Shown here: one piece after another, positions 1 to 64,000 of the stretch
How positions within the stretch are numbered: the stretch's first letter is position 1
How the letters are laid out: each line of letters opens with the position of its first letter
Source of the DNA: Psychroflexus gondwanensis ACAM 44
Lineage (GTDB): Bacteria; Bacteroidota; Bacteroidia; Flavobacteriales; Flavobacteriaceae
NCBI RefSeq assembly: GCF_000355905.1
Contig: NZ_APLF01000004.1
Span: forward strand, 310,001-374,000
Length of the DNA stretch: 64,000 nt
Direction: 5' to 3'
Notes under the pieces: model-generated
Databases searched by the model: none
Seen by the model: the letters and a program-made list of their open reading frames with translations, nothing else
Told to the model about the DNA's origin: nothing
Position numbers and translations under genes: made by a program

Positions 1-2
1 AC

Positions 3-1514
3 GATGCTAATAATGCTTTAGTCGGAAATGGTGTTTCAATGGTCACCTTAGCCTACCTGAGACGGTTTTTAGACTTCTTTAAATCGATTTTTAAAGACAT
101 CGATGCCTCAGAAAACTACGAAGTTTCTGAAGAGCTAGCTGAGATGTTTGCCAAAATGGAAAAAACATTCGCTATCAATAAACATTTAACTGAAGGTAAA
201 TTTAGTGATCACCAACGTAAAGAAGTTTTGGACGAATTAGGTGAAGCAGCGAGTGTTTTTAGGACTCAGGTTTACACTACTGGTTTTTCAGGACATAAGA
301 CTGAAGTCTCTTCAACACAAATCGGGCACTTTATCAACACCAGTTTAGTTTATCTAGAGCATGCAATTGAAGTGAATAAACGAACTGACAACTTATACCA
401 CGCCTATAACCTAATGACCGTTAATCAAGATAAGGTCTCCATAGATTACCTTTCTGAGATGCTCGAAGGTCAAGTTGCTGTATTAAGTTCAGGTTACTTA
501 AATTCTAATCAAGCTTTAACTTTACTTGATGCTTTAAAGCAAAGCGCTTTATTTAGACCCGACCAATACAGTTATTTATTATACCCCTACAAAGACTTAA
601 AAGGCTTTTTGGACCGAAATAATGTTCCAGAAACTTCTGTAAAGTCATCAAAATTGCTTCAAAAGCTGGTGAAAGATGGCCATAAAGGTATAATTGAAAA
701 AGATGTAAAAAACAATTATCACTTTAATGGCAACTTCAATAATGCTAAGAAATTAAAAGAAGCTCTTTTATCTTTAGAAGACCAGGCTTATTCAACTTTG
801 GCAGAAAAAGAAATGGACCAAATACTTAAAGTTTATGAAGAAGTTTTTAATCATAAATCATTTACAGGACGTTCCGGGACTTTTTATGGCTATGAAGGCT
901 TAGGATCTATTTATTGGCATATGGTTTCAAAACTGCAATTAGCGGTTTTGGAAACCTGCATACAAGCCATAGATGCTAAGTCATCTCCTGAAGTTATCGG
1001 TCGATTACTAGAGCACTATTATGAAATAAACGAAGGCATAGGTGTTCATAAATCTCCTAAGTTATATGGTGCATTTCCAACTGATCCTTATTCTCATACT
1101 CCACAAGGTAAAGGCGCACAACAACCTGGGATGACAGGCCAAGTGAAAGAAGACATTTTAAGTCGATTTGGAGAATTGGGTGTTCATATTTATAAAGGGA
1201 AAATTCAATTTAAACCCGATTTATTGCGAAAAACCGAATTTTTAGAAGAAGAACATGTTTTTAGGTTTGTAGATCTAAGCGGTCAAAAGCATCGCCTTCA
1301 ACTTAAGCGGAATTCATTAGGATTTACCTTTTGCCAAGTTCCAATAATTTATTCTATTTCAGATCAAAACAAAATAGAAATAGAATTCTATAGCAAAAAT
1401 TCAGAACAGATTGAAGGACTTCATTTGCCTAAAGAAATTAGTCAAGAAGTTTTTAACCGCTCAGGTCAAGTTAAAATAATTCACGTTTATATTGAAGCGT
1501 CTATTTTAAAATAA
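3..1514 (+). CDS. C-terminal part of a large protein, candidate beta-1,3-glucan phosphorylase-like enzyme (partial)
   Basis: The frame is open to the left edge: 12 further residues precede the first Met at 39, so the true start lies outside the window. About 503 residues are visible. There is no signal peptide or membrane segment in this part. It contains long helical stretches and a conserved-looking block (YGAFPTDPYSHTP, then GAQQPGMTGQVKEDI, around residues 360-390 of the visible part), followed by a short beta-rich tail. I do not recognise the family securely. Its size, the (alpha/alpha)-like composition and the GH17/GH30/MFS neighbours fit the large cytoplasmic beta-1,3-glucan phosphorylases (GH149/GH161), but this is inference. 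The next gene starts 6 nt after its stop, so it is probably co-transcribed with the laminarin genes. Confidence 0.55.
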   Translation, partial: DANNALVGNGVSMVTLAYLRRFLDFFKSIFKDIDASENYEVSEELAEMFAKMEKTFAINKHLTEGKFSDHQRKEVLDELGEAASVFRTQVYTTGFSGHKTEVSSTQIGHFINTSLVYLEHAIEVNKRTDNLYHAYNLMTVNQDKVSIDYLSEMLEGQVAVLSSGYLNSNQALTLLDALKQSALFRPDQYSYLLYPYKDLKGFLDRNNVPETSVKSSKLLQKLVKDGHKGIIEKDVKNNYHFNGNFNNAKKLKEALLSLEDQAYSTLAEKEMDQILKVYEEVFNHKSFTGRSGTFYGYEGLGSIYWHMVSKLQLAVLETCIQAIDAKSSPEVIGRLLEHYYEINEGIGVHKSPKLYGAFPTDPYSHTPQGKGAQQPGMTGQVKEDILSRFGELGVHIYKGKIQFKPDLLRKTEFLEEEHVFRFVDLSGQKHRLQLKRNSLGFTFCQVPIIYSISDQNKIEIEFYSKNSEQIEGLHLPKEISQEVFNRSGQVKIIHVYIEASILK

Positions 1515-1520
1515 AGAGTC

Positions 1521-2804
1521 ATGAAGCCAGTAACACCTGTCCTTTTAGTAATAAGCCTTGTTTTACTGGCTTCTTGCCAATCATCTCAAAAAGAGAAAAA
1601 CCCTATGCAAAATAATAGAAATCTAACTGCTAAAGAAATTCTTAATAAACCAGAGTTTTTAGCAATTTCTTACGGTGGCTACCGAAAAGAGTCACGCGAA
1701 GAGCAACCCACTATTAAACAGCTTAAAGAAGATTTGAAAATTCTTCACGCTATGGATATTCGCATATTACGAACCTATAATGTTCGCCTTCCACATGCTG
1801 CCAACATTTTAAAAGCAATTGACGAACTGAAGAAAGCAAATCCTGAATTTGAAATGTATATGATGCTCGGGGCATGGATCGATTGTAAAAATGCGTGGAC
1901 CGAAATGCCACTCAACCACAATGAAGGAAGCGAACATAACGCTATAGAAATTGACAGAGCTGTAGAATTAGCTAATCAATATCCTGATATTGTTAAAATA
2001 ATTGCGGTTGGCAATGAAGCTATGGTAAAGTGGGCCTCTGCTTATTTTGTTCAGCCACACATTATTTTAAAATGGGTAAAACACCTGCAAGATTTAAAAC
2101 AAGAAGGCGAGATAGATAAGGATTTATGGATTACGAGTTCAGATAATTTTGCCTCTTGGGGCGGCGGAGAACATGAATACCACACTCCAGAGCTCAATGA
2201 GCTCATTAAAGCGGTAGATTATCTTTCTATCCATACCTATCCAATGCATGATACACACTACAATCCTGTGTTTTGGGGTGTACTTCCAAAAGAAAAAAAA
2301 TTGAGTAACACCAAACAGCTAGATAAAGTGATGACTCGTTCCTTGAGTTATGCAGTGTCTCAGTATGATAGTGTTGTAAGCTACATGCAGACTTTAGAAG
2401 TTAAAAAGCCTGTGCATATTGGAGAAACTGGGTGGGCAAGTGTTTCTGCTGGTTATTATGGAGAAAATGGCTCTAAAGCATCAGATGAGTACAAGCAAGC
2501 TTTGTATTATAACAAAATGCGAGAATGGGCTTCAAAAAACAAAATAAAATGTTTCTATTTTGAAGCTTTTGACGAACCCTGGAAAGATGAACATAACCCA
2601 AAAGGTTCCGAGAACTTTTTTGGTCTATTTACAGTAGACGGTAATGCTAAGTACGTTCTTTGGGATGAGTTGGATAAAGGCATTTTCAAAGGTTTTAAGC
2701 GCGGTAAAAACAAAATGACCAAAACCTATAATGGAAACTTGGAAGATCTTCTGCTGGATGTACAAATGCCTCCAGTAAAAAATGAAATTATGCTTAACCA
2801 TTAA
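1521..2804 (+). CDS. GH17-like beta-1,3-glucanase lipoprotein
   Basis: A lipoprotein signal peptide ends in the lipobox LASC (Cys19), which predicts an envelope-anchored enzyme. The rest is a TIM-barrel of the GH17 type: a YGGYR/RTYN start (residues 51-87), the acid/base motif VGNEA (Glu166), and the nucleophile motif GETGW (Glu302) followed by YFEAFDEPW (345-354). GH17 enzymes hydrolyse or transglycosylate beta-1,3-glucan. With GH30 next door it probably works on laminarin or its oligosaccharides in the periplasm or at the outer membrane. The insertion around residues 205-290 is longer than in plant GH17. It sits between the partial upstream gene (6 nt gap) and GH30 (23 nt gap), so probably in one operon. 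The exact bond specificity cannot be read from the sequence. Confidence 0.85.
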   Translation: MKPVTPVLLVISLVLLASCQSSQKEKNPMQNNRNLTAKEILNKPEFLAISYGGYRKESREEQPTIKQLKEDLKILHAMDIRILRTYNVRLPHAANILKAIDELKKANPEFEMYMMLGAWIDCKNAWTEMPLNHNEGSEHNAIEIDRAVELANQYPDIVKIIAVGNEAMVKWASAYFVQPHIILKWVKHLQDLKQEGEIDKDLWITSSDNFASWGGGEHEYHTPELNELIKAVDYLSIHTYPMHDTHYNPVFWGVLPKEKKLSNTKQLDKVMTRSLSYAVSQYDSVVSYMQTLEVKKPVHIGETGWASVSAGYYGENGSKASDEYKQALYYNKMREWASKNKIKCFYFEAFDEPWKDEHNPKGSENFFGLFTVDGNAKYVLWDELDKGIFKGFKRGKNKMTKTYNGNLEDLLLDVQMPPVKNEIMLNH

Positions 2805-2827
2805 GTCAATCACGAAAAACGGTATGT

Positions 2828-4327
2828 ATGAAAATTCTGAAAATTTTATCTATAAACTTAATAGCTCTCATGGTGATTAGTTCTTGCGTAGAAACCAAAA
2901 AATCTTTAAAGGTTGAAGTTGTTGAAACCTCCAGAAGTGGAAGTAAACTCTCTAAAGTTGAAGTCTTTAGCGAAGGAAAACCAACTTCTAAAATCAATTT
3001 AAACCCTGATAGAACTTTTCAAACCTTTACGGGTTTTGGTGGATCATTCACAGAGTCTTCTGCTTATTTACTGAATCGATTGAGTAAAGAAAACCGTCAA
3101 AAAATCATCGATGCTTATTTTGCAGAAAGTGGTGCGCGGTATTCGTTAACCAGAACTCATATGAACTCAAGTGATTTCTCTTTAGGTCAATATTCTTACG
3201 CCCCCGTTGAAGGCGACACCTTATTGACTAATTTTTCTATTGAAGAAGATAAAGACGATATTATTCCTATGATTAAAGAGGCTATGAAGGCCTCAAAGGA
3301 AGGATTCAAAATTATATCTTCTCCTTGGACCGCTCCACCTTGGATGAAAGACAATAACGAGTGGGTTGGTGGAAAATTGAAGCCAGAACATTATGACACT
3401 TGGGCCCTTTTCTTTTCTAAATATGTTGATGCTTATGAAGCTGAAGGTATTGATATATGGGGTTTTACTGTGGAAAATGAGCCACATGGTAATGGCAATA
3501 ATTGGGAAAGCATGCACTATACCCCAGAAGAAATGACCGATTTTGTGAGCAATCACCTTGGCCCTCAATTAGAAAAAGACGGTAAAGGCGATAAAATTAT
3601 TTTAGGGTATGACCAAAATCGCGAAGGCATTAAAGAGTGGGTGGATGTGATGTATAAAGATGAGAAAAATACTAAATATTATGATGGAACTGCCATACAC
3701 TGGTATGAAAGCACTTATGAAGTGTTTCCCGAAGCTTTACAATATGCACATGAAAAAGCACCCAAGAAATACTTGATACAAACAGAAGCCTGTGTAGATG
3801 CTGAAGTACCTAAATGGAAAGATGACGACTGGTACTGGAGTAAGGGAGCGACCGATTGGGGATGGGATTGGGCACCTGATGATCAAAAACACTTGCATCC
3901 AAAATACGTTCCTGTCTATCGCTATGCTAGAGATATCATAGGATGTATGAACAATTGGGTCGATGGTTGGGTGGACTGGAATATGATCTTGGACCGACAA
4001 GGTGGACCTAACTGGTTCAAAAACTGGTGTGTGGCGCCAGTCATTGTAGATCCTGACCAAGATGAAGTGTATTTTACCCCTCTCTATTACACCATGGCTC
4101 ATTTCAGTAAATACATAAGACCAGGTGCAAAACGAATTGATTTCGAATCTACAGATAAAGACTTGCAAGTGAGCGCTGCCACGAATCCAGATGGAAGTCA
4201 TATAGTCATCATTTTTAACCCTTCAGAAGAAGAAAAAGTATTTGAACTTAGTATGAAAGAAGCACAACAAGTAGTTTCTATAAGCCCTCAAGCCATCCAA
4301 ACTATTGTATTAAATCCTAAAAAATAA
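2828..4327 (+). CDS. GH30 family glucosidase lipoprotein
   Basis: A lipobox (ISSC, Cys20) predicts lipidation. The barrel shows family GH30 hallmarks: FTGFGGSFTESSA (67-79), SLTRTHMNSSDFS (106-118), SSPWTAPPWMK (164-174), the acid/base in VENEPH (Glu218), and the nucleophile in IQTEAC (Glu320). A C-terminal beta-domain follows (about 425-499). GH30 members of laminarin loci in marine flavobacteria are known to remove beta-1,6-linked glucose branches, so a debranching role is likely, though exo-beta-1,3/1,6 activity cannot be told apart here. It lies directly upstream of the MFS-GH17 gene with a 5-nt gap, which suggests translational coupling. Confidence 0.9.
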   Translation: MKILKILSINLIALMVISSCVETKKSLKVEVVETSRSGSKLSKVEVFSEGKPTSKINLNPDRTFQTFTGFGGSFTESSAYLLNRLSKENRQKIIDAYFAESGARYSLTRTHMNSSDFSLGQYSYAPVEGDTLLTNFSIEEDKDDIIPMIKEAMKASKEGFKIISSPWTAPPWMKDNNEWVGGKLKPEHYDTWALFFSKYVDAYEAEGIDIWGFTVENEPHGNGNNWESMHYTPEEMTDFVSNHLGPQLEKDGKGDKIILGYDQNREGIKEWVDVMYKDEKNTKYYDGTAIHWYESTYEVFPEALQYAHEKAPKKYLIQTEACVDAEVPKWKDDDWYWSKGATDWGWDWAPDDQKHLHPKYVPVYRYARDIIGCMNNWVDGWVDWNMILDRQGGPNWFKNWCVAPVIVDPDQDEVYFTPLYYTMAHFSKYIRPGAKRIDFESTDKDLQVSAATNPDGSHIVIIFNPSEEEKVFELSMKEAQQVVSISPQAIQTIVLNPKK

Positions 4328-4332
4328 GCCCT

Positions 4333-6831
4333 ATGTCCGAAGAAAAAACATTGGCAAAAGATAAAGTTCCCATAGGTCAGAAAGCTGCCTTTGGAGCTGG
4401 TCACTTCATATTAAATGTGTTACCAGGAACATTAGGCGTCTTTATTCAATTTTTTTTACTTACAGCTTGGGGTGTGGATCCATTGTGGGCTGGTTTGCTT
4501 GGTGGTTTACCCAGAATTTTCGATTCCATCACAGACCCAATTATGGGTTTTATTACAGACAACACAAAATCAAGATGGGGAAGGCGCCGGCCTTACATTT
4601 TTTTAGGGGCTATAATAAGTGGTGTCTTGTTTTTCTTGATGTGGCAAATCGGTGATAATGCATCTCAGACTTATATTTTCTGGCATGTTATGGTTCTTCA
4701 ACTTTTGTTTTTAATTGGAAACACCATGTTTGCCACTCCATTAGTAGGCTTAGGTTATGAGCTGACTCCAGATTATAATGAGCGGACTAGAATCATGGCT
4801 TTTTCCAATACTATGGGACAGATTGCTTGGATGATTGTTCCTTGGTTATACGTCATTATACCTGACCCTGAAACTTTTAACACTCAAACAGAAGGTGTGA
4901 GAACTATGGCCTTAATTGTGGGAGCAATGACAATAGTATTTGGGGTTTTACCAGCCCTGTTTTGTAAAGGAATCGACGCTTCAGAAATGGAGAATAGAGA
5001 GAAAATTAATTTCAAAACCTTTGCTTCTAATATGAAGAAATTGGTTTCTGGCATTGTTTTGATCTCAAAAAACAAACCCTTTATGAAGTTGTGTGGGGCC
5101 ACATTCCTTGTTTTTAATGGGTTTCAATTAGTTGCTGCATTTGGGGTGTTTATTATAGTTTTCTACATGTATAACGGGAGTTATGATATGGCAGGTACTT
5201 GGCCAGCTTGGTTCAATACCATTAATGCGATTATCACTGGTTTTTTAGTGATTCCTATTATTTCTAAAATGGCAACCAAAATAGGAAAGCGAAATGCTTT
5301 TTTAATTTCCACCTTTTTATCTATTGTAGGTTATATCCTAAAATGGTGGGGATTTGATGTAGAGCTGAATGAACGTTTCAATCAAACTGCATTAGGAGAA
5401 AGTTTAACGAGTGGACTAGGTTCTATTTTTAATTTTCTTAATCCACATTTAGACAGTATTGGAGCAAGTTGGTTTACAATAGATGTTGAAAACGGTGTTC
5501 CTTGGCTTATATTCTTACCCATCCCTTTTTTTGCTTTTGGGATGGGTGGACTCTTTACACTTATGATGTCTATGACGGCTGATGTATGTGACCTAGATGA
5601 ATTAGAAAACGGATCGCCTAGAAAAGAAGGAACTTTTGGAGCCATCTACTGGTTAATGGTGAAAATTGGGCAATCTATTGCCTTGGTTTTAGGTGGGCTT
5701 ATTCTAAGCATTGTAGGTTTTGACCCTAATATTACAGAACAATCTATTGAAACAATGAATAATCTTAGGATAGCAGATATTGTCGTGCCAGCCGGCACAG
5801 CTGCATTAGCCTTTATTGTGATGTGGGGTTATGATCTAAATGAAAAACGAGTTAGAGAAATAGGTGCAAAACTTAAAATAAGGAACGTTAAGCCTAAAAC
5901 AATCACTTCGTCTGCTTACCTCAATAAATCTCACTTGTCTTTATCTAGTCTAAATATTTTACCTGATACCAAATTTGACATTAATTTTTCTAACAAATCG
6001 ATTAGAGACGTCAAGAATATTTTCACAAAGACGCTTAATAATGGATTGCATGGGATTTGCTTTAGCCCCTATACGAAATCACAAGACCTTAGTGATACAC
6101 TTTCTGAAAAACAAATACGCAGACGAATGAACATTATCCAACCACACACGCAATGGGTAAGGTCTTTTTCTTGCACTAAAGGAAACGAATACATTCCAAA
6201 AATAGCTAAAGATAAAGGACTCAAAACCGTTGTGGGTGCTTGGATAAGCAACGATAAATCAAAAAATGGAAAGGAAATTGAAGAATTAATATCACTTTCC
6301 AATGCTGGTTTAGTAGATATAGCTGTAGTGGGTAATGAAGTTCTACTTCGGGATGAGTTAACTGTAGATGAAGTGCTTGACTATATTTCAATAGTAAAAA
6401 ATGCACTCCCAGACGATATTCCTGTTGCTTATGTGGACTCTTATTATATATTCGATTTACATCCAGAACTTATACAAGCCTGCGATGTTATTCTTATCAA
6501 CTGTTATCCATTTTGGGAGGGGGCCGATATTGATATTTCACCAGCCTATACGCGATATATGTACAATCTGATTAAAGATCAAGCTATGGGTAAACCTGTT
6601 ATTATTTCAGAAACAGGTTGGCCAAGTGATGGAGAAAGTACTGAAGATGCAGTCCCATCAGATTTAAATGCTATGAAATATTTTATCAATGTGAATCATT
6701 GGGCAAATCAAGAAGATATTAAACTCTTTTATTTCTCATCCTTTGATGAATCTTGGAAAATCCATCACGAAGGGGACGTTGGCCAACGTTGGGGAATATG
6801 GAACGAAAAAGAAAAACTTAAATACAATTAG
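4333..6831 (+). CDS. GPH-type MFS sugar transporter fused to a GH17 domain
   Basis: Residues 1 to about 500 form a 12-helix transporter of the glycoside-pentoside-hexuronide:cation symporter type. The loop motif SITDPIMGF...SRWGRRRPY is at residues 65-88, and DVCDLDELENGSPRKEGTFGA lies around 417-437. A linker of about 50 residues leads to a full GH17-like barrel (about 555-832) with acid/base VGNEV (Glu669) and nucleophile SETGW (Glu760). With 12 helices both ends are predicted cytoplasmic, so the hydrolase should face the cytosol next to the transporter exit. The reading frame is continuous with no sign of an artefactual join. The GH17 part is clearly related to the next gene. Likely role: import of short beta-1,3-glucan oligosaccharides coupled to their cleavage. 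Confidence 0.85.
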   Translation: MSEEKTLAKDKVPIGQKAAFGAGHFILNVLPGTLGVFIQFFLLTAWGVDPLWAGLLGGLPRIFDSITDPIMGFITDNTKSRWGRRRPYIFLGAIISGVLFFLMWQIGDNASQTYIFWHVMVLQLLFLIGNTMFATPLVGLGYELTPDYNERTRIMAFSNTMGQIAWMIVPWLYVIIPDPETFNTQTEGVRTMALIVGAMTIVFGVLPALFCKGIDASEMENREKINFKTFASNMKKLVSGIVLISKNKPFMKLCGATFLVFNGFQLVAAFGVFIIVFYMYNGSYDMAGTWPAWFNTINAIITGFLVIPIISKMATKIGKRNAFLISTFLSIVGYILKWWGFDVELNERFNQTALGESLTSGLGSIFNFLNPHLDSIGASWFTIDVENGVPWLIFLPIPFFAFGMGGLFTLMMSMTADVCDLDELENGSPRKEGTFGAIYWLMVKIGQSIALVLGGLILSIVGFDPNITEQSIETMNNLRIADIVVPAGTAALAFIVMWGYDLNEKRVREIGAKLKIRNVKPKTITSSAYLNKSHLSLSSLNILPDTKFDINFSNKSIRDVKNIFTKTLNNGLHGICFSPYTKSQDLSDTLSEKQIRRRMNIIQPHTQWVRSFSCTKGNEYIPKIAKDKGLKTVVGAWISNDKSKNGKEIEELISLSNAGLVDIAVVGNEVLLRDELTVDEVLDYISIVKNALPDDIPVAYVDSYYIFDLHPELIQACDVILINCYPFWEGADIDISPAYTRYMYNLIKDQAMGKPVIISETGWPSDGESTEDAVPSDLNAMKYFINVNHWANQEDIKLFYFSSFDESWKIHHEGDVGQRWGIWNEKEKLKYN

Positions 6832-6834
6832 GAC

Positions 6835-7752
6835 ATGACATATAGAAAAGAACAAGAGCTATCCAAACAACAAGAAAAATTTTTAGCGTCCATACAAACG
6901 CAGAACTTTTTGAAAGAATACACCCCTGAAGAACTTCACGATGTGTTTAAGACCATCATGTCACAAGGTTTTCATGGCATGTGCTTTAGTATGTACGAAG
7001 ATGGCCAGGAACCTGGACATCATATTACAGAAGAACAAGTACTCAGACGAATGAAAATTTTAAAACCTCACGTCAAGTGGGTACGCTCTTTCTCTTGTAT
7101 TGAAGGGAATGAATTTGTACCAAAAGTAGCTAAACAGCTTGGTATAAAAACCTTAGTTGGGGCGTGGCTAGGTGATGACAAAGAAAAAAACAGGGAAGAA
7201 TTAGACAGCTTAATCAAGATGGCCAATGAAGGTTTGGTAGATATTGCTGCCGTGGGTAACGAAGTTTTATATAGAAATGATTTGCCTATTGAAGAACTTA
7301 TGCAACACTTGGATGAAGTGAGAGCAGCCATTCCATCTCATATTCCAGTTGGTTACGTCGATGCGTATTATGAGTTTACAGTTCATCCCGAGTTAACCGC
7401 TAAATGCGATGTCATTTTATCTAACTGTTATCCTTTTTGGGAAAGTTGCCATTACGACTATTCGTTAACTCATATGCAACATATGTATGGCCAAGCCTTA
7501 AGTGCTGCAAAAGGTAAAAAAGTAATAATTACAGAGACCGGCTGGCCTAGCAAAGGGAAAAGTCTTGGCGATGCACACCCCTCGGAAATGAATGCCTTAA
7601 AGTACTTTATAAATACCCAGTTATGGAGTCATAAAGCAGGTATTGAAGTGTTCTATTTTTCGTCTTTCGATGAGTCTTGGAAAGTAGGTGATGAAGGCGA
7701 TGTTGGTGCATATTGGGGAATTTGGGATAAAAACGAACAACTTAAATACTAA
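6835..7752 (+). CDS. Cytoplasmic GH17-like glucan hydrolase
   Basis: A 305-residue stand-alone GH17-like barrel without a signal peptide or membrane segment, so cytoplasmic. Acid/base motif VGNEV (Glu143) and nucleophile motif TETGWPS (Glu234) are both present, followed by FYFSSFDESWK (273-283). It is closely similar along its length to the C-terminal domain of the preceding transporter fusion and starts 3 nt after that gene's stop, which suggests a tandem duplication followed by fusion or fission. Expected substrate: beta-1,3-gluco-oligosaccharides brought in by the MFS partner. Transglycosylase activity is also known in GH17 and cannot be excluded. Confidence 0.85.
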   Translation: MTYRKEQELSKQQEKFLASIQTQNFLKEYTPEELHDVFKTIMSQGFHGMCFSMYEDGQEPGHHITEEQVLRRMKILKPHVKWVRSFSCIEGNEFVPKVAKQLGIKTLVGAWLGDDKEKNREELDSLIKMANEGLVDIAAVGNEVLYRNDLPIEELMQHLDEVRAAIPSHIPVGYVDAYYEFTVHPELTAKCDVILSNCYPFWESCHYDYSLTHMQHMYGQALSAAKGKKVIITETGWPSKGKSLGDAHPSEMNALKYFINTQLWSHKAGIEVFYFSSFDESWKVGDEGDVGAYWGIWDKNEQLKY

Positions 7753-7972
7753 ATAACCTTAAAATCAAACGATTACTACCTATACATCAACCATACAAAT
7801 CTTAAATCTATCTTTTGAAAGTGAGTGAATACAAGGAGTTACAGAGTTCGAAACTAAATAAGATTTACTAAAATACTGTATGCTTTTTGTAGGGTTTTTA
7901 ATTATGGAATTAATGAAATAATAGGACTATATTTAAGGATAACTAAATTTTATAAACTATAAATTAAAAACA

Positions 7973-9298
7973 ATGAAAAAAATTACAATTATTTTAATGA
8001 TGGTATTAACCGCGACATTTGGGTTTTCTCAACAGGTCGTTGTTCAAGATTTTGAAGCTACTGATTCTTTTACATTTGCAGGCTTTGAGGGTTTGGGTAG
8101 TGTTGCAATAGGAACAGATCCAGCATCAGGTGGAACAAATGGAAGCAACCTTCAGTTAGAAAGTGTATCTACTGGAAATCCATGGCAAGGAGCAGAAATT
8201 GTTCAGCTTATAGATTTTATGCAATTAACAACGGACAAAACTTTATCGATTGATGTATACGCTACTCAGGCCTTTACTTTATTAGGTAAAGTTGAAATAG
8301 GCGGTCCAAATTCTGCAGCATCTCAATCTTACACAACTCCTAATCAGTGGCAAACACTTACCTTTACTTTTAATGAATCATTAGATGGAACTGGTGTTGC
8401 TGATGGAATCTATGAGAAGCTTGTATTTTTCCCAAATTGGAGTTCAAGTAACGGTGGTTTTGATGATCCAGCAGATTTCACAATATACATTGATAATTTA
8501 ACTAGCGAAACGTCAACTCCAGATCCAGATCCAGAGCCAACTGTAGCTGCTCCAACTCCTCCAGAAAGATTGCCAGAAGATGTTATCTCATTATACAGTA
8601 ATCAATATGATAACATCACCGTAACTGAATGGTCAGCTGAATGGGACTCTGCCGATATTGAAGACGTTGTGATTGATGGAAACGATACTAAAAAAATTAC
8701 ATTTGGTGGTTTCTTAGGCGTTGATTTTGCTGCAAACGCATTTGATGCTACAAATATGACGTATTTTCACATGGATTTTTGGGTTGCTAACCCAGATCTA
8801 AGTGATAAAGTATTTAACCCAAAATGGTCCAACCATCTTGGAGCTGATGGAGAAACAAATGCTTACGACTATACCAATATACTTATTGATAGCCCATCAG
8901 GAGAATGGATAAGTCTTGATATTCCACTTGCTGATTTTGTTCCAGTAAACGGAGCAGACAGAAGCGCTTTTGCTCAGTTTTTAATAACATCTAATATTGG
9001 TGGAGTAGCATATGTAGACAACATTTATCTACACAATCAAACCTTAAGTACCAACCAATTTAGCCAAGCTGACTTTACAGTGTATCCAAACCCAACACAA
9101 GATGTATGGAATATCAAAACAACTGTAAATATTTCATCCGTTAAAGTTTACAATTTAATGGGGAATCTTGTATTGAACCAAAAAGTTGATGCTAATGAAG
9201 CCGTAATATCTTCTGAAGGATTAGCGACTGGTGTTTACTTTGTTAAAATTGAGAATGAAGCCAACTACTTTAAAACAGTGAAAGTTATTAAAAACTAA
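7973..9298 (+). CDS. T9SS-exported two-module protein, probable glycan-binding
   Basis: An N-terminal signal peptide (residues 1-20, ending in FGFSQ) is followed by a beta-rich module (about 22-178), an acidic/proline linker with DPDPEP (about 180-205), and a second beta-rich module (about 205-355) with WVANPDLSDK-like strands. A type A T9SS sorting domain (from FTVYPNP at about 368 to the end) predicts secretion and surface attachment. No catalytic motif is visible. The position after the laminarin hydrolases and the carbohydrate-module look suggest a surface laminarin-binding protein. A 220-nt gap separates it from the GH17 gene, so it may have its own promoter, and a strong terminator closes the block. 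Confidence 0.75.
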   Translation: MKKITIILMMVLTATFGFSQQVVVQDFEATDSFTFAGFEGLGSVAIGTDPASGGTNGSNLQLESVSTGNPWQGAEIVQLIDFMQLTTDKTLSIDVYATQAFTLLGKVEIGGPNSAASQSYTTPNQWQTLTFTFNESLDGTGVADGIYEKLVFFPNWSSSNGGFDDPADFTIYIDNLTSETSTPDPDPEPTVAAPTPPERLPEDVISLYSNQYDNITVTEWSAEWDSADIEDVVIDGNDTKKITFGGFLGVDFAANAFDATNMTYFHMDFWVANPDLSDKVFNPKWSNHLGADGETNAYDYTNILIDSPSGEWISLDIPLADFVPVNGADRSAFAQFLITSNIGGVAYVDNIYLHNQTLSTNQFSQADFTVYPNPTQDVWNIKTTVNISSVKVYNLMGNLVLNQKVDANEAVISSEGLATGVYFVKIENEANYFKTVKVIKN

Positions 9299-9320
9299 AC
9301 GAGTTTTAATTTAATAATCA

Positions 9321-9350
9321 AGGCTTGTACTGATGTACAAGCCTTTTTTT
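9321..9350 (+). terminator. Rho-independent terminator of the laminarin block
   Basis: Perfect hairpin GGCTTGTAC / GTACAAGCC with a TGAT loop followed by a run of seven T, 23 nt after the stop of the T9SS protein gene. Confidence 0.92.
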
Positions 9351-9538
9351 GTGGGATAAATCAAAAATCGGCTTTAATAGACTTCAATATCTATTTAAAA
9401 CAAAATAACTTTAGATCATTTACTCTAAAGCTATTCTGATGTAACTTTATTAACATATTTTTTATTCGTTTTCTTTCGCTAATTTAGAGCAAGGCAACAT
9501 AACTTGATATTCTAACCTTACCTAAACCACACCTATAA

Positions 9539-9689
9539 ATGAACTGGTTTCAGACTGAAAAAGAAAAGGTATTAGATGAGCTTGAATCGAGCCGTAAAGG
9601 AATTTCAGATGAAGAAGCAGTAAAGCGTAAAACCATCTACGGCCCCCAATACTGATAATTCAAATACTGAAAAGAGTGGGGTGGGTTGA
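9539..9689 (+). pseudogene. N-terminal remnant of a cation-transporting P-type ATPase
   Basis: ATG at 9539 opens MNWFQTEKEKVLDELESS..., which reads like the cation-ATPase N-terminal domain. The frame stops after 38 codons (YGPQY, TGA at 9653-9655). Dropping one C from the five-C run at 9643-9647 continues the family-like sequence YGPNTDNSN... to a stop at 9687. The roughly 850 further residues of a normal pump are absent, so this is a frameshifted and truncated remnant. Identification rests on my recognition of the motif, not on a database search. Confidence 0.6.
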
Positions 9690-9874
9690 GTAGTTACTTC
9701 TATACACTAAAACTTTAGTTTGGAGAACTAAAAAAAGCGCTGTTTTTCTATCTAATTAACTCTAGGTAAATTAGTAAAAGAAGATAATGGACCAAGAAGT
9801 TTTTGTAAACACATCAATGAATAAGCTAATTTAATAAACTGAAGAAACTGAGCTATTTTAAATACTTTTTTAAA
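9690..9874. other. Non-coding stretch after the ATPase remnant
   Basis: AT-rich DNA with many stops in all frames. I see no recognisable gene. It lies between the ATPase remnant and the terminator of the minus-strand secreted protein gene, and is probably deletion scar. Confidence 0.4.
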
Positions 9875-9913
9875 ACAAAAAAGGCCGAGCAAATTTAATA
9901 GTTGACTCGACCT
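9875..9913 (-). terminator. Rho-independent terminator of the 242-aa secreted protein gene
   Basis: Read on the minus strand, AGGTCGAG pairs with CTCGGCCT (one G-U) across a 16-nt loop and is followed by TTTTTTG, about 30 nt after the stop codon. Confidence 0.75.
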
Positions 9914-9944
9914 ATTATCATCAAAATAGAATTGTACGTAAAAA

Positions 9945-10673
9945 TTAATTAGACAACTCTTCATTGAGTTCCCAGATATAAGACCAAGAGCTACCTACAG
10001 CCATCCTCCAGTTGTCCATCATTTGATTGGCTTTTTTATCGCCGTGGACTTTTTTGTATAAAGCAAAAGGTCCATCTTTTTTATCATCTTCGTCTATTGC
10101 TGCATAACTGCTAAACAAATCAGTTACCATATAATCAGGATCATCTTCACCTCCACCCATAAAAGAGTACCAGTAACCTCTTGCCTCGCCTTCTTCTGTG
10201 GCAAGAGTCCCTGATACATCTTTTATGATCTCAGAAAATAAAGCTCTATTATTAACTTTAAAATAAGTAACCCAAACCAGTTTACTATCTGTACTTAAGG
10301 TTTTTTTACTCCAATCTGGTAATGTTTTAGAAATAGCATAATGCGATTTTTCAACGTGAGGCATAATAAAGGTCATTGCTATCATTCTACAGGACTTACC
10401 AGCCATATCCTCTTTGTCCATATCGGCCCAGTTTGGCATATAACCAGTCACGCCATAGACGTTACCATCGCCTTGAACTCTTGACCAAAAGTTCCAAGAA
10501 TTAGTTCCTTCATTTTCGTTGTAACACTCTTTCCATTTTTTAACGCCCTCCATAAATTGAGCAGTGTGTCCCTGTTTGACCGTAAATTCGGTCATGGATA
10601 ACATTCTCTTTTCAAAAGTTTGTGACATCGCCATAAGCGGTAACACCAGTAAAATAATAAATAGCTGTTTCAT
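9945..10673 (-). CDS. Secreted protein of unknown function
   Basis: A 242-residue protein with a signal peptide (MKQLFIILLVLPLMAMSQ). The mature part begins MLSMTEFTVKQGHTAQFMEGVKKW, which resembles the beta-strand/helix pattern of dimeric alpha-beta barrel (ABM-like) folds. A second similar unit (WVTYFKVNNRALFSEIIKDV) starts near residue 133. Aromatic residues are frequent. No catalytic motif was recognised. It is a single gene with its own terminator. A periplasmic or secreted role is likely; the function is unknown. Confidence 0.75.
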   Translation of the reverse strand: MKQLFIILLVLPLMAMSQTFEKRMLSMTEFTVKQGHTAQFMEGVKKWKECYNENEGTNSWNFWSRVQGDGNVYGVTGYMPNWADMDKEDMAGKSCRMIAMTFIMPHVEKSHYAISKTLPDWSKKTLSTDSKLVWVTYFKVNNRALFSEIIKDVSGTLATEEGEARGYWYSFMGGGEDDPDYMVTDLFSSYAAIDEDDKKDGPFALYKKVHGDKKANQMMDNWRMAVGSSWSYIWELNEELSN

Positions 10674-11026
10674 AATTTAATTTTTAAATTAAAAATTGTT
10701 TTGTTCATTATACAACTGCAAAGTATTTAACATTCCATTAGAAGTCAATCACATGTTAATGTGGTTTTAAGCTATAAGTTTAACTAACACACCAATTTAT
10801 TATTCTTGAAAATGATTTTTACTGAGAATGCTAACACATGTCCTCGAGGCTTGAGAAATTACAAACCTTAAAATTTTGGATCTGAAGAGTTGAAATAGTA
10901 TATTACCATAGAAGAAATTATGGTCAAGTATGTGGACAAAAAAGCAATAGATTGCATATCCTAAGTAGGGCACATTATACAAATACAAATGGGGGAGACT
11001 TTAAAAAAGATCTTAGCGCTTTAAAT
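10674..11026. other. Intergenic region between the secreted protein gene and tRNA-Arg
   Basis: It must hold the minus-strand promoter of the secreted protein gene (about 10680-10740). The remaining 250 nt carry only short frames with no recognisable motif. I see no gene here. Confidence 0.4.
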
Positions 11027-11063
11027 AAAAAAATCCAATCAAGCAAAAGCTTATTGGATTTTT
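11027..11063 (-). terminator. Terminator downstream of tRNA-Arg
   Basis: On the minus strand AAATCCAAT plus AAGC pairs with GCTT plus ATTGGATTT around a TTTT loop, with a run of seven T after it. It lies 35 nt past the tRNA 3' end. Confidence 0.8.
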
Positions 11064-11097
11064 GATACTTAAATCACAACACAGTTGTGAGTAATTG

Positions 11098-11171
11098 TGA
11101 CCACGGCAGGATTCAAACCTGCAACCTTCTGAGCCGTAATCAGATGCGCTATTCAGTTGCGCCACGTGGCC
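11098..11171 (-). tRNA. tRNA-Arg (anticodon ACG)
   Basis: Full cloverleaf on the minus strand: acceptor GGCCACG/CGTGGTC with one G-U pair, D stem GCGC/GCGC, anticodon stem TCTGA/TCAGA with loop TTACGGC (anticodon ACG, reads CGN arginine codons after inosine modification), T stem GCAGG/CCTGC with loop TTTGAAT, discriminator A. The length is 74 nt, and CCA is not encoded. Confidence 0.95.
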
Positions 11172-11234
11172 CTTTTTGGGAGTGCAAATATATTTCTTTT
11201 TATACTTTTACCAACACATTATAAAGTAAATATC

Positions 11235-11747
11235 ATGGAACTTAAAAATTATATCAGAACTATAGACGATTTTCCTAAGGAAGGCATCTCTTATAAAGAC
11301 ATCACACCTCTACTGCTCGACCCCACGGCGATCTCTTTTGCCGTTTCAGAAATCATAAAAGGCCTAGAAGGACAACCTATCGATAAAGTTGTAGGCATAG
11401 AATCTCGAGGTTTCCTCTTGGGGATGCTTATTGCAAAAGCACTAGACGTAGGATTTGTACCTATTCGTAAACCTGGGAAACTGCCAGCAAAAACCATTTC
11501 TCAGTCCTACGACCTAGAATATGGCAGCGACACAATCGAGATTCACGAGGACGCCATTCAAAAAGGAGAACAGATTTTACTTCACGACGATTTATTAGCC
11601 ACAGGAGGAACAGCAGCAGCTGCTTGTCGTCTTATCGAAACTCTTGGAGGAGAGATCGCACAAGTCAATTTCATCATTGAACTAGACTTTCTACAGGGTC
11701 GAGAATTGCTTCCAAAAGACAAAGTGAAGTCTTTAATCCATTTTTAA
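11235..11747 (+). CDS. apt: Adenine phosphoribosyltransferase
   Basis: Converts adenine and PRPP to AMP in purine salvage (cytoplasm). The start at 11235 gives MELKNYIRTIDDFPKEGISYKDITPLL and 170 residues, the usual Apt length. A longer frame from 11157 would run through the antisense of tRNA-Arg and is rejected. Conserved blocks: VVGIESRGFLLG (about 52-63), IRKPGKLP (about 76-83), and the PRPP loop ILLHDDLLATGGTAAA (about 114-129). It is a single gene between tRNA-Arg and folE on the opposite strand to the tRNA. Confidence 0.96.
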   Translation: MELKNYIRTIDDFPKEGISYKDITPLLLDPTAISFAVSEIIKGLEGQPIDKVVGIESRGFLLGMLIAKALDVGFVPIRKPGKLPAKTISQSYDLEYGSDTIEIHEDAIQKGEQILLHDDLLATGGTAAAACRLIETLGGEIAQVNFIIELDFLQGRELLPKDKVKSLIHF

Positions 11748-11845
11748 TCTGAATCAAATTCAGAAAAATTACAAAAGCTTAGTTAATTTATAGCCGAAAA
11801 ACCCGATAAATAAGTCGTATGGGATAAGAAATTTGGCAAAAAACC

Positions 11846-11853
11846 TATCTTTG
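11846..11853 (+). promoter_or_regulatory. Candidate -7 box for folE
   Basis: TATCTTTG matches the Bacteroidota -7 consensus TAnnTTTG, 23 nt before the folE start. A clear -33 TTG at the usual spacing was not found. Confidence 0.5.
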
Positions 11854-11876
11854 CGACCTCTAATTATACAAGACAA

Positions 11877-12554
11877 ATGAGTGATCAAAATAAAGAAAAT
11901 CTAATTGAAGAACTAGGAGATAATCACATTGCTACCTCTTACGAAAATCCTATAAGAGAGGATGCTTTTGAGATGAGTGATGATGAAAAGATTGAAAAAA
12001 TAAAAGGCCATGTTCACCAAATCATGGAAACCTTAGGTATGGACATGACCGATGACAGTTTACAGGGGACTCCAAACCGAGTCGCTAAAATGTATGTGAA
12101 CGAAACCTTTGGCGGTTTGCATCCCAATAAAAAACCCAAGGCGTCTACGTTTCAAAACAACTATAAGTACGGTGAAATGTTGGTTGAGAAAAACATTACC
12201 GTCTATTCTACCTGTGAGCATCATTTGCTCCCTATCATTGGCAGAGCTCATGTCGCTTATATTTCCAGCGGAAGAGTAATTGGTCTTTCAAAAATGAATA
12301 GGATTGTGAATTATTACGCTAAGCGCCCTCAAGTTCAAGAACGATTGACCATGCAAGTGGTTAAAGAGTTGCAAAAAGCGCTTAAAACAGAAGATGTAGC
12401 CTGCGTTATAGATGCTAAGCACCTTTGCGTGAATAGTCGCGGCATCAATGACATTGAAAGTAGCACGGTGACTAGTGAATATGGAGGGAAATTTAAAGAT
12501 GAAAATGTGAGAAGAGAACTTCTCAACTATATCAAATTAGATACTAAATTTTAA
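11877..12554 (+). CDS. folE: GTP cyclohydrolase I
   Basis: Catalyses GTP to 7,8-dihydroneopterin triphosphate, the first step of folate synthesis. The 225 residues include the zinc ligands in CEHHLLP (Cys113, His116) and KHLCV (Cys184), GLSKMNRIV (136-144), RPQVQERLT (150-158), and the substrate loop SRGI (187-190). The N-terminal 35 residues are acidic and non-conserved, as usual. It is followed after 3 nt by cysS, suggesting a folE-cysS-yidD operon. Confidence 0.97.
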   Translation: MSDQNKENLIEELGDNHIATSYENPIREDAFEMSDDEKIEKIKGHVHQIMETLGMDMTDDSLQGTPNRVAKMYVNETFGGLHPNKKPKASTFQNNYKYGEMLVEKNITVYSTCEHHLLPIIGRAHVAYISSGRVIGLSKMNRIVNYYAKRPQVQERLTMQVVKELQKALKTEDVACVIDAKHLCVNSRGINDIESSTVTSEYGGKFKDENVRRELLNYIKLDTKF

Positions 12555-12557
12555 TAC

Positions 12558-14051
12558 ATGGCTTTATACGAGCACCAATCCCTGAAGATTTATAATTCCA
12601 TTACAGGACAAAAAGAGACCTTCCAACCTATCACTGAAGGCTATGTGGGCATGTACGTTTGTGGACCAACGGTTTACAGCAATGTTCACTTGGGAAATTG
12701 TAGAACCTTTATCACTTTTGACTTGGTGTTTCGATACTTAAAGCATTTAGGTTATAAAGTACGTTACGTCCGTAACATCACCGATGCGGGCCACCTAGAG
12801 AACGATGGTGAAGAGGGAGAAGACCGTATTGCTAAAAAAGCTAAAGTGATGGAGCTAGAACCAATGGAAGTGGTTCAAAAATACAGTATTGATTTTCACC
12901 AAATTCTCGAAAAATTCAACAATCTACCTCCTAGTATAGAACCTACTGCTACTGGCCATATCATTGAACAGATTGAAACTATCAAAACAATTATCGACAA
13001 AGGACTTGCTTACGAAGTCAATGGTAATGTGTATTTTGATGTCATTAAATACAACAAAAAACATCACTACGGAAAATTAAGCGGACGAAAAATTGAAGAT
13101 CTTATTTCTAACACCAGAGAACTTGCGGGACAATCTGACAAAAAAAATCCACAAGACTTTGCCTTATGGAAAAAAGCAGAAGCTCAGCACATCATGCGCT
13201 GGCCCTCTCCATGGGGTGTTGGTTTTCCTGGATGGCATCTAGAATGTACTGTGATGAGTTCCAAATACCTAGGCGATGAATTTGATATTCATGGCGGAGG
13301 TATGGACCTTAAGTTCCCTCACCACGAATGTGAAATTGCTCAAGGTCAGGCTGCAACAGGTAAAGATCCGGTAAACTACTGGATGCATGCTAATATGCTA
13401 ACCCTCAACGGCAAAAAGATGTCTAAAAGTACTGGAAATAACATTCTACCCCGAGAGTTGTTTAGTGGCGACAATGAAACACTTTCCAAATCGTATACTG
13501 CACCAGTGATTAGGTTTTTCATGCTTCAGGCCAATTACAGAAGTATTCTAGACTTTTCTGACGAAGCTTTATCTGCAGCAGAAAAAGGCTTTCAAAAATT
13601 GATGGAAAGTCTGTCCACTCTAAAGGTCTTAAAAGCTTCAAAAACTTCAGATTTCAATGTCAATGCATGGAAGGACAAGTGCTATGAAGCGATGAATGAC
13701 GATTTTAACAGCCCCATACTTATTGCGCATTTATTTGAAGCAGTTAAGCAAATTAATCTTGTAAAGTCTGGGGATAAAAGCCTAAGCCGAGAAAGTCTTG
13801 ATCTGTTATCAAAAACCATGGACGACTTCATTTTTGAGGTGATGGGACTCGAAGATTTGGAAGACACTTCAAAAAGTAAAGGAAATACAGATGATTTCAA
13901 AGAACTTATTGAATTTATGATTCAGATGAGAAATCACGCTAGGCTTAATAAAGACTTCGAGACGAGCGATAAAATAAGGGATAAATTATTGGAGATGGAT
14001 ATAGAGTTAAAAGACCAGAAGGAAGGGACTAGCTTTACGATCAAATCTTAA
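12558..14051 (+). CDS. cysS: Cysteinyl-tRNA synthetase
   Basis: A class I synthetase charging tRNA-Cys. It shows the HIGH-type motif HLGN (residues 44-47), zinc-binding Cys35 and Cys230 with the HHECE region (255-259), [13 protein letters not shown] (223-235), and the KMSKS loop (287-291). The 497-residue length is normal and the C-terminal DALR-type helical domain is present. It follows folE by 3 nt and precedes yidD by 2 nt. Confidence 0.97.
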
Positions 14052-14053
14052 AG

Positions 14054-14296
14054 ATGATGTGGCGAAAAGTATTAATTTTTCCATTTTTGGTGCTTATAAA
14101 AGCTTACCAATGGATACTTTCCCCACTTTTAGGCGCTAACTGTAGATTTCAACCAACTTGCTCTCATTATGCCTTCCAAGCTTTAAAAACACATGGTGTC
14201 CTCAAAGGCTTATACTTGAGTATCATACGCATTTCAAAATGCCATCCTTGGGGAGATTCTGGATATGATCCAGTTCCAGAGCCCAAAAAACAGTAA
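14054..14296 (+). CDS. yidD: Membrane protein insertion efficiency factor YidD
   Basis: An 80-residue YidD-family protein with the motif [18 protein letters not shown] (28-45) and [15 protein letters not shown] (61-75). It assists YidC-dependent insertion of membrane proteins at the inner leaflet. It starts 2 nt after cysS; the second Met (14057) is an equally possible start. Confidence 0.95.
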
Positions 14297-14352
14297 GATT
14301 AACCGCTCAGGTTTCAATTATAATTATATTAGCTTTTTTAAATAACAGAATT

Positions 14353-15168
14353 ATGCTCCATGCTATCCAGTGGGACCCGTCTTTAGGTCTAGATATAGGT
14401 TTTTTTATGATTCGATATTACAGCCTTATGTTCCTCATCGCCTTTGGGACTGGGTTTTATATCATGAAAAAGATATTCTCCCAAGAAGGGGTTTCTTTAG
14501 AAAAGCTAGATAAGCTGCTCATTTACACCATACTTTCTACCTTAATTGGGGCTAGATTGGGCCATGTTATTTTTTATCAACCCGAATTATTTCTGGAAGA
14601 TCCTTTATCTATCTTTCTACCCGTGAGCTTTGTTCCCGAGATTGAATTTACTGGTTTTAGAGGTTTAGCAAGCCACGGAGCTGCCATAGGTATTGCTATT
14701 GGTATGTATTTCTACAGCAAAAAGGTAGTTCAAAAACCTATTTTCTGGATTTTGGATCGGATTGTAGTATCTGTATCCTTGGGAGCAGGTTTTGTAAGAG
14801 TCGGCAATTTTTTGAATTCAGAAATAGTAGGTAAAGCCACTACCTCCGATTTTGGTGTTGTGTTTGTGCAACTTGGTGAAAGTTTTCCAAGACATCCAGC
14901 TCAGCTGTATGAGTCTATTTGTTATTTTATTTTATTTGCTGTCTTATCTTTCCTCTTTTGGAAAACTAACTTAAAACAAAAAAAAGGAGTTCTTTTTGGA
15001 GTCTTTTTCGCCAGCTTATGGACCATCCGTTTTATTGTAGAATACGTCAAAGAACCTCAGGTTGCAGATCGTGCCGATTGGATATTCAACACTGGACAAC
15101 TCCTGAGTTTACCTATGATTTTAATTGGCTTAGGGATTATTTATTTTTCTTCAAGAATACCAAATTAA
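14353..15168 (+). CDS. lgt: Prolipoprotein diacylglyceryl transferase
   Basis: An inner-membrane enzyme that attaches diacylglycerol to the lipobox Cys of prolipoproteins. The 271 residues have about seven membrane helices. The Lgt signature RVGNFLNSEIVGK is at about 149-161, SHGAAIG at about 108-114, and the RHPAQLYES motif at about 181-189. Its many likely substrates in this window include the GH17, GH30, FKBP, DUF192, DUF4136 and ApbE lipoproteins. It is 56 nt downstream of yidD. Confidence 0.96.
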   Translation: MLHAIQWDPSLGLDIGFFMIRYYSLMFLIAFGTGFYIMKKIFSQEGVSLEKLDKLLIYTILSTLIGARLGHVIFYQPELFLEDPLSIFLPVSFVPEIEFTGFRGLASHGAAIGIAIGMYFYSKKVVQKPIFWILDRIVVSVSLGAGFVRVGNFLNSEIVGKATTSDFGVVFVQLGESFPRHPAQLYESICYFILFAVLSFLFWKTNLKQKKGVLFGVFFASLWTIRFIVEYVKEPQVADRADWIFNTGQLLSLPMILIGLGIIYFSSRIPN

Positions 15169-15324
15169 ACCTATAATGCCGCAACAAATCGTTTCTTTTT
15201 CGCATGCTTTTTATCAAAAATAATTACCGTAACTAAGGCTATGCTAATTATTTTTAACTTCAATCAATCAAAAATAATTCAATTTATTTATACGACATTA
15301 TAAATTTAATTTGGAGTAAGTCTA

Positions 15325-15807
15325 ATGCAAAAGCTTAAAATTTTAGTTGTCTTGAATGTTATAAGTGTCTTGTTCTCATGCCAGACAGATAAAAATAGGG
15401 AAACTGACCTTACTCAAACCTTTTCTTTCCGAAAAGATACGTTGCTCAAATTCGTGAAGGATATGGATACTCTCCCCATCACTTTTGAAATTGAATTAGC
15501 TCAAAGCGACTACCAAAAAGAAACTGGCTTAATGCATAGAAAGCAAATGAAGATTGATCAAGGAATGCTTTTTATATATGAGGATCAAAGAAAGCGACAA
15601 ACGTTCTATATGAAAAACACATTTATCCCTTTAGATTTAATATATCTCAATTCAGAAATGGAGATTGTAGATTTTAACCTAAAGACTAAACCACTTTCAG
15701 AGGACTATATTTCATCGGGAATTCCTTCAATGTATGTGCTGGAAGTGAATGCTGGTCTAGTAGAGAGGCTTCAATTGGAGAAAGGAGACTTTGTTATTTT
15801 AAACTAA
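15325..15807 (+). CDS. DUF192 family lipoprotein
   Basis: A signal peptide with Cys19 (VLFSC) predicts a lipoprotein. The mature part is a DUF192 domain: FEIELAQSDYQKETGLMHRKQM, then GMLFIYEDQRKRQTFYMKNTFIPLDLIYL, and a C-terminal EVNAGLVERLQLEKGD. The molecular function of DUF192 is not established. The gene stands alone between lgt and the CoA-binding protein gene and has a probable terminator. Confidence 0.88.
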   Translation: MQKLKILVVLNVISVLFSCQTDKNRETDLTQTFSFRKDTLLKFVKDMDTLPITFEIELAQSDYQKETGLMHRKQMKIDQGMLFIYEDQRKRQTFYMKNTFIPLDLIYLNSEMEIVDFNLKTKPLSEDYISSGIPSMYVLEVNAGLVERLQLEKGDFVILN

Positions 15808-15836
15808 AAAAGATGATTAAAAAATCACCTTTTTTG
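15806..15836 (+). terminator. Probable terminator after the DUF192 gene
   Basis: AAAAAGATGATT pairs with AATCACCTTTTT (one mismatch) around a short A loop, ending in a run of T directly after the stop codon. Confidence 0.55.
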
Positions 15837-15979
15837 AAAACAAAATTTACTAGAGGCTAATCCAAGTAATAATGCTTTATAGTATAAACGAGAAAAAACG
15901 AAGAATGTTACGACCATTAACACACTTTAACGAGTTGATAATCAAACTCTAATAAGTTTAAACAAAAAATATAATTAAA

Positions 15980-16342
15980 ATGGATTATAAAACTCTAGTC
16001 ATTGGCGCTTCGGAAAAACGCAGTCGATATGCTAATAGCGCGATACTCGCCTTATTGGAGAAGCAACATGATGTGAAAGCTGTTGGAAAGCAAAAAGGTC
16101 ACGTTAGTAGTGTGGATATTGTAACTAAACCACCAAAGGATTCCGATATCCATACAGTAACTTTATACATCAATCCGAGTTTACAAAAAGAGTACGAAGA
16201 TTATTTACTTCAGCTTAAACCAAAACGTGTCATCTTTAATCCTGGCACAGAAAATCCAGAGTTACAAAAAAAATTGAAAGCTGCAGGCATTGAAGCTTTA
16301 GAAGCTTGTACCTTGGTTCTTTTGGCGACGAATCAATATTAA
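15980..16342 (+). CDS. CoA-binding domain protein (YccU-like)
   Basis: A 120-residue single Rossmann-like CoA-binding domain: TLVIGASEKRSRYAN near the N-terminus, GxxxG-type contacts, and RVIFNPGTENPEL (about 84-96). It is cytoplasmic; its exact role is unknown. The last 45 nt overlap the 3' end of the convergent symporter gene. Confidence 0.85.
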   Translation: MDYKTLVIGASEKRSRYANSAILALLEKQHDVKAVGKQKGHVSSVDIVTKPPKDSDIHTVTLYINPSLQKEYEDYLLQLKPKRVIFNPGTENPELQKKLKAAGIEALEACTLVLLATNQY

Positions 16343-17752
16343 ACCTAGAAAGGTTAAAAGCCCATTCAAAATCAATATAAAAAAGCCAAATTCAAACTTG
16401 AGATAAGTAAAACTAAGCTGACTTAAAATATAAGATAAAACTGGAGATAGTATAGCAATAATAGGAACCCATTTATCCTTCACCTCCCATTTTGTAAATA
16501 AACCAAAGGCGTAAAGTCCCAGAAGTGGCCCGTAGGTATACCCCGCAAATTCAAATAACTTATTAATTACGCTTTTGTCCTCTATAGCATATTTGAAAAT
16601 CATCATAACCGCTATAAGAACTAAAGAAATGATAATATGAATGTATTGACGGACTTTGGTTTGTGAAGCTTCAGAATATCGCTTTTGAATATCTAAAATA
16701 TCAATACTAATAGAGGTCGTTAAAGAGGTTAACGCGCTATCTGCACTAGAATAAGCCGCTGCTATGAGCCCAAGAATAAAGGTAATAGCCACACTGACTC
16801 CCAAGACGCCAGAGGTTGCAATAGCTGGAAATAAATCATCTTTGATTTCATTAATTCCTGCAACATCTGCGAAATCTGTTAACAGCAAACCTAAAAGAAG
16901 AAATAAAAAGTTGACAACAGTCAAAACTAAAGTAAACCAAAAGATATTTTTTTGAGCATCCTTTAGTGTCCTGCAGGTCAGGTTTTTTTGCATCATATCT
17001 TGGTCAAGTCCTGTCATCACAATAGCGATGAACATTCCCGAAATAAATTGCTTAAAGAAGAAATCTGAGCTTTTATAATCTTCAAAAAAGAAGATTTGAA
17101 AATTATCGTGAGCCCCTAAATACCCCCAAAGGCTTTCAATTTCAAGGGCATCAGAAATATAGTAAATGGAAAACCCTAGTGCTACAAGCATAAATAGGGT
17201 TTGCAGGGTATCTGTCCAGACAATAGTTTTGATTCCGCTTCTAAACGTATAAAGCCATATCAATAAAATAGTGATACTCACCGTGACGTAATAAGGAATA
17301 CCAAGAGCATCAAAAACAATCAGTTGCAATACATTGGCTACTAAAAAAAGCCTAAAACTCGCTCCAACGATTCTGGAAAGTATAAAATAAGAAGCTCCTG
17401 TTTTGTAAGCATAATTTCCAAATCGAGACTCTAAGTAAGTATAAATTGAAGTCAGATTCAATCTATAATAGAGAGGCATAAGGACCAAGCTTATAACTGC
17501 ATATCCAATAGTATATCCTAACACCACTTGGAAATAACTAAAGCTGTCAAACTCTACAGTTCCCGGAATGGAGATAAACGTTACTCCACTAAGGGAAGCT
17601 CCAATCATGCCGAAGGCAACCAAATACCAGGGAGATTGTTTATTGGCCTGAAAGAATTCACTGTTATTCCCACTTTTATTAGTCAGAAAAGAGATCAGAA
17701 TTAAGACAATAAAATAAGCTAAAACGAGGAGTAGGATTTGGTAAGCCTGCAT
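16298..17752 (-). CDS. Sodium:solute symporter (SSS family)
   Basis: A 484-residue inner-membrane protein with about 13 hydrophobic helices. SSS features include ASLSGVTFISIPGTVEF (about 53-69), TGLDQDMMQKNLTCRTLKDAQKN (about 241-263) and AAAYSSADSALTSLTTSISID (about 328-348). It probably imports a small organic solute with Na+, in keeping with the Na+-pumping NQR in this genome. The substrate cannot be predicted. Its 3' end overlaps the convergent CoA-binding gene by 45 nt. Confidence 0.92.
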   Translation of the reverse strand: MQAYQILLLVLAYFIVLILISFLTNKSGNNSEFFQANKQSPWYLVAFGMIGASLSGVTFISIPGTVEFDSFSYFQVVLGYTIGYAVISLVLMPLYYRLNLTSIYTYLESRFGNYAYKTGASYFILSRIVGASFRLFLVANVLQLIVFDALGIPYYVTVSITILLIWLYTFRSGIKTIVWTDTLQTLFMLVALGFSIYYISDALEIESLWGYLGAHDNFQIFFFEDYKSSDFFFKQFISGMFIAIVMTGLDQDMMQKNLTCRTLKDAQKNIFWFTLVLTVVNFLFLLLGLLLTDFADVAGINEIKDDLFPAIATSGVLGVSVAITFILGLIAAAYSSADSALTSLTTSISIDILDIQKRYSEASQTKVRQYIHIIISLVLIAVMMIFKYAIEDKSVINKLFEFAGYTYGPLLGLYAFGLFTKWEVKDKWVPIIAILSPVLSYILSQLSFTYLKFEFGFFILILNGLLTFLGLILIRRQKNQGTSF

Positions 17753-17835
17753 ACTTTAATTTTGGAAAGCGAAAGTACAAATGTTTTCATAAAATTTTTA
17801 TAAAAACAAAACTCAAAATTGTATTTTAGCCACGT

Positions 17836-18459
17836 ATGGAGTTTTCATCTAAGTTTCTTGAGAAGGCGATTGAAGAAATTGCTTTACTTCCTGGTATCGG
17901 TAAGCGAACTGCACTTCGCTTGGCTTTACATCTATTAAAACAACCACAGTCTCAAACCACGGATCTTGCAAAAGCTTTGGTGGATTTAAAGACAAAAGTG
18001 AAGCAATGCAAAAGTTGCCATAATATCTCTGATAAGGAGTTATGCGGAATTTGTGCAAACCAAAGCAGAGACCACTCTATAATTTGTATAGTTGAAGACA
18101 TAAGGGATGTCATGGCTATTGAAAATACCGAACAATACAAGGGAATTTACCACGTTTTAGGTGGTAAAATAAGCCCAATGGATGGAGTTGGCCCCAATCA
18201 ATTGAACATAGAGAGTCTGGTTGATAAGATCAAAACTGGAAAAGTTACAGAAGTGATTTTTGCTCTAAGCAGTACTATGGAAGGGGATACCACCAACTTT
18301 TATATCTATAAACAAATACAAGCTTCGGAAAATACGCTTAAAACGTCTACAATAGCTAGAGGAATTTCAATTGGAGATGAGTTAGAATACGCAGATGAAA
18401 TTACGCTAGGAAGAAGCATTCTTCAACGCGTACCTTTTGAAAATTCTTTAAAAAACTAA
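17836..18459 (+). CDS. recR: Recombination mediator RecR
   Basis: A RecFOR pathway protein that helps load RecA on SSB-coated gaps. It has the helix-hairpin-helix [10 protein letters not shown] (17-26), a four-cysteine zinc finger (Cys58, Cys61, Cys70, Cys73), a Toprim domain starting at [14 protein letters not shown] (about 82-95), and a normal length of 207. A GT2 gene follows after 5 nt. Confidence 0.97.
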
Positions 18460-18464
18460 GCCAA

Positions 18465-19583
18465 TTGAAACTTTCAATCGTTATACTCAACTATAAGGTA
18501 CCACATCATTTGATGCTATGCTTAGATAGTGTTACTAAAGCTATTGAGCATCTGGATGCAGAAATTATTGTTGTAGATAATAAATCTGAAGATGAAAGTT
18601 GTGAGTTCGTCAAAACATTTTTTCCAAATATTATTTTAATTTCAAATACTGAAAATCTAGGATTTTCCAAAGGAAATAACATAGGAGTAAAACAGGCAAA
18701 AGGCGAATATTTGTGCATCTTAAACCCTGACACTGTATTACCAGAAGATTGTTTTACAGAGCTACTAGTCTTTCACAAAGAACTCCAAAACCCAGGGGCT
18801 ATTGGAATTCAATTGATAGATGGATCGGGAGAGTTTTTAAAAGAGAGTAAGCGCAATGTTCCTACACCAAAAGTGGCTCTTATGAAATTATTAGGTAATT
18901 GCACTCAGTATTATAATCTAGAATTGAACCAAAATGAGAAAGGGAAAACCGATATTTTAGTGGGTGCTTTTATGTTTATGAAGACTTCCTTATATAGACA
19001 AGTCAATGGTTTTGACGAAGATTACTTTATGTATGGAGAAGATATCGACTTGAGTTATAGAATATTAAAAGCAGGTTTTCAAAACTATTACTTTGGTGAA
19101 ATTCAAGCTGTACATTTTAAAGGAGAAAGTACAACAAAAGACCAAGTTTATTTGAATCGTTTTTTTAATGCTATGTATATTTTTTATAAAAAGCATTTTA
19201 AGAATTATAAAACATCTTTTAAGCTCGTAAAACAAATTTTTAAACTTACCAAAACTATAGAGGAAATCCGACTAAAAAGCCTAAAAGCAATAGATACATC
19301 CAAAAGAAATACACTTATCATAACTGAAGACTCTTGTTTTACGAGACAAATCAAATCAAAAAGAGCTTATGAGGTAAACTGTGCTAATAAAATACCTAAA
19401 GAGTTTACTGACACCTTTATCATTTTTGATACTGAGTTTATTTCTTATAAAGATTCTATAGAGATACTAATTAACAATAAGCTTAAAAATAATATATTTC
19501 GATATAGACCAAGTAAGCAAAATTTTATCATTGGAAGTGAGAGCAAGCATTTTAAGGGTGAGATTTTAAAACTGAACGAATAA
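18465..19583 (+). CDS. Family 2 glycosyltransferase with extra C-terminal domain
   Basis: The start codon is TTG at 18465; it gives the classical GT2 start MKLSIVILNYKVPHHL and no ATG lies nearby. The GT-A domain (about 1-245) has VVDNKSEDES, ENLGFSKGNNIG, NPDT and YGEDIDLSYR (about 192-201). About 120 C-terminal residues are unlike the usual GT2 tail: a basic helix (245-280) and then an alpha/beta unit with TLIITEDSCF and TFIIFDTEFI. It probably transfers a sugar to a rhamnan, capsule or lipopolysaccharide-type acceptor at the membrane; the substrate is unknown. Confidence 0.88.
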   Translation: MKLSIVILNYKVPHHLMLCLDSVTKAIEHLDAEIIVVDNKSEDESCEFVKTFFPNIILISNTENLGFSKGNNIGVKQAKGEYLCILNPDTVLPEDCFTELLVFHKELQNPGAIGIQLIDGSGEFLKESKRNVPTPKVALMKLLGNCTQYYNLELNQNEKGKTDILVGAFMFMKTSLYRQVNGFDEDYFMYGEDIDLSYRILKAGFQNYYFGEIQAVHFKGESTTKDQVYLNRFFNAMYIFYKKHFKNYKTSFKLVKQIFKLTKTIEEIRLKSLKAIDTSKRNTLIITEDSCFTRQIKSKRAYEVNCANKIPKEFTDTFIIFDTEFISYKDSIEILINNKLKNNIFRYRPSKQNFIIGSESKHFKGEILKLNE

Positions 19584-19619
19584 GTTAACGTATTAAAAAT
19601 ATAAGTGGCTTAAATTTAG

Positions 19620-19627
19620 TAAATTTG
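19620..19627 (+). promoter_or_regulatory. Candidate -7 box for the E2 gene
   Basis: TAAATTTG fits TAnnTTTG and lies 37 nt before the ATG at 19665. No convincing -33 TTG was found at the right distance. Confidence 0.45.
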
Positions 19628-19664
19628 CAATCTTAAATATAAAAGTACCTGTTAGGTTATATAT

Positions 19665-21005
19665 ATGGCAAAGAAAGAATTGAAATTACCCAAAATGGGA
19701 GAAAGTGTTGCGGAAGCAACAATTACCACCTGGTTGAAAGAAGTTGGAGATACGATAGAAGCCGATGAAGCTGTTCTCGAAATTGCTACAGATAAAGTAG
19801 ATTCTGAAGTTCCAAGTGAATATGATGGAGTTTTAGTTGAAAAATTGTTTGATGTTGATGATGTAGTCAAAGTGGGCGAAGTGGTCGCTATTATAGAGGT
19901 AGAAGGCGAAGATTCTGATGAGAATGAAGAGGAATCTACTATAGAAGTAGAAGGCGAAGACTCCGATGAGAATGAAGCTGCCTCTGCTGTTGAAGAAAGT
20001 GTGAAAAGTGCTAAAAGTTCAACTGAATCTACTTCAAACTATTCTGACTCTTCCAAATTTTATTCTCCGCTAGTTAAAAATATTGCTGACAAAGAAAATA
20101 TTACAGTAAAGGAGTTAGACAAAATTAAGGGAACTGGCCTAGATGAGCGAGTCACCAAAGATGATATCCTTACTTATGTAAAGACTAAAAAAGAAAGTGG
20201 AAATTCTGTTGAACAATCTGTTACTAAGAAAACCCCAGAGCCTAAAAAGGCTACAAAGACCGTGGCTAAACCCAGTACTCCAGTAAATATAAATGCAGAT
20301 GACGAAGTAGTGGAGATGACTAGAATGGGTAAATTGATTTCTAGCCACATGATTGCGAGCACGCAGACTTCTGCGCATGTGCAATCCTTTATTGAGGTAG
20401 ACGTCACAGATATTTGGAATTGGAGAGGAAAGCATAAGGCAGCCTTTCAAAAAAGAGAAGGTGAAAAACTCACCTTTACCCCTATTTTTATGGAGGTCGT
20501 TGCTAAAACCATAAAAGACTTTCCCAAGATCAATATCGCAGTTGATGGTGATAAAATCATCATGAAAAAACATATCAACCTAGGAATGGCAGCAGCTCTA
20601 CCAGATGGAAATTTAATAGTTCCTGTCATAAGAGATGCAGATCAACTCAATCTTTTGGGCATGGCCAAGAAAGTAAATGACCTTGCAGGAAGAGCTAGAA
20701 ATGGAAAGCTAAAACCAGACGAAACTCAAGGAGGAACTTACACGGTTACCAATGTAGGAACTTTTGGAAGTGTGATGGGTACACCAATTATCAACCAGCC
20801 ACAAGTAGGAATATTAGCCTTAGGTGCTATTAGGAAAGTTCCTGCTGTAATTGAAACCCCAGAAGGTGACTTTATAGGTATTCGTTACAAGATGTTCTTA
20901 TCTCACAGTTATGACCACAGAGTAGTTAATGGTGCTTTAGGTGGACAATTTATTCAACGAATGAAAGAATATTTGGAGAATTTTGATACTGATCAAACTA
21001 TATAA
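19665..21005 (+). CDS. 2-oxoacid dehydrogenase E2 (dihydrolipoyl acyltransferase)
   Basis: Domain order: lipoyl domain (1 to about 80, lipoylated Lys44 in ATDKVDSE), an acidic linker with a 16-residue tandem repeat (77-108), a peripheral subunit-binding domain (about 127-170), and the catalytic domain (about 215-446). The catalytic motif reads DHRVVNG (417-423) rather than the usual HRxxDG; Asn422 replaces Asp. The other E2 in this window keeps Asp. The E1 partner is not adjacent, so whether it serves pyruvate, 2-oxoglutarate or branched-chain substrates is open. Confidence 0.9.
   Translation: MAKKELKLPKMGESVAEATITTWLKEVGDTIEADEAVLEIATDKVDSEVPSEYDGVLVEKLFDVDDVVKVGEVVAIIEVEGEDSDENEEESTIEVEGEDSDENEAASAVEESVKSAKSSTESTSNYSDSSKFYSPLVKNIADKENITVKELDKIKGTGLDERVTKDDILTYVKTKKESGNSVEQSVTKKTPEPKKATKTVAKPSTPVNINADDEVVEMTRMGKLISSHMIASTQTSAHVQSFIEVDVTDIWNWRGKHKAAFQKREGEKLTFTPIFMEVVAKTIKDFPKINIAVDGDKIIMKKHINLGMAAALPDGNLIVPVIRDADQLNLLGMAKKVNDLAGRARNGKLKPDETQGGTYTVTNVGTFGSVMGTPIINQPQVGILALGAIRKVPAVIETPEGDFIGIRYKMFLSHSYDHRVVNGALGGQFIQRMKEYLENFDTDQTI
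19893..19988 (+). repeat. Two 48-bp tandem repeats in the E2 linker
   Basis: Two consecutive 48-bp units (19893-19940 and 19941-19988) encode the repeated acidic peptide IEVEGEDSDENE plus four variable residues. They differ mainly at third positions and in the last codons, so the duplication is not very recent. Confidence 0.85.
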
Positions 21006-21021
21006 TTAGACCTTCATATTT

Positions 21022-21072
21022 GCACATAAAAAAATACTAACTAAACTTAAACTAAAGAGTTTTTTTATGTGC
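21022..21072. terminator. Bidirectional terminator-like hairpin between convergent genes
   Basis: GCACATAAAAAAA (21022-21034) pairs perfectly with TTTTTTTATGTGC (21060-21072). The A/T tracts could give U-runs in both directions, between the stop codons of the E2 and FKBP-like genes. Confidence 0.65.
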
Positions 21073-21096
21073 GTGAAAGATTTAATCTTCATCCGT

Positions 21097-22008
21097 TTAA
21101 GCATCTTCTGGAAAAGTGGGATCTAAATAATCTGGGGTACCGTTTCCATTGGAATCTGGAAGGATAAGATTCCCCTCAGCGTCAAACTCAATTTCATCTT
21201 CGGTAAGTGTACCATCACCATCGTCATCTATATCCGCAAAATCTGGGATATTATCGCCGTCACTATCATCATTGGTTATTCGCCTATCCTCATTAATATC
21301 TTCCATCCACGAAGGAACGCCATCTCGGTCGTGATCGGATTCCTTAGATTTGTAAAGTTGAATATTGAAAACTATTGGTTCATAAGCTGCAATACCAGAC
21401 CCGCTAGGGGGAGTTGCATAATAAGCTATACCAGAAGGAATAAACACAGTTCCAATACCAAAGTTATCATCAAAACTGATTGTACCATCAGGGTTTTCTT
21501 GAAAACTTGTCGCCCCTCTGAACTCATCCATGACCTCGTAAAATCCTCTAATGTTATTGGTCAAATCAAACCAAATTGGATTAGGTGAAGCATCAAATGT
21601 TTGGTTTTCAAATAAAGAAAATCCTCTGTAAGTCACCAATACAGAATCAGCAAATGTTGGCTGCCTTACGGACTCTGCCCCTTCTCGAAATTTTAAATAA
21701 TACAATGTATACTCTACGTCCTGCTGAGTAACTGGTTTGGATTCTAAAAATTCTGAATTTATAATAGGTTCTTCATTAGCGTTGTCTCCAGCAATCGTAT
21801 CAAACACGATATTTTGAAAATTTGGATTTTGGGGATTATCTTCGAATCTGTAAAAATGTGTACTTAAAAATTCTTCAATTTGAAGCATATTTTCATCCTT
21901 CACTTCTTCAGGATCTTTAAGCTCTACTGGCTCACTGGTATCGTCATCATCACTACATGAAAAGATAAAACCAAGCATTAGTATAAAAAGCAATCTTTGT
22001 AATTTCAT
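21097..22008 (-). CDS. FKBP-type peptidyl-prolyl isomerase-like lipoprotein with calcium-binding repeats
   Basis: Lipobox IFSC (Cys18) followed by four Asp. The middle (about 90-210) reads as an FKBP-like domain: VLVTYRGFSLFENQTFDAS and GTVFIPSGIAYYA. The C-terminal 90 residues carry thrombospondin-3-like acidic repeats (DHDRDGVPSWMED, DSDGDNIPDFADIDDDGDG, DSNGNGTPDYLD) that probably bind calcium. An envelope folding-factor role is likely, possibly linked to gliding-type lipoproteins of Flavobacteria. The gene faces E2 tail to tail. Confidence 0.82.
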   Translation of the reverse strand: MKLQRLLFILMLGFIFSCSDDDDTSEPVELKDPEEVKDENMLQIEEFLSTHFYRFEDNPQNPNFQNIVFDTIAGDNANEEPIINSEFLESKPVTQQDVEYTLYYLKFREGAESVRQPTFADSVLVTYRGFSLFENQTFDASPNPIWFDLTNNIRGFYEVMDEFRGATSFQENPDGTISFDDNFGIGTVFIPSGIAYYATPPSGSGIAAYEPIVFNIQLYKSKESDHDRDGVPSWMEDINEDRRITNDDSDGDNIPDFADIDDDGDGTLTEDEIEFDAEGNLILPDSNGNGTPDYLDPTFPEDA

Positions 22009-22020
22009 TTAACTGTAATT

Positions 22021-22053
22021 TTTGTCGCAAGATACGATTTTCTTCTATTTTTG
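22021..22053 (+). promoter_or_regulatory. Bacteroidota promoter for the S4-domain gene
   Basis: TTTG at 22021-22024, 21 nt spacer, TATTTTTG at 22046-22053 (TAnnTTTG), then the ATG 24 nt downstream at 22078. Confidence 0.7.
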
Positions 22054-22077
22054 TTAGACGATAAAAATTTGATTTTA

Positions 22078-22461
22078 ATGAGAGTTGATAAATATTTATG
22101 GGCCATAAGGTATTTCAAAACAAGGAGTATTGCGACGAATGCATGTAAAAAAGGGCATGTCAAAATAGGTGGAGATTCTGTAAAGCCCTCTAGAAATGTC
22201 TATCCTACAGATAAGCTAGAAATAAGAAAAAATCAAATCCATTACAAAATAGAAATTCTAGACCTTCCAAAGTCGAGGGTTGGAGCTAAGCTTGTTGCTA
22301 TCTATTGTACTGATATTACTCCAAAAGAAAATTTAGAAAAACTAGAACTACTCAAGTATTCTCAGGACTACTATCGAAAGAAAGGAGCAGGAAGACCCAC
22401 CAAAAAAGATAGGAGAGAACTGGACGATTTAAAAGAAAATGCCAAAGACGATATTGAATAA
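22078..22461 (+). CDS. S4-domain RNA-binding protein (Hsp15 family)
   Basis: Starting at the ATG at 22078 gives MRVDKYLWAIRYFKTRSIA, the standard Hsp15/YrfH start. The TTG at 22051 would place the start inside the promoter. The S4 fold covers residues 2-60 and the C-terminal tail is basic (RKKGAGRPTKKDRR). The family binds free 50S subunits carrying stalled nascent chains. The next gene begins 7 nt after the stop. Confidence 0.88.
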   Translation: MRVDKYLWAIRYFKTRSIATNACKKGHVKIGGDSVKPSRNVYPTDKLEIRKNQIHYKIEILDLPKSRVGAKLVAIYCTDITPKENLEKLELLKYSQDYYRKKGAGRPTKKDRRELDDLKENAKDDIE

Positions 22462-22468
22462 AACGAAC

Positions 22469-22969
22469 ATGGAAACAAGCCCAACTTTAATTTTATCTGA
22501 AGAGGATATCTACATTAAAATCAAACGAATTTCTTTACAAATTTTAGAAACCTGTTTGGAGGATAAGGTAATTATTGTCGCTGGTATTTATAAAAATGGC
22601 GCCTTACTTGCAGAGCTAATTTCAGCACAGCTAAAGGAATTGACAGACACCAAGGTGGTATTAGCAACGGTTACTATAGACAAAAAAAATCCATTACATT
22701 CTGTTCAGGTATCTATAGAGCCCTCTTTATATGAGAACAAAAGCGTTATTCTCGTCGATGACGTTCTGAATACTGGATCAACACTCATGTTTGCTGCCAA
22801 ACACTTTTTAGATGTGCCTTTAAAACAATTTAAAACTGCTGTATTGGTCGATAGGAACCATAAGAAATACCCGATTAAAGCAGATTTTAAGGGGATTTCG
22901 CTATCCACATCTCTCAATGAGAGGGTTGAAGTAGACTTTAAGTCTCCAGCTAAAGCAGAACTGATTTAA
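22469..22969 (+). CDS. Phosphoribosyltransferase (PyrR/Hpt-like)
   Basis: From the ATG at 22469 (METSPTLILSEED) the protein has 166 residues with the PRPP-binding loop SVILVDDVLNTGSTLM (about 89-104). It resembles PyrR/hypoxanthine phosphoribosyltransferases. Which base it uses, or whether it regulates pyr genes, cannot be told. It is co-oriented with the S4 gene (7 nt gap); the 3' end overlaps aroK by 4 nt. Confidence 0.85.
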   Translation: METSPTLILSEEDIYIKIKRISLQILETCLEDKVIIVAGIYKNGALLAELISAQLKELTDTKVVLATVTIDKKNPLHSVQVSIEPSLYENKSVILVDDVLNTGSTLMFAAKHFLDVPLKQFKTAVLVDRNHKKYPIKADFKGISLSTSLNERVEVDFKSPAKAELI

Positions 22970-23496
22970 GTATTTTGATTTAAAAGAGACGTCAATTCAT
23001 CCAGACTTACTGATATACCTTTTCCTGTTACATTTAGAACATGATCTGCCATAAAGTAAAACTGTTGGCGCTCAAACAAGTGCTTTCTTAAAAAATCTTC
23101 AAAATCACTCTTAGAATTTAGATGAGCTATTACTGGTCTTGATTCTTTTTGTTGAAAAAGTCTATCCCTTAATTCTTCAAGATTTAACTTCACATAAACA
23201 GATGTGACATCTGTAGCTTCCATAATCTGCTTCATATTATCTGCATACACAGGAGTGCCCCCACCAAGAGACAAAATATAATCTTCCTTTTTGGAAAGAA
23301 TTTCGGTTAATGCTTCCGCCTCTACCTTTCTAAAATAAATCTCTCCTTTGAGTTCAAAGAGCTGTGGTATCGATAATTGCTCTTTATTTTCGATGTAATG
23401 ATCGAGATCTATAAAGGGAAGATTAAATGTTTCGGCAATCAGCTTACCTAAAGTTGACTTTCCAACCCCCATATATCCTAATAAAACTAACTTCAT
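22966..23496 (-). CDS. aroK: Shikimate kinase
   Basis: Phosphorylates shikimate at the 3-OH in aromatic amino acid synthesis. P-loop GYMGVGKST (7-15), shikimate-binding FIDLDHYIE (about 29-37) and FRKVEAEAL (about 55-63), LSLGGGTPVY (about 75-84), lid RPVIA. The 176-residue length is normal. Confidence 0.95.
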   Translation of the reverse strand: MKLVLLGYMGVGKSTLGKLIAETFNLPFIDLDHYIENKEQLSIPQLFELKGEIYFRKVEAEALTEILSKKEDYILSLGGGTPVYADNMKQIMEATDVTSVYVKLNLEELRDRLFQQKESRPVIAHLNSKSDFEDFLRKHLFERQQFYFMADHVLNVTGKGISVSLDELTSLLNQNT

Positions 23497-23548
23497 ATCT
23501 TGTATCTTTGAACAAATTAAAAATCTTTCAAATTTAATTTATTTTTAC

Positions 23549-23578
23549 TTGAAATAACGAAGGAAGATATTATATTTG
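23549..23578 (+). promoter_or_regulatory. Promoter of the tRNA-Lys cluster
   Basis: TTG (23549-23551), 19-nt spacer, TATATTTG (23571-23578); the tRNA begins 23 nt later. This is an almost ideal Bacteroidota promoter. Confidence 0.75.
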
Positions 23579-23600
23579 CACCCGCAAAAAGACGCTAAAA

Positions 23601-23673
23601 GATCTGATAGCTCAGTTGGTAGAGCATCTCCCTTTTAAGGAGAGGGTCCTGGGTTCGAGCCCCAGTCAGATCA
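23601..23673 (+). tRNA. tRNA-Lys (TTT), first copy
   Basis: Acceptor GATCTGA/TCAGATC, D stem GCTC/GAGC, anticodon stem TCTCC/GGAGA with loop CTTTTAA (anticodon TTT), T stem CTGGG/CCCAG, discriminator A. The length is 73 nt. Confidence 0.97.
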
Positions 23674-23842
23674 CTATTTAAGTTCAGATTTTATTGGGCG
23701 AGAAGTTTATCCTGAGCAAACCGATAGGTGAAGTCGAAGGGAGCCCCAGTCAGATCACTATTTAAGTTCAGATTTTATTGGGCGAGAAGTTTATCCTGAG
23801 CAAACCGATAGGTGAAGTCGAAGGAAGCCCTAGTCAGATCAT
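23658..23842 (+). repeat. 84-bp repeats that include the tRNA-Lys 3' end
   Basis: Units start with AGCCCCAGTCAGATCAC (last T-arm and acceptor bases of tRNA-Lys) at 23658, 23742 and, degenerate and cut short, 23826. The period is exactly 84. The rest of each unit holds TGGGCGAGAAGTTTATCC and CCGATAGGTGAAGTCGAAGG. Two full units and one partial precede the second tRNA. Confidence 0.85.
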
Positions 23843-23873
23843 TTTTTTATTTCAAGTTCTTAGTTTATTTCAA

Positions 23874-23946
23874 GATCTGATAGCTCAGTTGGTAGAGCAT
23901 CTCCCTTTTAAGGAGAGGGTCCTGGGTTCGAGCCCCAGTCAGATCA
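23874..23946 (+). tRNA. tRNA-Lys (TTT), second copy
   Basis: Identical in all 73 bases to the first copy. It lies between two blocks of the repeats. Confidence 0.97.
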
Positions 23947-24141
23947 CTATTTAAGTTCTAAGTTGGTTGGGCGAGAAGTTTGTTCTAAGTTGGTTGGGCG
24001 AGAAGTTTATCCTGTGCAAACCGATAGGTGAAGTCGAAGGAAGCCCCAGTCAGATCACTATTTAAGTTCTAAGTTGGCTGGGCGAGAAGTTTAGCCTGAG
24101 CAAACCGATGGGTGAGTCGAAGGGAGACCTAACCATATCAT
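23931..24141 (+). repeat. Second block of tRNA-Lys-tail repeats with a 27-bp internal duplication
   Basis: Units begin with the same tRNA tail at 23931, 24042 and (degenerate) 24125. The first unit is 111 nt long because a 27-bp segment is duplicated in tandem (23955-23981 and 23982-24008). The second is 83 nt with one base lost. Confidence 0.82.
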
Positions 24142-24277
24142 TTATTAGATTTTACTTAATTCGTTTTGAGGGTAAATCCATTTTTTAAATTTATAAATAT
24201 ATACCTTCATTTCTGACTATATTGATAAATTCTTTCAAAATCCATTTTAGAAATTATCAAAAGTCTCTTTAAGGGTT

Positions 24278-24285
24278 TATATTTG
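24278..24285 (+). promoter_or_regulatory. -7 box for tRNA-Leu
   Basis: TATATTTG fits TAnnTTTG, 11 nt before the tRNA 5' end. No clear -33 element was seen. Confidence 0.5.
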
Positions 24286-24295
24286 TATTTATTAT

Positions 24296-24379
24296 GCCCA
24301 GGTGCTGGAATTGGTAGACAGGCATGGTTGAGGGCCATGTGTCCTTTGGGGTGTGCGGGTTCAAGTCCCGCTCTGGGTA
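24296..24379 (+). tRNA. tRNA-Leu (GAG)
   Basis: Class II tRNA of 84 nt: acceptor GCCCAGG/TCTGGGT (with G-U pairs), anticodon stem CATGG/CCATG with loop TTGAGGG (anticodon GAG), a variable arm, and T stem GCGGG/CCCGC with loop TTCAAGT. Confidence 0.95.
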
Positions 24380-24385
24380 CTCTCT

Positions 24386-24424
24386 AAACTCCTACAAGAC
24401 AAAAGTTTTGTAGGAGTTTTTTTT
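24386..24424 (+). terminator. Terminator of the tRNA cluster
   Basis: ACTCCTACAA pairs with TTGTAGGAGT and is followed by eight T, directly after tRNA-Leu. Confidence 0.88.
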
Positions 24425-24684
24425 GTGAAAAATCTTTATTCACTCTAGTTTAAACTAAGTTTTTCTAATATTAAGATATATTCAATGCTGAGTTCAACCC
24501 ATAAGTGCAAAACTTTTATGTTTTAGGACTTCAATTGGGTCATGATAATTAAATCTTTAAATTAAATACTTGTCATTCGTTTGAATCAATAATTCGTGCT
24601 AACTAATAAACTTGAAATACTAGTTAAAATATATATATTTAAGCTTCTAAAAGTCTGCGATATCGGCAGACATAATTTAAGGAT

Positions 24685-25617
24685 ATGAGTAGATCTTTTC
24701 TAAGAAAAGGAACTTGGATAGGAATCATTGGGATTTTAATAGTCTCCATTTTACCGAATATCAGTTCTGATTATTGGTTATTCGATATCCTTTCCAATTT
24801 CAAATTACAATACCTAGTCATATCAGTTCTGCTGCTCATTATCTCTAGCTTTATACTCCAACATAAGGTTTTGGCTTTAGGATTTATTGTGATATCGATA
24901 CTATGGAACTGTTATTATATAGTACCTTATTATCTAACCTCTCCTAATTTAATATCGAAAAGCAACTTTAAAATTTCAAGTCTTAATCTATTATCAAGTA
25001 ACACAAAAATCAATTTAGTTAAAAGTTATATCCAAAAAGAGGATCCTGATATACTGGTTCTAATGGAGTTTACACCAGAATGGAAAAGACATTTAATGCC
25101 TATACTAAAAAATTATCCTTATAAAAAAATCCTTACAAGAACTGATAATTTTGGAATTGCATTACTGAGCAAATTTGAGATGAACAGCTCCATTGACTAT
25201 TTTGAATTAAACAACAAACCCTCTATACGTGCTGAATTAAAGATTGAAAACAAAAGCTTTACACTCATTGCCACACATCCTATGCCTCCTATGAATCAGT
25301 CAGCTTTCGAAAATAGAAACAAACAACTATTGAATATTGTGGACAAGCGATCTAGCTTTTCAGAAAATTTAATTGTTATAGGAGATTTCAACACCTCCTC
25401 CTTTTCAAATCATTTTAGGGCTTTAGTTAAAGGAGACTTAAAGGATACCCGAATTGGTTTTGGACTTTTGCCGACATGGCCTGCAAGGTTTAGAATGCTA
25501 CAAACAACGCTTGACCATTGTTTAGTTTCGGAAAATTTAATTGTTTTAGACAGATCTGTAGGAGAAAATATCGGTTCTGATCATTTACCAATCAAAATTA
25601 GTATTGGGACAAATTAA
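24685..25617 (+). CDS. Endonuclease/exonuclease/phosphatase family protein with N-terminal membrane helices
   Basis: Three hydrophobic helices (about 10-25, 41-58, 60-82) precede an EEP domain (95-310) with the usual motifs: SSLNLLSSN, DILVLMEFTPEW, IATHPMPP, VIGDFNTSSFS and the terminal GSDHLPI. The domain orientation suggests it faces the periplasm. EEP enzymes include metal-dependent phosphodiesterases and nucleases; the substrate is unknown. About 260 nt of AT-rich DNA without a recognised gene precedes it. Confidence 0.85.
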   Translation: MSRSFLRKGTWIGIIGILIVSILPNISSDYWLFDILSNFKLQYLVISVLLLIISSFILQHKVLALGFIVISILWNCYYIVPYYLTSPNLISKSNFKISSLNLLSSNTKINLVKSYIQKEDPDILVLMEFTPEWKRHLMPILKNYPYKKILTRTDNFGIALLSKFEMNSSIDYFELNNKPSIRAELKIENKSFTLIATHPMPPMNQSAFENRNKQLLNIVDKRSSFSENLIVIGDFNTSSFSNHFRALVKGDLKDTRIGFGLLPTWPARFRMLQTTLDHCLVSENLIVLDRSVGENIGSDHLPIKISIGTN

Positions 25618-25692
25618 ATGACTTATCTCAAGAAATGGGTGTCAAGCCCCCAACTAAAAACTGCTTTAATATTTCTTTTTTGTACCTACCCC

Positions 25693-25995
25693 CTATTTTA
25701 AGACTTCAGGAAAGCTCAAACTATCCAAACCAAAGACAACAGGCATAAAAAATAGTATACCGCCAGTTTGATTGCAATAGTAGAGATAATATTCATCTGG
25801 AAGTCTTTCTTAACCATGTCCGAAACCTTAAGGTAGTTATACCAAAACCTATAGCGTTAGGAGATGTGCCCCATACAACGTAAAAACACAAGATACTGAT
25901 GAGATCTAGGCAAAAGATCACTAACTTAAGGGGTATCTCTAAGCTGAGAGCTACAGGAGAAAGAACAGGAAGCAGGCCAAATTGGAGGTTTCAAC
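25693..25995 (-). pseudogene. Decayed C-terminal part of an SLC13/DASS sodium:carboxylate symporter
   Basis: On the minus strand, fragments in different frames line up with the end of DASS transporters: ETSN (about 25985), LLPVLSPVA (about 25950-25975), GTSPNAIGFG (about 25840-25870), YLKVSDMVKKDFQMNI then YYF, and MPVVFGLDSLSFPEVLK ending at a TAG (25693-25695). At least three frame changes are needed and the N-terminal two thirds are gone. This is recognition by motif only. Confidence 0.6.
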
Positions 25996-26081
25996 TTTAA
26001 AAATGCTTGGACAAGTGGGTTTTTGGTTGTGAAAGCAATTTAATTCTCTTAGCCTTTCTTCAACTTTATAAATTAAAAACG

Positions 26082-26109
26082 AAAAAACTGCCAGAGATAT
26101 CTGACAGTT
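26082..26109 (-). terminator. Terminator of the DUF4136 lipoprotein gene
   Basis: On the minus strand AACTGTCAGA pairs with TCTGGCAGTT (one G-U) around TATC, followed by TTTTTT. Confidence 0.85.
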
Positions 26110-26140
26110 AATGATTAGTCAATGTTCAAACTATTTGAAG

Positions 26141-26761
26141 TTACATTTTTTTAATCGGGTACGCATCAAACACATCATCTATCAAGTCTGCAATAGCTTC
26201 AGTGGTACTTCCAGAATAAATATTATCTGTGGTAATTCCTTTCCAAATTGTTTTTTTAGATTCTGCATCAATTAAATCTATGATCAATGTTCCCTCTTTA
26301 TATTTATAAACATCTGTATCATAACCTACAATTCTATTTATAGAATTATAACTATTGTAGTAATAATTGTTATAGTATGGATTTACCCTGGTTGCTGTTG
26401 GGTACCTAGAATAGGGATATGTGGCATACACTGGATCGGTTTCGGAATAACTTTCAGAATCAGTTTTAGTACTTATTAATACCAATACATCTGGATTATC
26501 TCTATCCATACGGAAACCTTCCTGTTCTATCTGTTTTTTCACTGAACTTAATACTGTTTCACTTATCATCTCCTCATCTATAGATTTATTTTTCAATTCC
26601 ATAGAATTTGGTAGAAAAGCGTACGTATCATAGTTACTCAAATCTGCACTTGGCGCTTTTACGGTTGTTACACTAGATCCGCAAGAAATAAGCGCGGATG
26701 GAATAATTAAAAGCAATAGTAATTTTTTAACAGTTTTTATATTAAATGTTTTTAATTTCAC
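26141..26761 (-). CDS. DUF4136 lipoprotein
   Basis: Lipobox ALISC (Cys27), then a DUF4136-type domain: LSNYDTYAFLP (about 41-51), an alternating strand pattern, GTLIIDLIDAESKKTIWKGITTD and a C-terminal helix AIADLIDDVFDAYP. The middle is rich in Tyr, Asn and Ser (YYNNYYYNSYNS). It is an outer-membrane or periplasmic lipoprotein of unknown role. Confidence 0.85.
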   Translation of the reverse strand: MKLKTFNIKTVKKLLLLLIIPSALISCGSSVTTVKAPSADLSNYDTYAFLPNSMELKNKSIDEEMISETVLSSVKKQIEQEGFRMDRDNPDVLVLISTKTDSESYSETDPVYATYPYSRYPTATRVNPYYNNYYYNSYNSINRIVGYDTDVYKYKEGTLIIDLIDAESKKTIWKGITTDNIYSGSTTEAIADLIDDVFDAYPIKKM

Positions 26762-26875
26762 ATAAATTTAATTAAACTATTACAGTGAAAATGCTTTTTA
26801 ACAAGTCTTATGAAGGTTTTAACCTCTGCCAGTTTAAACTTTAAGCCTTTGCCAAAGGTTTGTTTGTCAATAGAG

Positions 26876-27022
26876 TTAGCGAGTATAACAGATAGAGTCC
26901 GCTAGAGCTATCGCTAGTTCTTTGATATGGACAGCTTCCGACATTTCAAAAATTAAATCTGAAACTACTAGTCTATCTTCATAAATAGTAACAACCGAAT
27001 CCTTAACTCGAATAAATTTATT
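26876..27022 (-). pseudogene. Duplicated fragment of the adjacent sensor-like gene
   Basis: On the minus strand this 147-nt frame encodes NKFIRVKDSVVTIYEDRL...ELAIALADSICYTR and stops at 26876. It matches residues about 29-75 of the gene immediately upstream (27018-27614), with roughly 90% nucleotide identity by eye. It lies directly past, and overlaps by a few bases, that gene's stop codon. It has no start of its own. Confidence 0.75.
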
Positions 27023-27614
27023 TCTTTTTCGGCTTATACATCACGATAATCTGAATTATAATCGCTAAAAAAACTAGTAAATAGATTTCAATTTGGGTAA
27101 ACAATTCAACTGTATCGATAGCTTTTCGGCTAATAGACATCTGTTTTCTACCCTCATTGATCTGAATTTTAGACAGCCCGGATAAGTTTTGCTGAAATTC
27201 TGAAATCTGCTGGTTTAAAAGCTCTTTTTCCTTAAATTTAGATTTAATATAGGTACTTTCTAAAGTCTTTAAAGTCTCAAAATTATTCTTAAGCTCTTCA
27301 AAAATTTTGCTTTCGTTTTCAGTTAGCCTTGTTAACTCATATCTCGATATCAACTCCCCTATCTCTTGGTTTGCCTCTTTGTTTTGCTTTGTATAATAGA
27401 TGGAATCCGTTAAAGCTATCGCTAGTTCCTTGGTATGAACAGCTTCCGACATTTCAAAAATCAAATCTGTAACTAGTAGCCTATCTTCATAAATAGTAAC
27501 AACTGAATCCTTAACTCGAATAAAATTATTCCTATCGATTAAATTTGTTGAAACGATGATAACAAAAACCATTAAAATACCTAGAACCCATTTTAGTTTA
27601 TTGTAAAAACCCAT
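27018..27614 (-). CDS. Membrane protein with a four-helix-bundle (4HB_MCP-like) periplasmic domain
   Basis: 198 residues: membrane helix 1 (about 8-25), a largely helical 145-residue segment with heptad character, helix 2 (about 172-191) and a basic tail KPKKK. The layout is that of the sensory half of chemoreceptors or histidine kinases, but no signalling domain follows. It may be a stand-alone sensor or the remains of a longer protein. A duplicated piece of it lies immediately downstream. Confidence 0.7.
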   Translation of the reverse strand: MGFYNKLKWVLGILMVFVIIVSTNLIDRNNFIRVKDSVVTIYEDRLLVTDLIFEMSEAVHTKELAIALTDSIYYTKQNKEANQEIGELISRYELTRLTENESKIFEELKNNFETLKTLESTYIKSKFKEKELLNQQISEFQQNLSGLSKIQINEGRKQMSISRKAIDTVELFTQIEIYLLVFLAIIIQIIVMYKPKKK

Positions 27615-28177
27615 AGAAAATCATATATAAATAACAAATTAATTTCAATTTCACCTTGCCGATATGCTCCCAAACCTTTTGTAGAAAACTTTAGTTTAGA
27701 CCTCATAAGTTAACGTAAATATAAAGTATAATTTCTGTATGCCATCACCTACAGGAGATTTTCAGAGACTTCTGCATTAGCTAATTCCTCATATTTATTA
27801 TTTGAAATAAATTATTTAATCCAGACTAAGGGTGGATCACAAGGAACTACTCTGACGAGAAAAGACTCTAAAAGGAATAAAATTTTAACTCAAATCTACA
27901 AGGATCTCTAAACACTAGAATAATAAGAGCCCTCTCAACAAAGCTATTTTATTATAAGATCTCCACATCCAATGAAATATAGTATATCTAAATGGAGAAC
28001 AGCAAAGCGTGAAAAAGAGGTTTAAGGCAGAATGATTTAAAAGCTTTGACCTATGATCTTAAAAATAAAATGAGTTACTCGGTTATATTGATTAAAAAAA
28101 GATGAAAACGATACTGGATAATGTTATTTTTAGGCACGATTCAGGTATTTAAACTGAAGAGCATACAGATAAGTACT
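27615..28177. other. Gene-free stretch upstream of the YitT-family gene
   Basis: About 560 nt between divergent genes, AT-rich and full of stops. I saw no RNA gene, repeat or gene remnant that I could support. It must contain the two divergent promoters. Confidence 0.35.
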
Positions 28178-29059
28178 ATGAAGAGAATTTTATCAGAGAT
28201 TTTTCAAATTGCAATAGGTATTTTTCTTGCTAGTATAGGCCTTAAAATGTTTTTACTTCCAAATGGTTTTCTAGATGGTGGTGCAACGGGTATTGCAATT
28301 TTACTGAGTGAACTTTTCGATATTGATATTTCCTTTATCCTCTTACTTGTCAGTATTCCATTCCTCATCTTAGCATGGTTTAGCTTGTCTAGACGAATTT
28401 TCACAAAATCGTTAATTTCAATCATTTTGTTAGCAGTAATCATCCATTTCGAAAACTTTGCTTCAATTACAGAAGATAAACTTCTCATTGCCATTTTTGG
28501 AGGTCTATTCTTAGGGGCTGGGATTGGATTAACTATTAGAAACGGCGCTGTCTTAGACGGTTCAGAAATATTGGGAATATTCTTAAATGATCGTTTGGGA
28601 ATTAGCATAGGAAGGGTTATCCTCTTTTTTAATGTGATTTTATTTGGAGCTACTGCATTATTACTTTCTCTAGAAATAGCCATGTACTCAATTTTGACTT
28701 TTATTGTTACCGCTAAGGTTATTGATCTTATGATTGAAGGTTTTGAAGATTACGTTGGCTTAATGATTATTTCTAAAAATACAAATTCAATTAACGAAGG
28801 GCTTATCAGGATTGTAGGAACTGGTACCACTTTATATCAGGGAGCGGGAGGTTTTGGAAAAAGAGGCACTCAACCTAAAAATGATATTATTCATACAGTC
28901 ATCAATAGGGTTGATATCAGAAGAACATATAATTTAATTGACGCAATAGATAAGAAGGCCTTTATTATTGAATTCGATGTTAACCACATTAAAGGGGGGA
29001 TTTATACAAAAGTACTTTCTAGAGAGGGTCTGAAAAAGCTGTCGCCAACTAAAAATTAA
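28178..29059 (+). CDS. YitT-family (DUF161/DUF2179) membrane protein
   Basis: I chose the ATG at 28178 (MKRILSEIFQIAIGIFLASIGLKMFLLPNGFLDGG). The longer frame from 28121 adds a non-conserved leader. The protein has five hydrophobic helices in the first 200 residues, with the GATGIAILL and NGAVLDGSEILGI blocks. A C-terminal DUF2179 domain (about 210-290) follows, with GTGTTLYQGAGGFGK and EFDVNHIKGG. The function is uncharacterised; transport is often assumed. Confidence 0.88.
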   Translation: MKRILSEIFQIAIGIFLASIGLKMFLLPNGFLDGGATGIAILLSELFDIDISFILLLVSIPFLILAWFSLSRRIFTKSLISIILLAVIIHFENFASITEDKLLIAIFGGLFLGAGIGLTIRNGAVLDGSEILGIFLNDRLGISIGRVILFFNVILFGATALLLSLEIAMYSILTFIVTAKVIDLMIEGFEDYVGLMIISKNTNSINEGLIRIVGTGTTLYQGAGGFGKRGTQPKNDIIHTVINRVDIRRTYNLIDAIDKKAFIIEFDVNHIKGGIYTKVLSREGLKKLSPTKN

Positions 29060-29681
29060 GGTGAAATATAGCTTCAAATAAAAAAATTGAATTGAATTTA
29101 GTAACACTAAATCTAACGAATACGTCTCAAATTCTCAGAGGTCTCAACTACAATTAAAATGGTAAAATCTACTATTAAGAATATAAACCAAAAGCACTCC
29201 TCCCTCCTTTCTTTTAAACTAGTCTTGAAGTAGATCATAAAAATACGGGGTAAAGCTCCATTTAAGGGGTTGTCTTATCTAAAAAAAACACCTGTTGCCA
29301 CTCGAAGGCTTTCCTGAATTCATCGATATGGATAAGTTTTATCAAAAATCAAAAAACAGGATTTATACAATCCTTGTGGTCTTTCTAAACGACTTGAGGA
29401 GAGAATTTAATTCATTTCATAAAGCAGGCATATCTATTAAATTAAAAAACTGTCTATTTCAGGTCATACTTCTATTCAATAGTATTTAAAATATTCTTAA
29501 ATTAGGAGGTAAAAGGCTTTGTGTTTGTTAATTTTCAAGGGGATTACAAATGAGTTTCAGGAAGTTTCTCTAATCTGGAATAAAGTTATGATTAGAAATA
29601 AGGATCCTTTTAAATTTTCAATAGAGCTTTTCAAAATCCAATAAGAAAACCTGAAAAGAAATTAATTAAAAAAATAAAGAA
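29060..29681. other. Gene-free stretch between the YitT-like and baeRF-like genes
   Basis: About 620 nt. A 64-codon frame at 29295-29489 starts with TTG and reads MPLEGFPEFIDMDKFYQKSKN.... I could not connect it with any family and it may be decayed coding DNA. Nothing else was recognised. Confidence 0.3.
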
Positions 29682-30839
29682 ATGATTACAAAAAATGAAC
29701 TTTTAAAATTAGCCGAAGAGCATAGTCCTTTTTGCGTTTCTATTTTTATACCAACCCATCGGGCTGGAAAAGAAACCCTACAAGGTCAGGATAAGAGTAG
29801 GCTAAAAACTCAGCTTAAAAAAGTTAAAGTCAAACTTGAAGCACAAGAATTGAAGGATAAAGAAATTGACGAGTTTGTACAGCCTATCCAAGATATAATT
29901 GACAATAGTGACTTTTGGAGACACCAATCTGATGGATTAGCTATCTTTCTTTCTAAAAATCAATTTAAAAAATATACAGTTCCAGTTCATTTTGAAGAAT
30001 TCAACTACGTATCCGATGGCTTTTATCTAAAACCAATGATGCCCCTTTTCAACGGTGATGGATTGTTTTATTTACTAACTCTTAAAAATGATGAAGTCAA
30101 ATTCTATGAAGGAACTCGATATACCATTACTGAAGTAGTGACTCCAGAAGAAGTTCCATCAAGATTGGAAGACGTGGTTGGTTACGATTTTGAGCAAAAA
30201 AATCTACAGTTTAGATCTGGTCAACAAGGAGACAGTAATTCTGGGATGTATCATGGTGCTGGAGAAGGAAAAGCAGAAGAGTTGAATGAGATGAAACGTT
30301 ATTTTAGAGCAGTAAATGATGGAATAATGACGATGCTGCATGATGACCAAAAACCACCATTAGTAGTGTGTTGTCAAGATTTTCAATTCCCTGTTTATAA
30401 AGAAGTAAGTACTTATCAAAATCTTTACAAAGAACATGTTTCAGGAAATCCAGAGGATAAAAACATTAATCAACTTCATGAAGAAACTTGGAGTCTATTA
30501 CAAGCATATTTCAGCAAAAGTCGCGAAGAAAAACTTAACTTATATGCTGAACATATCGGAACAGGGAAGGCTTCTGCAGACATCAATATGATTATAAAGG
30601 CGGCAATTGAAGGTAGAATAGATAGTCTATTTGTACAAAATGGCGCTGAGATATTTGGTGAATATGATTCCAAGAGTCAAGAGGCAAATATTCAAAGTGA
30701 ACTTACAAACGACAATATTTCTTTACTCAACCTTATCGCTTTAAAGGTTTTTAAGAAAGGCGGAAACATTTTCATAATGGAAAAAGAAGATATGCCCGAT
30801 AAAAATCATAAAAAAGTAAATGCCCTGTATAGATATTAA
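29682..30839 (+). CDS. Bacterial archaeo-eukaryotic release-factor-like (baeRF) protein
   Basis: 385 residues matching the layout of the baeRF families (bacterial relatives of eRF1/aRF1): an N-terminal domain with VSIFIPTHRAGKET (about 19-32), a central block with FYLLTLKNDEVKFYEGT (about 128-144) and YHGAGEGKAEELNEMKRYFRAVNDGI (about 189-214), and a C-terminal L7Ae-like alpha/beta domain around DSLFVQNGAEIFGEYD (about 312-328). Family members are proposed to act on ribosomes under stress; no activity is established. It is a single gene with no operon partner. Confidence 0.75.
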   Translation: MITKNELLKLAEEHSPFCVSIFIPTHRAGKETLQGQDKSRLKTQLKKVKVKLEAQELKDKEIDEFVQPIQDIIDNSDFWRHQSDGLAIFLSKNQFKKYTVPVHFEEFNYVSDGFYLKPMMPLFNGDGLFYLLTLKNDEVKFYEGTRYTITEVVTPEEVPSRLEDVVGYDFEQKNLQFRSGQQGDSNSGMYHGAGEGKAEELNEMKRYFRAVNDGIMTMLHDDQKPPLVVCCQDFQFPVYKEVSTYQNLYKEHVSGNPEDKNINQLHEETWSLLQAYFSKSREEKLNLYAEHIGTGKASADINMIIKAAIEGRIDSLFVQNGAEIFGEYDSKSQEANIQSELTNDNISLLNLIALKVFKKGGNIFIMEKEDMPDKNHKKVNALYRY

Positions 30840-30985
30840 TTTATCTCAAGTCAAATTATAGTTTCAAAATCCCTGACTTTTAATATTGCCAATCGTTGAG
30901 GTACATTTGGAAAAAATCGTTCCTAACGAGGAAATTAATATATTTAAATAAAAAAATGAACAGACCGAATAATACAAAATAAATT

Positions 30986-31066
30986 ATGATTGGAATTCTT
31001 ATCTTATTTATAGTAGTCGGAATTTTAATAAAATATGGAAAAATGTATTTTTTGATGGCTAGTTAA
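30986..31066 (+). CDS. Possible 26-aa single-helix membrane peptide
   Basis: An ATG-started frame encodes MIGILILFIVVGILIKYG... with one strongly hydrophobic helix and stops 6 nt before the next small gene. It could be a leader or tiny membrane protein. Only composition and spacing support it. Confidence 0.3.
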   Translation: MIGILILFIVVGILIKYGKMYFLMAS

Positions 31067-31072
31067 ACTCCT

Positions 31073-31300
31073 ATGCCCAAAGAAGAAAAATATGACATTG
31101 AGGGGGTTGCCAATGTTTTAAGGAATGCAATGTTCGGAATGGCATTACTTATTATAATGGGATTTTTAATTGCAAAAGGGATTGAAAACCCCGAAGTTGA
31201 ATATTATTCGTTTTGGACTTCAATGATTACTGGGATTCCATATCTTTTAATTAAATCGAATTCAAAAAAATACAAGAAAATGGACTCAAATAGTGAATAG
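31073..31300 (+). CDS. Small membrane protein, unknown
   Basis: 75 residues: a charged N-terminus, then two hydrophobic segments (about 19-38 and 46-62) and a lysine-rich tail. No family was recognised. It follows the 26-aa frame by 6 nt, so the pair may be one transcript. Confidence 0.5.
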   Translation: MPKEEKYDIEGVANVLRNAMFGMALLIIMGFLIAKGIENPEVEYYSFWTSMITGIPYLLIKSNSKKYKKMDSNSE

Positions 31301-31382
31301 AATAAAAAGCGACACCACAACAGAATACTGTGGTATAACAAGTAAAAAAGAATTATCTAACCTACACCCCCTTAATAAAGCT

Positions 31383-31469
31383 CTAAATAAAGTCTCGTAT
31401 CTTTTTTGTTATTCGGTTGCTCATCGATTCTCTTTGTAAAACGCTAAGCTGTTTTTCTAGGGTTTCAAT
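31383..31469 (-). pseudogene. Possible C-terminal coding remnant
   Basis: A minus-strand frame reads IETLEKQLSVLQRESMSNRI... with an amphipathic, coiled-coil-like pattern and ends with TAG. There is no start codon upstream in frame. It looks like the tail of a lost gene; no family is assigned. Confidence 0.25.
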
Positions 31470-31539
31470 ACCTATATTTTACAAATACGCATTGATAAAT
31501 AATTAAACATTCACATCCCAAAATTCAGAAAAATAATAA

Positions 31540-33207
31540 ATGACTGATATAGATATTGCACAGAAAGTTAAAGCGGATCACATTAAAAAGATAGCTGAAA
31601 AATTAGACATTAAAGAAGCCCATTTAGAATATTACGGGAATGAAAAGGCCAAATTACCCTTAGACTTGATAGATGAGGAGAAAGTTAATCAGAGTAACCT
31701 TATTTTGGTGACGGCCATAACGCCAACCCCAGCAGGAGAAGGGAAAACAACCACTTCCATTGGCCTAAACGATGGCTTAAACCATATTGGCAAAAAGTCA
31801 GTGGTGGTCTTAAGAGAGCCTAGTCTCGGGCCTGTTTTTGGGATGAAAGGTGGCGCTACAGGCGGAGGCTGGAGTCAAGTTATTCCCATGGTAGACATCA
31901 ACTTGCACTTTACAGGTGATTTTCATGCCATTGCTATGACTAACAATTTACTTGCAGCACTCATTGATAACAATATACAAAACAGAAGTAAAAATTTAGG
32001 CATAGACCCTCGCACTGTGATATGGAAGCGTTGTATGGATATGAACGATCGCTCTCTTCGAAACATCGTTTCTGCCTTAGGAGGCAAAGCAGGTGGAATT
32101 CCTAATGAGACAGGGTTCAACATTACAGCGGCTTCAGAAATTATGGCCATTTTATGTTTGTGCAAAAACTTAGAAGACTTACAAGACATGTGCTCCAACA
32201 TCTATATCGGGGATACTTTTGAAGGTAAGCCCGTTTATGCTAAAGATTTAAATGCTTCTGGAGCTATGGCTGTTTTATTAAAAGATGCCATCAAACCTAA
32301 TCTGGTTCAAACACTTGAAGGAAATCCAGCGATTATACATGGAGGACCTTTTGCTAATATCGCTCAAGGAACCAACTCTATTATCGCTACAAAAATGGGC
32401 ATGAGTTTAGGAGATTATGCAGTCACTGAAGCTGGATTCGCCGCCGATTTGGGTGCTGAAAAGTTCTTGAATATAAAGTGCCGAAAAGCTAATTTATCTC
32501 CCAAAGCTGTAGTGATTGTAGCAACAATAAGAGCGCTTAAGTATCATGGAGGAATGTCACTAGATCGCTTAACCGAAGAAGATCTAGAGGCCTTAGAGAA
32601 AGGATTCCCAAACTTAGAGAGGCATATAGAAAGCATTCAAAGCTTTGGGTTGCCCGTAGTTGTTTCTATAAACGCCTTTAACAGTGATACCGAAGCGGAA
32701 AAAAAACTCATTTATGACTATTGCAAAACAATAGGAGTACCCGTAGCTTTAAGCTATGGCTGGGCTGAAGGAGGAAAAGGCTGTATCGAATTGGCCGAAA
32801 AAGTAATAGCTGCTGCTCAGACTTGTGAAGTGAAGTTTACCCCTACTTACGATCTGGAAGATTCTTCCTTCACCAAAATAGAAAAGATTTGCAAAAAGAT
32901 ATATGGAGCCAATAATGTAGTGCTTACAGACAAGGCGAAAAAGCAATTAAAGAAATTTGAAAATTTAGGCTATGCTAAGCTACCCATTTGTATGGCTAAA
33001 ACCCAAAAAAGCTTAAGTGACAACGAAAAATTACTAGGCCGCCCTATAAATTTTGACATACACATCCGTGAGTTTGAAATAGCTACTGGAGCTGGATTCA
33101 TTATTCCAATTGCTGGTAACATACTTAGGATGCCTGGTTTGCCTTTGACCCCTTCAGCTGAAAAGATTAAAATAGATGGAGAGGGAACAATCTCAGGGTT
33201 GTTTTAA
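31540..33207 (+). CDS. fhs: Formate--tetrahydrofolate ligase
   Basis: Makes 10-formyl-THF from formate, ATP and THF. It has the P-loop-like TPTPAGEGKTTT (61-72), the REPSLGPVFGMKGGATGGG block (about 92-110) and a C-terminal IPIAGNILRMPGLP. The length of 555 is normal. It stands alone; a 243-nt spacer with an inverted repeat (CAGGTGAAA / TTTCACCTG, 33272-33311) follows. Confidence 0.97.
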   Translation: MTDIDIAQKVKADHIKKIAEKLDIKEAHLEYYGNEKAKLPLDLIDEEKVNQSNLILVTAITPTPAGEGKTTTSIGLNDGLNHIGKKSVVVLREPSLGPVFGMKGGATGGGWSQVIPMVDINLHFTGDFHAIAMTNNLLAALIDNNIQNRSKNLGIDPRTVIWKRCMDMNDRSLRNIVSALGGKAGGIPNETGFNITAASEIMAILCLCKNLEDLQDMCSNIYIGDTFEGKPVYAKDLNASGAMAVLLKDAIKPNLVQTLEGNPAIIHGGPFANIAQGTNSIIATKMGMSLGDYAVTEAGFAADLGAEKFLNIKCRKANLSPKAVVIVATIRALKYHGGMSLDRLTEEDLEALEKGFPNLERHIESIQSFGLPVVVSINAFNSDTEAEKKLIYDYCKTIGVPVALSYGWAEGGKGCIELAEKVIAAAQTCEVKFTPTYDLEDSSFTKIEKICKKIYGANNVVLTDKAKKQLKKFENLGYAKLPICMAKTQKSLSDNEKLLGRPINFDIHIREFEIATGAGFIIPIAGNILRMPGLPLTPSAEKIKIDGEGTISGLF

Positions 33208-33420
33208 AAAAAAGTAAAGATTGATTTGATCTTAAAATCATTTTCATTTTTTAATTCTATTTAAAGTTCAGCAGGTGAAACTATTAGTCAGGAATTAAAA
33301 CATTTCACCTGTCAATGAATAATCCGTGAAGGAAAAATAGCAAAGAGTTGATCTATAGAAATTCATTATCTAAACAGGTATTATTGAGATATAATTTTAA
33401 ATAATTGATGATTTAGCTTT

Positions 33421-33445
33421 AATTTTACTTTCGAAAAGTAAAATT
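33421..33445. promoter_or_regulatory. Perfect inverted repeat directly before the methyltransferase gene
   Basis: AATTTTACTT and AAGTAAAATT are perfect inverse complements separated by TCGAA, ending 5 nt before the TTG start at 33451. It could be an operator or a 5'-UTR hairpin that hides the start. Confidence 0.45.
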
Positions 33446-33450
33446 AAATT

Positions 33451-34221
33451 TTGAAAAAAATATTCCAAGTCCTTCTCAACTTATTTCCAAGACCTTTCCT
33501 TATTCAGATGAGCTTAATCGTAAAGCCATTGTTGATTTTGGTTTATAAAGGAACTGCCTATAAAGATCCCATAGATGGTAAAACTTTTTCGAAATTTTTA
33601 CCCTACGGGTATGAAAAACAAAGGCTCAATGTTCTGAGTCCGTCTACCTTATCTTTAGAAAGACACCGATTGCTTTGGTTGTATCTACAACGGAAAACAG
33701 ACTTTTTTACTCGACCACAAAAGCTACTCCATTTCGCTCCAGAACAAGCCTTTTTTAAAAGGTTTAAGGACTTGGAAAATTTGGAATACACGACTACAGA
33801 TCTCAATTCTCCCATTGCAGATGTAAAGGCTGATATCTGTGATTTACCATTTGAAACTAATTATTTCGACACGCTGATTTGCAATCATGTCCTAGAGCAT
33901 ATCAAAGATGATACTAAAGCTATGGAAGAACTTCTAAGAGTTCTTAAACCCGGCGGAATGGCATTACTCCAAATCCCACAAGATCTTTCGAGAGCGACGA
34001 CATTTGAGGACGATTCTATAACTGATCCTAAAGACAGAGCTCGAATTTTTGGGCAATACGATCACCTAAGAATTTATGGCCGTGATTATTTCGATAAACT
34101 AAGAAAGATAGGATTTCAGGTTAAGGAAGTGGATTTCACTTCTGAATTAACTGAGGAGGAAGTTAACTACTTTAGACTTAGCAAAGGTGAACTACTCCCT
34201 ATTTGCTTTAAACCCTCTTAG
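33451..34221 (+). CDS. SAM-dependent methyltransferase
   Basis: The start is a TTG at 33451 (MKKIFQVLLNLFPRPFL). A class I methyltransferase core is seen: LLHFAPEQAFFKRF (about 91-104), DLNSPIADVKADICDLPFETNYFD, and the motif ICNHVLEHIKDD (about 143-154), with LRVLKPGGMALLQIP (about 163-177). The hydrophobic N-terminus (about 14-33) may bind membranes. The substrate is unknown. The stop overlaps the convergent apbE by 4 nt. Confidence 0.85.
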   Translation: MKKIFQVLLNLFPRPFLIQMSLIVKPLLILVYKGTAYKDPIDGKTFSKFLPYGYEKQRLNVLSPSTLSLERHRLLWLYLQRKTDFFTRPQKLLHFAPEQAFFKRFKDLENLEYTTTDLNSPIADVKADICDLPFETNYFDTLICNHVLEHIKDDTKAMEELLRVLKPGGMALLQIPQDLSRATTFEDDSITDPKDRARIFGQYDHLRIYGRDYFDKLRKIGFQVKEVDFTSELTEEEVNYFRLSKGELLPICFKPS

Positions 34222-35219
34222 AATTCCTCAACTGAGGACTGAAGCTCTGGTGAGATATAAGTCTTTTGATTTCCCTCCGAATCACTATAAATAAAAATCA
34301 CTTTGATGGCATTTTGTTTCTCTATGAATTGTATAGACTTTTCAAATCCCATTGCCATAAATGCAGTCGCATAAGCATCGGCATCGGCACAAGTAGTTGT
34401 AATGACAGAGGCCGAAAGAATATCTGTTTTTTGAGATTGGCCCGTATTCGGATTGATAGTATGAACATATTTTTTACCTGACAAAGAATCTGATCTAAAC
34501 TTCCTATAATTTCCCGACGTGGCTAGAGACTCATTCTTAAGTTGAATACCGTACATCAATTCTCTAGAATTATTTGCAACAGGTAACTCGATCCCAACTT
34601 TCCAAGGGGAAGCCTTCTCTAGGTTCTTGCCTTTCACTCTCACCTCTCCACCAATTTCTACCAAATAATTATTAACGCCCTTGGAATGAAGATATTCTCC
34701 AAATACGTCCACAGTATAGCCTTTAGCTATGGCGTTAAAATCTAAATAGAATACAGGAAGGCTTGATGCCACTTGAGCATCTTCAGATAATTGAATATGG
34801 TTAAAGCCCACAAATTGGAATAGAGAGTCTATTTGTTTCTCTGTAACGTCTTCTGAATAACCTAAAGGGCCAAAACCATAAGCATTTACGAGCAAACCTA
34901 CACTGGGATCAAAGTATCCCTGAGTATCTTCATAAATACGTTTAGAAGCTTTAAAAACCTTTTGGAAATTCTGATCAACAACGACCAACTCTCCAGAATT
35001 GATTCTTGAAATATCAGACTCAGGCATATAAGTACTCATAGATAAATTAATATCCTTTAAGATAGAATCAATTTCAGACCCCATAAGTATATAATCTTCT
35101 GAAAAATATTTAATGGAATAAGTAGTGCCTATAGCACTTCCTCTTAAAGATTGTGCGTTTGGAGTATCCTTATCGCAAGATAAAAAGAGAAGACTTAAGA
35201 CTAAAAAAAGATATTTCAT
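34218..35219 (-). CDS. apbE: FAD:protein FMN transferase ApbE (lipoprotein)
   Basis: Attaches FMN covalently to Thr residues of NqrB and NqrC in the periplasm. Lipobox LFLSC (Cys15). Motifs: GYFDPSVGLLVNAYGFG (about 99-115), LDFNAIAKGYTVD, YLVEIGGEVRVKG (about 180-192), HTINPNTGQ, and the metal site DADAYATAFMAMG (about 277-289). It closes the nqr cluster and its start overlaps the 119-aa gene by 4 nt, which suggests translational coupling. Confidence 0.95.
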   Translation of the reverse strand: MKYLFLVLSLLFLSCDKDTPNAQSLRGSAIGTTYSIKYFSEDYILMGSEIDSILKDINLSMSTYMPESDISRINSGELVVVDQNFQKVFKASKRIYEDTQGYFDPSVGLLVNAYGFGPLGYSEDVTEKQIDSLFQFVGFNHIQLSEDAQVASSLPVFYLDFNAIAKGYTVDVFGEYLHSKGVNNYLVEIGGEVRVKGKNLEKASPWKVGIELPVANNSRELMYGIQLKNESLATSGNYRKFRSDSLSGKKYVHTINPNTGQSQKTDILSASVITTTCADADAYATAFMAMGFEKSIQFIEKQNAIKVIFIYSDSEGNQKTYISPELQSSVEEF

Positions 35220-35575
35220 TTAATTTCGATTAAGCCCGTATAATTTAGAACGTAATCTTCTTCTGAGTCGACGGGTAGTTCATAGCTTATAGAATTAGCT
35301 ACACCAACTCCTGCATAAAAAGTTTTAGCCTCATAATTAACAGCATGTTTACTAACTTTCTGCATTAACTCCTCATCATAAAGCACAGGGTTATCGGGGT
35401 AGTTAACTGCACGTACCACAACAAATATCAACTTCTTTTCTTTGGTCGCTACAAACTGTGGGTTTTTCGATTTTTTACTGTTTACAGCTAAAAATTCGTA
35501 TCCCAGTTCTTCAAGATCCTTACCAACAACATTCATAGCAAGATTGTGTAATTGTTGATCTGTAAGTAGCCCCAT
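35216..35575 (-). CDS. Uncharacterised NQR-linked protein
   Basis: 119 residues, no signal peptide, alpha/beta composition. Segments: LAMNVVGKDLEELGYEFLAV, KKLIFVVVRAVNYPDNP (about 47-63), FYAGVGVANSISYELP. The strand pattern resembles a small nuclease-like or PD-(D/E)XK-like core, but I see no complete active site. It sits between nqrF and apbE and overlaps apbE by 4 nt, so a role in NQR assembly or flavinylation is inferred from position only. Confidence 0.7.
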   Translation of the reverse strand: MGLLTDQQLHNLAMNVVGKDLEELGYEFLAVNSKKSKNPQFVATKEKKLIFVVVRAVNYPDNPVLYDEELMQKVSKHAVNYEAKTFYAGVGVANSISYELPVDSEEDYVLNYTGLIEIK

Positions 35576-35587
35576 ATTTCTTTAATA

Positions 35588-35620
35588 TAAAAACCCCAAA
35601 CAGTATCCTGTTTGGGGGTA
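35588..35620 (-). terminator. Terminator or attenuator after nqrF
   Basis: On the minus strand CCCCAAACAG pairs with CTGTTTGGGG around GATA, followed by TTTTTATA. It lies 20-50 nt past the nqrF stop and before the 119-aa and apbE genes, so it could limit their expression. Confidence 0.75.
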
Positions 35621-35636
35621 TAAAATTCAATTCGTC

Positions 35637-36926
35637 TTATCCGCCGAAATCATCAAATCTGATATTTTCGTCTGGTATACCATAGTCTTCACCCATTTTT
35701 TGAACTGCTTGGTTCATCAATGGTGGTCCACAGAAATACAATTCCATGTCTTCTGGTTCTTCATGATGATCCAAATAATTGTCTATCACACATTGGTGAA
35801 TAAATCCAACAAAACCGTCGCCTTCACCATCTATCCCATCTTTCACTTTCCAGTTATCTTCTTCTTGAGGTTCAGATAAAGCTAGGTAAAATTTGAAATT
35901 TGGATAATCCCGCTCTAAAGCTCTGAAGTGTTCCGTATAGAATAATTCTCTTTTTGAACGACCACCATACCAAAATGTCACTTTACGACCCGTTTTAATG
36001 GTTCTGAACAAATGGTATAAGTGAGAACGCATTGGAGCCATACCAGCACCACCACCTACATATAGCATTTCTGCTTCACTTTCATTGATGAAAAATTCAC
36101 CATAAGGTCCGGAAATCGTAACCTTATCCCCTGCTTTACATCCGAAAATAAATGAGGAAGCAACACCAGGATTTACATCCATCCAGTCCCCTTTTGCTCT
36201 GTCGAAAGGAGGAGTAGCAATACGCACATTCAGCATGACTTTTCTGCCCTCAGCTGGATAGGACGCCATTGAATAAGCTCTTTCTACAGTCTCTGTATTT
36301 TTCATGACAAGTGGCCATAATTTAAAAGAATCCCATTCTGCTTTAAATTTATCTACCTCATCAGGGTGCTCTTCTGGATGAGCAGCTATGTCCATATCTT
36401 CAAACTTCACTTCACATGCAGGTATTTCAATTTGAATATAACCACCAGCTTTGTAACCCATATCTTCAGGAATTTCAACAATAAATTCCTTGATAAAAGA
36501 GGCTACGTTATAATTGGACACAACCGTAGCTTGCCATTTCTTAATACCAAAAACCTCTTCGGGAATTTGAATTGTCATGTCTTGTTTCACTTTCACTTGA
36601 CAACCCAATCTCCAACCTTCAGCAATTTCTTTTCTTGTAAAATGTGGCTCTTCCGTAGGAAGGATAGCACCGCCTCCTTCTGTTACAATACATTTACATT
36701 GGATACAGGTTCCACCGCCTCCACAAGCAGATGGCAGAAATAATTTATTATCACTTAATGTATTTAGTAAAGTAGATCCAGAACCAACTTCTAAATCTTT
36801 CTCCCCATTTATATTGACCTTGACTGGTCCAGACGGAGATAATTTTGCTTTAGCTGATAGCAAAATAACCACCAACAACAAAATTAAAGTTAAGAATACC
36901 GCAACACTCGCTAATATAACTGTCAT
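35637..36926 (-). CDS. nqrF: Na+-translocating NADH:quinone reductase subunit F
   Basis: The entry subunit that takes electrons from NADH through FAD to a 2Fe-2S centre. Membrane helix at 1-25, ferredoxin domain with Cys68, Cys74, Cys77 and Cys109, FAD-binding RAYSMASYP (about 216-224), NADH-binding YVGGGAGMAPMRSH (about 290-303) and a C-terminal FCGPPLM. The length is 429. It is the last of six nqr genes in order A to F. Confidence 0.97.
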   Translation of the reverse strand: MTVILASVAVFLTLILLLVVILLSAKAKLSPSGPVKVNINGEKDLEVGSGSTLLNTLSDNKLFLPSACGGGGTCIQCKCIVTEGGGAILPTEEPHFTRKEIAEGWRLGCQVKVKQDMTIQIPEEVFGIKKWQATVVSNYNVASFIKEFIVEIPEDMGYKAGGYIQIEIPACEVKFEDMDIAAHPEEHPDEVDKFKAEWDSFKLWPLVMKNTETVERAYSMASYPAEGRKVMLNVRIATPPFDRAKGDWMDVNPGVASSFIFGCKAGDKVTISGPYGEFFINESEAEMLYVGGGAGMAPMRSHLYHLFRTIKTGRKVTFWYGGRSKRELFYTEHFRALERDYPNFKFYLALSEPQEEDNWKVKDGIDGEGDGFVGFIHQCVIDNYLDHHEEPEDMELYFCGPPLMNQAVQKMGEDYGIPDENIRFDDFGG

Positions 36927-36938
36927 AATCCTCTTTGT

Positions 36939-37553
36939 TTATAATTTAATACCCATGAAACTCATAAATCCAATAGCCATCAGTCCTGTAATAATAAAGG
37001 TGATTCCTAATCCCTTAAGGGGAGCTGGAACATTTGAGTAAGCTATTTTCTCTCTAATGGCTGCGATGGCAAGTATGGCTAAAAACCATCCTAGACCACT
37101 TCCCAGCCCATATACTACAGCTCCTTCTATGCCGCTAAAATCTTTTTGCTGCATAAATAAAGATCCTCCTAAAATCGCGCAGTTTACAGCGATAAGGGGT
37201 AAAAATATACCTAAAGAACCATATAAAGCAGGTGCAAATTTCTCTACAATCATCTCAACAAGCTGAACCATAGAAGCAATTACAGCTATAAACATGATAA
37301 AGCTGAGAAAACTCAAATCCACATCAATAAATTCTGCACCTAACCAAGATAAAGCTCCTGGTTGAAGTAAGTAATTATCGAGAAGATAATTGACAGGAAC
37401 TGTAATCAACAATACAAATATTACAGCAGCTCCCAGACCTACCGCAGTTTTCACTGTCTTTGAGACTGCGAGATAAGAACACATCCCTAGAAAATACGCA
37501 AAAATCATATTCTCTATAAAAATGCTTTTGACAAATAAGTTTACTAAATCCAT
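36939..37553 (-). CDS. nqrE: Na+-NQR subunit E
   Basis: 204-residue integral membrane subunit with six helices and the paired Cys-containing segments [12 protein letters not shown] (about 21-32) and [11 protein letters not shown] (about 117-127) that hold an iron centre shared with NqrD. It lies 12 nt upstream of nqrF. Confidence 0.96.
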
Positions 37554-37568
37554 CTCTAATGCTTTTAT

Positions 37569-38318
37569 TTAATTTTCTTCAATTAATTTTCTATTGCCTG
37601 CTCTCTGCACCCAGATAATAACACCTACCACGATGAGTGCCATAGGGGATAATAGGAAAAATCCATTATCTTCATAACCTAAAGAGTATAATCCGGTAGA
37701 CTCTGCAAGGGTTACCCCTTGATGTCCTAAAACTTCATAACCTAGCAATTTACCCGAACCAAAAAGTTCTCTAAAAAAAGCAATAACGATTAAAATAAGT
37801 CCGTAACCAGCAGCATTCCCAATTCCATCTAAAAACGACTTATAAACACCGTTACCTAAAGCAAAAGCTTCAAGTCGGCCCATGATGATACAGTTTGTAA
37901 TGATAAGACCGATGAAAATAGAAAGTTGTTTACTCACATCGAAAGCATAAGCCTTTAAAATTTGATCTACAAGAATTACCATAGCTGCTACAACCACAAG
38001 CTGAACTATAATTCGGATTCGGCTTGGTATTGAGTTTCTAAGTAAGGAAATAATGACGTTACTGAAAGCCATTACAAAGACCACCGCTAGGGACATCACA
38101 ATTGCAGGCTTCAGCTGAACGGTAATCGCTAATGCTGAACAGATTCCTAAAACCTGAACTGTAATAGGATTATTATCATTTAAAGGATCTTTTAAAATCT
38201 TACGATTTGCCTTTGACAAAAAATGTTCTTTCTCTTCCGAACTCGATAAAAAGAGAAGCATTTCACTCTTCTTCTTTTCGGCTTCAGTTTTAGATTTTGG
38301 ATTTGTTTCTGAGCTCAT
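37569..38318 (-). CDS. nqrD: Na+-NQR subunit D
   Basis: 249 residues, about 35-40 longer than typical NqrD because of a charged, lysine/glutamate-rich N-terminal extension (1 to about 42). The membrane core carries QVLGICSALAITV (about 54-66) and ITNCIIMGRLEAFA (about 139-152). It forms the shared Fe site with NqrE. The gene sits 15 nt from nqrE and 3 nt from nqrC. Confidence 0.95.
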   Translation of the reverse strand: MSSETNPKSKTEAEKKKSEMLLFLSSSEEKEHFLSKANRKILKDPLNDNNPITVQVLGICSALAITVQLKPAIVMSLAVVFVMAFSNVIISLLRNSIPSRIRIIVQLVVVAAMVILVDQILKAYAFDVSKQLSIFIGLIITNCIIMGRLEAFALGNGVYKSFLDGIGNAAGYGLILIVIAFFRELFGSGKLLGYEVLGHQGVTLAESTGLYSLGYEDNGFFLLSPMALIVVGVIIWVQRAGNRKLIEEN

Positions 38319-38321
38319 AAT

Positions 38322-39047
38322 TTATCGTGTTACAACTTTAATATTTTGACGCTGTTTGAAGAAAGGTAGATAATTTTTAAGTCTCTTTTCAATCATTTCA
38401 GAAACTCCATCACTAGTTATGGTCGCTCCAGAAATTGAATCGACTTGGTTATCATCCTTATTGTTTCCTCCGCTATATCCTTTTTTAACGTTTACCCCAA
38501 CAAGCTCTCCTTGCTCGTTGAAAACTTTCTCATCAACAAAGCTTTGTTGAAACCAGTCCGTTGTAATTTCCGCACCCAATCCAGCGGTTTCTGCTTTATG
38601 GTCAAAAACAACACCTTGGACAGTGTTAGCATCTTCCTTAAGTGCTATATATCCCCAAATAGCATCCCACAGTCCATTACCTCTCAATGGAGCGATATAA
38701 AACTGGGAACCTTCGTAATCTGCTACATAGATAGGAAAACTTTGCTCTTCATCTGGTTTTGACAATTCCTTAGCTAAGTTGACATCGAAGGCATTGACAT
38801 CTTCTTTCTCTTCCCCTTTGGAATTTAGAGCGATTTGCTGAGTAATGTATTTGTTAAATAATACTTCTGCATCCTCCCTACTTGTTTCAATACCAATAGT
38901 AGAAAGTATATTTTGCATTTTTTCTTTACGCACATTTTCCTTTTGCAGGGGTCCTAATGTAGTAGCAGTAAAAGAAAGTGTTACCGCAACAACAATGACC
39001 ATGATTATTGCAAAAATAAAAGTGTATGAATTGCTATTTTTATCCAT
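38322..39047 (-). CDS. nqrC: Na+-NQR subunit C
   Basis: A periplasmic FMN-binding domain with an N-terminal membrane helix (about 7-29). The flavinylation motif DSISGAT places covalent FMN on Thr209. ApbE (same cluster) would attach it. The length is 241, slightly shorter than in Vibrio. It overlaps closely with its neighbours, 2-3 nt gaps. Confidence 0.96.
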   Translation of the reverse strand: MDKNSNSYTFIFAIIMVIVVAVTLSFTATTLGPLQKENVRKEKMQNILSTIGIETSREDAEVLFNKYITQQIALNSKGEEKEDVNAFDVNLAKELSKPDEEQSFPIYVADYEGSQFYIAPLRGNGLWDAIWGYIALKEDANTVQGVVFDHKAETAGLGAEITTDWFQQSFVDEKVFNEQGELVGVNVKKGYSGGNNKDDNQVDSISGATITSDGVSEMIEKRLKNYLPFFKQRQNIKVVTR

Positions 39048-39049
39048 AA

Positions 39050-40213
39050 TTAAGCTGTTTTAACTGTTTTCATTTGTAAACGGTTCTGTCTTTTCTTCAC
39101 ATTACCTTGAATAACGTAATGATCTATCGTTGGGGCAAAAACATTAAGTAATAATATGGATAACATAATGCCCTCAGGATAAGCCGGATTAAACACCCTA
39201 ATCATAATACCGAAGAGTCCTATTAAAAATCCATAAATCCATTTTCCCCTTGTAGTTTGTGCTGCACTCACGGGATCTGTTGCCATAAAAACAATTCCAA
39301 ATGCAAAACCACCAACAATTATATGCTGATACCAAGGGAAATTAGTTAAGCCGTTACCTTCAATATTTAAGGCATTAAAGATTAATCCCATTACAGCTGC
39401 CCCTATTAAACCACTTAATATAATCCTCCAGCTTCCAACTTTAGTCAGAATAAGAATTAAAGCTCCTGCAGCAATACACAGGGTAGAAGTTTCAGAAATA
39501 GATCCGGGTATTATTCCTGTAAACATCTCTGCTGTATTGTAACCTATTTCTTTGTTAGCCGCTAATGAACCTAAAATCGTTTCACCAGATATAGAATCAA
39601 CATTTGATGCTTCACTTACCCAAATCTTGTTTCCAGACATATAAGTAGGATAGGCAAAAAATGCAAAGGCTCTTGCTGTTAGTGCAGGATTTAAGATGTT
39701 CATTCCAGTACCTCCAAAAGCTTCTTTCCCAATCAAAACTGCAAAGATAACCGATAAAGCTACCATCCACAATGGGATATCTATAGGCATAATCATAGGA
39801 ATAAGCAACCCTGTAACTAGATAGCCTTCGTTCACTTCGTGACCCCTCATAATCGCAAATGCAAATTCAAGACCCAATCCTACACCGTAGGATACTACAA
39901 TCATTGGAACAATTTTGTAAGCTCCATGAAGAATAGCCTCCAATATAGCCGGGGTTTCACCAAGTTGGATATAGTGCTGATAACCGGCATTCCACATCCC
40001 AAAAACCAAAGCAGGAATTAAAGCTATAACTACTGTAATCATAGTTCTCTTTAAATCTACAGCATCACGAATATGAGCTCCCTTTTTGGTTGTATGGTCT
40101 GGAACAAATAAAAAAGTATCCAATGCATTTATAGCTGGGCGATACTTTTCGAGCTTGTTCCCTGGCTCAAAAGGCTCTTTAACTTGATCAATTTTCTGTC
40201 TAATCCAATTCAT
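39050..40213 (-). CDS. nqrB: Na+-NQR subunit B
   Basis: A large integral membrane subunit (387 residues, about ten helices) carrying covalent FMN and riboflavin. GGTGMNILNPALTARAFAFFAYP (about 167-189) is conserved. The expected flavinylation motif reads DSISGET with Thr212; Glu211 replaces the usual Ala. A second block FATDPVSAAQTTRGKW is seen near 315. It lies 13 nt downstream of nqrA. Confidence 0.96.
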   Translation of the reverse strand: MNWIRQKIDQVKEPFEPGNKLEKYRPAINALDTFLFVPDHTTKKGAHIRDAVDLKRTMITVVIALIPALVFGMWNAGYQHYIQLGETPAILEAILHGAYKIVPMIVVSYGVGLGLEFAFAIMRGHEVNEGYLVTGLLIPMIMPIDIPLWMVALSVIFAVLIGKEAFGGTGMNILNPALTARAFAFFAYPTYMSGNKIWVSEASNVDSISGETILGSLAANKEIGYNTAEMFTGIIPGSISETSTLCIAAGALILILTKVGSWRIILSGLIGAAVMGLIFNALNIEGNGLTNFPWYQHIIVGGFAFGIVFMATDPVSAAQTTRGKWIYGFLIGLFGIMIRVFNPAYPEGIMLSILLLNVFAPTIDHYVIQGNVKKRQNRLQMKTVKTA

Positions 40214-40226
40214 AATTATTATAAAT

Positions 40227-41570
40227 TTATCCTACTTCTGTTAACATAATATCCAGACCGCTTCGAATAATTGATTGCGCTTCGATTTTGGATGTATTTG
40301 TGTAATCTATAAGCGCAAAATCTTCAGGTACTACTTCGTAAATCCCTAAGCTTTCCATTTTTTCTATATCGCCAGCCATACAAGCCTTAATGAGCTGCAT
40401 TGGAAATATATCCAACGGCATGACCTCTTCCATCTCTCCAGTCACCACCAAGGCTCTCTCTTCTCCGTTGATATTGGTATTAACTTCATATTTCTTCTTA
40501 GGAAACAACCAGGATAATGAAGTTTTGGACATGGAGTGAATATTGTTATCTTTAAAAGGTAACCATCCAAACATCCTATATTCATTTCCTTCAGGAATAA
40601 CAGTAAGTTCATTAGCGAAAAAGTTTAAATACCCATCGGCCTCTACTTTTTCACCAGTCAATACATTCCCACTTATAATCCTAGAATTATCTTCAAAGTC
40701 TTTTAAAACCGACTTTACTTCTGAACCAGCAATGGTTTTGAAGTAAAGTCTATTTTTAGCAGATGTCCCAGTAACAGCAACTGTTCGCTGAGCATTATAC
40801 TTCCCTGTTTTAAATTGCTCTCCAATGATAGCGACATCTTCAGGGTTTACGGTCCAAACTCTCTCTCCCCTATTCATAGGTTCTGTTTCATGGATAAGTG
40901 TTCCTACGTTTCCTGCTGGATGAGGACCAGAAATATTTAAAACTTCTACGTTCTCAATATCCTTTAAAAAAGAGGCAGATTGTTTATCAACACCTAAGTA
41001 AACTATCCCGCCAGTAAGTTTAGTTAAGGCATTTATACCTGCTTGAAAAAATTCAACTCTATCTTTTAGTATAAATTCTGCTGAACCCGTTAACGGGGCC
41101 GTGTTATATGCAGAAATATAAATTGCTTTAGGCGTATCATCTGCATTTGCTGGAACATTATAAGGTCTCTGGTTTAAAAGAATTCCTAGACCAGTTGAAA
41201 ATATACGCTCTTTAACCTCAGAAGAATCTGATTTTAAGGGATCCATTACTCCAAAATCTTTATATTCTTGAGTCTCATCTGCTTCGATGATGACATCCAG
41301 GATTTTTCGCTTTGCACCTCTACGAACCTCTTTGAGTGTTCCGCTAACAGGGGATACCACTCTAGTTTTATCTGAATATTTCGAGAAAAATACCTCATCT
41401 CCAGCTTTCAATTTAGCACCTTCTTTAAGTACCATTTTCGGGACTAGAGAGTAGAAATTGGCTGGTCTTAGAGCTATGGTTTTGGACTTTTCAGCTTGTT
41501 CAAAAGTTTTAGTAGCTTCACCCTTTAGATTTAGCCTTAAACCCTTTTTAATCTTTACGTCTGTGGGCAT
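40227..41570 (-). CDS. nqrA: Na+-NQR subunit A
   Basis: 447-residue peripheral cytoplasmic subunit, first gene of the operon. KKGLRLNLKG at the start, PVSGTLKEVRRGAKRK (about 74-89), SGPHPAGNVGTLIHE (about 213-227), KACMAGDIEKMESLGIYEVVPEDFALIDY near the C-terminus. It has no redox cofactor in known homologues and contributes to quinone binding. Confidence 0.96.
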   Translation of the reverse strand: MPTDVKIKKGLRLNLKGEATKTFEQAEKSKTIALRPANFYSLVPKMVLKEGAKLKAGDEVFFSKYSDKTRVVSPVSGTLKEVRRGAKRKILDVIIEADETQEYKDFGVMDPLKSDSSEVKERIFSTGLGILLNQRPYNVPANADDTPKAIYISAYNTAPLTGSAEFILKDRVEFFQAGINALTKLTGGIVYLGVDKQSASFLKDIENVEVLNISGPHPAGNVGTLIHETEPMNRGERVWTVNPEDVAIIGEQFKTGKYNAQRTVAVTGTSAKNRLYFKTIAGSEVKSVLKDFEDNSRIISGNVLTGEKVEADGYLNFFANELTVIPEGNEYRMFGWLPFKDNNIHSMSKTSLSWLFPKKKYEVNTNINGEERALVVTGEMEEVMPLDIFPMQLIKACMAGDIEKMESLGIYEVVPEDFALIDYTNTSKIEAQSIIRSGLDIMLTEVG

Positions 41571-41597
41571 CTTAAATTATCGTTTGATTTTGGTCTG

Positions 41598-41633
41598 CAA
41601 ATTTAATAATTAAACTTGCATTCTTATAGCAAA
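41598..41633 (-). promoter_or_regulatory. Promoter of the nqr operon
   Basis: On the minus strand TTTG is followed after about 24 nt by TAAATTTG (complement of 41598-41605), 28 nt before the nqrA ATG. The spacing is one base above the usual range. Confidence 0.5.
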
Positions 41634-41681
41634 CAAATCTTATAGTTATATTATTTATAATCATTCTAAATAAATATACTT

Positions 41682-41689
41682 TAGATTTG
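41682..41689 (+). promoter_or_regulatory. Candidate -7 box for the T9SS plug gene
   Basis: TAGATTTG fits TAnnTTTG, 26 nt before the ATG at 41716. The upstream TTG is not evident. Confidence 0.4.
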
Positions 41690-41715
41690 TAACTTTACAC
41701 CTTAATCTTTTAAAA

Positions 41716-42966
41716 ATGAAATTAAAACTTGTTTTTCTAGCCCTGTTTATAGGTTCCTTAAGTCATTCTCAACAAGACTACGAAACCTTGCCCCCAGATT
41801 TTATAAAAACCATTGAATTTTACGGCTCTAGTGAAGAATTTAGTGGGACTCCTATCATTGCTAGAGGAGAAAGTTTGATTTTGAAATTTGATGACTTGAG
41901 AGCTGCAGAAAATGATTATTACTATGAGATAGAACATTACAACTTTGATTGGACCCCTTCCATCCTTTCAAAAAATGAGGTTTTAGAGGGCTTTGATGAC
42001 ATTAGACTTTTTAATTTCAGAAACTCATTTACAACCTTGCAACCTTACACACATTACGAGTTAAGATTACCTAATACGAATACAAGACAGCTTAAAGTTA
42101 GTGGAAACTACATGTTGAAAATATTTAACGACGATAAACAGATTATTTTTTCTAGGAAGTTTATTGTTTATGAAAATTTGGTCAATGTAGATCTTACAAT
42201 AAGACGGTCTCGAGAACTTGACTACATCGGTGAAAAACAGGTTGTGAATTTTGAAATAGGTAGAGATAGTTTCATTTTTAGAAATCCTGAACAAACCGTC
42301 AAAACCGTTGTGGTTCAAAATAACGATTTCAGCACAGCCATTTACAATCTAAAACCTCAGTTTGTTCAAGGTAATACTTTAGTTTACAGATATAATGACG
42401 AGTCTGCCTTTTGGGGAGGCAACGAATACTTAAATTTTGATAATAAGGATATTAGACAAGGAACTTTAAGAATTGAACGCATAGAATTGCTAGATCTCTA
42501 CAACTCTTATCTTTACCGTAACTTCGTAAGAGACGGAAGAGAATACACCTTCAACCCAGATATTAATGGGGCCTTTAGAATTAACACTGTTCAAGGTGAT
42601 GATCTAGACATCGAATCTGAATATGCCAAAGTTCATTTTTCTTTAAACAATTACAAAGACTTAGAAGGCGGAGAAATTCACCTTTATGGGAGATTCAATA
42701 ATTATGTATTGGATGACAGCACCTTGATGACCTTGGATAAATCTAGGTCTATGCTCACTAATGAATTGATTTTAAAGCAAGGCTTTTATAATTTTAAATA
42801 CATTTATCTAGACGCCAACGGAAATTTTGATGGTGGTTTTATAAGTGGAGACCACGACGTGACCGAAAACGACTATCAGATTCTAGTTTACTATAGAGAT
42901 ATCGGGGCAAGATTTGACAAGGTTATAGGTATAGGTAATGGGAATAGTCGAAATATTATCAACTAA
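41716..42966 (+). CDS. Type IX secretion plug protein (DUF5103)
   Basis: Signal peptide (1-18, SLSHSQ), then a beta-rich 400-residue protein matching DUF5103: IKTIEFYGSSEEFSGTPIIARGESLILKFDDL (about 30-61), YYYEIEHYNFDWTPS, the YNLKPQFVQGNTLVYRY block and the end motif GDHDVTENDYQILVYYRD. This family closes the extracellular or periplasmic side of the SprA translocon in Flavobacteria. It is consistent with the T9SS cargo seen at the laminarin locus. A single gene opposite nqrA. Confidence 0.9.
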   Translation: MKLKLVFLALFIGSLSHSQQDYETLPPDFIKTIEFYGSSEEFSGTPIIARGESLILKFDDLRAAENDYYYEIEHYNFDWTPSILSKNEVLEGFDDIRLFNFRNSFTTLQPYTHYELRLPNTNTRQLKVSGNYMLKIFNDDKQIIFSRKFIVYENLVNVDLTIRRSRELDYIGEKQVVNFEIGRDSFIFRNPEQTVKTVVVQNNDFSTAIYNLKPQFVQGNTLVYRYNDESAFWGGNEYLNFDNKDIRQGTLRIERIELLDLYNSYLYRNFVRDGREYTFNPDINGAFRINTVQGDDLDIESEYAKVHFSLNNYKDLEGGEIHLYGRFNNYVLDDSTLMTLDKSRSMLTNELILKQGFYNFKYIYLDANGNFDGGFISGDHDVTENDYQILVYYRDIGARFDKVIGIGNGNSRNIIN

Positions 42967-43068
42967 TTAAATCCTTATTAACAGGTATTAATAAAAGCTT
43001 ATCATGTTAAGTTTTATAGTTGAATTATATCAATTATATTTACGCTAATATTAAATAACACATAAATT

Positions 43069-44694
43069 ATGGGAAAAGGATATTTTCAAGTGCCAAAAGC
43101 AATAAACGAACCTATTAAATCATACGCACCCGGTTCTCCAGAGAGAGAATCGATACAAAAAATGTATAAAAAGGTGTATAACGAAAAGGCTGAAGTACCC
43201 CTATATATTGGAAGTGAAGAAATTAAGACCGGGCACACTAAAAGCATCCGTCCTCCTCACGACCATCAACATGAAGTCGGTATCTTTCATAATGCTGAAG
43301 AAAAGCACGTAGAACAAGCCATTAATTCTGCTCTTGAAGCTAGAAAAAAGTGGGCCAAACTTCCTTGGGAACAAAGAGCTGCTGTATTTCTTAAAGCTGC
43401 AGATCTTATTGCAGGTCCCTACAGAGACAGAATAAATGCAACGACCATGATTGGTCAATCTAAAACTGTTTTACAAGCCGAAATTGATTCAGCTTGTGAG
43501 CTTTGTGATTTCCTAAGGTTCAATGTAGAATATATGACTGAAATCTACAGAGAGCAACCAGAATCTGCAGACAATGAGTGGAATAGACTAGAACATAGAC
43601 CTTTGGAAGGATTTGTATATGCTATTACCCCTTTCAATTTTACGGCCATTGCGGGAAATCTACCTTCTAGTGCTGCATTAATGGGTAATGTAGCCGTTTG
43701 GAAGCCAAGTGATAGCCAAATGTTATCCGCTCAAGTTATCATGGAAGTCTTTAAAGAAGCTGGCTTACCTAGTGGTGTTATCAATATGATTATGGGAGAT
43801 CCAGTAATGATTACCGATAAAATTTTAGCTAGAAAAGAATTCGCTGGAATCCATTTCACTGGAAGCACCAATGTCTTTAAAGGAATTTGGGCTAAAATTG
43901 GAGAAAACATACATACTTATAATACTTACCCTAGAATTGTAGGAGAAACTGGTGGTAAGGATTTTATTATCGCCCACAAATCAGCAGATGCGCAAGTAGT
44001 TGCCACTGCTTTATTGAGAGGTGCTTTTGAATTTCAAGGTCAAAAATGTAGTGCGGCTTCAAGATCTTATGTTTCTAACAGCCTATGGCCTAATGTAAAA
44101 GAAAGATTAGTAAAAGACGTAAAGTCTATTAAAATGGGTTCGACTGGTGATTTCGATAATTTTATTGGTGCCGTCATTCACGAACAGTCCTTTGATAAAC
44201 TAGCAAAATACATCGATAGAGCCAAAGATAGTAATGAAGCTGAAATTATTGTAGGTGGTAATTATGACAAGTCTAAAGGTTATTTTATAGAACCTACGGT
44301 AATTGTGACCTCCAATCCACAGTATGAAACTATGGTGGAAGAATTATTTGGTCCGGTGTTGACTCTTTATGTTTATGATGACGACAAATATGAAGACACT
44401 CTTCATCTTGTCGATGAAACAAGTCAGTATGGACTTACAGGCTCAATTATCTCTACAGATCGTTATGCAGCCTCTGTAGCTACAGATATTTTACAAAATT
44501 CAGCTGGTAATTTCTATATCAATGACAAATGTACTGGTGCTGTTGTAGGACGCCAACCCTTTGGTGGAGCTAGAAATAGCGGTACAAACGATAAAGCAGG
44601 TTCAAAATTTAATTTATTGAGATGGTCTTCTCCAAGATTGATCAAAGAAACTTTTGTACCAGCCACCTATTATACCTACCCACATATGGGATAA
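43069..44694 (+). CDS. pruA: L-glutamate gamma-semialdehyde (P5C) dehydrogenase
   Basis: Oxidises glutamate-gamma-semialdehyde to glutamate in proline degradation. 541-residue monofunctional ALDH with ITPFNFTAIAGNLP (186-199), GETGGKD with Glu293, the catalytic FQGQKCSAASR (Cys327) and the C-terminal NDKCTGAVVGRQPFGGARNSGTNDKAG. No proline dehydrogenase is adjacent. It ends with its own terminator. Confidence 0.95.
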   Translation: MGKGYFQVPKAINEPIKSYAPGSPERESIQKMYKKVYNEKAEVPLYIGSEEIKTGHTKSIRPPHDHQHEVGIFHNAEEKHVEQAINSALEARKKWAKLPWEQRAAVFLKAADLIAGPYRDRINATTMIGQSKTVLQAEIDSACELCDFLRFNVEYMTEIYREQPESADNEWNRLEHRPLEGFVYAITPFNFTAIAGNLPSSAALMGNVAVWKPSDSQMLSAQVIMEVFKEAGLPSGVINMIMGDPVMITDKILARKEFAGIHFTGSTNVFKGIWAKIGENIHTYNTYPRIVGETGGKDFIIAHKSADAQVVATALLRGAFEFQGQKCSAASRSYVSNSLWPNVKERLVKDVKSIKMGSTGDFDNFIGAVIHEQSFDKLAKYIDRAKDSNEAEIIVGGNYDKSKGYFIEPTVIVTSNPQYETMVEELFGPVLTLYVYDDDKYEDTLHLVDETSQYGLTGSIISTDRYAASVATDILQNSAGNFYINDKCTGAVVGRQPFGGARNSGTNDKAGSKFNLLRWSSPRLIKETFVPATYYTYPHMG

Positions 44695-44716
44695 TTGATT
44701 GAGTTGTTATGACATT

Positions 44717-44751
44717 AAAAACCTCTGGACTTTTAGTTCAGAGGTTTTTTT
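44717..44751. terminator. Terminator after pruA
   Basis: AACCTCTG pairs with CAGAGGTT, followed by TTTTT on the plus strand. The A-run on the other side could also serve rsmG. Confidence 0.88.
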
Positions 44752-44769
44752 CAATTTTAAAGCTAAAGT

Positions 44770-45423
44770 TTAGCCTTTGTATTTCATAGGTAAATAAACC
44801 ACTTTTTTGGTGTCAAAAAATTCTTCTTCAAAAATATCTGAAAGCTCAAATACTTCTACGGTTCTGTATAGCTCCAACTCATCGGATAGATCTCCACCTT
44901 TTAGATAAAGAATACCATTTTTTCTTTCGTGCAGGGAGCGCTTAGCGATTTTACCTTTTACCCAATGCACAAAGCTAGGCATAACAGCAACTGCTCTACT
45001 AACTATAAAGTCAAATTCACCTGAAATATTTTCAACCCTATCGTTAATAGCTTTTACATTTTGAAGACCTAGTTCTTCAACCACTTCCTCAACGACTTTA
45101 ATTTTCTTACCAATGCTATCCACCAGGGTAAATTCAGTTTCTGGAAATAAAATCGCCAATGGAATTCCTGGGAACCCGCCTCCAGTTCCAACATCTAGGA
45201 CTTTTGAGCCAGGTAAAAAGGCTTGGATTTTTGCAATTCCCATACTATGTAAGACATGGCGAATATAAATCTCGTCGATATCTTTTCGAGAGACCACGTT
45301 GATTTTTTGATTCCAATCTTTATAGACTTCAGAAATTTTCTCAAACTGCTTTATTTGATTGTCATCTAAATCTGGAAAATATTTTACTAATAACTTCACG
45401 CTTTTAAGTTTAATGAATGTCAA
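44770..45423 (-). CDS. rsmG: 16S rRNA (guanine-527-N7)-methyltransferase
   Basis: 217 residues with VLDVGTGGGFPGIPLAILFPETEFTLVDSIGKK (about 71-103), the RsmG/GidB signature, and FDFIVSRAVAVMPSFVHW. It methylates G527 of 16S rRNA. It is convergent with pruA. Confidence 0.95.
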   Translation of the reverse strand: MTFIKLKSVKLLVKYFPDLDDNQIKQFEKISEVYKDWNQKINVVSRKDIDEIYIRHVLHSMGIAKIQAFLPGSKVLDVGTGGGFPGIPLAILFPETEFTLVDSIGKKIKVVEEVVEELGLQNVKAINDRVENISGEFDFIVSRAVAVMPSFVHWVKGKIAKRSLHERKNGILYLKGGDLSDELELYRTVEVFELSDIFEEEFFDTKKVVYLPMKYKG

Positions 45424-45589
45424 AAATAACAGATATTATCTGTTATTAAAGGTAATCGACTGTTTTACCCTTATTTATTTAACTTATGGGCTCGAGGAAA
45501 GATACTCGACTAAACAAATTTTGAAGTTGAAATTATTATAAATCCAACACAATTGGGAGGCATACTTAATTTTGATAAGGATTAATTTT

Positions 45590-45597
45590 TATATTTG
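45590..45597 (+). promoter_or_regulatory. Candidate -7 box for the desaturase gene
   Basis: TATATTTG fits TAnnTTTG, 17 nt before the ATG. A TTG at 45572-45574 is 15 nt upstream, a slightly short spacing. Confidence 0.45.
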
Positions 45598-45614
45598 TTA
45601 ATATAACTATTACA

Positions 45615-46709
45615 ATGGTAAATTCAACGATCAAATTTTCAAGGAAAGACCCACAAAAGTTTTTTAAAACGCTTAACAAAAGGGTCAACGCTTACTTCAA
45701 CGACAACAACATTAAGAAAACAGGAAACTGGAAGTTGCACATTAAGACCATTTTCATGTTTAGTTTATTTTTAAGCCCTTATTTCTTAATCTTATTTCTA
45801 GATATTTCAGATTGGTGGAAATTACTTTTCACTGTATTTATGGGAATAGGTATGGCTGGTGTAGGCATGAATGTTATGCATGACGGGAATCATGGTACTT
45901 ATTCAAAGAAAAAATGGGTGAACAAGTTTATGGGAAGCTCCATTTATATACTTGCTGGGAATGTTTATAATTGGCAAGTTCAGCATAATGTTCTTCACCA
46001 TACTTATACCAATATTCATGGCCATGACGAAGATATTGATGCTGGTGGAATTATCCGTTTTTCTCACGACGCGAAATGGAAACGTTTTCATAAATTTCAA
46101 CACATTTATTCCGTCTTTTTATACGGTTTATTAACCTTCAACTGGGCATTAACGTCAGATTTCAAGCAAACCAAACGCTACTTAAAAAAACAATTATCTT
46201 ACGGTAAAATGCCGAGCCATTTTAAACAATGGGGGTTACTAGCCGTTACGAAAGCTTTGTATCTTTCTATTTGGATAGTTATTCCTATTTTGATCGGGAT
46301 CGTTTGGTGGAAAGTTTTGCTTGGTTTTTTTGTAATGCATTATACCGCAGGTCTTATGTTGAGTGTTATATTCCAATTGGCTCACATGGTTGAAAAAAAT
46401 GATATGCCTATGCCAAACGAAGTTGGTGAAATGAAAAATACGTGGGCTATTCATCAATTGTTTACGACGACAAATTTTGCGACTAATAATAAGATTATGA
46501 ATTGGTTTAGCGGTGGTCTTAATCATCAGGTAGAACATCATATATTTCCAAATATTAGTCATGTTCATTACAATAAAATTAGTGAAATTGTAAAAGAAAC
46601 AGCCCTAGAATTTGATTTACCTTACAACGAGTATAAATCTACTCGAGAAGCAATTAAATCTCACTTCAGACATTTACGAACGTTAGGTAGCGAACCTCAA
46701 CTTTCTTAA
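45615..46709 (+). CDS. Membrane fatty acid (lipid) desaturase
   Basis: 364 residues with two hydrophobic pairs (about 45-63, 68-85; 215-260) and three histidine boxes: HDGNH (89-93), HNVLHH (124-129) and HQVEHH (near 310). The LNHQVEHHIFPNISH motif is typical of front-end or delta-type lipid desaturases that use a diiron centre. It probably introduces double bonds into membrane acyl chains. A cytochrome b5 domain is absent. It lies 13 nt upstream of the aminotransferase gene. Confidence 0.93.
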   Translation: MVNSTIKFSRKDPQKFFKTLNKRVNAYFNDNNIKKTGNWKLHIKTIFMFSLFLSPYFLILFLDISDWWKLLFTVFMGIGMAGVGMNVMHDGNHGTYSKKKWVNKFMGSSIYILAGNVYNWQVQHNVLHHTYTNIHGHDEDIDAGGIIRFSHDAKWKRFHKFQHIYSVFLYGLLTFNWALTSDFKQTKRYLKKQLSYGKMPSHFKQWGLLAVTKALYLSIWIVIPILIGIVWWKVLLGFFVMHYTAGLMLSVIFQLAHMVEKNDMPMPNEVGEMKNTWAIHQLFTTTNFATNNKIMNWFSGGLNHQVEHHIFPNISHVHYNKISEIVKETALEFDLPYNEYKSTREAIKSHFRHLRTLGSEPQLS

Positions 46710-46722
46710 TTTATTTATATTT

Positions 46723-47910
46723 ATGATTCAACTTTCTGATAAAATTCAAAATCTTGAAACTTCAGCAACCCTAGCTATGGCCGCTAAGGCCAGAGAATTA
46801 AAGACTGAAGGCAAGGATATTATAGGACTTAGCCTCGGAGAACCAGATTTTAACACTCCAGATTTTATCAAGGAAGCTGCTATCCAAGCTATAAACGATA
46901 ATTATAATTCTTATACACCAGTAGACGGTTATGAGGATTTAAAAAAAGCTGTTCAACTAAAATTTAAAAGAGATAACCATTTAAATTATAATCTCAATCA
47001 AATCGTTGTTTCTACCGGGGCTAAACAGTCGCTTTATAATATTGCATCCGTCATTATAAACCCAGGAGATGAAGTTATTTTACCCTGCCCATATTGGGTG
47101 AGCTATAAAGATATGGTAAAATTGAACGAAGGGGTGCCTGTTGAAGTACAGACAGATTTAGAACAGGATTTTAAAATGACTCCAGATCAGCTTAGATCTG
47201 CCATAACACCTAAAACAAAAATGCTTTGGTATAGCTCTCCTTGCAACCCAAGTGGTTCTGTTTATACCGAAAAAGAGCTTCGAGCTTTAGCGGAGGTCCT
47301 TAAAGAGTATCCAGACATTGTTGTGGTAAGTGACGAGATTTACGAGCACATCAACTTTGGAGAGGAAAAGACGTTCTCTATGGCACAAATTGATAGTATG
47401 TATGATAGAACGGTCACAGTAAACGGTGTCTCTAAAGCTTTCGCCATGACAGGTTGGAGAATTGGATATATTGGTGCTCCAGAGAAAATAGCCAATGCCT
47501 GCAAAAAACTTCAGGGTCAAGTGACTAGCGGAGCCAACTGTATTGCCCAGAGAGCTGTCATAACAGCTCTAGAAGCTCCTGTGGAAAAGATTCAATACAT
47601 GATCGATAAATTTAAGTCAAGGCGTAAATTGATATTAGATTTAATTAGCAGAATTCAGGGTTTTGAATGTAATGAACCTAAGGGTGCCTTTTATATATTT
47701 CCAAATGTCTCCTTTTTTTTCGGTAAAACCTTTAATGGTAAGAAAATAGAAAACGCAACTGATTTCTCAATGTTTTTATTGGAAGTTGCCAATGTAGCTA
47801 CAGTGACTGGTGAAGCTTTCGGCAGTCCAAACTGTATTAGAATTTCTTATGCTGCCAGCGAAGCTAATATTGAAGAAGCCTTAGAGCGCATCAAAAAATC
47901 CCTTACTTAA
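46723..47910 (+). CDS. PLP-dependent aminotransferase (aspartate aminotransferase type)
   Basis: 395 residues, class I/II fold. LSLGEPDFNTPDF (36-48), YWVSYKDMVKL, SSPCNPSGSVY (171-181), SDEIYEHI (203-210), the PLP lysine in VNGVSKAFAMTGWRIGY (Lys238) and a C-terminal IRISYA. It is close to AspB-like aspartate/prephenate aminotransferases. It overlaps the convergent mscS by 8 nt. Confidence 0.93.
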   Translation: MIQLSDKIQNLETSATLAMAAKARELKTEGKDIIGLSLGEPDFNTPDFIKEAAIQAINDNYNSYTPVDGYEDLKKAVQLKFKRDNHLNYNLNQIVVSTGAKQSLYNIASVIINPGDEVILPCPYWVSYKDMVKLNEGVPVEVQTDLEQDFKMTPDQLRSAITPKTKMLWYSSPCNPSGSVYTEKELRALAEVLKEYPDIVVVSDEIYEHINFGEEKTFSMAQIDSMYDRTVTVNGVSKAFAMTGWRIGYIGAPEKIANACKKLQGQVTSGANCIAQRAVITALEAPVEKIQYMIDKFKSRRKLILDLISRIQGFECNEPKGAFYIFPNVSFFFGKTFNGKKIENATDFSMFLLEVANVATVTGEAFGSPNCIRISYAASEANIEEALERIKKSLT

Positions 47911-48769
47911 TAGGTTGATCCGGTTCTGATTTAATGGAATCGGGATTGACTTCTCCTCCCTGAAATACCAAACGACGCGGAATTGGAATTTCAATTCCAT
48001 GATCATCTAATGCTTTTTTAACAGCTTCCAACTGCTCCCAATAGGCTGGCCAATATCCATGAGAATTTACCCAAGAACGGGCTGTGATTTTCATATCATA
48101 TTCACCAATTGAATCTAACCAAACGTCGGGCTCGGGTGTTTTTAAAATTTTGGGGTGCTTTTCTAAAGCTTCTAAAATAATTTTTCTGACGTCATCAATA
48201 TCAGCGTCGTAGTTAAACTTCAAACTCAAATCTATTCTACGGGTTTCTTCCATCGTACGGTTGTCGACATCACTATTTGCAACATTTCCATTGGGCATAA
48301 TAATAATTCTTCCGTCGAAAGTTTTAATTGTCGTGTAAAGGATATCAATTTTAACAACAAACCCCACATTGGATCTTACACTAATTAAATCTCCTACTTT
48401 AAAAGGTTTGAAGACTAAAATTAAAACTCCACCTGCAAAATTCGATAAACTTCCTTGAAGAGCTAAGCCAATTGCAATTCCTGCTGCGCCAAAAATAGCT
48501 AGAAAGGATGTTGCCTCCACACCTAAAATTGAACCAATAAGTGTAAACAACAATCCATATAATATGAAAAATGATAAGCTCTCTACAAATGTTTTAAGAG
48601 ATGACTCAACTTTGGATTTTCTTAAAATGCGTTTCAAAACACGCATTGTAAATTTAATTGCGAAAACACCAAGCACCAAAGCAACCAGCGCATAAAGAAT
48701 ATTAGGGCCGATTTGGGTAATGAAGTTTAAAAATCTATTTTTTACCTCTAACCAAAAGTCTTGATTCAT
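47903..48769 (-). CDS. Small-conductance mechanosensitive channel (MscS)
   Basis: 288 residues with three N-terminal helices; the pore helix AAGIAIGLALQGSLSNFAGGVLILVFKPFKVGD (about 94-126) is typical for MscS TM3 and the beta-domain. A C-terminal alpha/beta domain follows. It releases solutes under hypo-osmotic stress. Confidence 0.94.
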   Translation of the reverse strand: MNQDFWLEVKNRFLNFITQIGPNILYALVALVLGVFAIKFTMRVLKRILRKSKVESSLKTFVESLSFFILYGLLFTLIGSILGVEATSFLAIFGAAGIAIGLALQGSLSNFAGGVLILVFKPFKVGDLISVRSNVGFVVKIDILYTTIKTFDGRIIIMPNGNVANSDVDNRTMEETRRIDLSLKFNYDADIDDVRKIILEALEKHPKILKTPEPDVWLDSIGEYDMKITARSWVNSHGYWPAYWEQLEAVKKALDDHGIEIPIPRRLVFQGGEVNPDSIKSEPDQPIK

Positions 48770-49094
48770 TACTTTCTATTTTCAAGTAATTTACAAAAAC
48801 CAAGTCATCTAATGGAAATTTTTTCTGTTCATCACATCGAATAATTCTGCAATATTTTTTTTCCTAATCGCTATAACAATTCAGGCTACTTTAAGAATGA
48901 TCTTTATCACATTTGAAGATTTGTCTTGCACAAATAAAACCATAAAATGAGAGTATCAAAATGAAGCTCTATAATAAGTAGGGTTTAATCTAAGTCATAA
49001 TACCGGTTGAAAATAATTCAAGTGTTAAAAAATCAGTGCAATACTCTTAATCGCCGTGACTAAAACCTACAACTTTTATAAATTATAATAAAAA
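48770..49094. other. Intergenic region between mscS and the reductase gene
   Basis: About 325 nt between divergent genes; it should carry both promoters. No gene, repeat or RNA structure was recognised. Confidence 0.35.
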
Positions 49095-49757
49095 ATGAAT
49101 ACATTAGAAATTAAGACCATTGAAAAAATTACTCCTGATGTTCTACAAATCAGGACCAATAAACCTGAAGGCCTTGAGTTTAAACCGGGGCAAGCTACAG
49201 AACTTTTTATAAAAAAAGAGAATTGGGAAGAGCAAGGTAGACCTTTTACCTTTACGAGTCTACCAGATGATTCTGATCTCGAATTTGTCATTAAAACCTA
49301 TACAAGTCACGACGGAGTCACGGATAAACTACTCGACTTAAAGGTGGGTGACGAATTATTACAAAATGAAATCTTTGGGAATATTTACTTTAGAGGTGAA
49401 GGGACTTTTATTGCAGGTGGAGCAGGACTCACACCTCTTATCGCTATTCTAAGAGACCGCCAGCGAAATGGTGGTAATGAAACCAACAAATTGATTTTCG
49501 CAAACAAAACCAGCAAAGACATCATCTTAAAAGACGAGCTTAGAGAGATGCTCAGCGATCGGTTTATCAACATTTTATCGGATGAAAAAACAGAGGAGTT
49601 TGCATATGGGCATATCGATGAAAGTTTCCTGAAACAACATATTATCAATTTAAACCAGAAATTCTATGTATGTGGTCCAGATCCTATGATTGAAAGTGTT
49701 GTGAGCGATTTGAAAGCGCTTGGTGTTGAAGATGAAAACATTATAATAGAAGGATAA
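49095..49757 (+). CDS. Ferredoxin/flavodoxin-NADP reductase family protein
   Basis: 220 residues: FAD-binding barrel with GRPFTFTSLPDD (about 54-65) and a Rossmann domain with IAGGAGLTPLIAILRDRQRNGG (about 107-128) and FYVCGPDPMIESV (about 190-202). There is no attached iron-sulfur domain, so it must pass electrons to or from a separate partner. It lies beside the phenylacetate cluster, whose PaaE normally does a similar job, but it lacks PaaE's ferredoxin domain and is on the opposite strand. Confidence 0.85.
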   Translation: MNTLEIKTIEKITPDVLQIRTNKPEGLEFKPGQATELFIKKENWEEQGRPFTFTSLPDDSDLEFVIKTYTSHDGVTDKLLDLKVGDELLQNEIFGNIYFRGEGTFIAGGAGLTPLIAILRDRQRNGGNETNKLIFANKTSKDIILKDELREMLSDRFINILSDEKTEEFAYGHIDESFLKQHIINLNQKFYVCGPDPMIESVVSDLKALGVEDENIIIEG

Positions 49758-49774
49758 TCCAAAAGCATTGTTTA

Positions 49775-49814
49775 AAAGTAATACCCTGTGGTAATCCTAG
49801 GGTATTACTTTTTA
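49775..49814. terminator. Bidirectional terminator between the reductase and E1 genes
   Basis: AAAGTAATACCCT pairs with AGGGTATTACTTT around GTGGTAATCCT, with T-runs on both sides. It serves the two convergent genes. Confidence 0.85.
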
Positions 49815-49825
49815 TATGAGAAAAA

Positions 49826-51886
49826 TTAATAGCTTAAAAGTTCCTGTATTTTAACTTTCACTTTTTCTGTACTCGGAATCATAGTTTGTTCTAAAGTTGA
49901 ATTCAGCGGAATAGCGGGCATGTTTTCAGACCCAATCGTCATCACAGGTGCATCCAGATACTGAAAACACTGTTCTTGAATTTTACCGCTTAAGGCTCTG
50001 GCAAAAGTGTTGTCTGAAGGTTCTTCAGTGACTACCAAACACTTCTTACATTTTTTGACAGACTTCATAATCGCTTCTTCATCTAGAGGATGGAGTGTTC
50101 TTAAATCTACAATTTCAATTTTGTCCTGAAGGCCAAGTTCCTGAGAGGCATTCATCGCCCAGTGAACTCCCATTCCATAAGTGATAATGCTCATAGTCTC
50201 ATCATCATCTTGAGGCCAAATTTCCTGAAGCACCCAAGCTTTTCCAAAAGGCAAGACGTAATCTTCTGCAGGCTCTATGCTTGTAGCTCCTTTAGTGCCA
50301 GGCACCTTACTCCAGTAGAGACCTTTATGCTCGAAAATAACTACAGGATTTGGATCATGATAAGCTGCTTTCATCAACCCTTTTAGGTCTGCACCATTGC
50401 TTGGATAAGCAATTTTTAATCCACGGATGTTGGTGATTACACTTTCAACGGAAGATGAATGATAAGGCCCTCCGCTACCATAAGCACCAATTGGCACTCG
50501 GAGAATCATAGAAACAGGCCACTTTCCGTTAGAAAGATAGCAACTGCGACTCACCTCAGTAAATAATTGATTTAACCCTGGCCAGATGTAATCTGCAAAT
50601 TGAACTTCTACAATAGGTTTTAAACCAACCGCAGACATGCCTACTGTAGAACCGACAATAAAAGCCTCTTGTATTGCCGTATTGAAGACGCGATGATCTC
50701 CGAATTTTTGTGCTAAAGTGGCGGCTTCACGAAAGACTCCTCCTAGCCTACCCCCAACATCTTGTCCATAAAGTAAGCATTCAGGATGTTGGTTCATAAG
50801 TTCTTCAATAGCAAACAAAGCACAATCTACCATAACCACTTTTTCTGCACCTTCTGGAGAGCGATTGCCCTTTTCTTCAGTAATGGGTGTCGGCGCAAAA
50901 TCGTGGGTAAATAAATCCTCTGGCTTGGGATCTTCCGCTTGCAGAGCCTCTTGATATTCTTTAGCAACAATAGCTTTAGCTGCTTGTTCAATAGCGTCTA
51001 GCTCACCTTCAGTAAACCCATTTTCTAGGAGTTGCTTTTTTAGTTTTGGATAGGGATCTCTCTTTTTAGATTCTTCCAAGTCGTCTCTATAAAATTCCAT
51101 TCTCACCCCTGAAGTATGGTGATTAAGTAAAGGACATTTCGCATGGACTAAGAACGGTCTTCGCTCTTCCCTTACGGTGTTAAGCACTTTTTCAAATTCG
51201 GTATAAGACTCTATAAAATCCGTGCCATCAATACTAATAGCTTCGAGTCCATGAAATCCTTTAGCGTATTCAAAAGCATCTTGAGCTCTAGTTTCTTCAG
51301 CATTCGCTGAAATATCCCATCCATTATCTTGCACTAAATAAATGATAGGCAGCTGCTTAAGAGCAGCCATTTGAAAAGCCTCTGCTATTTCGCCTTCGGT
51401 GACCGAAGCATCTCCCAAAGAACAGACAACCACTGGCGATTTTGAATTTTGAGTATCGAACTTTGAATCTTTGTGTTCTTTATACCAAAACCCCATAGCG
51501 GCACCAGTCGCGGGAATCGCTTGCATCCCTGTTGCCGAACTTTGATGTGGAATTTTAGGCTTATCTGCATCGTTTAAACTAGGATGAGAATAATAGGTCC
51601 GTCCTGCCGAAAAGGGATCATCTTTTTTGGCTAAAAGCTGTAACATCAAATCTTTTGGCTGCATACCAATGGCCAATAAAATGGAATCGTCGCGATAGTA
51701 TGGGTATACATAATCTTGAGGCTGCAATTGCATCCCTACAGCAGTTTGAATCACTTCATGACCACGAGAAGTAGCATGTACATATTTGGAAACCACTTTA
51801 AAGTTCTCTTCGTATAATTCTGTCAAGGCTTTTGCCGTGACTAAATTGGTGAAGGCTTTTTTGAATATATCTCTTTTTAATTTCAT
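49826..51886 (-). CDS. 2-oxoacid dehydrogenase E1, fused alpha and beta subunits
   Basis: 686 residues. The alpha half (1 to about 320) has the TPP motif LGDASVTEGEIAEAF...VQDNGWDIS (about 157-192) and SATGMQAIPATGAAMG. The beta half (about 340-686) starts EKVVMVDCALFAIEELM and contains VEVQFADYIWPGLNQL and GSGGPYHSSSVE. Fused E1 of this kind is common in Flavobacteria and is usually assigned to the branched-chain 2-oxoacid complex. It is downstream of an E2 gene, separated by a four-helix-bundle module. Confidence 0.93.
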   Translation of the reverse strand: MKLKRDIFKKAFTNLVTAKALTELYEENFKVVSKYVHATSRGHEVIQTAVGMQLQPQDYVYPYYRDDSILLAIGMQPKDLMLQLLAKKDDPFSAGRTYYSHPSLNDADKPKIPHQSSATGMQAIPATGAAMGFWYKEHKDSKFDTQNSKSPVVVCSLGDASVTEGEIAEAFQMAALKQLPIIYLVQDNGWDISANAEETRAQDAFEYAKGFHGLEAISIDGTDFIESYTEFEKVLNTVREERRPFLVHAKCPLLNHHTSGVRMEFYRDDLEESKKRDPYPKLKKQLLENGFTEGELDAIEQAAKAIVAKEYQEALQAEDPKPEDLFTHDFAPTPITEEKGNRSPEGAEKVVMVDCALFAIEELMNQHPECLLYGQDVGGRLGGVFREAATLAQKFGDHRVFNTAIQEAFIVGSTVGMSAVGLKPIVEVQFADYIWPGLNQLFTEVSRSCYLSNGKWPVSMILRVPIGAYGSGGPYHSSSVESVITNIRGLKIAYPSNGADLKGLMKAAYHDPNPVVIFEHKGLYWSKVPGTKGATSIEPAEDYVLPFGKAWVLQEIWPQDDDETMSIITYGMGVHWAMNASQELGLQDKIEIVDLRTLHPLDEEAIMKSVKKCKKCLVVTEEPSDNTFARALSGKIQEQCFQYLDAPVMTIGSENMPAIPLNSTLEQTMIPSTEKVKVKIQELLSY

Positions 51887-51889
51887 CGT

Positions 51890-52289
51890 AAGAATTTTTA
51901 ATTATAAATTTTTAATCTATAATTTAGATTTTGTTGTCTTAATAATTGAAGTCAATAAACGAACTATTTCTTCACAATCTTCAAGGTGAGTTTTCAAATC
52001 AATAACAACCAATTTGCTTTTATCTAAAAGCTGAAGCCAGTAGAGAGTTTCTCTAGCTTCTTTAGATGAAATTGATAATTTGTGAATAAAATCACTAAGA
52101 CTTTGAGCTGCTTCTGACTCAGCTATATTAGCCCCAATACTTGTTCCACATCGTAGAATCTGCTTTGAAATTATAAATTCCTTCTGATCTTGCATTGTTC
52201 TGAAGAGCAGAATAATTTTCAAAGAGAAATCAAAGCTTTTATCTTTTACTATATTTTTTTTCATTAAAAATTTTTAATTCAAAATTCTT
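51890..52289 (-). repeat. Inverted-repeat-bounded four-helix-bundle module (E2/E1 gap)
   Basis: A 27-nt sequence at 51890-51916 and the inverse complement of 52263-52289 match at 25 of 27 positions. The left arm ends exactly at the stop codon of the enclosed 4HB gene and the right arm overlaps its start codon. In mRNA the arms could pair and loop out the gene. The host genes are intact on both sides (E1 ATG at 51886, E2 stop at 52298). Confidence 0.7.
51917..52264 (-). CDS. Four-helix-bundle protein (23S rRNA IVS / Avd-like family)
   Basis: 115 residues, basic and helical, with FDFSLKIILLFRTMQDQKEFIISKQILRCGTSIGANIAESEAAQSLSDFIHKLSISSKEARETLYWLQLL, the classic TIGR02436/S23 pattern (R-x-G-T-S-I-G-A-N-x-x-E and K-x-A-R-E-T-x-Y-W). 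Homologues occur inside 23S rRNA intervening sequences and as Avd in diversity-generating retroelements; the family probably binds nucleic acid. It lies entirely inside the E2-E1 gap. Confidence 0.88.
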   Translation of the reverse strand: MKKNIVKDKSFDFSLKIILLFRTMQDQKEFIISKQILRCGTSIGANIAESEAAQSLSDFIHKLSISSKEARETLYWLQLLDKSKLVVIDLKTHLEDCEEIVRLLTSIIKTTKSKL

Positions 52290-52297
52290 AATTAATA

Positions 52298-53626
52298 TTA
52301 AGTATCTCTTTTTTCTTCAAGATAATCTGCAATTCGTCTTAAGAAGCTACCAGCTAAAAATCCATCTACTATTCTATGATCAAACGATAAGGACAAATAC
52401 ATCATCTGCCTGATTTCAATTTTATCACCATCCTCATACTCTATCACTTCGGCTCTCTTTTTGATAATACCTGTCGCTAAAATCGCTGCTTCAGGCTGAT
52501 TGATAATTGGAGTTCCCATCAAGCTTCCAAAGGTCCCTACATTAGAAATAGTGAAGGTACTGCCTTTAGTTTCTTCACTGGTCAACTTATTATCTCTTGC
52601 TTTCCTAGCTAGTGCATTCACGTTTTTCGCCAAGGCTTCTAAATCTTTTTGATCTGAATGTCTAACTACCGGTACTATTAGATTACCACTTGGTAAAGCC
52701 GTGGCCATCCCGATATGAATATCATCTTTCACTATGATGTTTTTACCGTCTAGTGAAGAATTAATCATGGGAAAGTCCTGAATAGCTTTAGTGACGGCCT
52801 GAATAAATAAGGGCGTAAAGGTTAATTTTTCTCCAGTTTTCTTTTGGAATTCTTTTTTATTGGCATTCCTCCAGTGAACCAAATTAGTCATATCTGCTTC
52901 CACATAAGCGGTAACATGAGGAGAAGTATGCTTTGAATAGACCATGTGGTCTGCTATCATTTGACGCATGCGATCCATCTCCACAAGCTTGCCTTCTCCT
53001 TTATCAAATTTTAAGTCGGGAACTTGAAATCCAGAAGACTTTTCGACTTGGGTTTGAGCGAATTGGGCCGGACGGCCTTCCTCGATATATTTAAAAACAT
53101 CGGACTTCTGAAGTCGATCCTTCTTCCCTGATGCTGGAATGCGGGCTAACTCCTCATAGCTGATATGATGCTCTTTTGCAATTTTTTCAACCAAAGGAGA
53201 ATAAAAGTGATTCCCTCTAGAACTGGGCATCCAAGGTTGGCTTTCAGTAGGAGGTTGAGTTTTAGGTGTTTTTGAAGCAGGCTTTGGTGGTGAAGGTTTA
53301 GTTGGCTTTTTGGCAGTAGAATTATCTTGACTTTTTGTCTTTTCTTCAGTAGATTTACCACTTGTTTCTGAAACGCTGGTTTCTTCTAAAACAGCGATCA
53401 CCTCACCAATTTTGACAATATCATTAGCTCCGTATTTGGTTTCCACTAGGGTTCCAGAAAATGGAGCTGGAACTTCATTATCTACCTTATCTGTCCCCAC
53501 TTCTACTAAAATATCTCCTTCTTGAAAGCTTTCCCCTTCACTAACTATCCAATTTAAAATTGTCCCTTCAGTAATGCTTTCTCCCATTTTAGGAAGTTTG
53601 AATTCTGTTTTTCCTTTGCTACTCAT
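52298..53626 (-). CDS. 2-oxoacid dehydrogenase E2 (branched-chain type)
   Basis: 442 residues: lipoyl domain with Lys47 (GTDKVDNE), a Pro/Lys/Ser-rich linker (about 90-130), a subunit-binding domain (about 138-180: FYSPLVEKIAKEHHISYEELARIPASG) and the catalytic domain ending with SFDHRIVDGFLAGSFL, which keeps the HRxVDG catalytic motif. Likely partner of the E1 gene just downstream. Confidence 0.93.
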   Translation of the reverse strand: MSSKGKTEFKLPKMGESITEGTILNWIVSEGESFQEGDILVEVGTDKVDNEVPAPFSGTLVETKYGANDIVKIGEVIAVLEETSVSETSGKSTEEKTKSQDNSTAKKPTKPSPPKPASKTPKTQPPTESQPWMPSSRGNHFYSPLVEKIAKEHHISYEELARIPASGKKDRLQKSDVFKYIEEGRPAQFAQTQVEKSSGFQVPDLKFDKGEGKLVEMDRMRQMIADHMVYSKHTSPHVTAYVEADMTNLVHWRNANKKEFQKKTGEKLTFTPLFIQAVTKAIQDFPMINSSLDGKNIIVKDDIHIGMATALPSGNLIVPVVRHSDQKDLEALAKNVNALARKARDNKLTSEETKGSTFTISNVGTFGSLMGTPIINQPEAAILATGIIKKRAEVIEYEDGDKIEIRQMMYLSLSFDHRIVDGFLAGSFLRRIADYLEEKRDT

Positions 53627-53679
53627 AATCCTTTTTGTGTAGAACTGAATTTTACCAATTCAAGGTCTATTAATTCATG

Positions 53680-54279
53680 TTAATCTTTCTTCCGGAATTC
53701 CTCAAGCGTCTTGTAGAAATTCTCTTGTTTTGGACGGTGTTCGGGAATCTCTCTAAGGGGTTCCACTTCTTCTAAACTTTCATGACAGTCTGCAGGCAAA
53801 CGTTGGTATAATCTGGTTCCTGCGGATTTCCATGCGATCATGTCTTCTGAGACTTCTTTTATGATCTTTGCAGGATTTCCAACCACCAAACTGCGTTTAG
53901 GAAACTTAGATTCTGCTTTTACAAATGCCAAAGCTCCAACGATGCACTCCTCACCAATTTCAGCATCATCCATAATTACAGCATTCATACCAATCATACA
54001 GTTTTCTCCTAAATTTGCTCCATGGATAATCGCACCATGACCTACATGTGCTCCTTTTTTTAAGGTAATGCGTTTACCTGGAAACATGTGGACCGTACAA
54101 TTTTCCTGAACATTAACCCCATCCTCTAGAATAATTTCGCCCCAATCTCCACGAATAGCAGCACCTGGACCAATATAACAGTCTTTTCCTATAATCACAT
54201 TACCAGTGACTGCGGCCAAGGGATGTACGAAACTCGATTCGTGAACAACAGGGATATGGTTTTTGAATTTGTAGATCAT
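53680..54279 (-). CDS. paaY: Phenylacetate degradation protein PaaY (gamma-carbonic anhydrase-like thioesterase)
   Basis: 199 residues of left-handed beta-helix: repeated hexapeptides from about 18 to 125 (e.g. VIIGKDCYIGPGAAIRGDWGEIILEDG, CTVHMFPG with the His motif, AHVGHGAIIHGANLGENCMIGMNAVI). PaaY hydrolyses dead-end CoA thioesters in the phenylacetate pathway. It fits the other paa genes around it. Confidence 0.9.
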   Translation of the reverse strand: MIYKFKNHIPVVHESSFVHPLAAVTGNVIIGKDCYIGPGAAIRGDWGEIILEDGVNVQENCTVHMFPGKRITLKKGAHVGHGAIIHGANLGENCMIGMNAVIMDDAEIGEECIVGALAFVKAESKFPKRSLVVGNPAKIIKEVSEDMIAWKSAGTRLYQRLPADCHESLEEVEPLREIPEHRPKQENFYKTLEEFRKKD

Positions 54280-54296
54280 AATTAGTTAATTAGAGG

Positions 54297-54705
54297 TGAG
54301 AGGTGAGTCAATATAGATTCATTATTTATTTCTAAGGTGTTTTATTAAAGCTGAAATCATTTTAGATATTTCAGTAATTTTTTTCCTATTTTCTTCATCT
54401 ACCTCGAAGCTTATATAATTTCGAAGTTTTGCTTTAGTTGATGCTGCAACACATTCATGACAGCTATTCCACGCCATTTTCAAGTATCTTCCAAAATTAG
54501 CATCAGAACTGGCCGAGCCTTCTGCAATATTCAAGGCTATAGAATCTGCTGCTCGGATGAATTGAGAAGCTAATTTATATGTTTCATGACTTGGGAAATT
54601 TTCTATCTGATGATTTACTTGCTCACCAAAATCAATGGCTTTTTGATAAACTTTTAAATCTTCAAACTTAAAATGATAGTTACTTTCCATATTACTCACC
54701 TCTCA
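54297..54705 (-). repeat. Inverted-repeat-bounded four-helix-bundle module (paaF/paaY gap)
   Basis: TGAGAGGTGAGT at 54297-54308 is a perfect 12-nt inverse complement of ACTCACCTCTCA at 54694-54705. The pair brackets the 4HB gene 54322-54699 and fills the gap between paaY and the enoyl-CoA hydratase gene. The arm sequence is unrelated to that of the module at 51.9 kb. Confidence 0.65.
54322..54699 (-). CDS. Four-helix-bundle protein (23S rRNA IVS / Avd-like family)
   Basis: 125 residues with FKFEDLKVYQKAIDFGEQVNHQIENFP..., ASQFIRAADSIALNIAEGSASSDANFGRYLKMAWNSCHECVAAS and the C-terminal ISKMISALIKHLRNK. This is the same family as the 115-aa protein at 52 kb but only distantly similar, so not a recent copy. 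It is inserted between two paa genes. Confidence 0.9.
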   Translation of the reverse strand: MSNMESNYHFKFEDLKVYQKAIDFGEQVNHQIENFPSHETYKLASQFIRAADSIALNIAEGSASSDANFGRYLKMAWNSCHECVAASTKAKLRNYISFEVDEENRKKITEISKMISALIKHLRNK

Positions 54706-54715
54706 TAACTCCTCT

Positions 54716-55468
54716 CTATTCAAACCTCTTCAACTTCTCCTTAGTAAACGAACTCAACACCAGCTTACCGCTTATTTTAGCACGTTCTAGAAGAAGTTCA
54801 TCCCAATCTTCAGTCCCTCGCCAAAACATTTGCTTCATATGTTTTACCGCCTCTGGATTATATTCACACACGTTTTTAGCAAACTCTTCTACAGCGAGAT
54901 CCAACTCTTCAGTAGTATCAAAAACCTTTGCAAATAATCCTTTTTGATTTGCCCATTCTGCTGAATAAAAGGTATTGGCATCGATAGCTATTTGTGACAT
55001 TCCACTTACGCCCAGTTTGCGTTCTACAGCAGGTCCAACGACAAAAGGCCCAATGCCTAAATTTAATTCACTGAGTTTAATTGCTGAATATTGCGTGGCC
55101 ATGCAGTAATCCATAGCAGAGGCTAATCCAACTCCACCGCCAACAGTTTTTCCTTGCACGCGACCAATGATAAATTTTGGGCATTTCCTCATCGCATTGA
55201 TCACATTGGCAAATCCACTAAAAAAGGTTTCGCCTGTCGCTTCATCATTAATGGAAATCAGCTCTTTAAAGCTTGCTCCAGCACAAAAGGTACGATTTCC
55301 TCCAGATTTTAAAATGATTACTAAAACCTCATCGTCTTTGCCTGCGTCTGTGATGGTACTTGCCAGTTCTGCCAAGATATCACTAGGCAAAGAATTATGA
55401 GCTGGATGAAAAAATTCAATAGTTGCAATTTTGTCCTTAATATCTTTTTTTACGTATGGTTTGGTCAT
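54716..55468 (-). CDS. Enoyl-CoA hydratase/isomerase (PaaF-like)
   Basis: 250-residue crotonase-fold protein with FCAGASFKELISIND (about 62-76) and GKTVGGGVGLASAMDYCMATQYSAIKLSELNLGIGPFVVG (about 105-144). In the phenylacetate route PaaF hydrates 2,3-dehydroadipyl-CoA. The assignment to PaaF rather than a second isomerase is from position only. Confidence 0.85.
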   Translation of the reverse strand: MTKPYVKKDIKDKIATIEFFHPAHNSLPSDILAELASTITDAGKDDEVLVIILKSGGNRTFCAGASFKELISINDEATGETFFSGFANVINAMRKCPKFIIGRVQGKTVGGGVGLASAMDYCMATQYSAIKLSELNLGIGPFVVGPAVERKLGVSGMSQIAIDANTFYSAEWANQKGLFAKVFDTTEELDLAVEEFAKNVCEYNPEAVKHMKQMFWRGTEDWDELLLERAKISGKLVLSSFTKEKLKRFE

Positions 55469-55584
55469 GTTTTTCTGTATTTCTCAATCGTTTTCGAATG
55501 CTTTTCAAAACTAATGATTGTTAGTCTGATAAACAATTGGATTAACATTTAGCTAGATCATTTAAAGTAAGTAAATCTGCTTTT

Positions 55585-58095
55585 TTACAGCAACCCAAAT
55601 TGCTCAAAATGGTGATTAAAATGCTTGCGGTTTAATAGTTTCCAATCAAAACTATTAAGTTCACCGAAGACTGCGTTTTTGGTAGTCGCCTTAGGATCCT
55701 CTCTAAAGAATACCACAAAATTATCATACGCCTCTAGCAGAGATGTTTTAGCTTTAGATAAGCTCTCATGCTTCAAAGTTTCCAACTCATCTTTCTTCAT
55801 CAAAGGCATTTTATAGCCCCTAGGCATTTTTTCATAATTATATAAAGTTTCTTGAACTTTGTCAATATGTTCTTCTGGAGTATTAATTTCAAAATTGGAA
55901 ATTTCACCTGTAGCGATTCGCAAACTCATTTCGAGATGTTCTACCATATGCTGTGGTGTCATCATTCCCCATTGAGCAGTTGCCGATTCATCTAAATCGC
56001 TCAACTTTTCTTCAATAAAAGATCGATCTACTTCATGAAAAGTGGTTTGTTTTTTCTGTACCATTGTCAAGATCGTAGCAATAGCGACTAACTTATCGTC
56101 CTCTTCCACAGCCTCTGTATCGAAGACTTCCACGAACCATTTTACAATACCGCTGGGTAACTCTTTTCCTTTTTGATCGCGGTCTACCTTTTCTTTACAG
56201 GTTAAGCGCACATGAATAGTATCATTATGATATAAGGGGCGTAGAAATCGGATTTCCTCTAAGCCGTAATTGGCCGCTACAGGTCCTTTGTTAGGATATA
56301 CAAACAATCCAGCTGCAGCAGAAATAATAAGATAACCATGTGCAGTCCGCTGTTCAAAAATACTGCCTTCTAAAGAAGTAATGTCGGTATGCGCATAAAA
56401 ATGGTCCCAAGTTAGGTTTCCGAAATTAATAATATCGGTATCCGTCAAAGTACGGTTATGAGTTTTGAGGGACATCCCAGGTTGAATATCCTCCCAATGG
56501 TAAGCAAAGGGATGCTTTTCAGCATCTTTATAGTCAGCTTTGGGTTGATAAATTCCAGTAATTTCGGTTAATGTTGTTGGACTTCCTTGAATAGCACAAC
56601 GCTGCATAAAATGCTTAATACCACGCTTTCCACCCATTTCTTCGCCACCGCCAGCCCTGCCTGGGCCACCGTGAACTAGACTTGGTAATGGCGCACCGTG
56701 ACCTGTGCTTTGCTTAGCAGATTCTCTATTGATCGACAGTATTCTACCATGATGAGAAGCTGCTTGAATGGTATAGTCTCTTGCAATAATGTCACTATTG
56801 GTAAAGATAGAACTGACTAATGAGCCCTTTCCTTTTTTAGATAATTTTATAGCATCTTCCAAGGTTTTATAAGGCATAAGTGTACTTACAGGACCAAAAG
56901 CTTCTGTAATATGGGCGGCTTCGTTTTCAAAAGGATGATTTTCTCTTAGTAAAATAGGCTTCATGAAAGCTCCTTTTGCATAATCAGCTCCAATGGTTTT
57001 AGCTTCATCAAAATCGCCAAAAACGAGCTCAGCTGTTTTTGAGAGTTCTGAAATTGACTTTATAACGGCCTCTACTTGGTTCTTATCAATTAAACTGCCC
57101 ATGCGAACTTCTTTGAGTCGGGGGTCGCCTAGCGTAACTTTGTCTAAGGCTTTTCCTAAAGCAATTTGCACATCTTCCATGAGGTGTTCTGGAACTAGAA
57201 TACGTCGTATCGCTGTACACTTTTGACCACATTTTACGGTCATTTCATTTCGAACCTCCCGAATAAACAAATCAAATTCTGGTGTCCCAGGTACAGCATC
57301 TTCCCCTAAAACGGAAGCGTTCAAAGAGTCGGCTTCCATCGTAAAAGGCACAGATTCTTCTAAAAGTCTAGGATGATTTTTAAGTAACCGACCCGTTTTG
57401 GCCGACCCTGTAAAGGTGACAATATCTTGAGATTCTGTAGAGTCTAAAATATTCTTTGCCGTCCCACTGATAAGCTGTAAAGCGCCTTCTGGCAAAATTC
57501 TAGAAGCAATAATTTCTTTGACGACAGCTTCAGTTAAATAAGCCGACTGTGGCGCTGGAAGGACTACTGCAGGTACACCAGCCATCCAATTGACCGCACA
57601 TTTTTCCAACATACCCCAGACTGGGAAGTTAAAAGCGTTGATATGAATAGCAACTCCTTCTTTAGGAACTAAGATATGATGGGCCATAAAACGACCACCG
57701 TGTGATAAATCTATAGGATCCCCTTCCACATCAAAAGGTTGATTAGGAAACAGTTTACGCAGAGAAGCATTGGCAAAAAGATTACCGAAACCTCCATCGA
57801 TATCGAACCAAGAATCCATTTTGGTAGCTCCTGTTCTGTAACTTAAATCATAAAAGGCTCTTTTCTTTTTTTGAAGATGAAATGCTAAAGCCTTCAGCAT
57901 ATTTCCGCGCTCCTGAAAGGTCATCTTTCTTAAAGTATCTCCTTTTTCTCTTCCATAGGCGAGGACTTCAGGAATATCGAAACCATCCACGTTGATGTTT
58001 GTAAAATGTTCCCCAGTTATGGAATCGAAGATAGGTCTACCTTCTCCTTTTCCCTGTGTCCATTGACCTTGAATATAACTTTGTGTGGTTTGCAT
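55585..58095 (-). CDS. paaZ: Bifunctional ring-opening enzyme PaaZ with extra C-terminal DUF1569-like domain
   Basis: Opens oxepin-CoA and oxidises the resulting aldehyde. ALDH domain (1 to about 520) with Glu254 (TMEADSLN) and catalytic Cys293 (KCGQKC); MaoC-type hydratase domain (about 530-680) with DIINFGNLTWDHFYAHTD. E. coli PaaZ is about 680 residues, whereas this one has 836. The extra C-terminal domain (about 690-836: WGMMTPQHMVEHLEMSLRI, LNSFDWKLLNRKHFNHHFEQFG) looks like DUF1569/DinB-type with paired histidines. The frame is continuous. Confidence 0.92.
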   Translation of the reverse strand: MQTTQSYIQGQWTQGKGEGRPIFDSITGEHFTNINVDGFDIPEVLAYGREKGDTLRKMTFQERGNMLKALAFHLQKKKRAFYDLSYRTGATKMDSWFDIDGGFGNLFANASLRKLFPNQPFDVEGDPIDLSHGGRFMAHHILVPKEGVAIHINAFNFPVWGMLEKCAVNWMAGVPAVVLPAPQSAYLTEAVVKEIIASRILPEGALQLISGTAKNILDSTESQDIVTFTGSAKTGRLLKNHPRLLEESVPFTMEADSLNASVLGEDAVPGTPEFDLFIREVRNEMTVKCGQKCTAIRRILVPEHLMEDVQIALGKALDKVTLGDPRLKEVRMGSLIDKNQVEAVIKSISELSKTAELVFGDFDEAKTIGADYAKGAFMKPILLRENHPFENEAAHITEAFGPVSTLMPYKTLEDAIKLSKKGKGSLVSSIFTNSDIIARDYTIQAASHHGRILSINRESAKQSTGHGAPLPSLVHGGPGRAGGGEEMGGKRGIKHFMQRCAIQGSPTTLTEITGIYQPKADYKDAEKHPFAYHWEDIQPGMSLKTHNRTLTDTDIINFGNLTWDHFYAHTDITSLEGSIFEQRTAHGYLIISAAAGLFVYPNKGPVAANYGLEEIRFLRPLYHNDTIHVRLTCKEKVDRDQKGKELPSGIVKWFVEVFDTEAVEEDDKLVAIATILTMVQKKQTTFHEVDRSFIEEKLSDLDESATAQWGMMTPQHMVEHLEMSLRIATGEISNFEINTPEEHIDKVQETLYNYEKMPRGYKMPLMKKDELETLKHESLSKAKTSLLEAYDNFVVFFREDPKATTKNAVFGELNSFDWKLLNRKHFNHHFEQFGLL

Positions 58096-58118
58096 AGTTT
58101 ATTTTAAAGAGTTTAAAA

Positions 58119-58196
58119 CTAATATTTAATAATTTTGTTGAGGCTTTCAATAATTTTAGACAGTTCATCACTATTTAAATTACCTAATTTATTATT
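58119..58196 (-). pseudogene. Probable C-terminal remnant of a four-helix-bundle gene
   Basis: In the thiolase-paaZ gap, a minus-strand frame reads NNKLGNLNSDELSKIIESLNKIIKY and ends in TAG. It resembles the last helix of the 4HB family (compare SKMISALIKHLRNK at 54.3 kb). An in-frame stop lies just upstream and there is no start. Confidence 0.45.
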
Positions 58197-58209
58197 CTAA
58201 AGCAAAAAC

Positions 58210-59415
58210 TTAGCTCACATTTTCAATTACTGCTGCGTAACCTTGTCCTACACCAACACACATCGTCACTAGGGCGTATTTCTTTCCAGTTAGTTTTAAT
58301 TCTAAAGCTGCTGAATAGGCTAATCGGGCTCCGGTTACCCCAAGAGGGTGGCCAATGGCAATTGCTCCTCCGTTAGGATTAATTCTAACGTCATCATCTT
58401 TTAAGCCCCAAGCTCTTATACAGGCTAGAGATTGGGCAGCAAAAGCTTCATTAAGCTCAATAATGTCCATGTCCTCCATTTTTAAACCAGCTTTCACCAA
58501 GGCTTTGTTGGAAGCTTCCACAGGTCCAATACCCATGATTCTTGGTTCAACGCCAACGACGGCAGAACTCAGGATTTTAGCCATTGGTTTAAGTCCGTAT
58601 TTTTTTACAGCGTTTTCTGAAGCTATAAGAGTAGCTGCTGCTCCATCATTAAGACCCGAAGAATTACCTGCTGTTACACTCCCGTCTTTACGGAATGCCG
58701 GTCTTAATTTACCCAAAATCTCCAATTGGGTTTGTGGCTTTATAAATTCATCTTGATCAAATAAGATCGGATCTTTTTTTCGTTGTGGGATTTCTACGCC
58801 AATAATTTCTTTAGAAAGTCTGCCGTTTTCTTGAGCTTTTGTAGCCTTCATTTGGGAGCGATATGCAAAAGCATCTTGGTCCTCTCGTGAAATTTTATGA
58901 ATGTCCACGAGATTTTCAGCGGTAACGCCCATACCGTCTGTTCCATAAAGCTCTTCCATTTTTGGATTAATAAATCTCCACCCAAAGCTTGTGTCGTACA
59001 TTTTAGCATCATTTCCATAAGCCGAAGAGGGTTTTGCTATAGCATAAGGCCCTCGAGTCATGTGCTCAACCCCTCCCGCTATAAAGACATCGCCATCTCC
59101 AGCTTTTATTGCCCTATTTGCGTGTATAATAGCAGAAAGTCCACTACTACACAATCGGTTCACGGTTTCCCCTGGTACTGTAAAAGGTAAACCCGCTAAC
59201 AGCGAACACATACGAGCTACATTTCGATTGTCTTCACCAGCTTGATTGGCACATCCTAAAATCACATCATCATAAACTTCTTTGGGAATTTCAGGATTTC
59301 GCTTTACTACTTCTTTAATAACCAAAGCCCCTAAATCGTCTGCCCTTACTGGAGACAGGGTTCCCTTATAATTTCCTATTGGCGTTCTTATGCCATCTAT
59401 AATATACGCGTCCAT
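58210..59415 (-). CDS. 3-oxoadipyl-CoA / acetyl-CoA thiolase
   Basis: 401-residue thiolase with the acyl-Cys in NRLCSSGLSAI (Cys89), GGVEHMTRGPYA, NEAFAAQSLACIRAW, GGAIAIGHPLGVTGARLAY and the second active Cys in TMCVGVGQG. Its place in the paa operon suggests it cleaves 3-oxoadipyl-CoA (PaaJ/PcaF role) to succinyl-CoA and acetyl-CoA. Confidence 0.93.
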   Translation of the reverse strand: MDAYIIDGIRTPIGNYKGTLSPVRADDLGALVIKEVVKRNPEIPKEVYDDVILGCANQAGEDNRNVARMCSLLAGLPFTVPGETVNRLCSSGLSAIIHANRAIKAGDGDVFIAGGVEHMTRGPYAIAKPSSAYGNDAKMYDTSFGWRFINPKMEELYGTDGMGVTAENLVDIHKISREDQDAFAYRSQMKATKAQENGRLSKEIIGVEIPQRKKDPILFDQDEFIKPQTQLEILGKLRPAFRKDGSVTAGNSSGLNDGAAATLIASENAVKKYGLKPMAKILSSAVVGVEPRIMGIGPVEASNKALVKAGLKMEDMDIIELNEAFAAQSLACIRAWGLKDDDVRINPNGGAIAIGHPLGVTGARLAYSAALELKLTGKKYALVTMCVGVGQGYAAVIENVS

Positions 59416-59455
59416 ATTTTATTATTATCTAAAAGTAAATTCTATTATTAATGAC

Positions 59456-59860
59456 TTACTCCCATTCTTTAGAAGTTCTATAAACCACTCCCTTGAATAA
59501 GGCTACTATTTTGTCTCCCTTTTTAAGTTCAACAAAGTGAAATCCTAGCTTGTTTTTGGTGACTTCTACTGTTGATTCTGCTGTGATATAATCATTTTCA
59601 TGCAAGGTTTCTATATGGTTAATTGATGTTTCTATAGAAACTGCATAGTTTCCGTAGGTATTCGCTGCAAAACCGAAGGCAGTATCTGCCAAGGCATAGG
59701 TAATGCCGCCATGGGCTTTCTGCATAGAATTCAGCATTTCCCTTCTTATTTTCAAGCCTATCTTGCATTTTCCAAGGCTAACTTCCAAAATTTCAATACC
59801 TAGCCAAGAACTAAAGGCATCTTGGGAAAGCATTTTTTCGGGTATGGCAGTTGGTTTCAT
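59456..59860 (-). CDS. paaI: Hydroxyphenylacetyl-CoA thioesterase PaaI
   Basis: 134-residue HotDog-fold thioesterase: LNSMQKAHGGITYALADTAFGFAAN (about 43-67), then GNYAVSIETSINHIE. It releases trapped CoA from dead-end intermediates. It starts 24 nt after paaH. Confidence 0.92.
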   Translation of the reverse strand: MKPTAIPEKMLSQDAFSSWLGIEILEVSLGKCKIGLKIRREMLNSMQKAHGGITYALADTAFGFAANTYGNYAVSIETSINHIETLHENDYITAESTVEVTKNKLGFHFVELKKGDKIVALFKGVVYRTSKEWE

Positions 59861-59884
59861 AGGTTGATTAACATATTTAAATTC

Positions 59885-61063
59885 CTAAACCTCAAACACT
59901 TTATTTTCTTCCATCATTTGGCGTAACATTGGACTACATCTGTAGCGATCTTCTCTATACGTATCGTAAAGAAGGTCCATCTGTTCTACGCACCAATCGA
60001 TTCCTTTTTCATTGGCCCACCTCAGTAAGCCTTTCGGATAATTAACACCTTTGGTCATTGCCAAATCGATGTCTTTGGCTGTAGCAATATTCAAAAATAA
60101 GGCATCAGCAGCTTCATTCATAAGCATAACGAGGATTCTATTGCATATTTTTTCACCCTGAACTTTATCCTTTACAGGAACAGTTTTCTTGGCATTTTCT
60201 GAATAATTATAAAATCCTTTTTCAGATTTCCTACCTAAATATCCTGCTTCAGCATAGCGTTTTTGTGTCAAAGATGGCTTATAACGCGGATCGTAGTAAA
60301 AAGCAGTAAAAACAGTTTCTGTTACGGTGTAGTTGACATCATTCCCTATAAAATCCATCAGTTGAAAAGGTCCCATCCTAAACCCTCCAAACTCTTTCAT
60401 AGCCCAATCTATAGTTGCAAAACCGGCTTCCCCTTCTGGTACTCCCGCAAAACCTTCTTCATAAATCCGCAGCGCTTCTCCATAAAAAGGCCTAGCCACT
60501 CGATTCACTATAAATCCAGGAGTGTCTTTTGCTTTAACAGCTATTTTTTTCCAACTCTCAATAATTGAAAATACATCATCAAATACCTTACTTGAGGTTT
60601 GTACAGCTGGCACCACTTCTACCAAAGGCATCAAGGGAGCTGGATTAAAAAAGTGAATTCCTAGGCATCGCTCTGGTTTTTGTAAGGCGGAGGCTATGGA
60701 CGCAATGGAAAGTGAAGAAGTGTTACTGGCTATTATCGCTTGGTCGGATTGATAGCTCTCCAGTTCTTTAAAAACCTTTTGCTTGATGTCTAGATTCTCG
60801 ACGATAGCTTCGATGGTTAAATCGGCATCCGATAAGTCTTTCAGGCTTTCCACATAAGTGATATTGGACTGTATCCTCGATTTTTCTGTTTCATCTATAC
60901 GTCCTTTTTCAATCAAACGATTGAGGATTTTCTCTAAAGAGTACTTCGCCTTTTCTAAAGCTTCCTTTTTTGTATCGTAAATCTTTACGCGACACTCAGC
61001 TGTTGCAGCGACTTGAGCAATACCACTTCCCATGGTTCCGCTTCCTATGATAGCTATGTTCAT
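59885..61063 (-). CDS. paaH: 3-hydroxyacyl-CoA dehydrogenase PaaH
   Basis: 392 residues: NAD-binding GSGTMGSGIAQVAA (7-20), IVENLDIKQKVFKELE, ASNTSSLSI, IHFFNPAPLMPLVEVVP (about 135-151), DTPGFIVNRVARPFYGEA and a second C-terminal domain (about 300-392) that shorter family members lack. It oxidises 3-hydroxyadipyl-CoA. Confidence 0.92.
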   Translation of the reverse strand: MNIAIIGSGTMGSGIAQVAATAECRVKIYDTKKEALEKAKYSLEKILNRLIEKGRIDETEKSRIQSNITYVESLKDLSDADLTIEAIVENLDIKQKVFKELESYQSDQAIIASNTSSLSIASIASALQKPERCLGIHFFNPAPLMPLVEVVPAVQTSSKVFDDVFSIIESWKKIAVKAKDTPGFIVNRVARPFYGEALRIYEEGFAGVPEGEAGFATIDWAMKEFGGFRMGPFQLMDFIGNDVNYTVTETVFTAFYYDPRYKPSLTQKRYAEAGYLGRKSEKGFYNYSENAKKTVPVKDKVQGEKICNRILVMLMNEAADALFLNIATAKDIDLAMTKGVNYPKGLLRWANEKGIDWCVEQMDLLYDTYREDRYRCSPMLRQMMEENKVFEV

Positions 61064-61080
61064 GATTGTTTTAAATTTTT

Positions 61081-61553
61081 CATTTCAAAAATGACATTTC
61101 AAATTTTAAGTCAGATACTTACTTTTGAAGTCTATATCTTTTTATTATTTTGTTTAGAAGTTGCTATACTTTTTGAGAATATTTTCACTAACTCATTAGC
61201 TTCTTCTATTAAATATTCAGTTGCCTTATTATCTTCATAAAAATCTGATTTACTTTGGATAATTAGATTGGTTTTCGATTCTCTTAATTCCTTTAAACAT
61301 ATTTGCATTTTATTAATGTAGTCTCTATATGAAGATGCTCCGATTGACTCTGAATAATTTAATGCAGAACTTGTTGACGAGCGTATCAATTGTCCACTCA
61401 TGTGTTCTGCAGCAAAAGATTTTACAACTGTTTTCGTTAATTTGATACAACCAACAGCAAAATCAATCAATCTATATTCTAATTCAGCGGAAGTCATAGC
61501 TACTTATAATAATATATTTTTCAAGTTAAATTTGAAATATCAAATATGAAATC
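61081..61553 (-). repeat. Imperfect inverted repeats around the third four-helix-bundle gene
   Basis: The segment at about 61081-61110 and the inverse complement of 61523-61553 share ATTTCA...ATTTCAAATTT and match at roughly 24 of 31 positions by eye. The A/T-rich arms bracket the 4HB gene in the paaG-paaH gap. Confidence 0.5.
61132..61497 (-). CDS. Four-helix-bundle protein (23S rRNA IVS / Avd-like family)
   Basis: 121 residues: ELEYRLIDFAVGCIKLTKTV, AAEHMSGQLIRSSTSSALNYSESIGASSYRDYINKMQICLKELRESKTNLIIQ, C-terminal TEYLIEEANELVKIFSKSIATSKQNN. A third, diverged member of the family, again in an intergenic gap of the paa cluster. A truncated near-identical copy lies directly upstream. Confidence 0.9.
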   Translation of the reverse strand: MTSAELEYRLIDFAVGCIKLTKTVVKSFAAEHMSGQLIRSSTSSALNYSESIGASSYRDYINKMQICLKELRESKTNLIIQSKSDFYEDNKATEYLIEEANELVKIFSKSIATSKQNNKKI

Positions 61554-61596
61554 TGAAATTTTTAATATTCTCTGTTAAACATTCTCTATTCGTTAT

Positions 61597-61779
61597 TCAG
61601 TATTTTCTATATGAAGATGCCCCAATTGACTCTGAATAATTTAATGCAGAACTTGTTGACGAGCGTATTAATTGTCCACTCATGTGTTCTGCAGCAAAGG
61701 ATTTGACAACTGTCTTTGTTAATTTAATACAACCAACAGCAAAATCAATCAATCTATATTCTAATTCAGCGGAAGTCAT
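61597..61779 (-). pseudogene. Truncated duplicate of the third four-helix-bundle gene
   Basis: The first 58 residues are identical to those of the gene at 61132-61497. After SSYR the frame ends with KY and a stop. Upstream flanks of both copies are also similar. The 11-bp direct repeat TATTCAGTATT occurs at 61594-61604 and 61861-61871, bracketing the copy. Only a few nucleotide differences are seen, so the event looks recent. Confidence 0.85.
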
Positions 61780-61872
61780 AGCTACATATAATTATGTTTT
61801 TTCAATATAAATTTGAAATTTGGAATAAAAAATATCAAATATGAAATCTGAAATTTCCAGTATTCAGTATTC

Positions 61873-62655
61873 CTACTTCCCTTTAAATTCAGGCTTGCGC
61901 TTCTCGATAAAGGCGGCAACTCCCTCTTCATAATCCTCTGTAGACGCAGCTGCAATTTGATATTCTGATTCTAGTGCTAATTGTTCTTCTAAGGAGTTAT
62001 TGAAAGATTTATTGAGTGCTTTTTTGGTGTATGCCAAAGCTTTTGTAGGCATTTTTGATAGCTTTTTAGCCAAGCTTTCCACTTCCTCTTGAAAGGTTTC
62101 TGTAGGAAAATATTTATAAATCATCCCCATACGCTCAGCTTCCACAGCCCCTACTTTATCTCCAAGCATTGCAAGAGCGGATGCCCTTTGAAACCCGATT
62201 AACCGAGGGAGAAAAAATGTTCCTGCTGAATCTGGAATTAAACCAATTTTAGAAAAGGCTTGTATAAAGCTTGCTTCTTCCGAGGCTACTACTATATCGC
62301 AGGCTAAAGCAATATTAGCTCCTGCACCAGCGGCGACTCCGTTAACAGCAGCGATCACTGGCTTTTCTACATTTCTGATTCTGGTGATAATCGGGTTGTA
62401 ATGGTCGTCCAAGATCTTTTTAAACCCAGGATTTTGTTCGGGGTCTGTGATTTCTTGTATATCTTGACCAGCACAAAACGCTTTTCCTTCTCCAGTAAGC
62501 ACTATAGCTCTCACCTCATCATTTCTGATACAATCGTCTAAAGTTTTCTGCAGGTTGAAAGCCATTTCTCTATTGAAGCTATTGAATTTCTTAGGCCTAT
62601 TGAACTTAATATAGGCGACTTGATCTTGTATATTTAGTAAAATACTGGAATCCAT
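61873..62655 (-). CDS. paaG: 1,2-epoxyphenylacetyl-CoA isomerase PaaG
   Basis: 260-residue crotonase-fold protein: FCAGQDIQEITDPEQ (about 60-74), GVAAGAGANIALACDIVVASEEASFIQAFSKIGLIPDSAGTFFLPRL (about 105-151). It turns the epoxide of phenylacetyl-CoA into oxepin-CoA, the substrate of PaaZ. It is the first gene after the epoxidase genes on this strand. Confidence 0.92.
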   Translation of the reverse strand: MDSSILLNIQDQVAYIKFNRPKKFNSFNREMAFNLQKTLDDCIRNDEVRAIVLTGEGKAFCAGQDIQEITDPEQNPGFKKILDDHYNPIITRIRNVEKPVIAAVNGVAAGAGANIALACDIVVASEEASFIQAFSKIGLIPDSAGTFFLPRLIGFQRASALAMLGDKVGAVEAERMGMIYKYFPTETFQEEVESLAKKLSKMPTKALAYTKKALNKSFNNSLEEQLALESEYQIAAASTEDYEEGVAAFIEKRKPEFKGK

Positions 62656-62927
62656 TATTTTAAAATTTTAGGAATTAATAGACCGAAAAGTTACGAAATT
62701 GAGATGTAACTGATTTGAATTTTGCAGCTGAGCTTTAGAACTAGAAAACTGAAAGCCACTTAAAAATTTGTAGGTGAATAGCTTTACAAAAAGCCTTTTG
62801 AAGTTAGCCTCGGTTAGGGATTGAGGCCTTTGTTGGAGCTCTTCTCGTTTTTTAACGAGAAAGCGACGGCCGAAAGCGCGACCCCTCTCCATAGCGATAG
62901 CGATGAGAGGGGAACCGCCAAATTCTT
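62656..62927. repeat. Intergenic hairpin-rich repeat between paaD and paaG
   Basis: Two inverted repeats are visible: TCTCGTT/AACGAGA (about 62843-62860) and CCCCTCTC/GAGAGGGG (62882-62912) with the inner stutter ATAGCGATAGCGAT. A 102-codon frame crosses this region but shows no protein-like pattern and overlaps the paaD end. It looks like an intergenic repeat of the type scattered in Bacteroidota. Confidence 0.5.
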
Positions 62928-63425
62928 TTAAATTAGACATTTGAAATAGTCGAAAGTTTCTTCGCAATCCTCGCACTTAAACATAGCCTTGCAAGCCGTA
63001 GAGCCAAATTGACTTACCAATCTTGTATTCTTAGACTCACACTGAGGACAGGGGATTACCCGTTTGTTTCCTAATAAAGCCTCCTTATCTGAAGTGGCGT
63101 CCATAGGAGGGGCTATCCCATAATCTTTTAGAGCTTGTTTTCCTTCATCGGTCATCCAATCGGTAGTCCAAGCCGGAGATAAAATGAGTTTAACATTTGG
63201 AATATAACCGTTTTTCTTGAGTTCGGTTTTGATATCGTCTCCTATCACATCCATAGCTGGACAACCGCTGTAGGTTGGTGTAATCTCGACAAAAGCATTC
63301 TTACCCTCCAGATATGCAGACCTTACCACACCTAAGTCGATAATAGAAAGCACAGGAATTTCCGGATCCGGAACCGACTTGAGGATCGAAAAGAGTTCTG
63401 TATCTATGTGGACATCTTTAGTCAA
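62928..63425 (-). CDS. paaD: Phenylacetyl-CoA epoxidase subunit PaaD
   Basis: 165 residues: an N-terminal SufT/DUF59-like part with SVPDPEIPVLSIIDLGVVR (about 14-32) and YSGCPAMDVIGDDI, and a C-terminal zinc-ribbon-like CPQCESKNT...CEDCEE (about 125-158). It is thought to help assemble the metal centre of the epoxidase. Confidence 0.94.
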   Translation of the reverse strand: MTKDVHIDTELFSILKSVPDPEIPVLSIIDLGVVRSAYLEGKNAFVEITPTYSGCPAMDVIGDDIKTELKKNGYIPNVKLILSPAWTTDWMTDEGKQALKDYGIAPPMDATSDKEALLGNKRVIPCPQCESKNTRLVSQFGSTACKAMFKCEDCEETFDYFKCLI

Positions 63426-63514
63426 AAGCTATAGTGAATTTAGAAGTTTATAAATAACGTCGCTGAATCAATATTTTTAATTTGGTGTATCCAACTCAAT
63501 TTAAGACGTAAGAC

Positions 63515-64000
63515 TTACCATTTCATATCTGGATAAGTACGCTGCATAAACTGCATGTCGGATAAAATATATCCCATATGTTCTGAATGTATTCCTTTTT
63601 TTCCTCCTTTTTGGAAATATTCTACCTCGGGGATTAGGAGTTTACATTCTTCAAGCAAACTCTTCACCATTGTATAATATTCAGATTTCAATGTTGAATT
63701 ATCCACTCCAAAACCAGCATCAGCGACAACTTGGTCATCTTTTGTCATGTGAAACAATTCATCGGTAAACACCCATAAATCATTAACGGCCTGTTGAGTT
63801 TTTTGTTTACTTTCTTCGGTTCCATCTCCTAGTCTTTTCAACCAATCTCCTGAAAATCGCTTGTGATAAGACACTTCTTTTAAACTCTTTTTGGCGATAG
63901 CTTGAAAGTTGACATTCTTGGATTTCTCTAGTTCTTTTAAAAGTAAATAATGAAATACATCAAAGAAATACTGTCTAACAATGACATATGCGAAATCTGT
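63515..64000 (-). CDS. paaC: Phenylacetyl-CoA epoxidase subunit PaaC (partial)
   Basis: The frame is open to the window edge, so the N-terminal part is missing. The visible 161 residues include FAYVIVRQYFFDVFHYLLLKELEKS, SLKEVSYHKRFSGDWLKRLGDGTEES and MQRTYPDMKW, a PaaC pattern (structural ferritin-like subunit of PaaABCE). The GTG at 63874 is internal and not the real start. paaA and paaB probably lie just outside the window. Confidence 0.92.
   Translation of the reverse strand, partial: TDFAYVIVRQYFFDVFHYLLLKELEKSKNVNFQAIAKKSLKEVSYHKRFSGDWLKRLGDGTEESKQKTQQAVNDLWVFTDELFHMTKDDQVVADAGFGVDNSTLKSEYYTMVKSLLEECKLLIPEVEYFQKGGKKGIHSEHMGYILSDMQFMQRTYPDMKW

Follow-up and report, generated by a model that had tools for sequence, protein, structure and literature searches.

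A carrier-GH17 fusion in a laminarin locus of Psychroflexus gondwanensis: a transporter-hydrolase of known kind whose carrier half appears to have been exchanged

Laminarin ranks among the major carbon stores of algae. Fusion proteins that might couple import directly to cleavage have, to our knowledge, rarely been described, and one such build, an MFS carrier joined to a GH17 enzyme, is itself already known, since 2018, in marine relatives. FbGH17B (AOR29491.1, FORMB_24740) of Formosa sp. Hel1_33_131 carries its GH17 domain at the C-terminal end of an MFS carrier, is encoded in a gene cluster that includes FbGH17A and FbGH30 and, according to the accessible portions of the article, hydrolysed debranched but not branched laminarin and was reported to release glucose, with coupled uptake and cleavage being proposed by its authors (Unfried 2018, PMC6246565). 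The initial annotation of the DNA described here held that no characterised enzyme of this build is known, which requires correction since FbGH17B is an MFS-GH17 protein whose activity on debranched laminarin has been assayed (PMC6246565). No test of the transport function of this build was found in the accessible text of PMC6246565, PMC10108472, PMC11005184 and PMC13188888. In a 2023 study of North Sea MAGs, most of the expressed 'variant 1' laminarin loci contain at least one GH17-MFS fusion (PMC10108472). The accessible text of that study, in which biochemistry of the GH17-MFS fusion was not found, reports expression of variant 1 loci in 11/15 active bacteroidetal and 7/18 active gammaproteobacterial MAGs, including the gammaproteobacterial SAR92, Luminiphilus and SAR86, and counts loci of this laminarin type among those expressed most strongly during a bloom in the North Sea (PMC10108472).

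Two unfused enzymes provide the reference for the hydrolase half. MlGH17B of Muricauda lutaonensis is a free transglycosylase of 295 aa, in which Tyr136, Trp191 and Glu192 are needed for transfer, with the first of these being Met in FbGH17B (PMC11005184, PMC13188888; both as far as accessible). In RmBgt17A of Rhizomucor miehei (4wtp/4wtr), a Tyr102Ala exchange abolished transglycosylation, according to the accessible part of PMC11005184. Neither a carrier of a different lineage nor a pairing of fused and free paralogues is described in the accessible text of PMC6246565, PMC11005184, PMC13188888, PMC11345257 and PMC10108472. Within the Bacteroidota, and as far as these sources extend, the separate fused GH17 lineage with its free neighbour, the split between their active sites and the different history of the carrier thus appear to be new, and may be published elsewhere.

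The window analysed here is the whole 64,000 nucleotide stretch between positions 310,001 and 374,000 of contig NZ_APLF01000004.1 of Psychroflexus gondwanensis ACAM 44, for which the reading frame, the protein folds, the placement in the cytosol, the catalytic pair, the operon and the paralogy were computed. At 4333-6831 (+) it encodes a single ORF of 832 aa, with an ATG start and no internal stops, and the carrier and GH17 parts do lie, carrier first, on one uninterrupted frame as had been noted from the letters alone. The carrier half (residues 1-516; 4333..5880, +) is followed by a linker (approximately residues 517-549; 5881..5979, +) with pLDDT values below 50 at residues 517-533, and by the GH17 half (residues 550-832; 5980..6831, +). 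Matches above the curated cut-offs were obtained for Pfam MFS_2 (residues 20-504, E 2.5e-58) and Glyco_hydro_17 (residues 756-832, E 6.7e-11), the latter covering the last quarter of the profile only. The completeness of the barrel was therefore judged not on the Pfam match but on phmmer, where residues 595-813 match the R. miehei beta-1,3-glucanosyltransferase 4wtp (E 2.3e-30), and on comparison of an AlphaFold model with 4wtr. This model, with an input alignment of 45 relatives, has a mean pLDDT of 84.8, twelve membrane helices with the barrel after the linker, and a pTM of 0.61, at which the relative orientation of the carrier and GH17 domains is not predicted. Foldseek matched the model to MFSD2A and MelB and, separately, the GH17 half to 4wtr with a target TM of 0.88. 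The catalytic pair consists of E669 (motif GNEV), the acid/base, and E760 (motif SETGW), the nucleophile, and the fused protein thus has the barrel and both glutamates of a CAZy GH17 enzyme, bearing out the complete barrel that had been claimed. RmBgt17A has the barrel, the catalytic glutamates and the acceptor-side Trp and Glu in common with the fused domain, and differs from it in being fungal and unfused and in retaining the acceptor Tyr. An assembly accident, a sequencing error or a stop lost in one genome was rejected as the origin of the join, since the fusion is present in 21/27 searched genomes of the genus. It is a real, well-conserved protein belonging to a known kind. Like FbGH17B it combines an N-terminal 12-helix MFS carrier with a C-terminal GH17 domain in one gene, GH17A and GH30 genes are neighbours of both (those of FbGH17B by locus tag), and the Tyr136 equivalent is lost in both, being Met in FbGH17B and Leu in the window's protein.

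The description of the carrier as a 12-helix protein of GPH type stands as regards the MFS_2 match, the helices of the model and the MelB fold. The NCBIfam gph model (TIGR00792), however, returned 181 bits (E 3e-53) against a curated cut-off of 231.35, and the carrier is for this reason termed MelB-like rather than certified as a GPH member. It shares with MelB (4m64, 7l16) and MFSD2A a common fold and the pair of aspartates in helix 2, with D64/D68 aligning to the MelB cation-site residues Asp55/Asp59 in an alignment to 4m64. It differs from MelB in a loop of 56 residues that joins helix 9 to helix 10, in the additional C-terminal enzyme and in the positions of MelB Asp19 and Asp124, which are occupied by N28 and A134 (read by eye in the same alignment). 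We take D19 and D124 to be sugar-site residues of MelB, and their replacement makes it likely that the substrate is a sugar other than melibiose. For the topology, helix cores were taken from the AlphaFold model and charged residues were counted per loop side. On the N-terminal side, the 159 loop residues include 30 Lys/Arg and 20 Asp/Glu, while the 130 on the opposite side include 2 Lys/Arg and 15 Asp/Glu. The GH17 half follows directly after helix 12 and, considering the even number of helices and the 30 inside versus 2 outside positive charges, is predicted to lie in the cytosol, in agreement with the placement initially proposed.

The fused gene forms part of a laminarin utilisation locus together with genes for GH149, GH17A, GH30 and a free GH17, with GH16 also present. 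The window opens with the C-terminal part (1..1514, +) of a 1150 aa GH149 1,3-beta-glucan phosphorylase, the start of which lies upstream of the window; the entire gene (L184:3062-6514) scores 1813 bits with NCBIfam NF058639 against a cut-off of 1150, and no Pfam match was found for the protein. No export signal is evident in this phosphorylase, which suggests that oligosaccharides, and not just glucose, enter the cell. It is followed by a GH17 with a lipoprotein-like start (LASC; 1521..2804, +; Glyco_hydro_17 E 7.1e-07), named GH17A-type from its operon position and start only, and by a GH30 with a lipoprotein-like start (VISSC; 2828..4327, +; Glyco_hydro_30 E 9.3e-73). The GH30 protein, matched by the NCBIfam endo-1,6-beta-glucanase model below its cut-off, is probably the operon's beta-1,6-debranching enzyme. 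Only 3 nt past the fused gene lies a Pfam GH17 gene for a free enzyme of 305 aa (6835..7752, +) with no evident signal peptide and 53 % identity to the fused GH17 domain. The acceptor residues of MlGH17B are kept in this neighbour, and on its retained acceptor Tyr it is predicted to be an MlGH17B-like beta-1,3-glucanosyltransglycosylase. MlGH17B, which is related to the fused domain, is likewise encoded in a locus with GH17A, GH30 and an MFS gene, differing in being unfused. The 'variant 1' loci and the window both combine a GH17-MFS fusion with GH149, GH30_1 and GH17, as far as the accessible text of PMC10108472 allows comparison. Farther upstream are encoded a FecR-type regulator, a TonB-dependent receptor, a GH16 and a PKD/CBM protein, and none of the upstream proteins scanned was recognised as a SusD. 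A 1056 aa protein within the laminarin locus (L182:11588-14758), for which matches were only weak (Glyco_hydro_cc, E 0.027; a beta-galactosidase model, E 0.001), may possibly be an undescribed glycosidase. Upstream of the window on the same contig, a PET-hydrolase-like alpha/beta hydrolase with a type IX secretion tail (L182:2466-3560; PF12740, E 4e-53) was observed, and just past the operon a 441 aa protein (7973-9298, +) with a type IX secretion tail and no further Pfam match.

All sampling was restricted to the Bacteroidota, with the SAR92, Luminiphilus and SAR86 loci falling outside the sample. Among the matches listed, which comprise 80 loci of 208 candidates, the carrier and GH17 are fused in twelve and separate in 67, while one locus (L083) is without such a GH17 and was counted apart from the split loci, as the only GH17 match there was one of 25 %. 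The twelve fused loci are all Psychroflexus-titled with the exception of L014, the protein of which is identical to one in the genus. A search of 27 Psychroflexus genomes revealed the fusion in 21, in one case interrupted by contig ends, and separate genes in two (G305 and G318), while four were without a match, one of them only 52 % complete. The fusion also occurs under other family labels (f8, f24 and f43), giving four labels in all. Frames of 1025-1121 aa were considered as further fusions and rejected, the carrier and GH17 being separate in the six regions fetched (L167-L172), with stops between them in L167.

A free GH17 is encoded no more than 400 bases downstream of 44/47 distinct full-length fused genes. 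Two of the remaining three are too near a contig end, and one (L206) is without a free copy, so that the free enzyme directly follows in 44/45 fused genes with a visible downstream side. One fusion of this arrangement (L147, G123), a protein of 782 aa with Met at the Tyr136 site, has its free GH17 15 bases downstream. In a tree of 87 rows, for which the free enzymes were thinned to 44, all free GH17 rows together with L206 form one clade (support 100/99), and 39/40 fused rows, the window's included, lie outside it, L206 being the exception. The GH17 halves of Psychroflexus likewise form one clade (16 rows, support 100/99). An earlier tree of 71 rows united all 35 fused domains in one clade (SH-aLRT 95.6); with the other families added in the larger tree, the root among the fused domains is unsure and L206 falls among the free enzymes. 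This 820 aa fusion (L206:1881-4343, -; family label f24) has a GH17 half of the free type, its position inside the free clade implying that an enzyme of this type was fused independently, and no free copy occurs in the 1880 bases seen downstream. Nesting of the genus-type fused GH17 within the other fused domains was not established, as holding the 16 others together was not rejected (AU p 0.275). A recent stop loss that joined a 521 aa carrier to the leading gene of a tandem pair of free GH17s, the arrangement of L019 or L023, is disfavoured because the fused GH17 is on a different branch from the free copies of these loci, though lengths and frame would fit.

The two lineages also differ in their active sites. 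Positions of MlGH17B were mapped through the 295 aa free GH17 of L018, with an offset of one as the acid/base Glu is at 134 there. The equivalents of the acid/base, the nucleophile, Trp191, Glu192 and Glu276 are invariant in 48/48 fused and 171/171 free domains. In an earlier, smaller set (37 fused and 155 free domains), the residues mapped to subsites -1 and -2 are likewise invariant, and Tyr168 is varied in 8/37 fused and 0/155 free. Pro50, at subsite -3, is present in 171/171 free domains and only 8/48 fused domains, being absent from 40/48. The acceptor residue Tyr136 is Tyr in 159 and Leu in twelve of the 171 free domains; among the 48 fused domains it is Leu in 35, Met in six, Tyr in six and Phe in one, so that Tyr is gone in 42, although these counts ignore shared ancestry and the loss amounts to few events on the trees. 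At position 275, His occurs in 36/48 fused domains; the six residues found most often there in free domains do not include it. Across positions 50, 136 and 275 the window's fused copy reads Leu/Leu/His and its free neighbour Pro/Tyr/Asp. Of the eight fused domains that retain Pro50, seven have Tyr or Phe at 136, which suggests that the GH17 enzyme was fused first and its active site remodelled afterwards. A strict rule by which fused enzymes lack the acceptor Tyr was rejected, this residue being kept in 6/48 fused domains, and the twelve free domains with Leu show that it is also lost without fusion. Such Leu-bearing free GH17s occur beside unfused carriers in L021, L055, L070, L073, L088, L094, L098 and others, and are predicted to be hydrolases. 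The adjoining fused and free copies provide a residue-level prediction of hydrolase versus transglycosylase.

The most probable reading, to which a probability of roughly 75 % may be assigned, is that the fused protein is an FbGH17B-type transporter-hydrolase of a laminarin locus, with the carrier importing oligosaccharides and the tethered cytosolic GH17 hydrolysing them. The GH30 and GH17A lipoproteins would convert laminarin into short oligosaccharides outside the cytosol, and these short laminari-oligosaccharides would be taken up by the cation-coupled carrier half. The GH17 half, which a flexible linker attaches to helix 12 at its cytosolic end, would hydrolyse them as they emerge; cleavage at the carrier exit would keep free oligosaccharide low, and the remainder would be shared with the GH149 phosphorylase and the free GH17, a putative transglycosylase. 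We infer the sugar and the cation of the carrier, hydrolysis by the window's copy and any gain from tethering, which may raise flux. Hydrolysis is supported by the Tyr136 equivalent, which is Leu in the fusion, Met in FbGH17B and Tyr in the free neighbour. It is nonetheless odd that hydrolysis beside a phosphorylase would waste energy, which is strange for a pure import trap. Tethering is evidently not required, given the 67/80 loci among the matches listed in which carrier and GH17 are separate, and these many split relatives argue that any gain from it is modest or conditional.

The same split loci would suit an explanation in which the join has no role in flux, with the carrier a mere membrane anchor or the join just setting a 1:1 ratio of operon products; small intergenic gaps, which make joining easy, and the flexibility of the linker in the model are also consistent with it. 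This is nevertheless unlikely, as the lineage formed by the fused domains spans four family labels, a free copy adjoins in 44/45 visible cases and their change at Pro50 is seen in 0/171 free domains. Somewhat more doubtful still is that the fused GH17 remains a transglycosylase, which would elongate or kink imported laminari-oligosaccharides and block their exit via the carrier, trapping them by elongation instead of cleavage. In the fusion Leu replaces the acceptor Tyr, RmBgt17A with Tyr102Ala was without transglycosylation (PMC11005184) and the fused FbGH17B was reported to release glucose (PMC6246565), even though the nearest solved relative of the fused domain is a glucanosyltransferase, the Trp191 and Glu192 equivalents persist in 48/48 fused domains, MlGH17B, a free relative, acts as a transglycosylase and an undetected transfer activity of FbGH17B was left open by the 2024 authors (PMC11005184; both articles as far as accessible). 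A GH17 half outside the cytosol, feeding the carrier from the periplasm, is very improbable in view of the even helix number, the 30 versus 2 Lys/Arg and the GH17 domain directly after helix 12; the point in its favour is that two enzymes were called likely periplasmic by Unfried et al., without being named in the accessible text (PMC6246565).

The carrier half of this putative transporter-hydrolase has a different history from that of its enzyme. It shares up to 86 % identity with unfused carriers (the best being from a Winogradskyella), against 36-53 % with those encoded by 27 distinct fused genes from other genera. With carrier groups named after the tree had been inspected, AU tests rejected both a clade of 23 fused carriers (p 1e-45) and a clade of the ten Psychroflexus fused carriers (p 3e-7). 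The window's carrier therefore does not share a lineage of fused carriers, in a comparison that covered carriers other than that of FbGH17B itself. This mismatch was not counted against membership of the FbGH17B type, as shared carrier ancestry is absent from the published description. In a 13-row junction alignment, homology to the unfused carriers extends to about the beginning of the linker, which is also where those proteins terminate, and the linker itself appears, by eye, closer to the linkers of other fusions. These patterns would best be explained by an exchange of the carrier half subsequent to fusion, and we read the protein as a transporter-hydrolase of known kind that has received another carrier. 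The alternative, in which one GH17 lineage was fused repeatedly, is less probable; no unfused member of this lineage was found among the 44 free rows of the thinned set. With carrier exchange as the preferred reading, a course of events may be put forward tentatively, at somewhat less than even odds: a GH17 paralogue joined an importer, its -3 and acceptor subsites were remodelled towards hydrolysis while the free transglycosylase twin was kept, and the importer of Psychroflexus was later replaced, apparently more than once, from an unfused lineage, with linker and enzyme staying. If true, this would be a modular cleave-on-entry unit with an exchangeable carrier. The natural fused and unfused carriers, at up to 86 % identity, offer a pair for testing tethering against flux. 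Carriers of 521 aa, the window's included, seem by the match gaps at 344-388 to contain approximately 45 added residues relative to carriers of 476 aa, within 5353-5520 (residues 341-396), in the loop that joins helices 9 and 10 and is predicted to be periplasmic.
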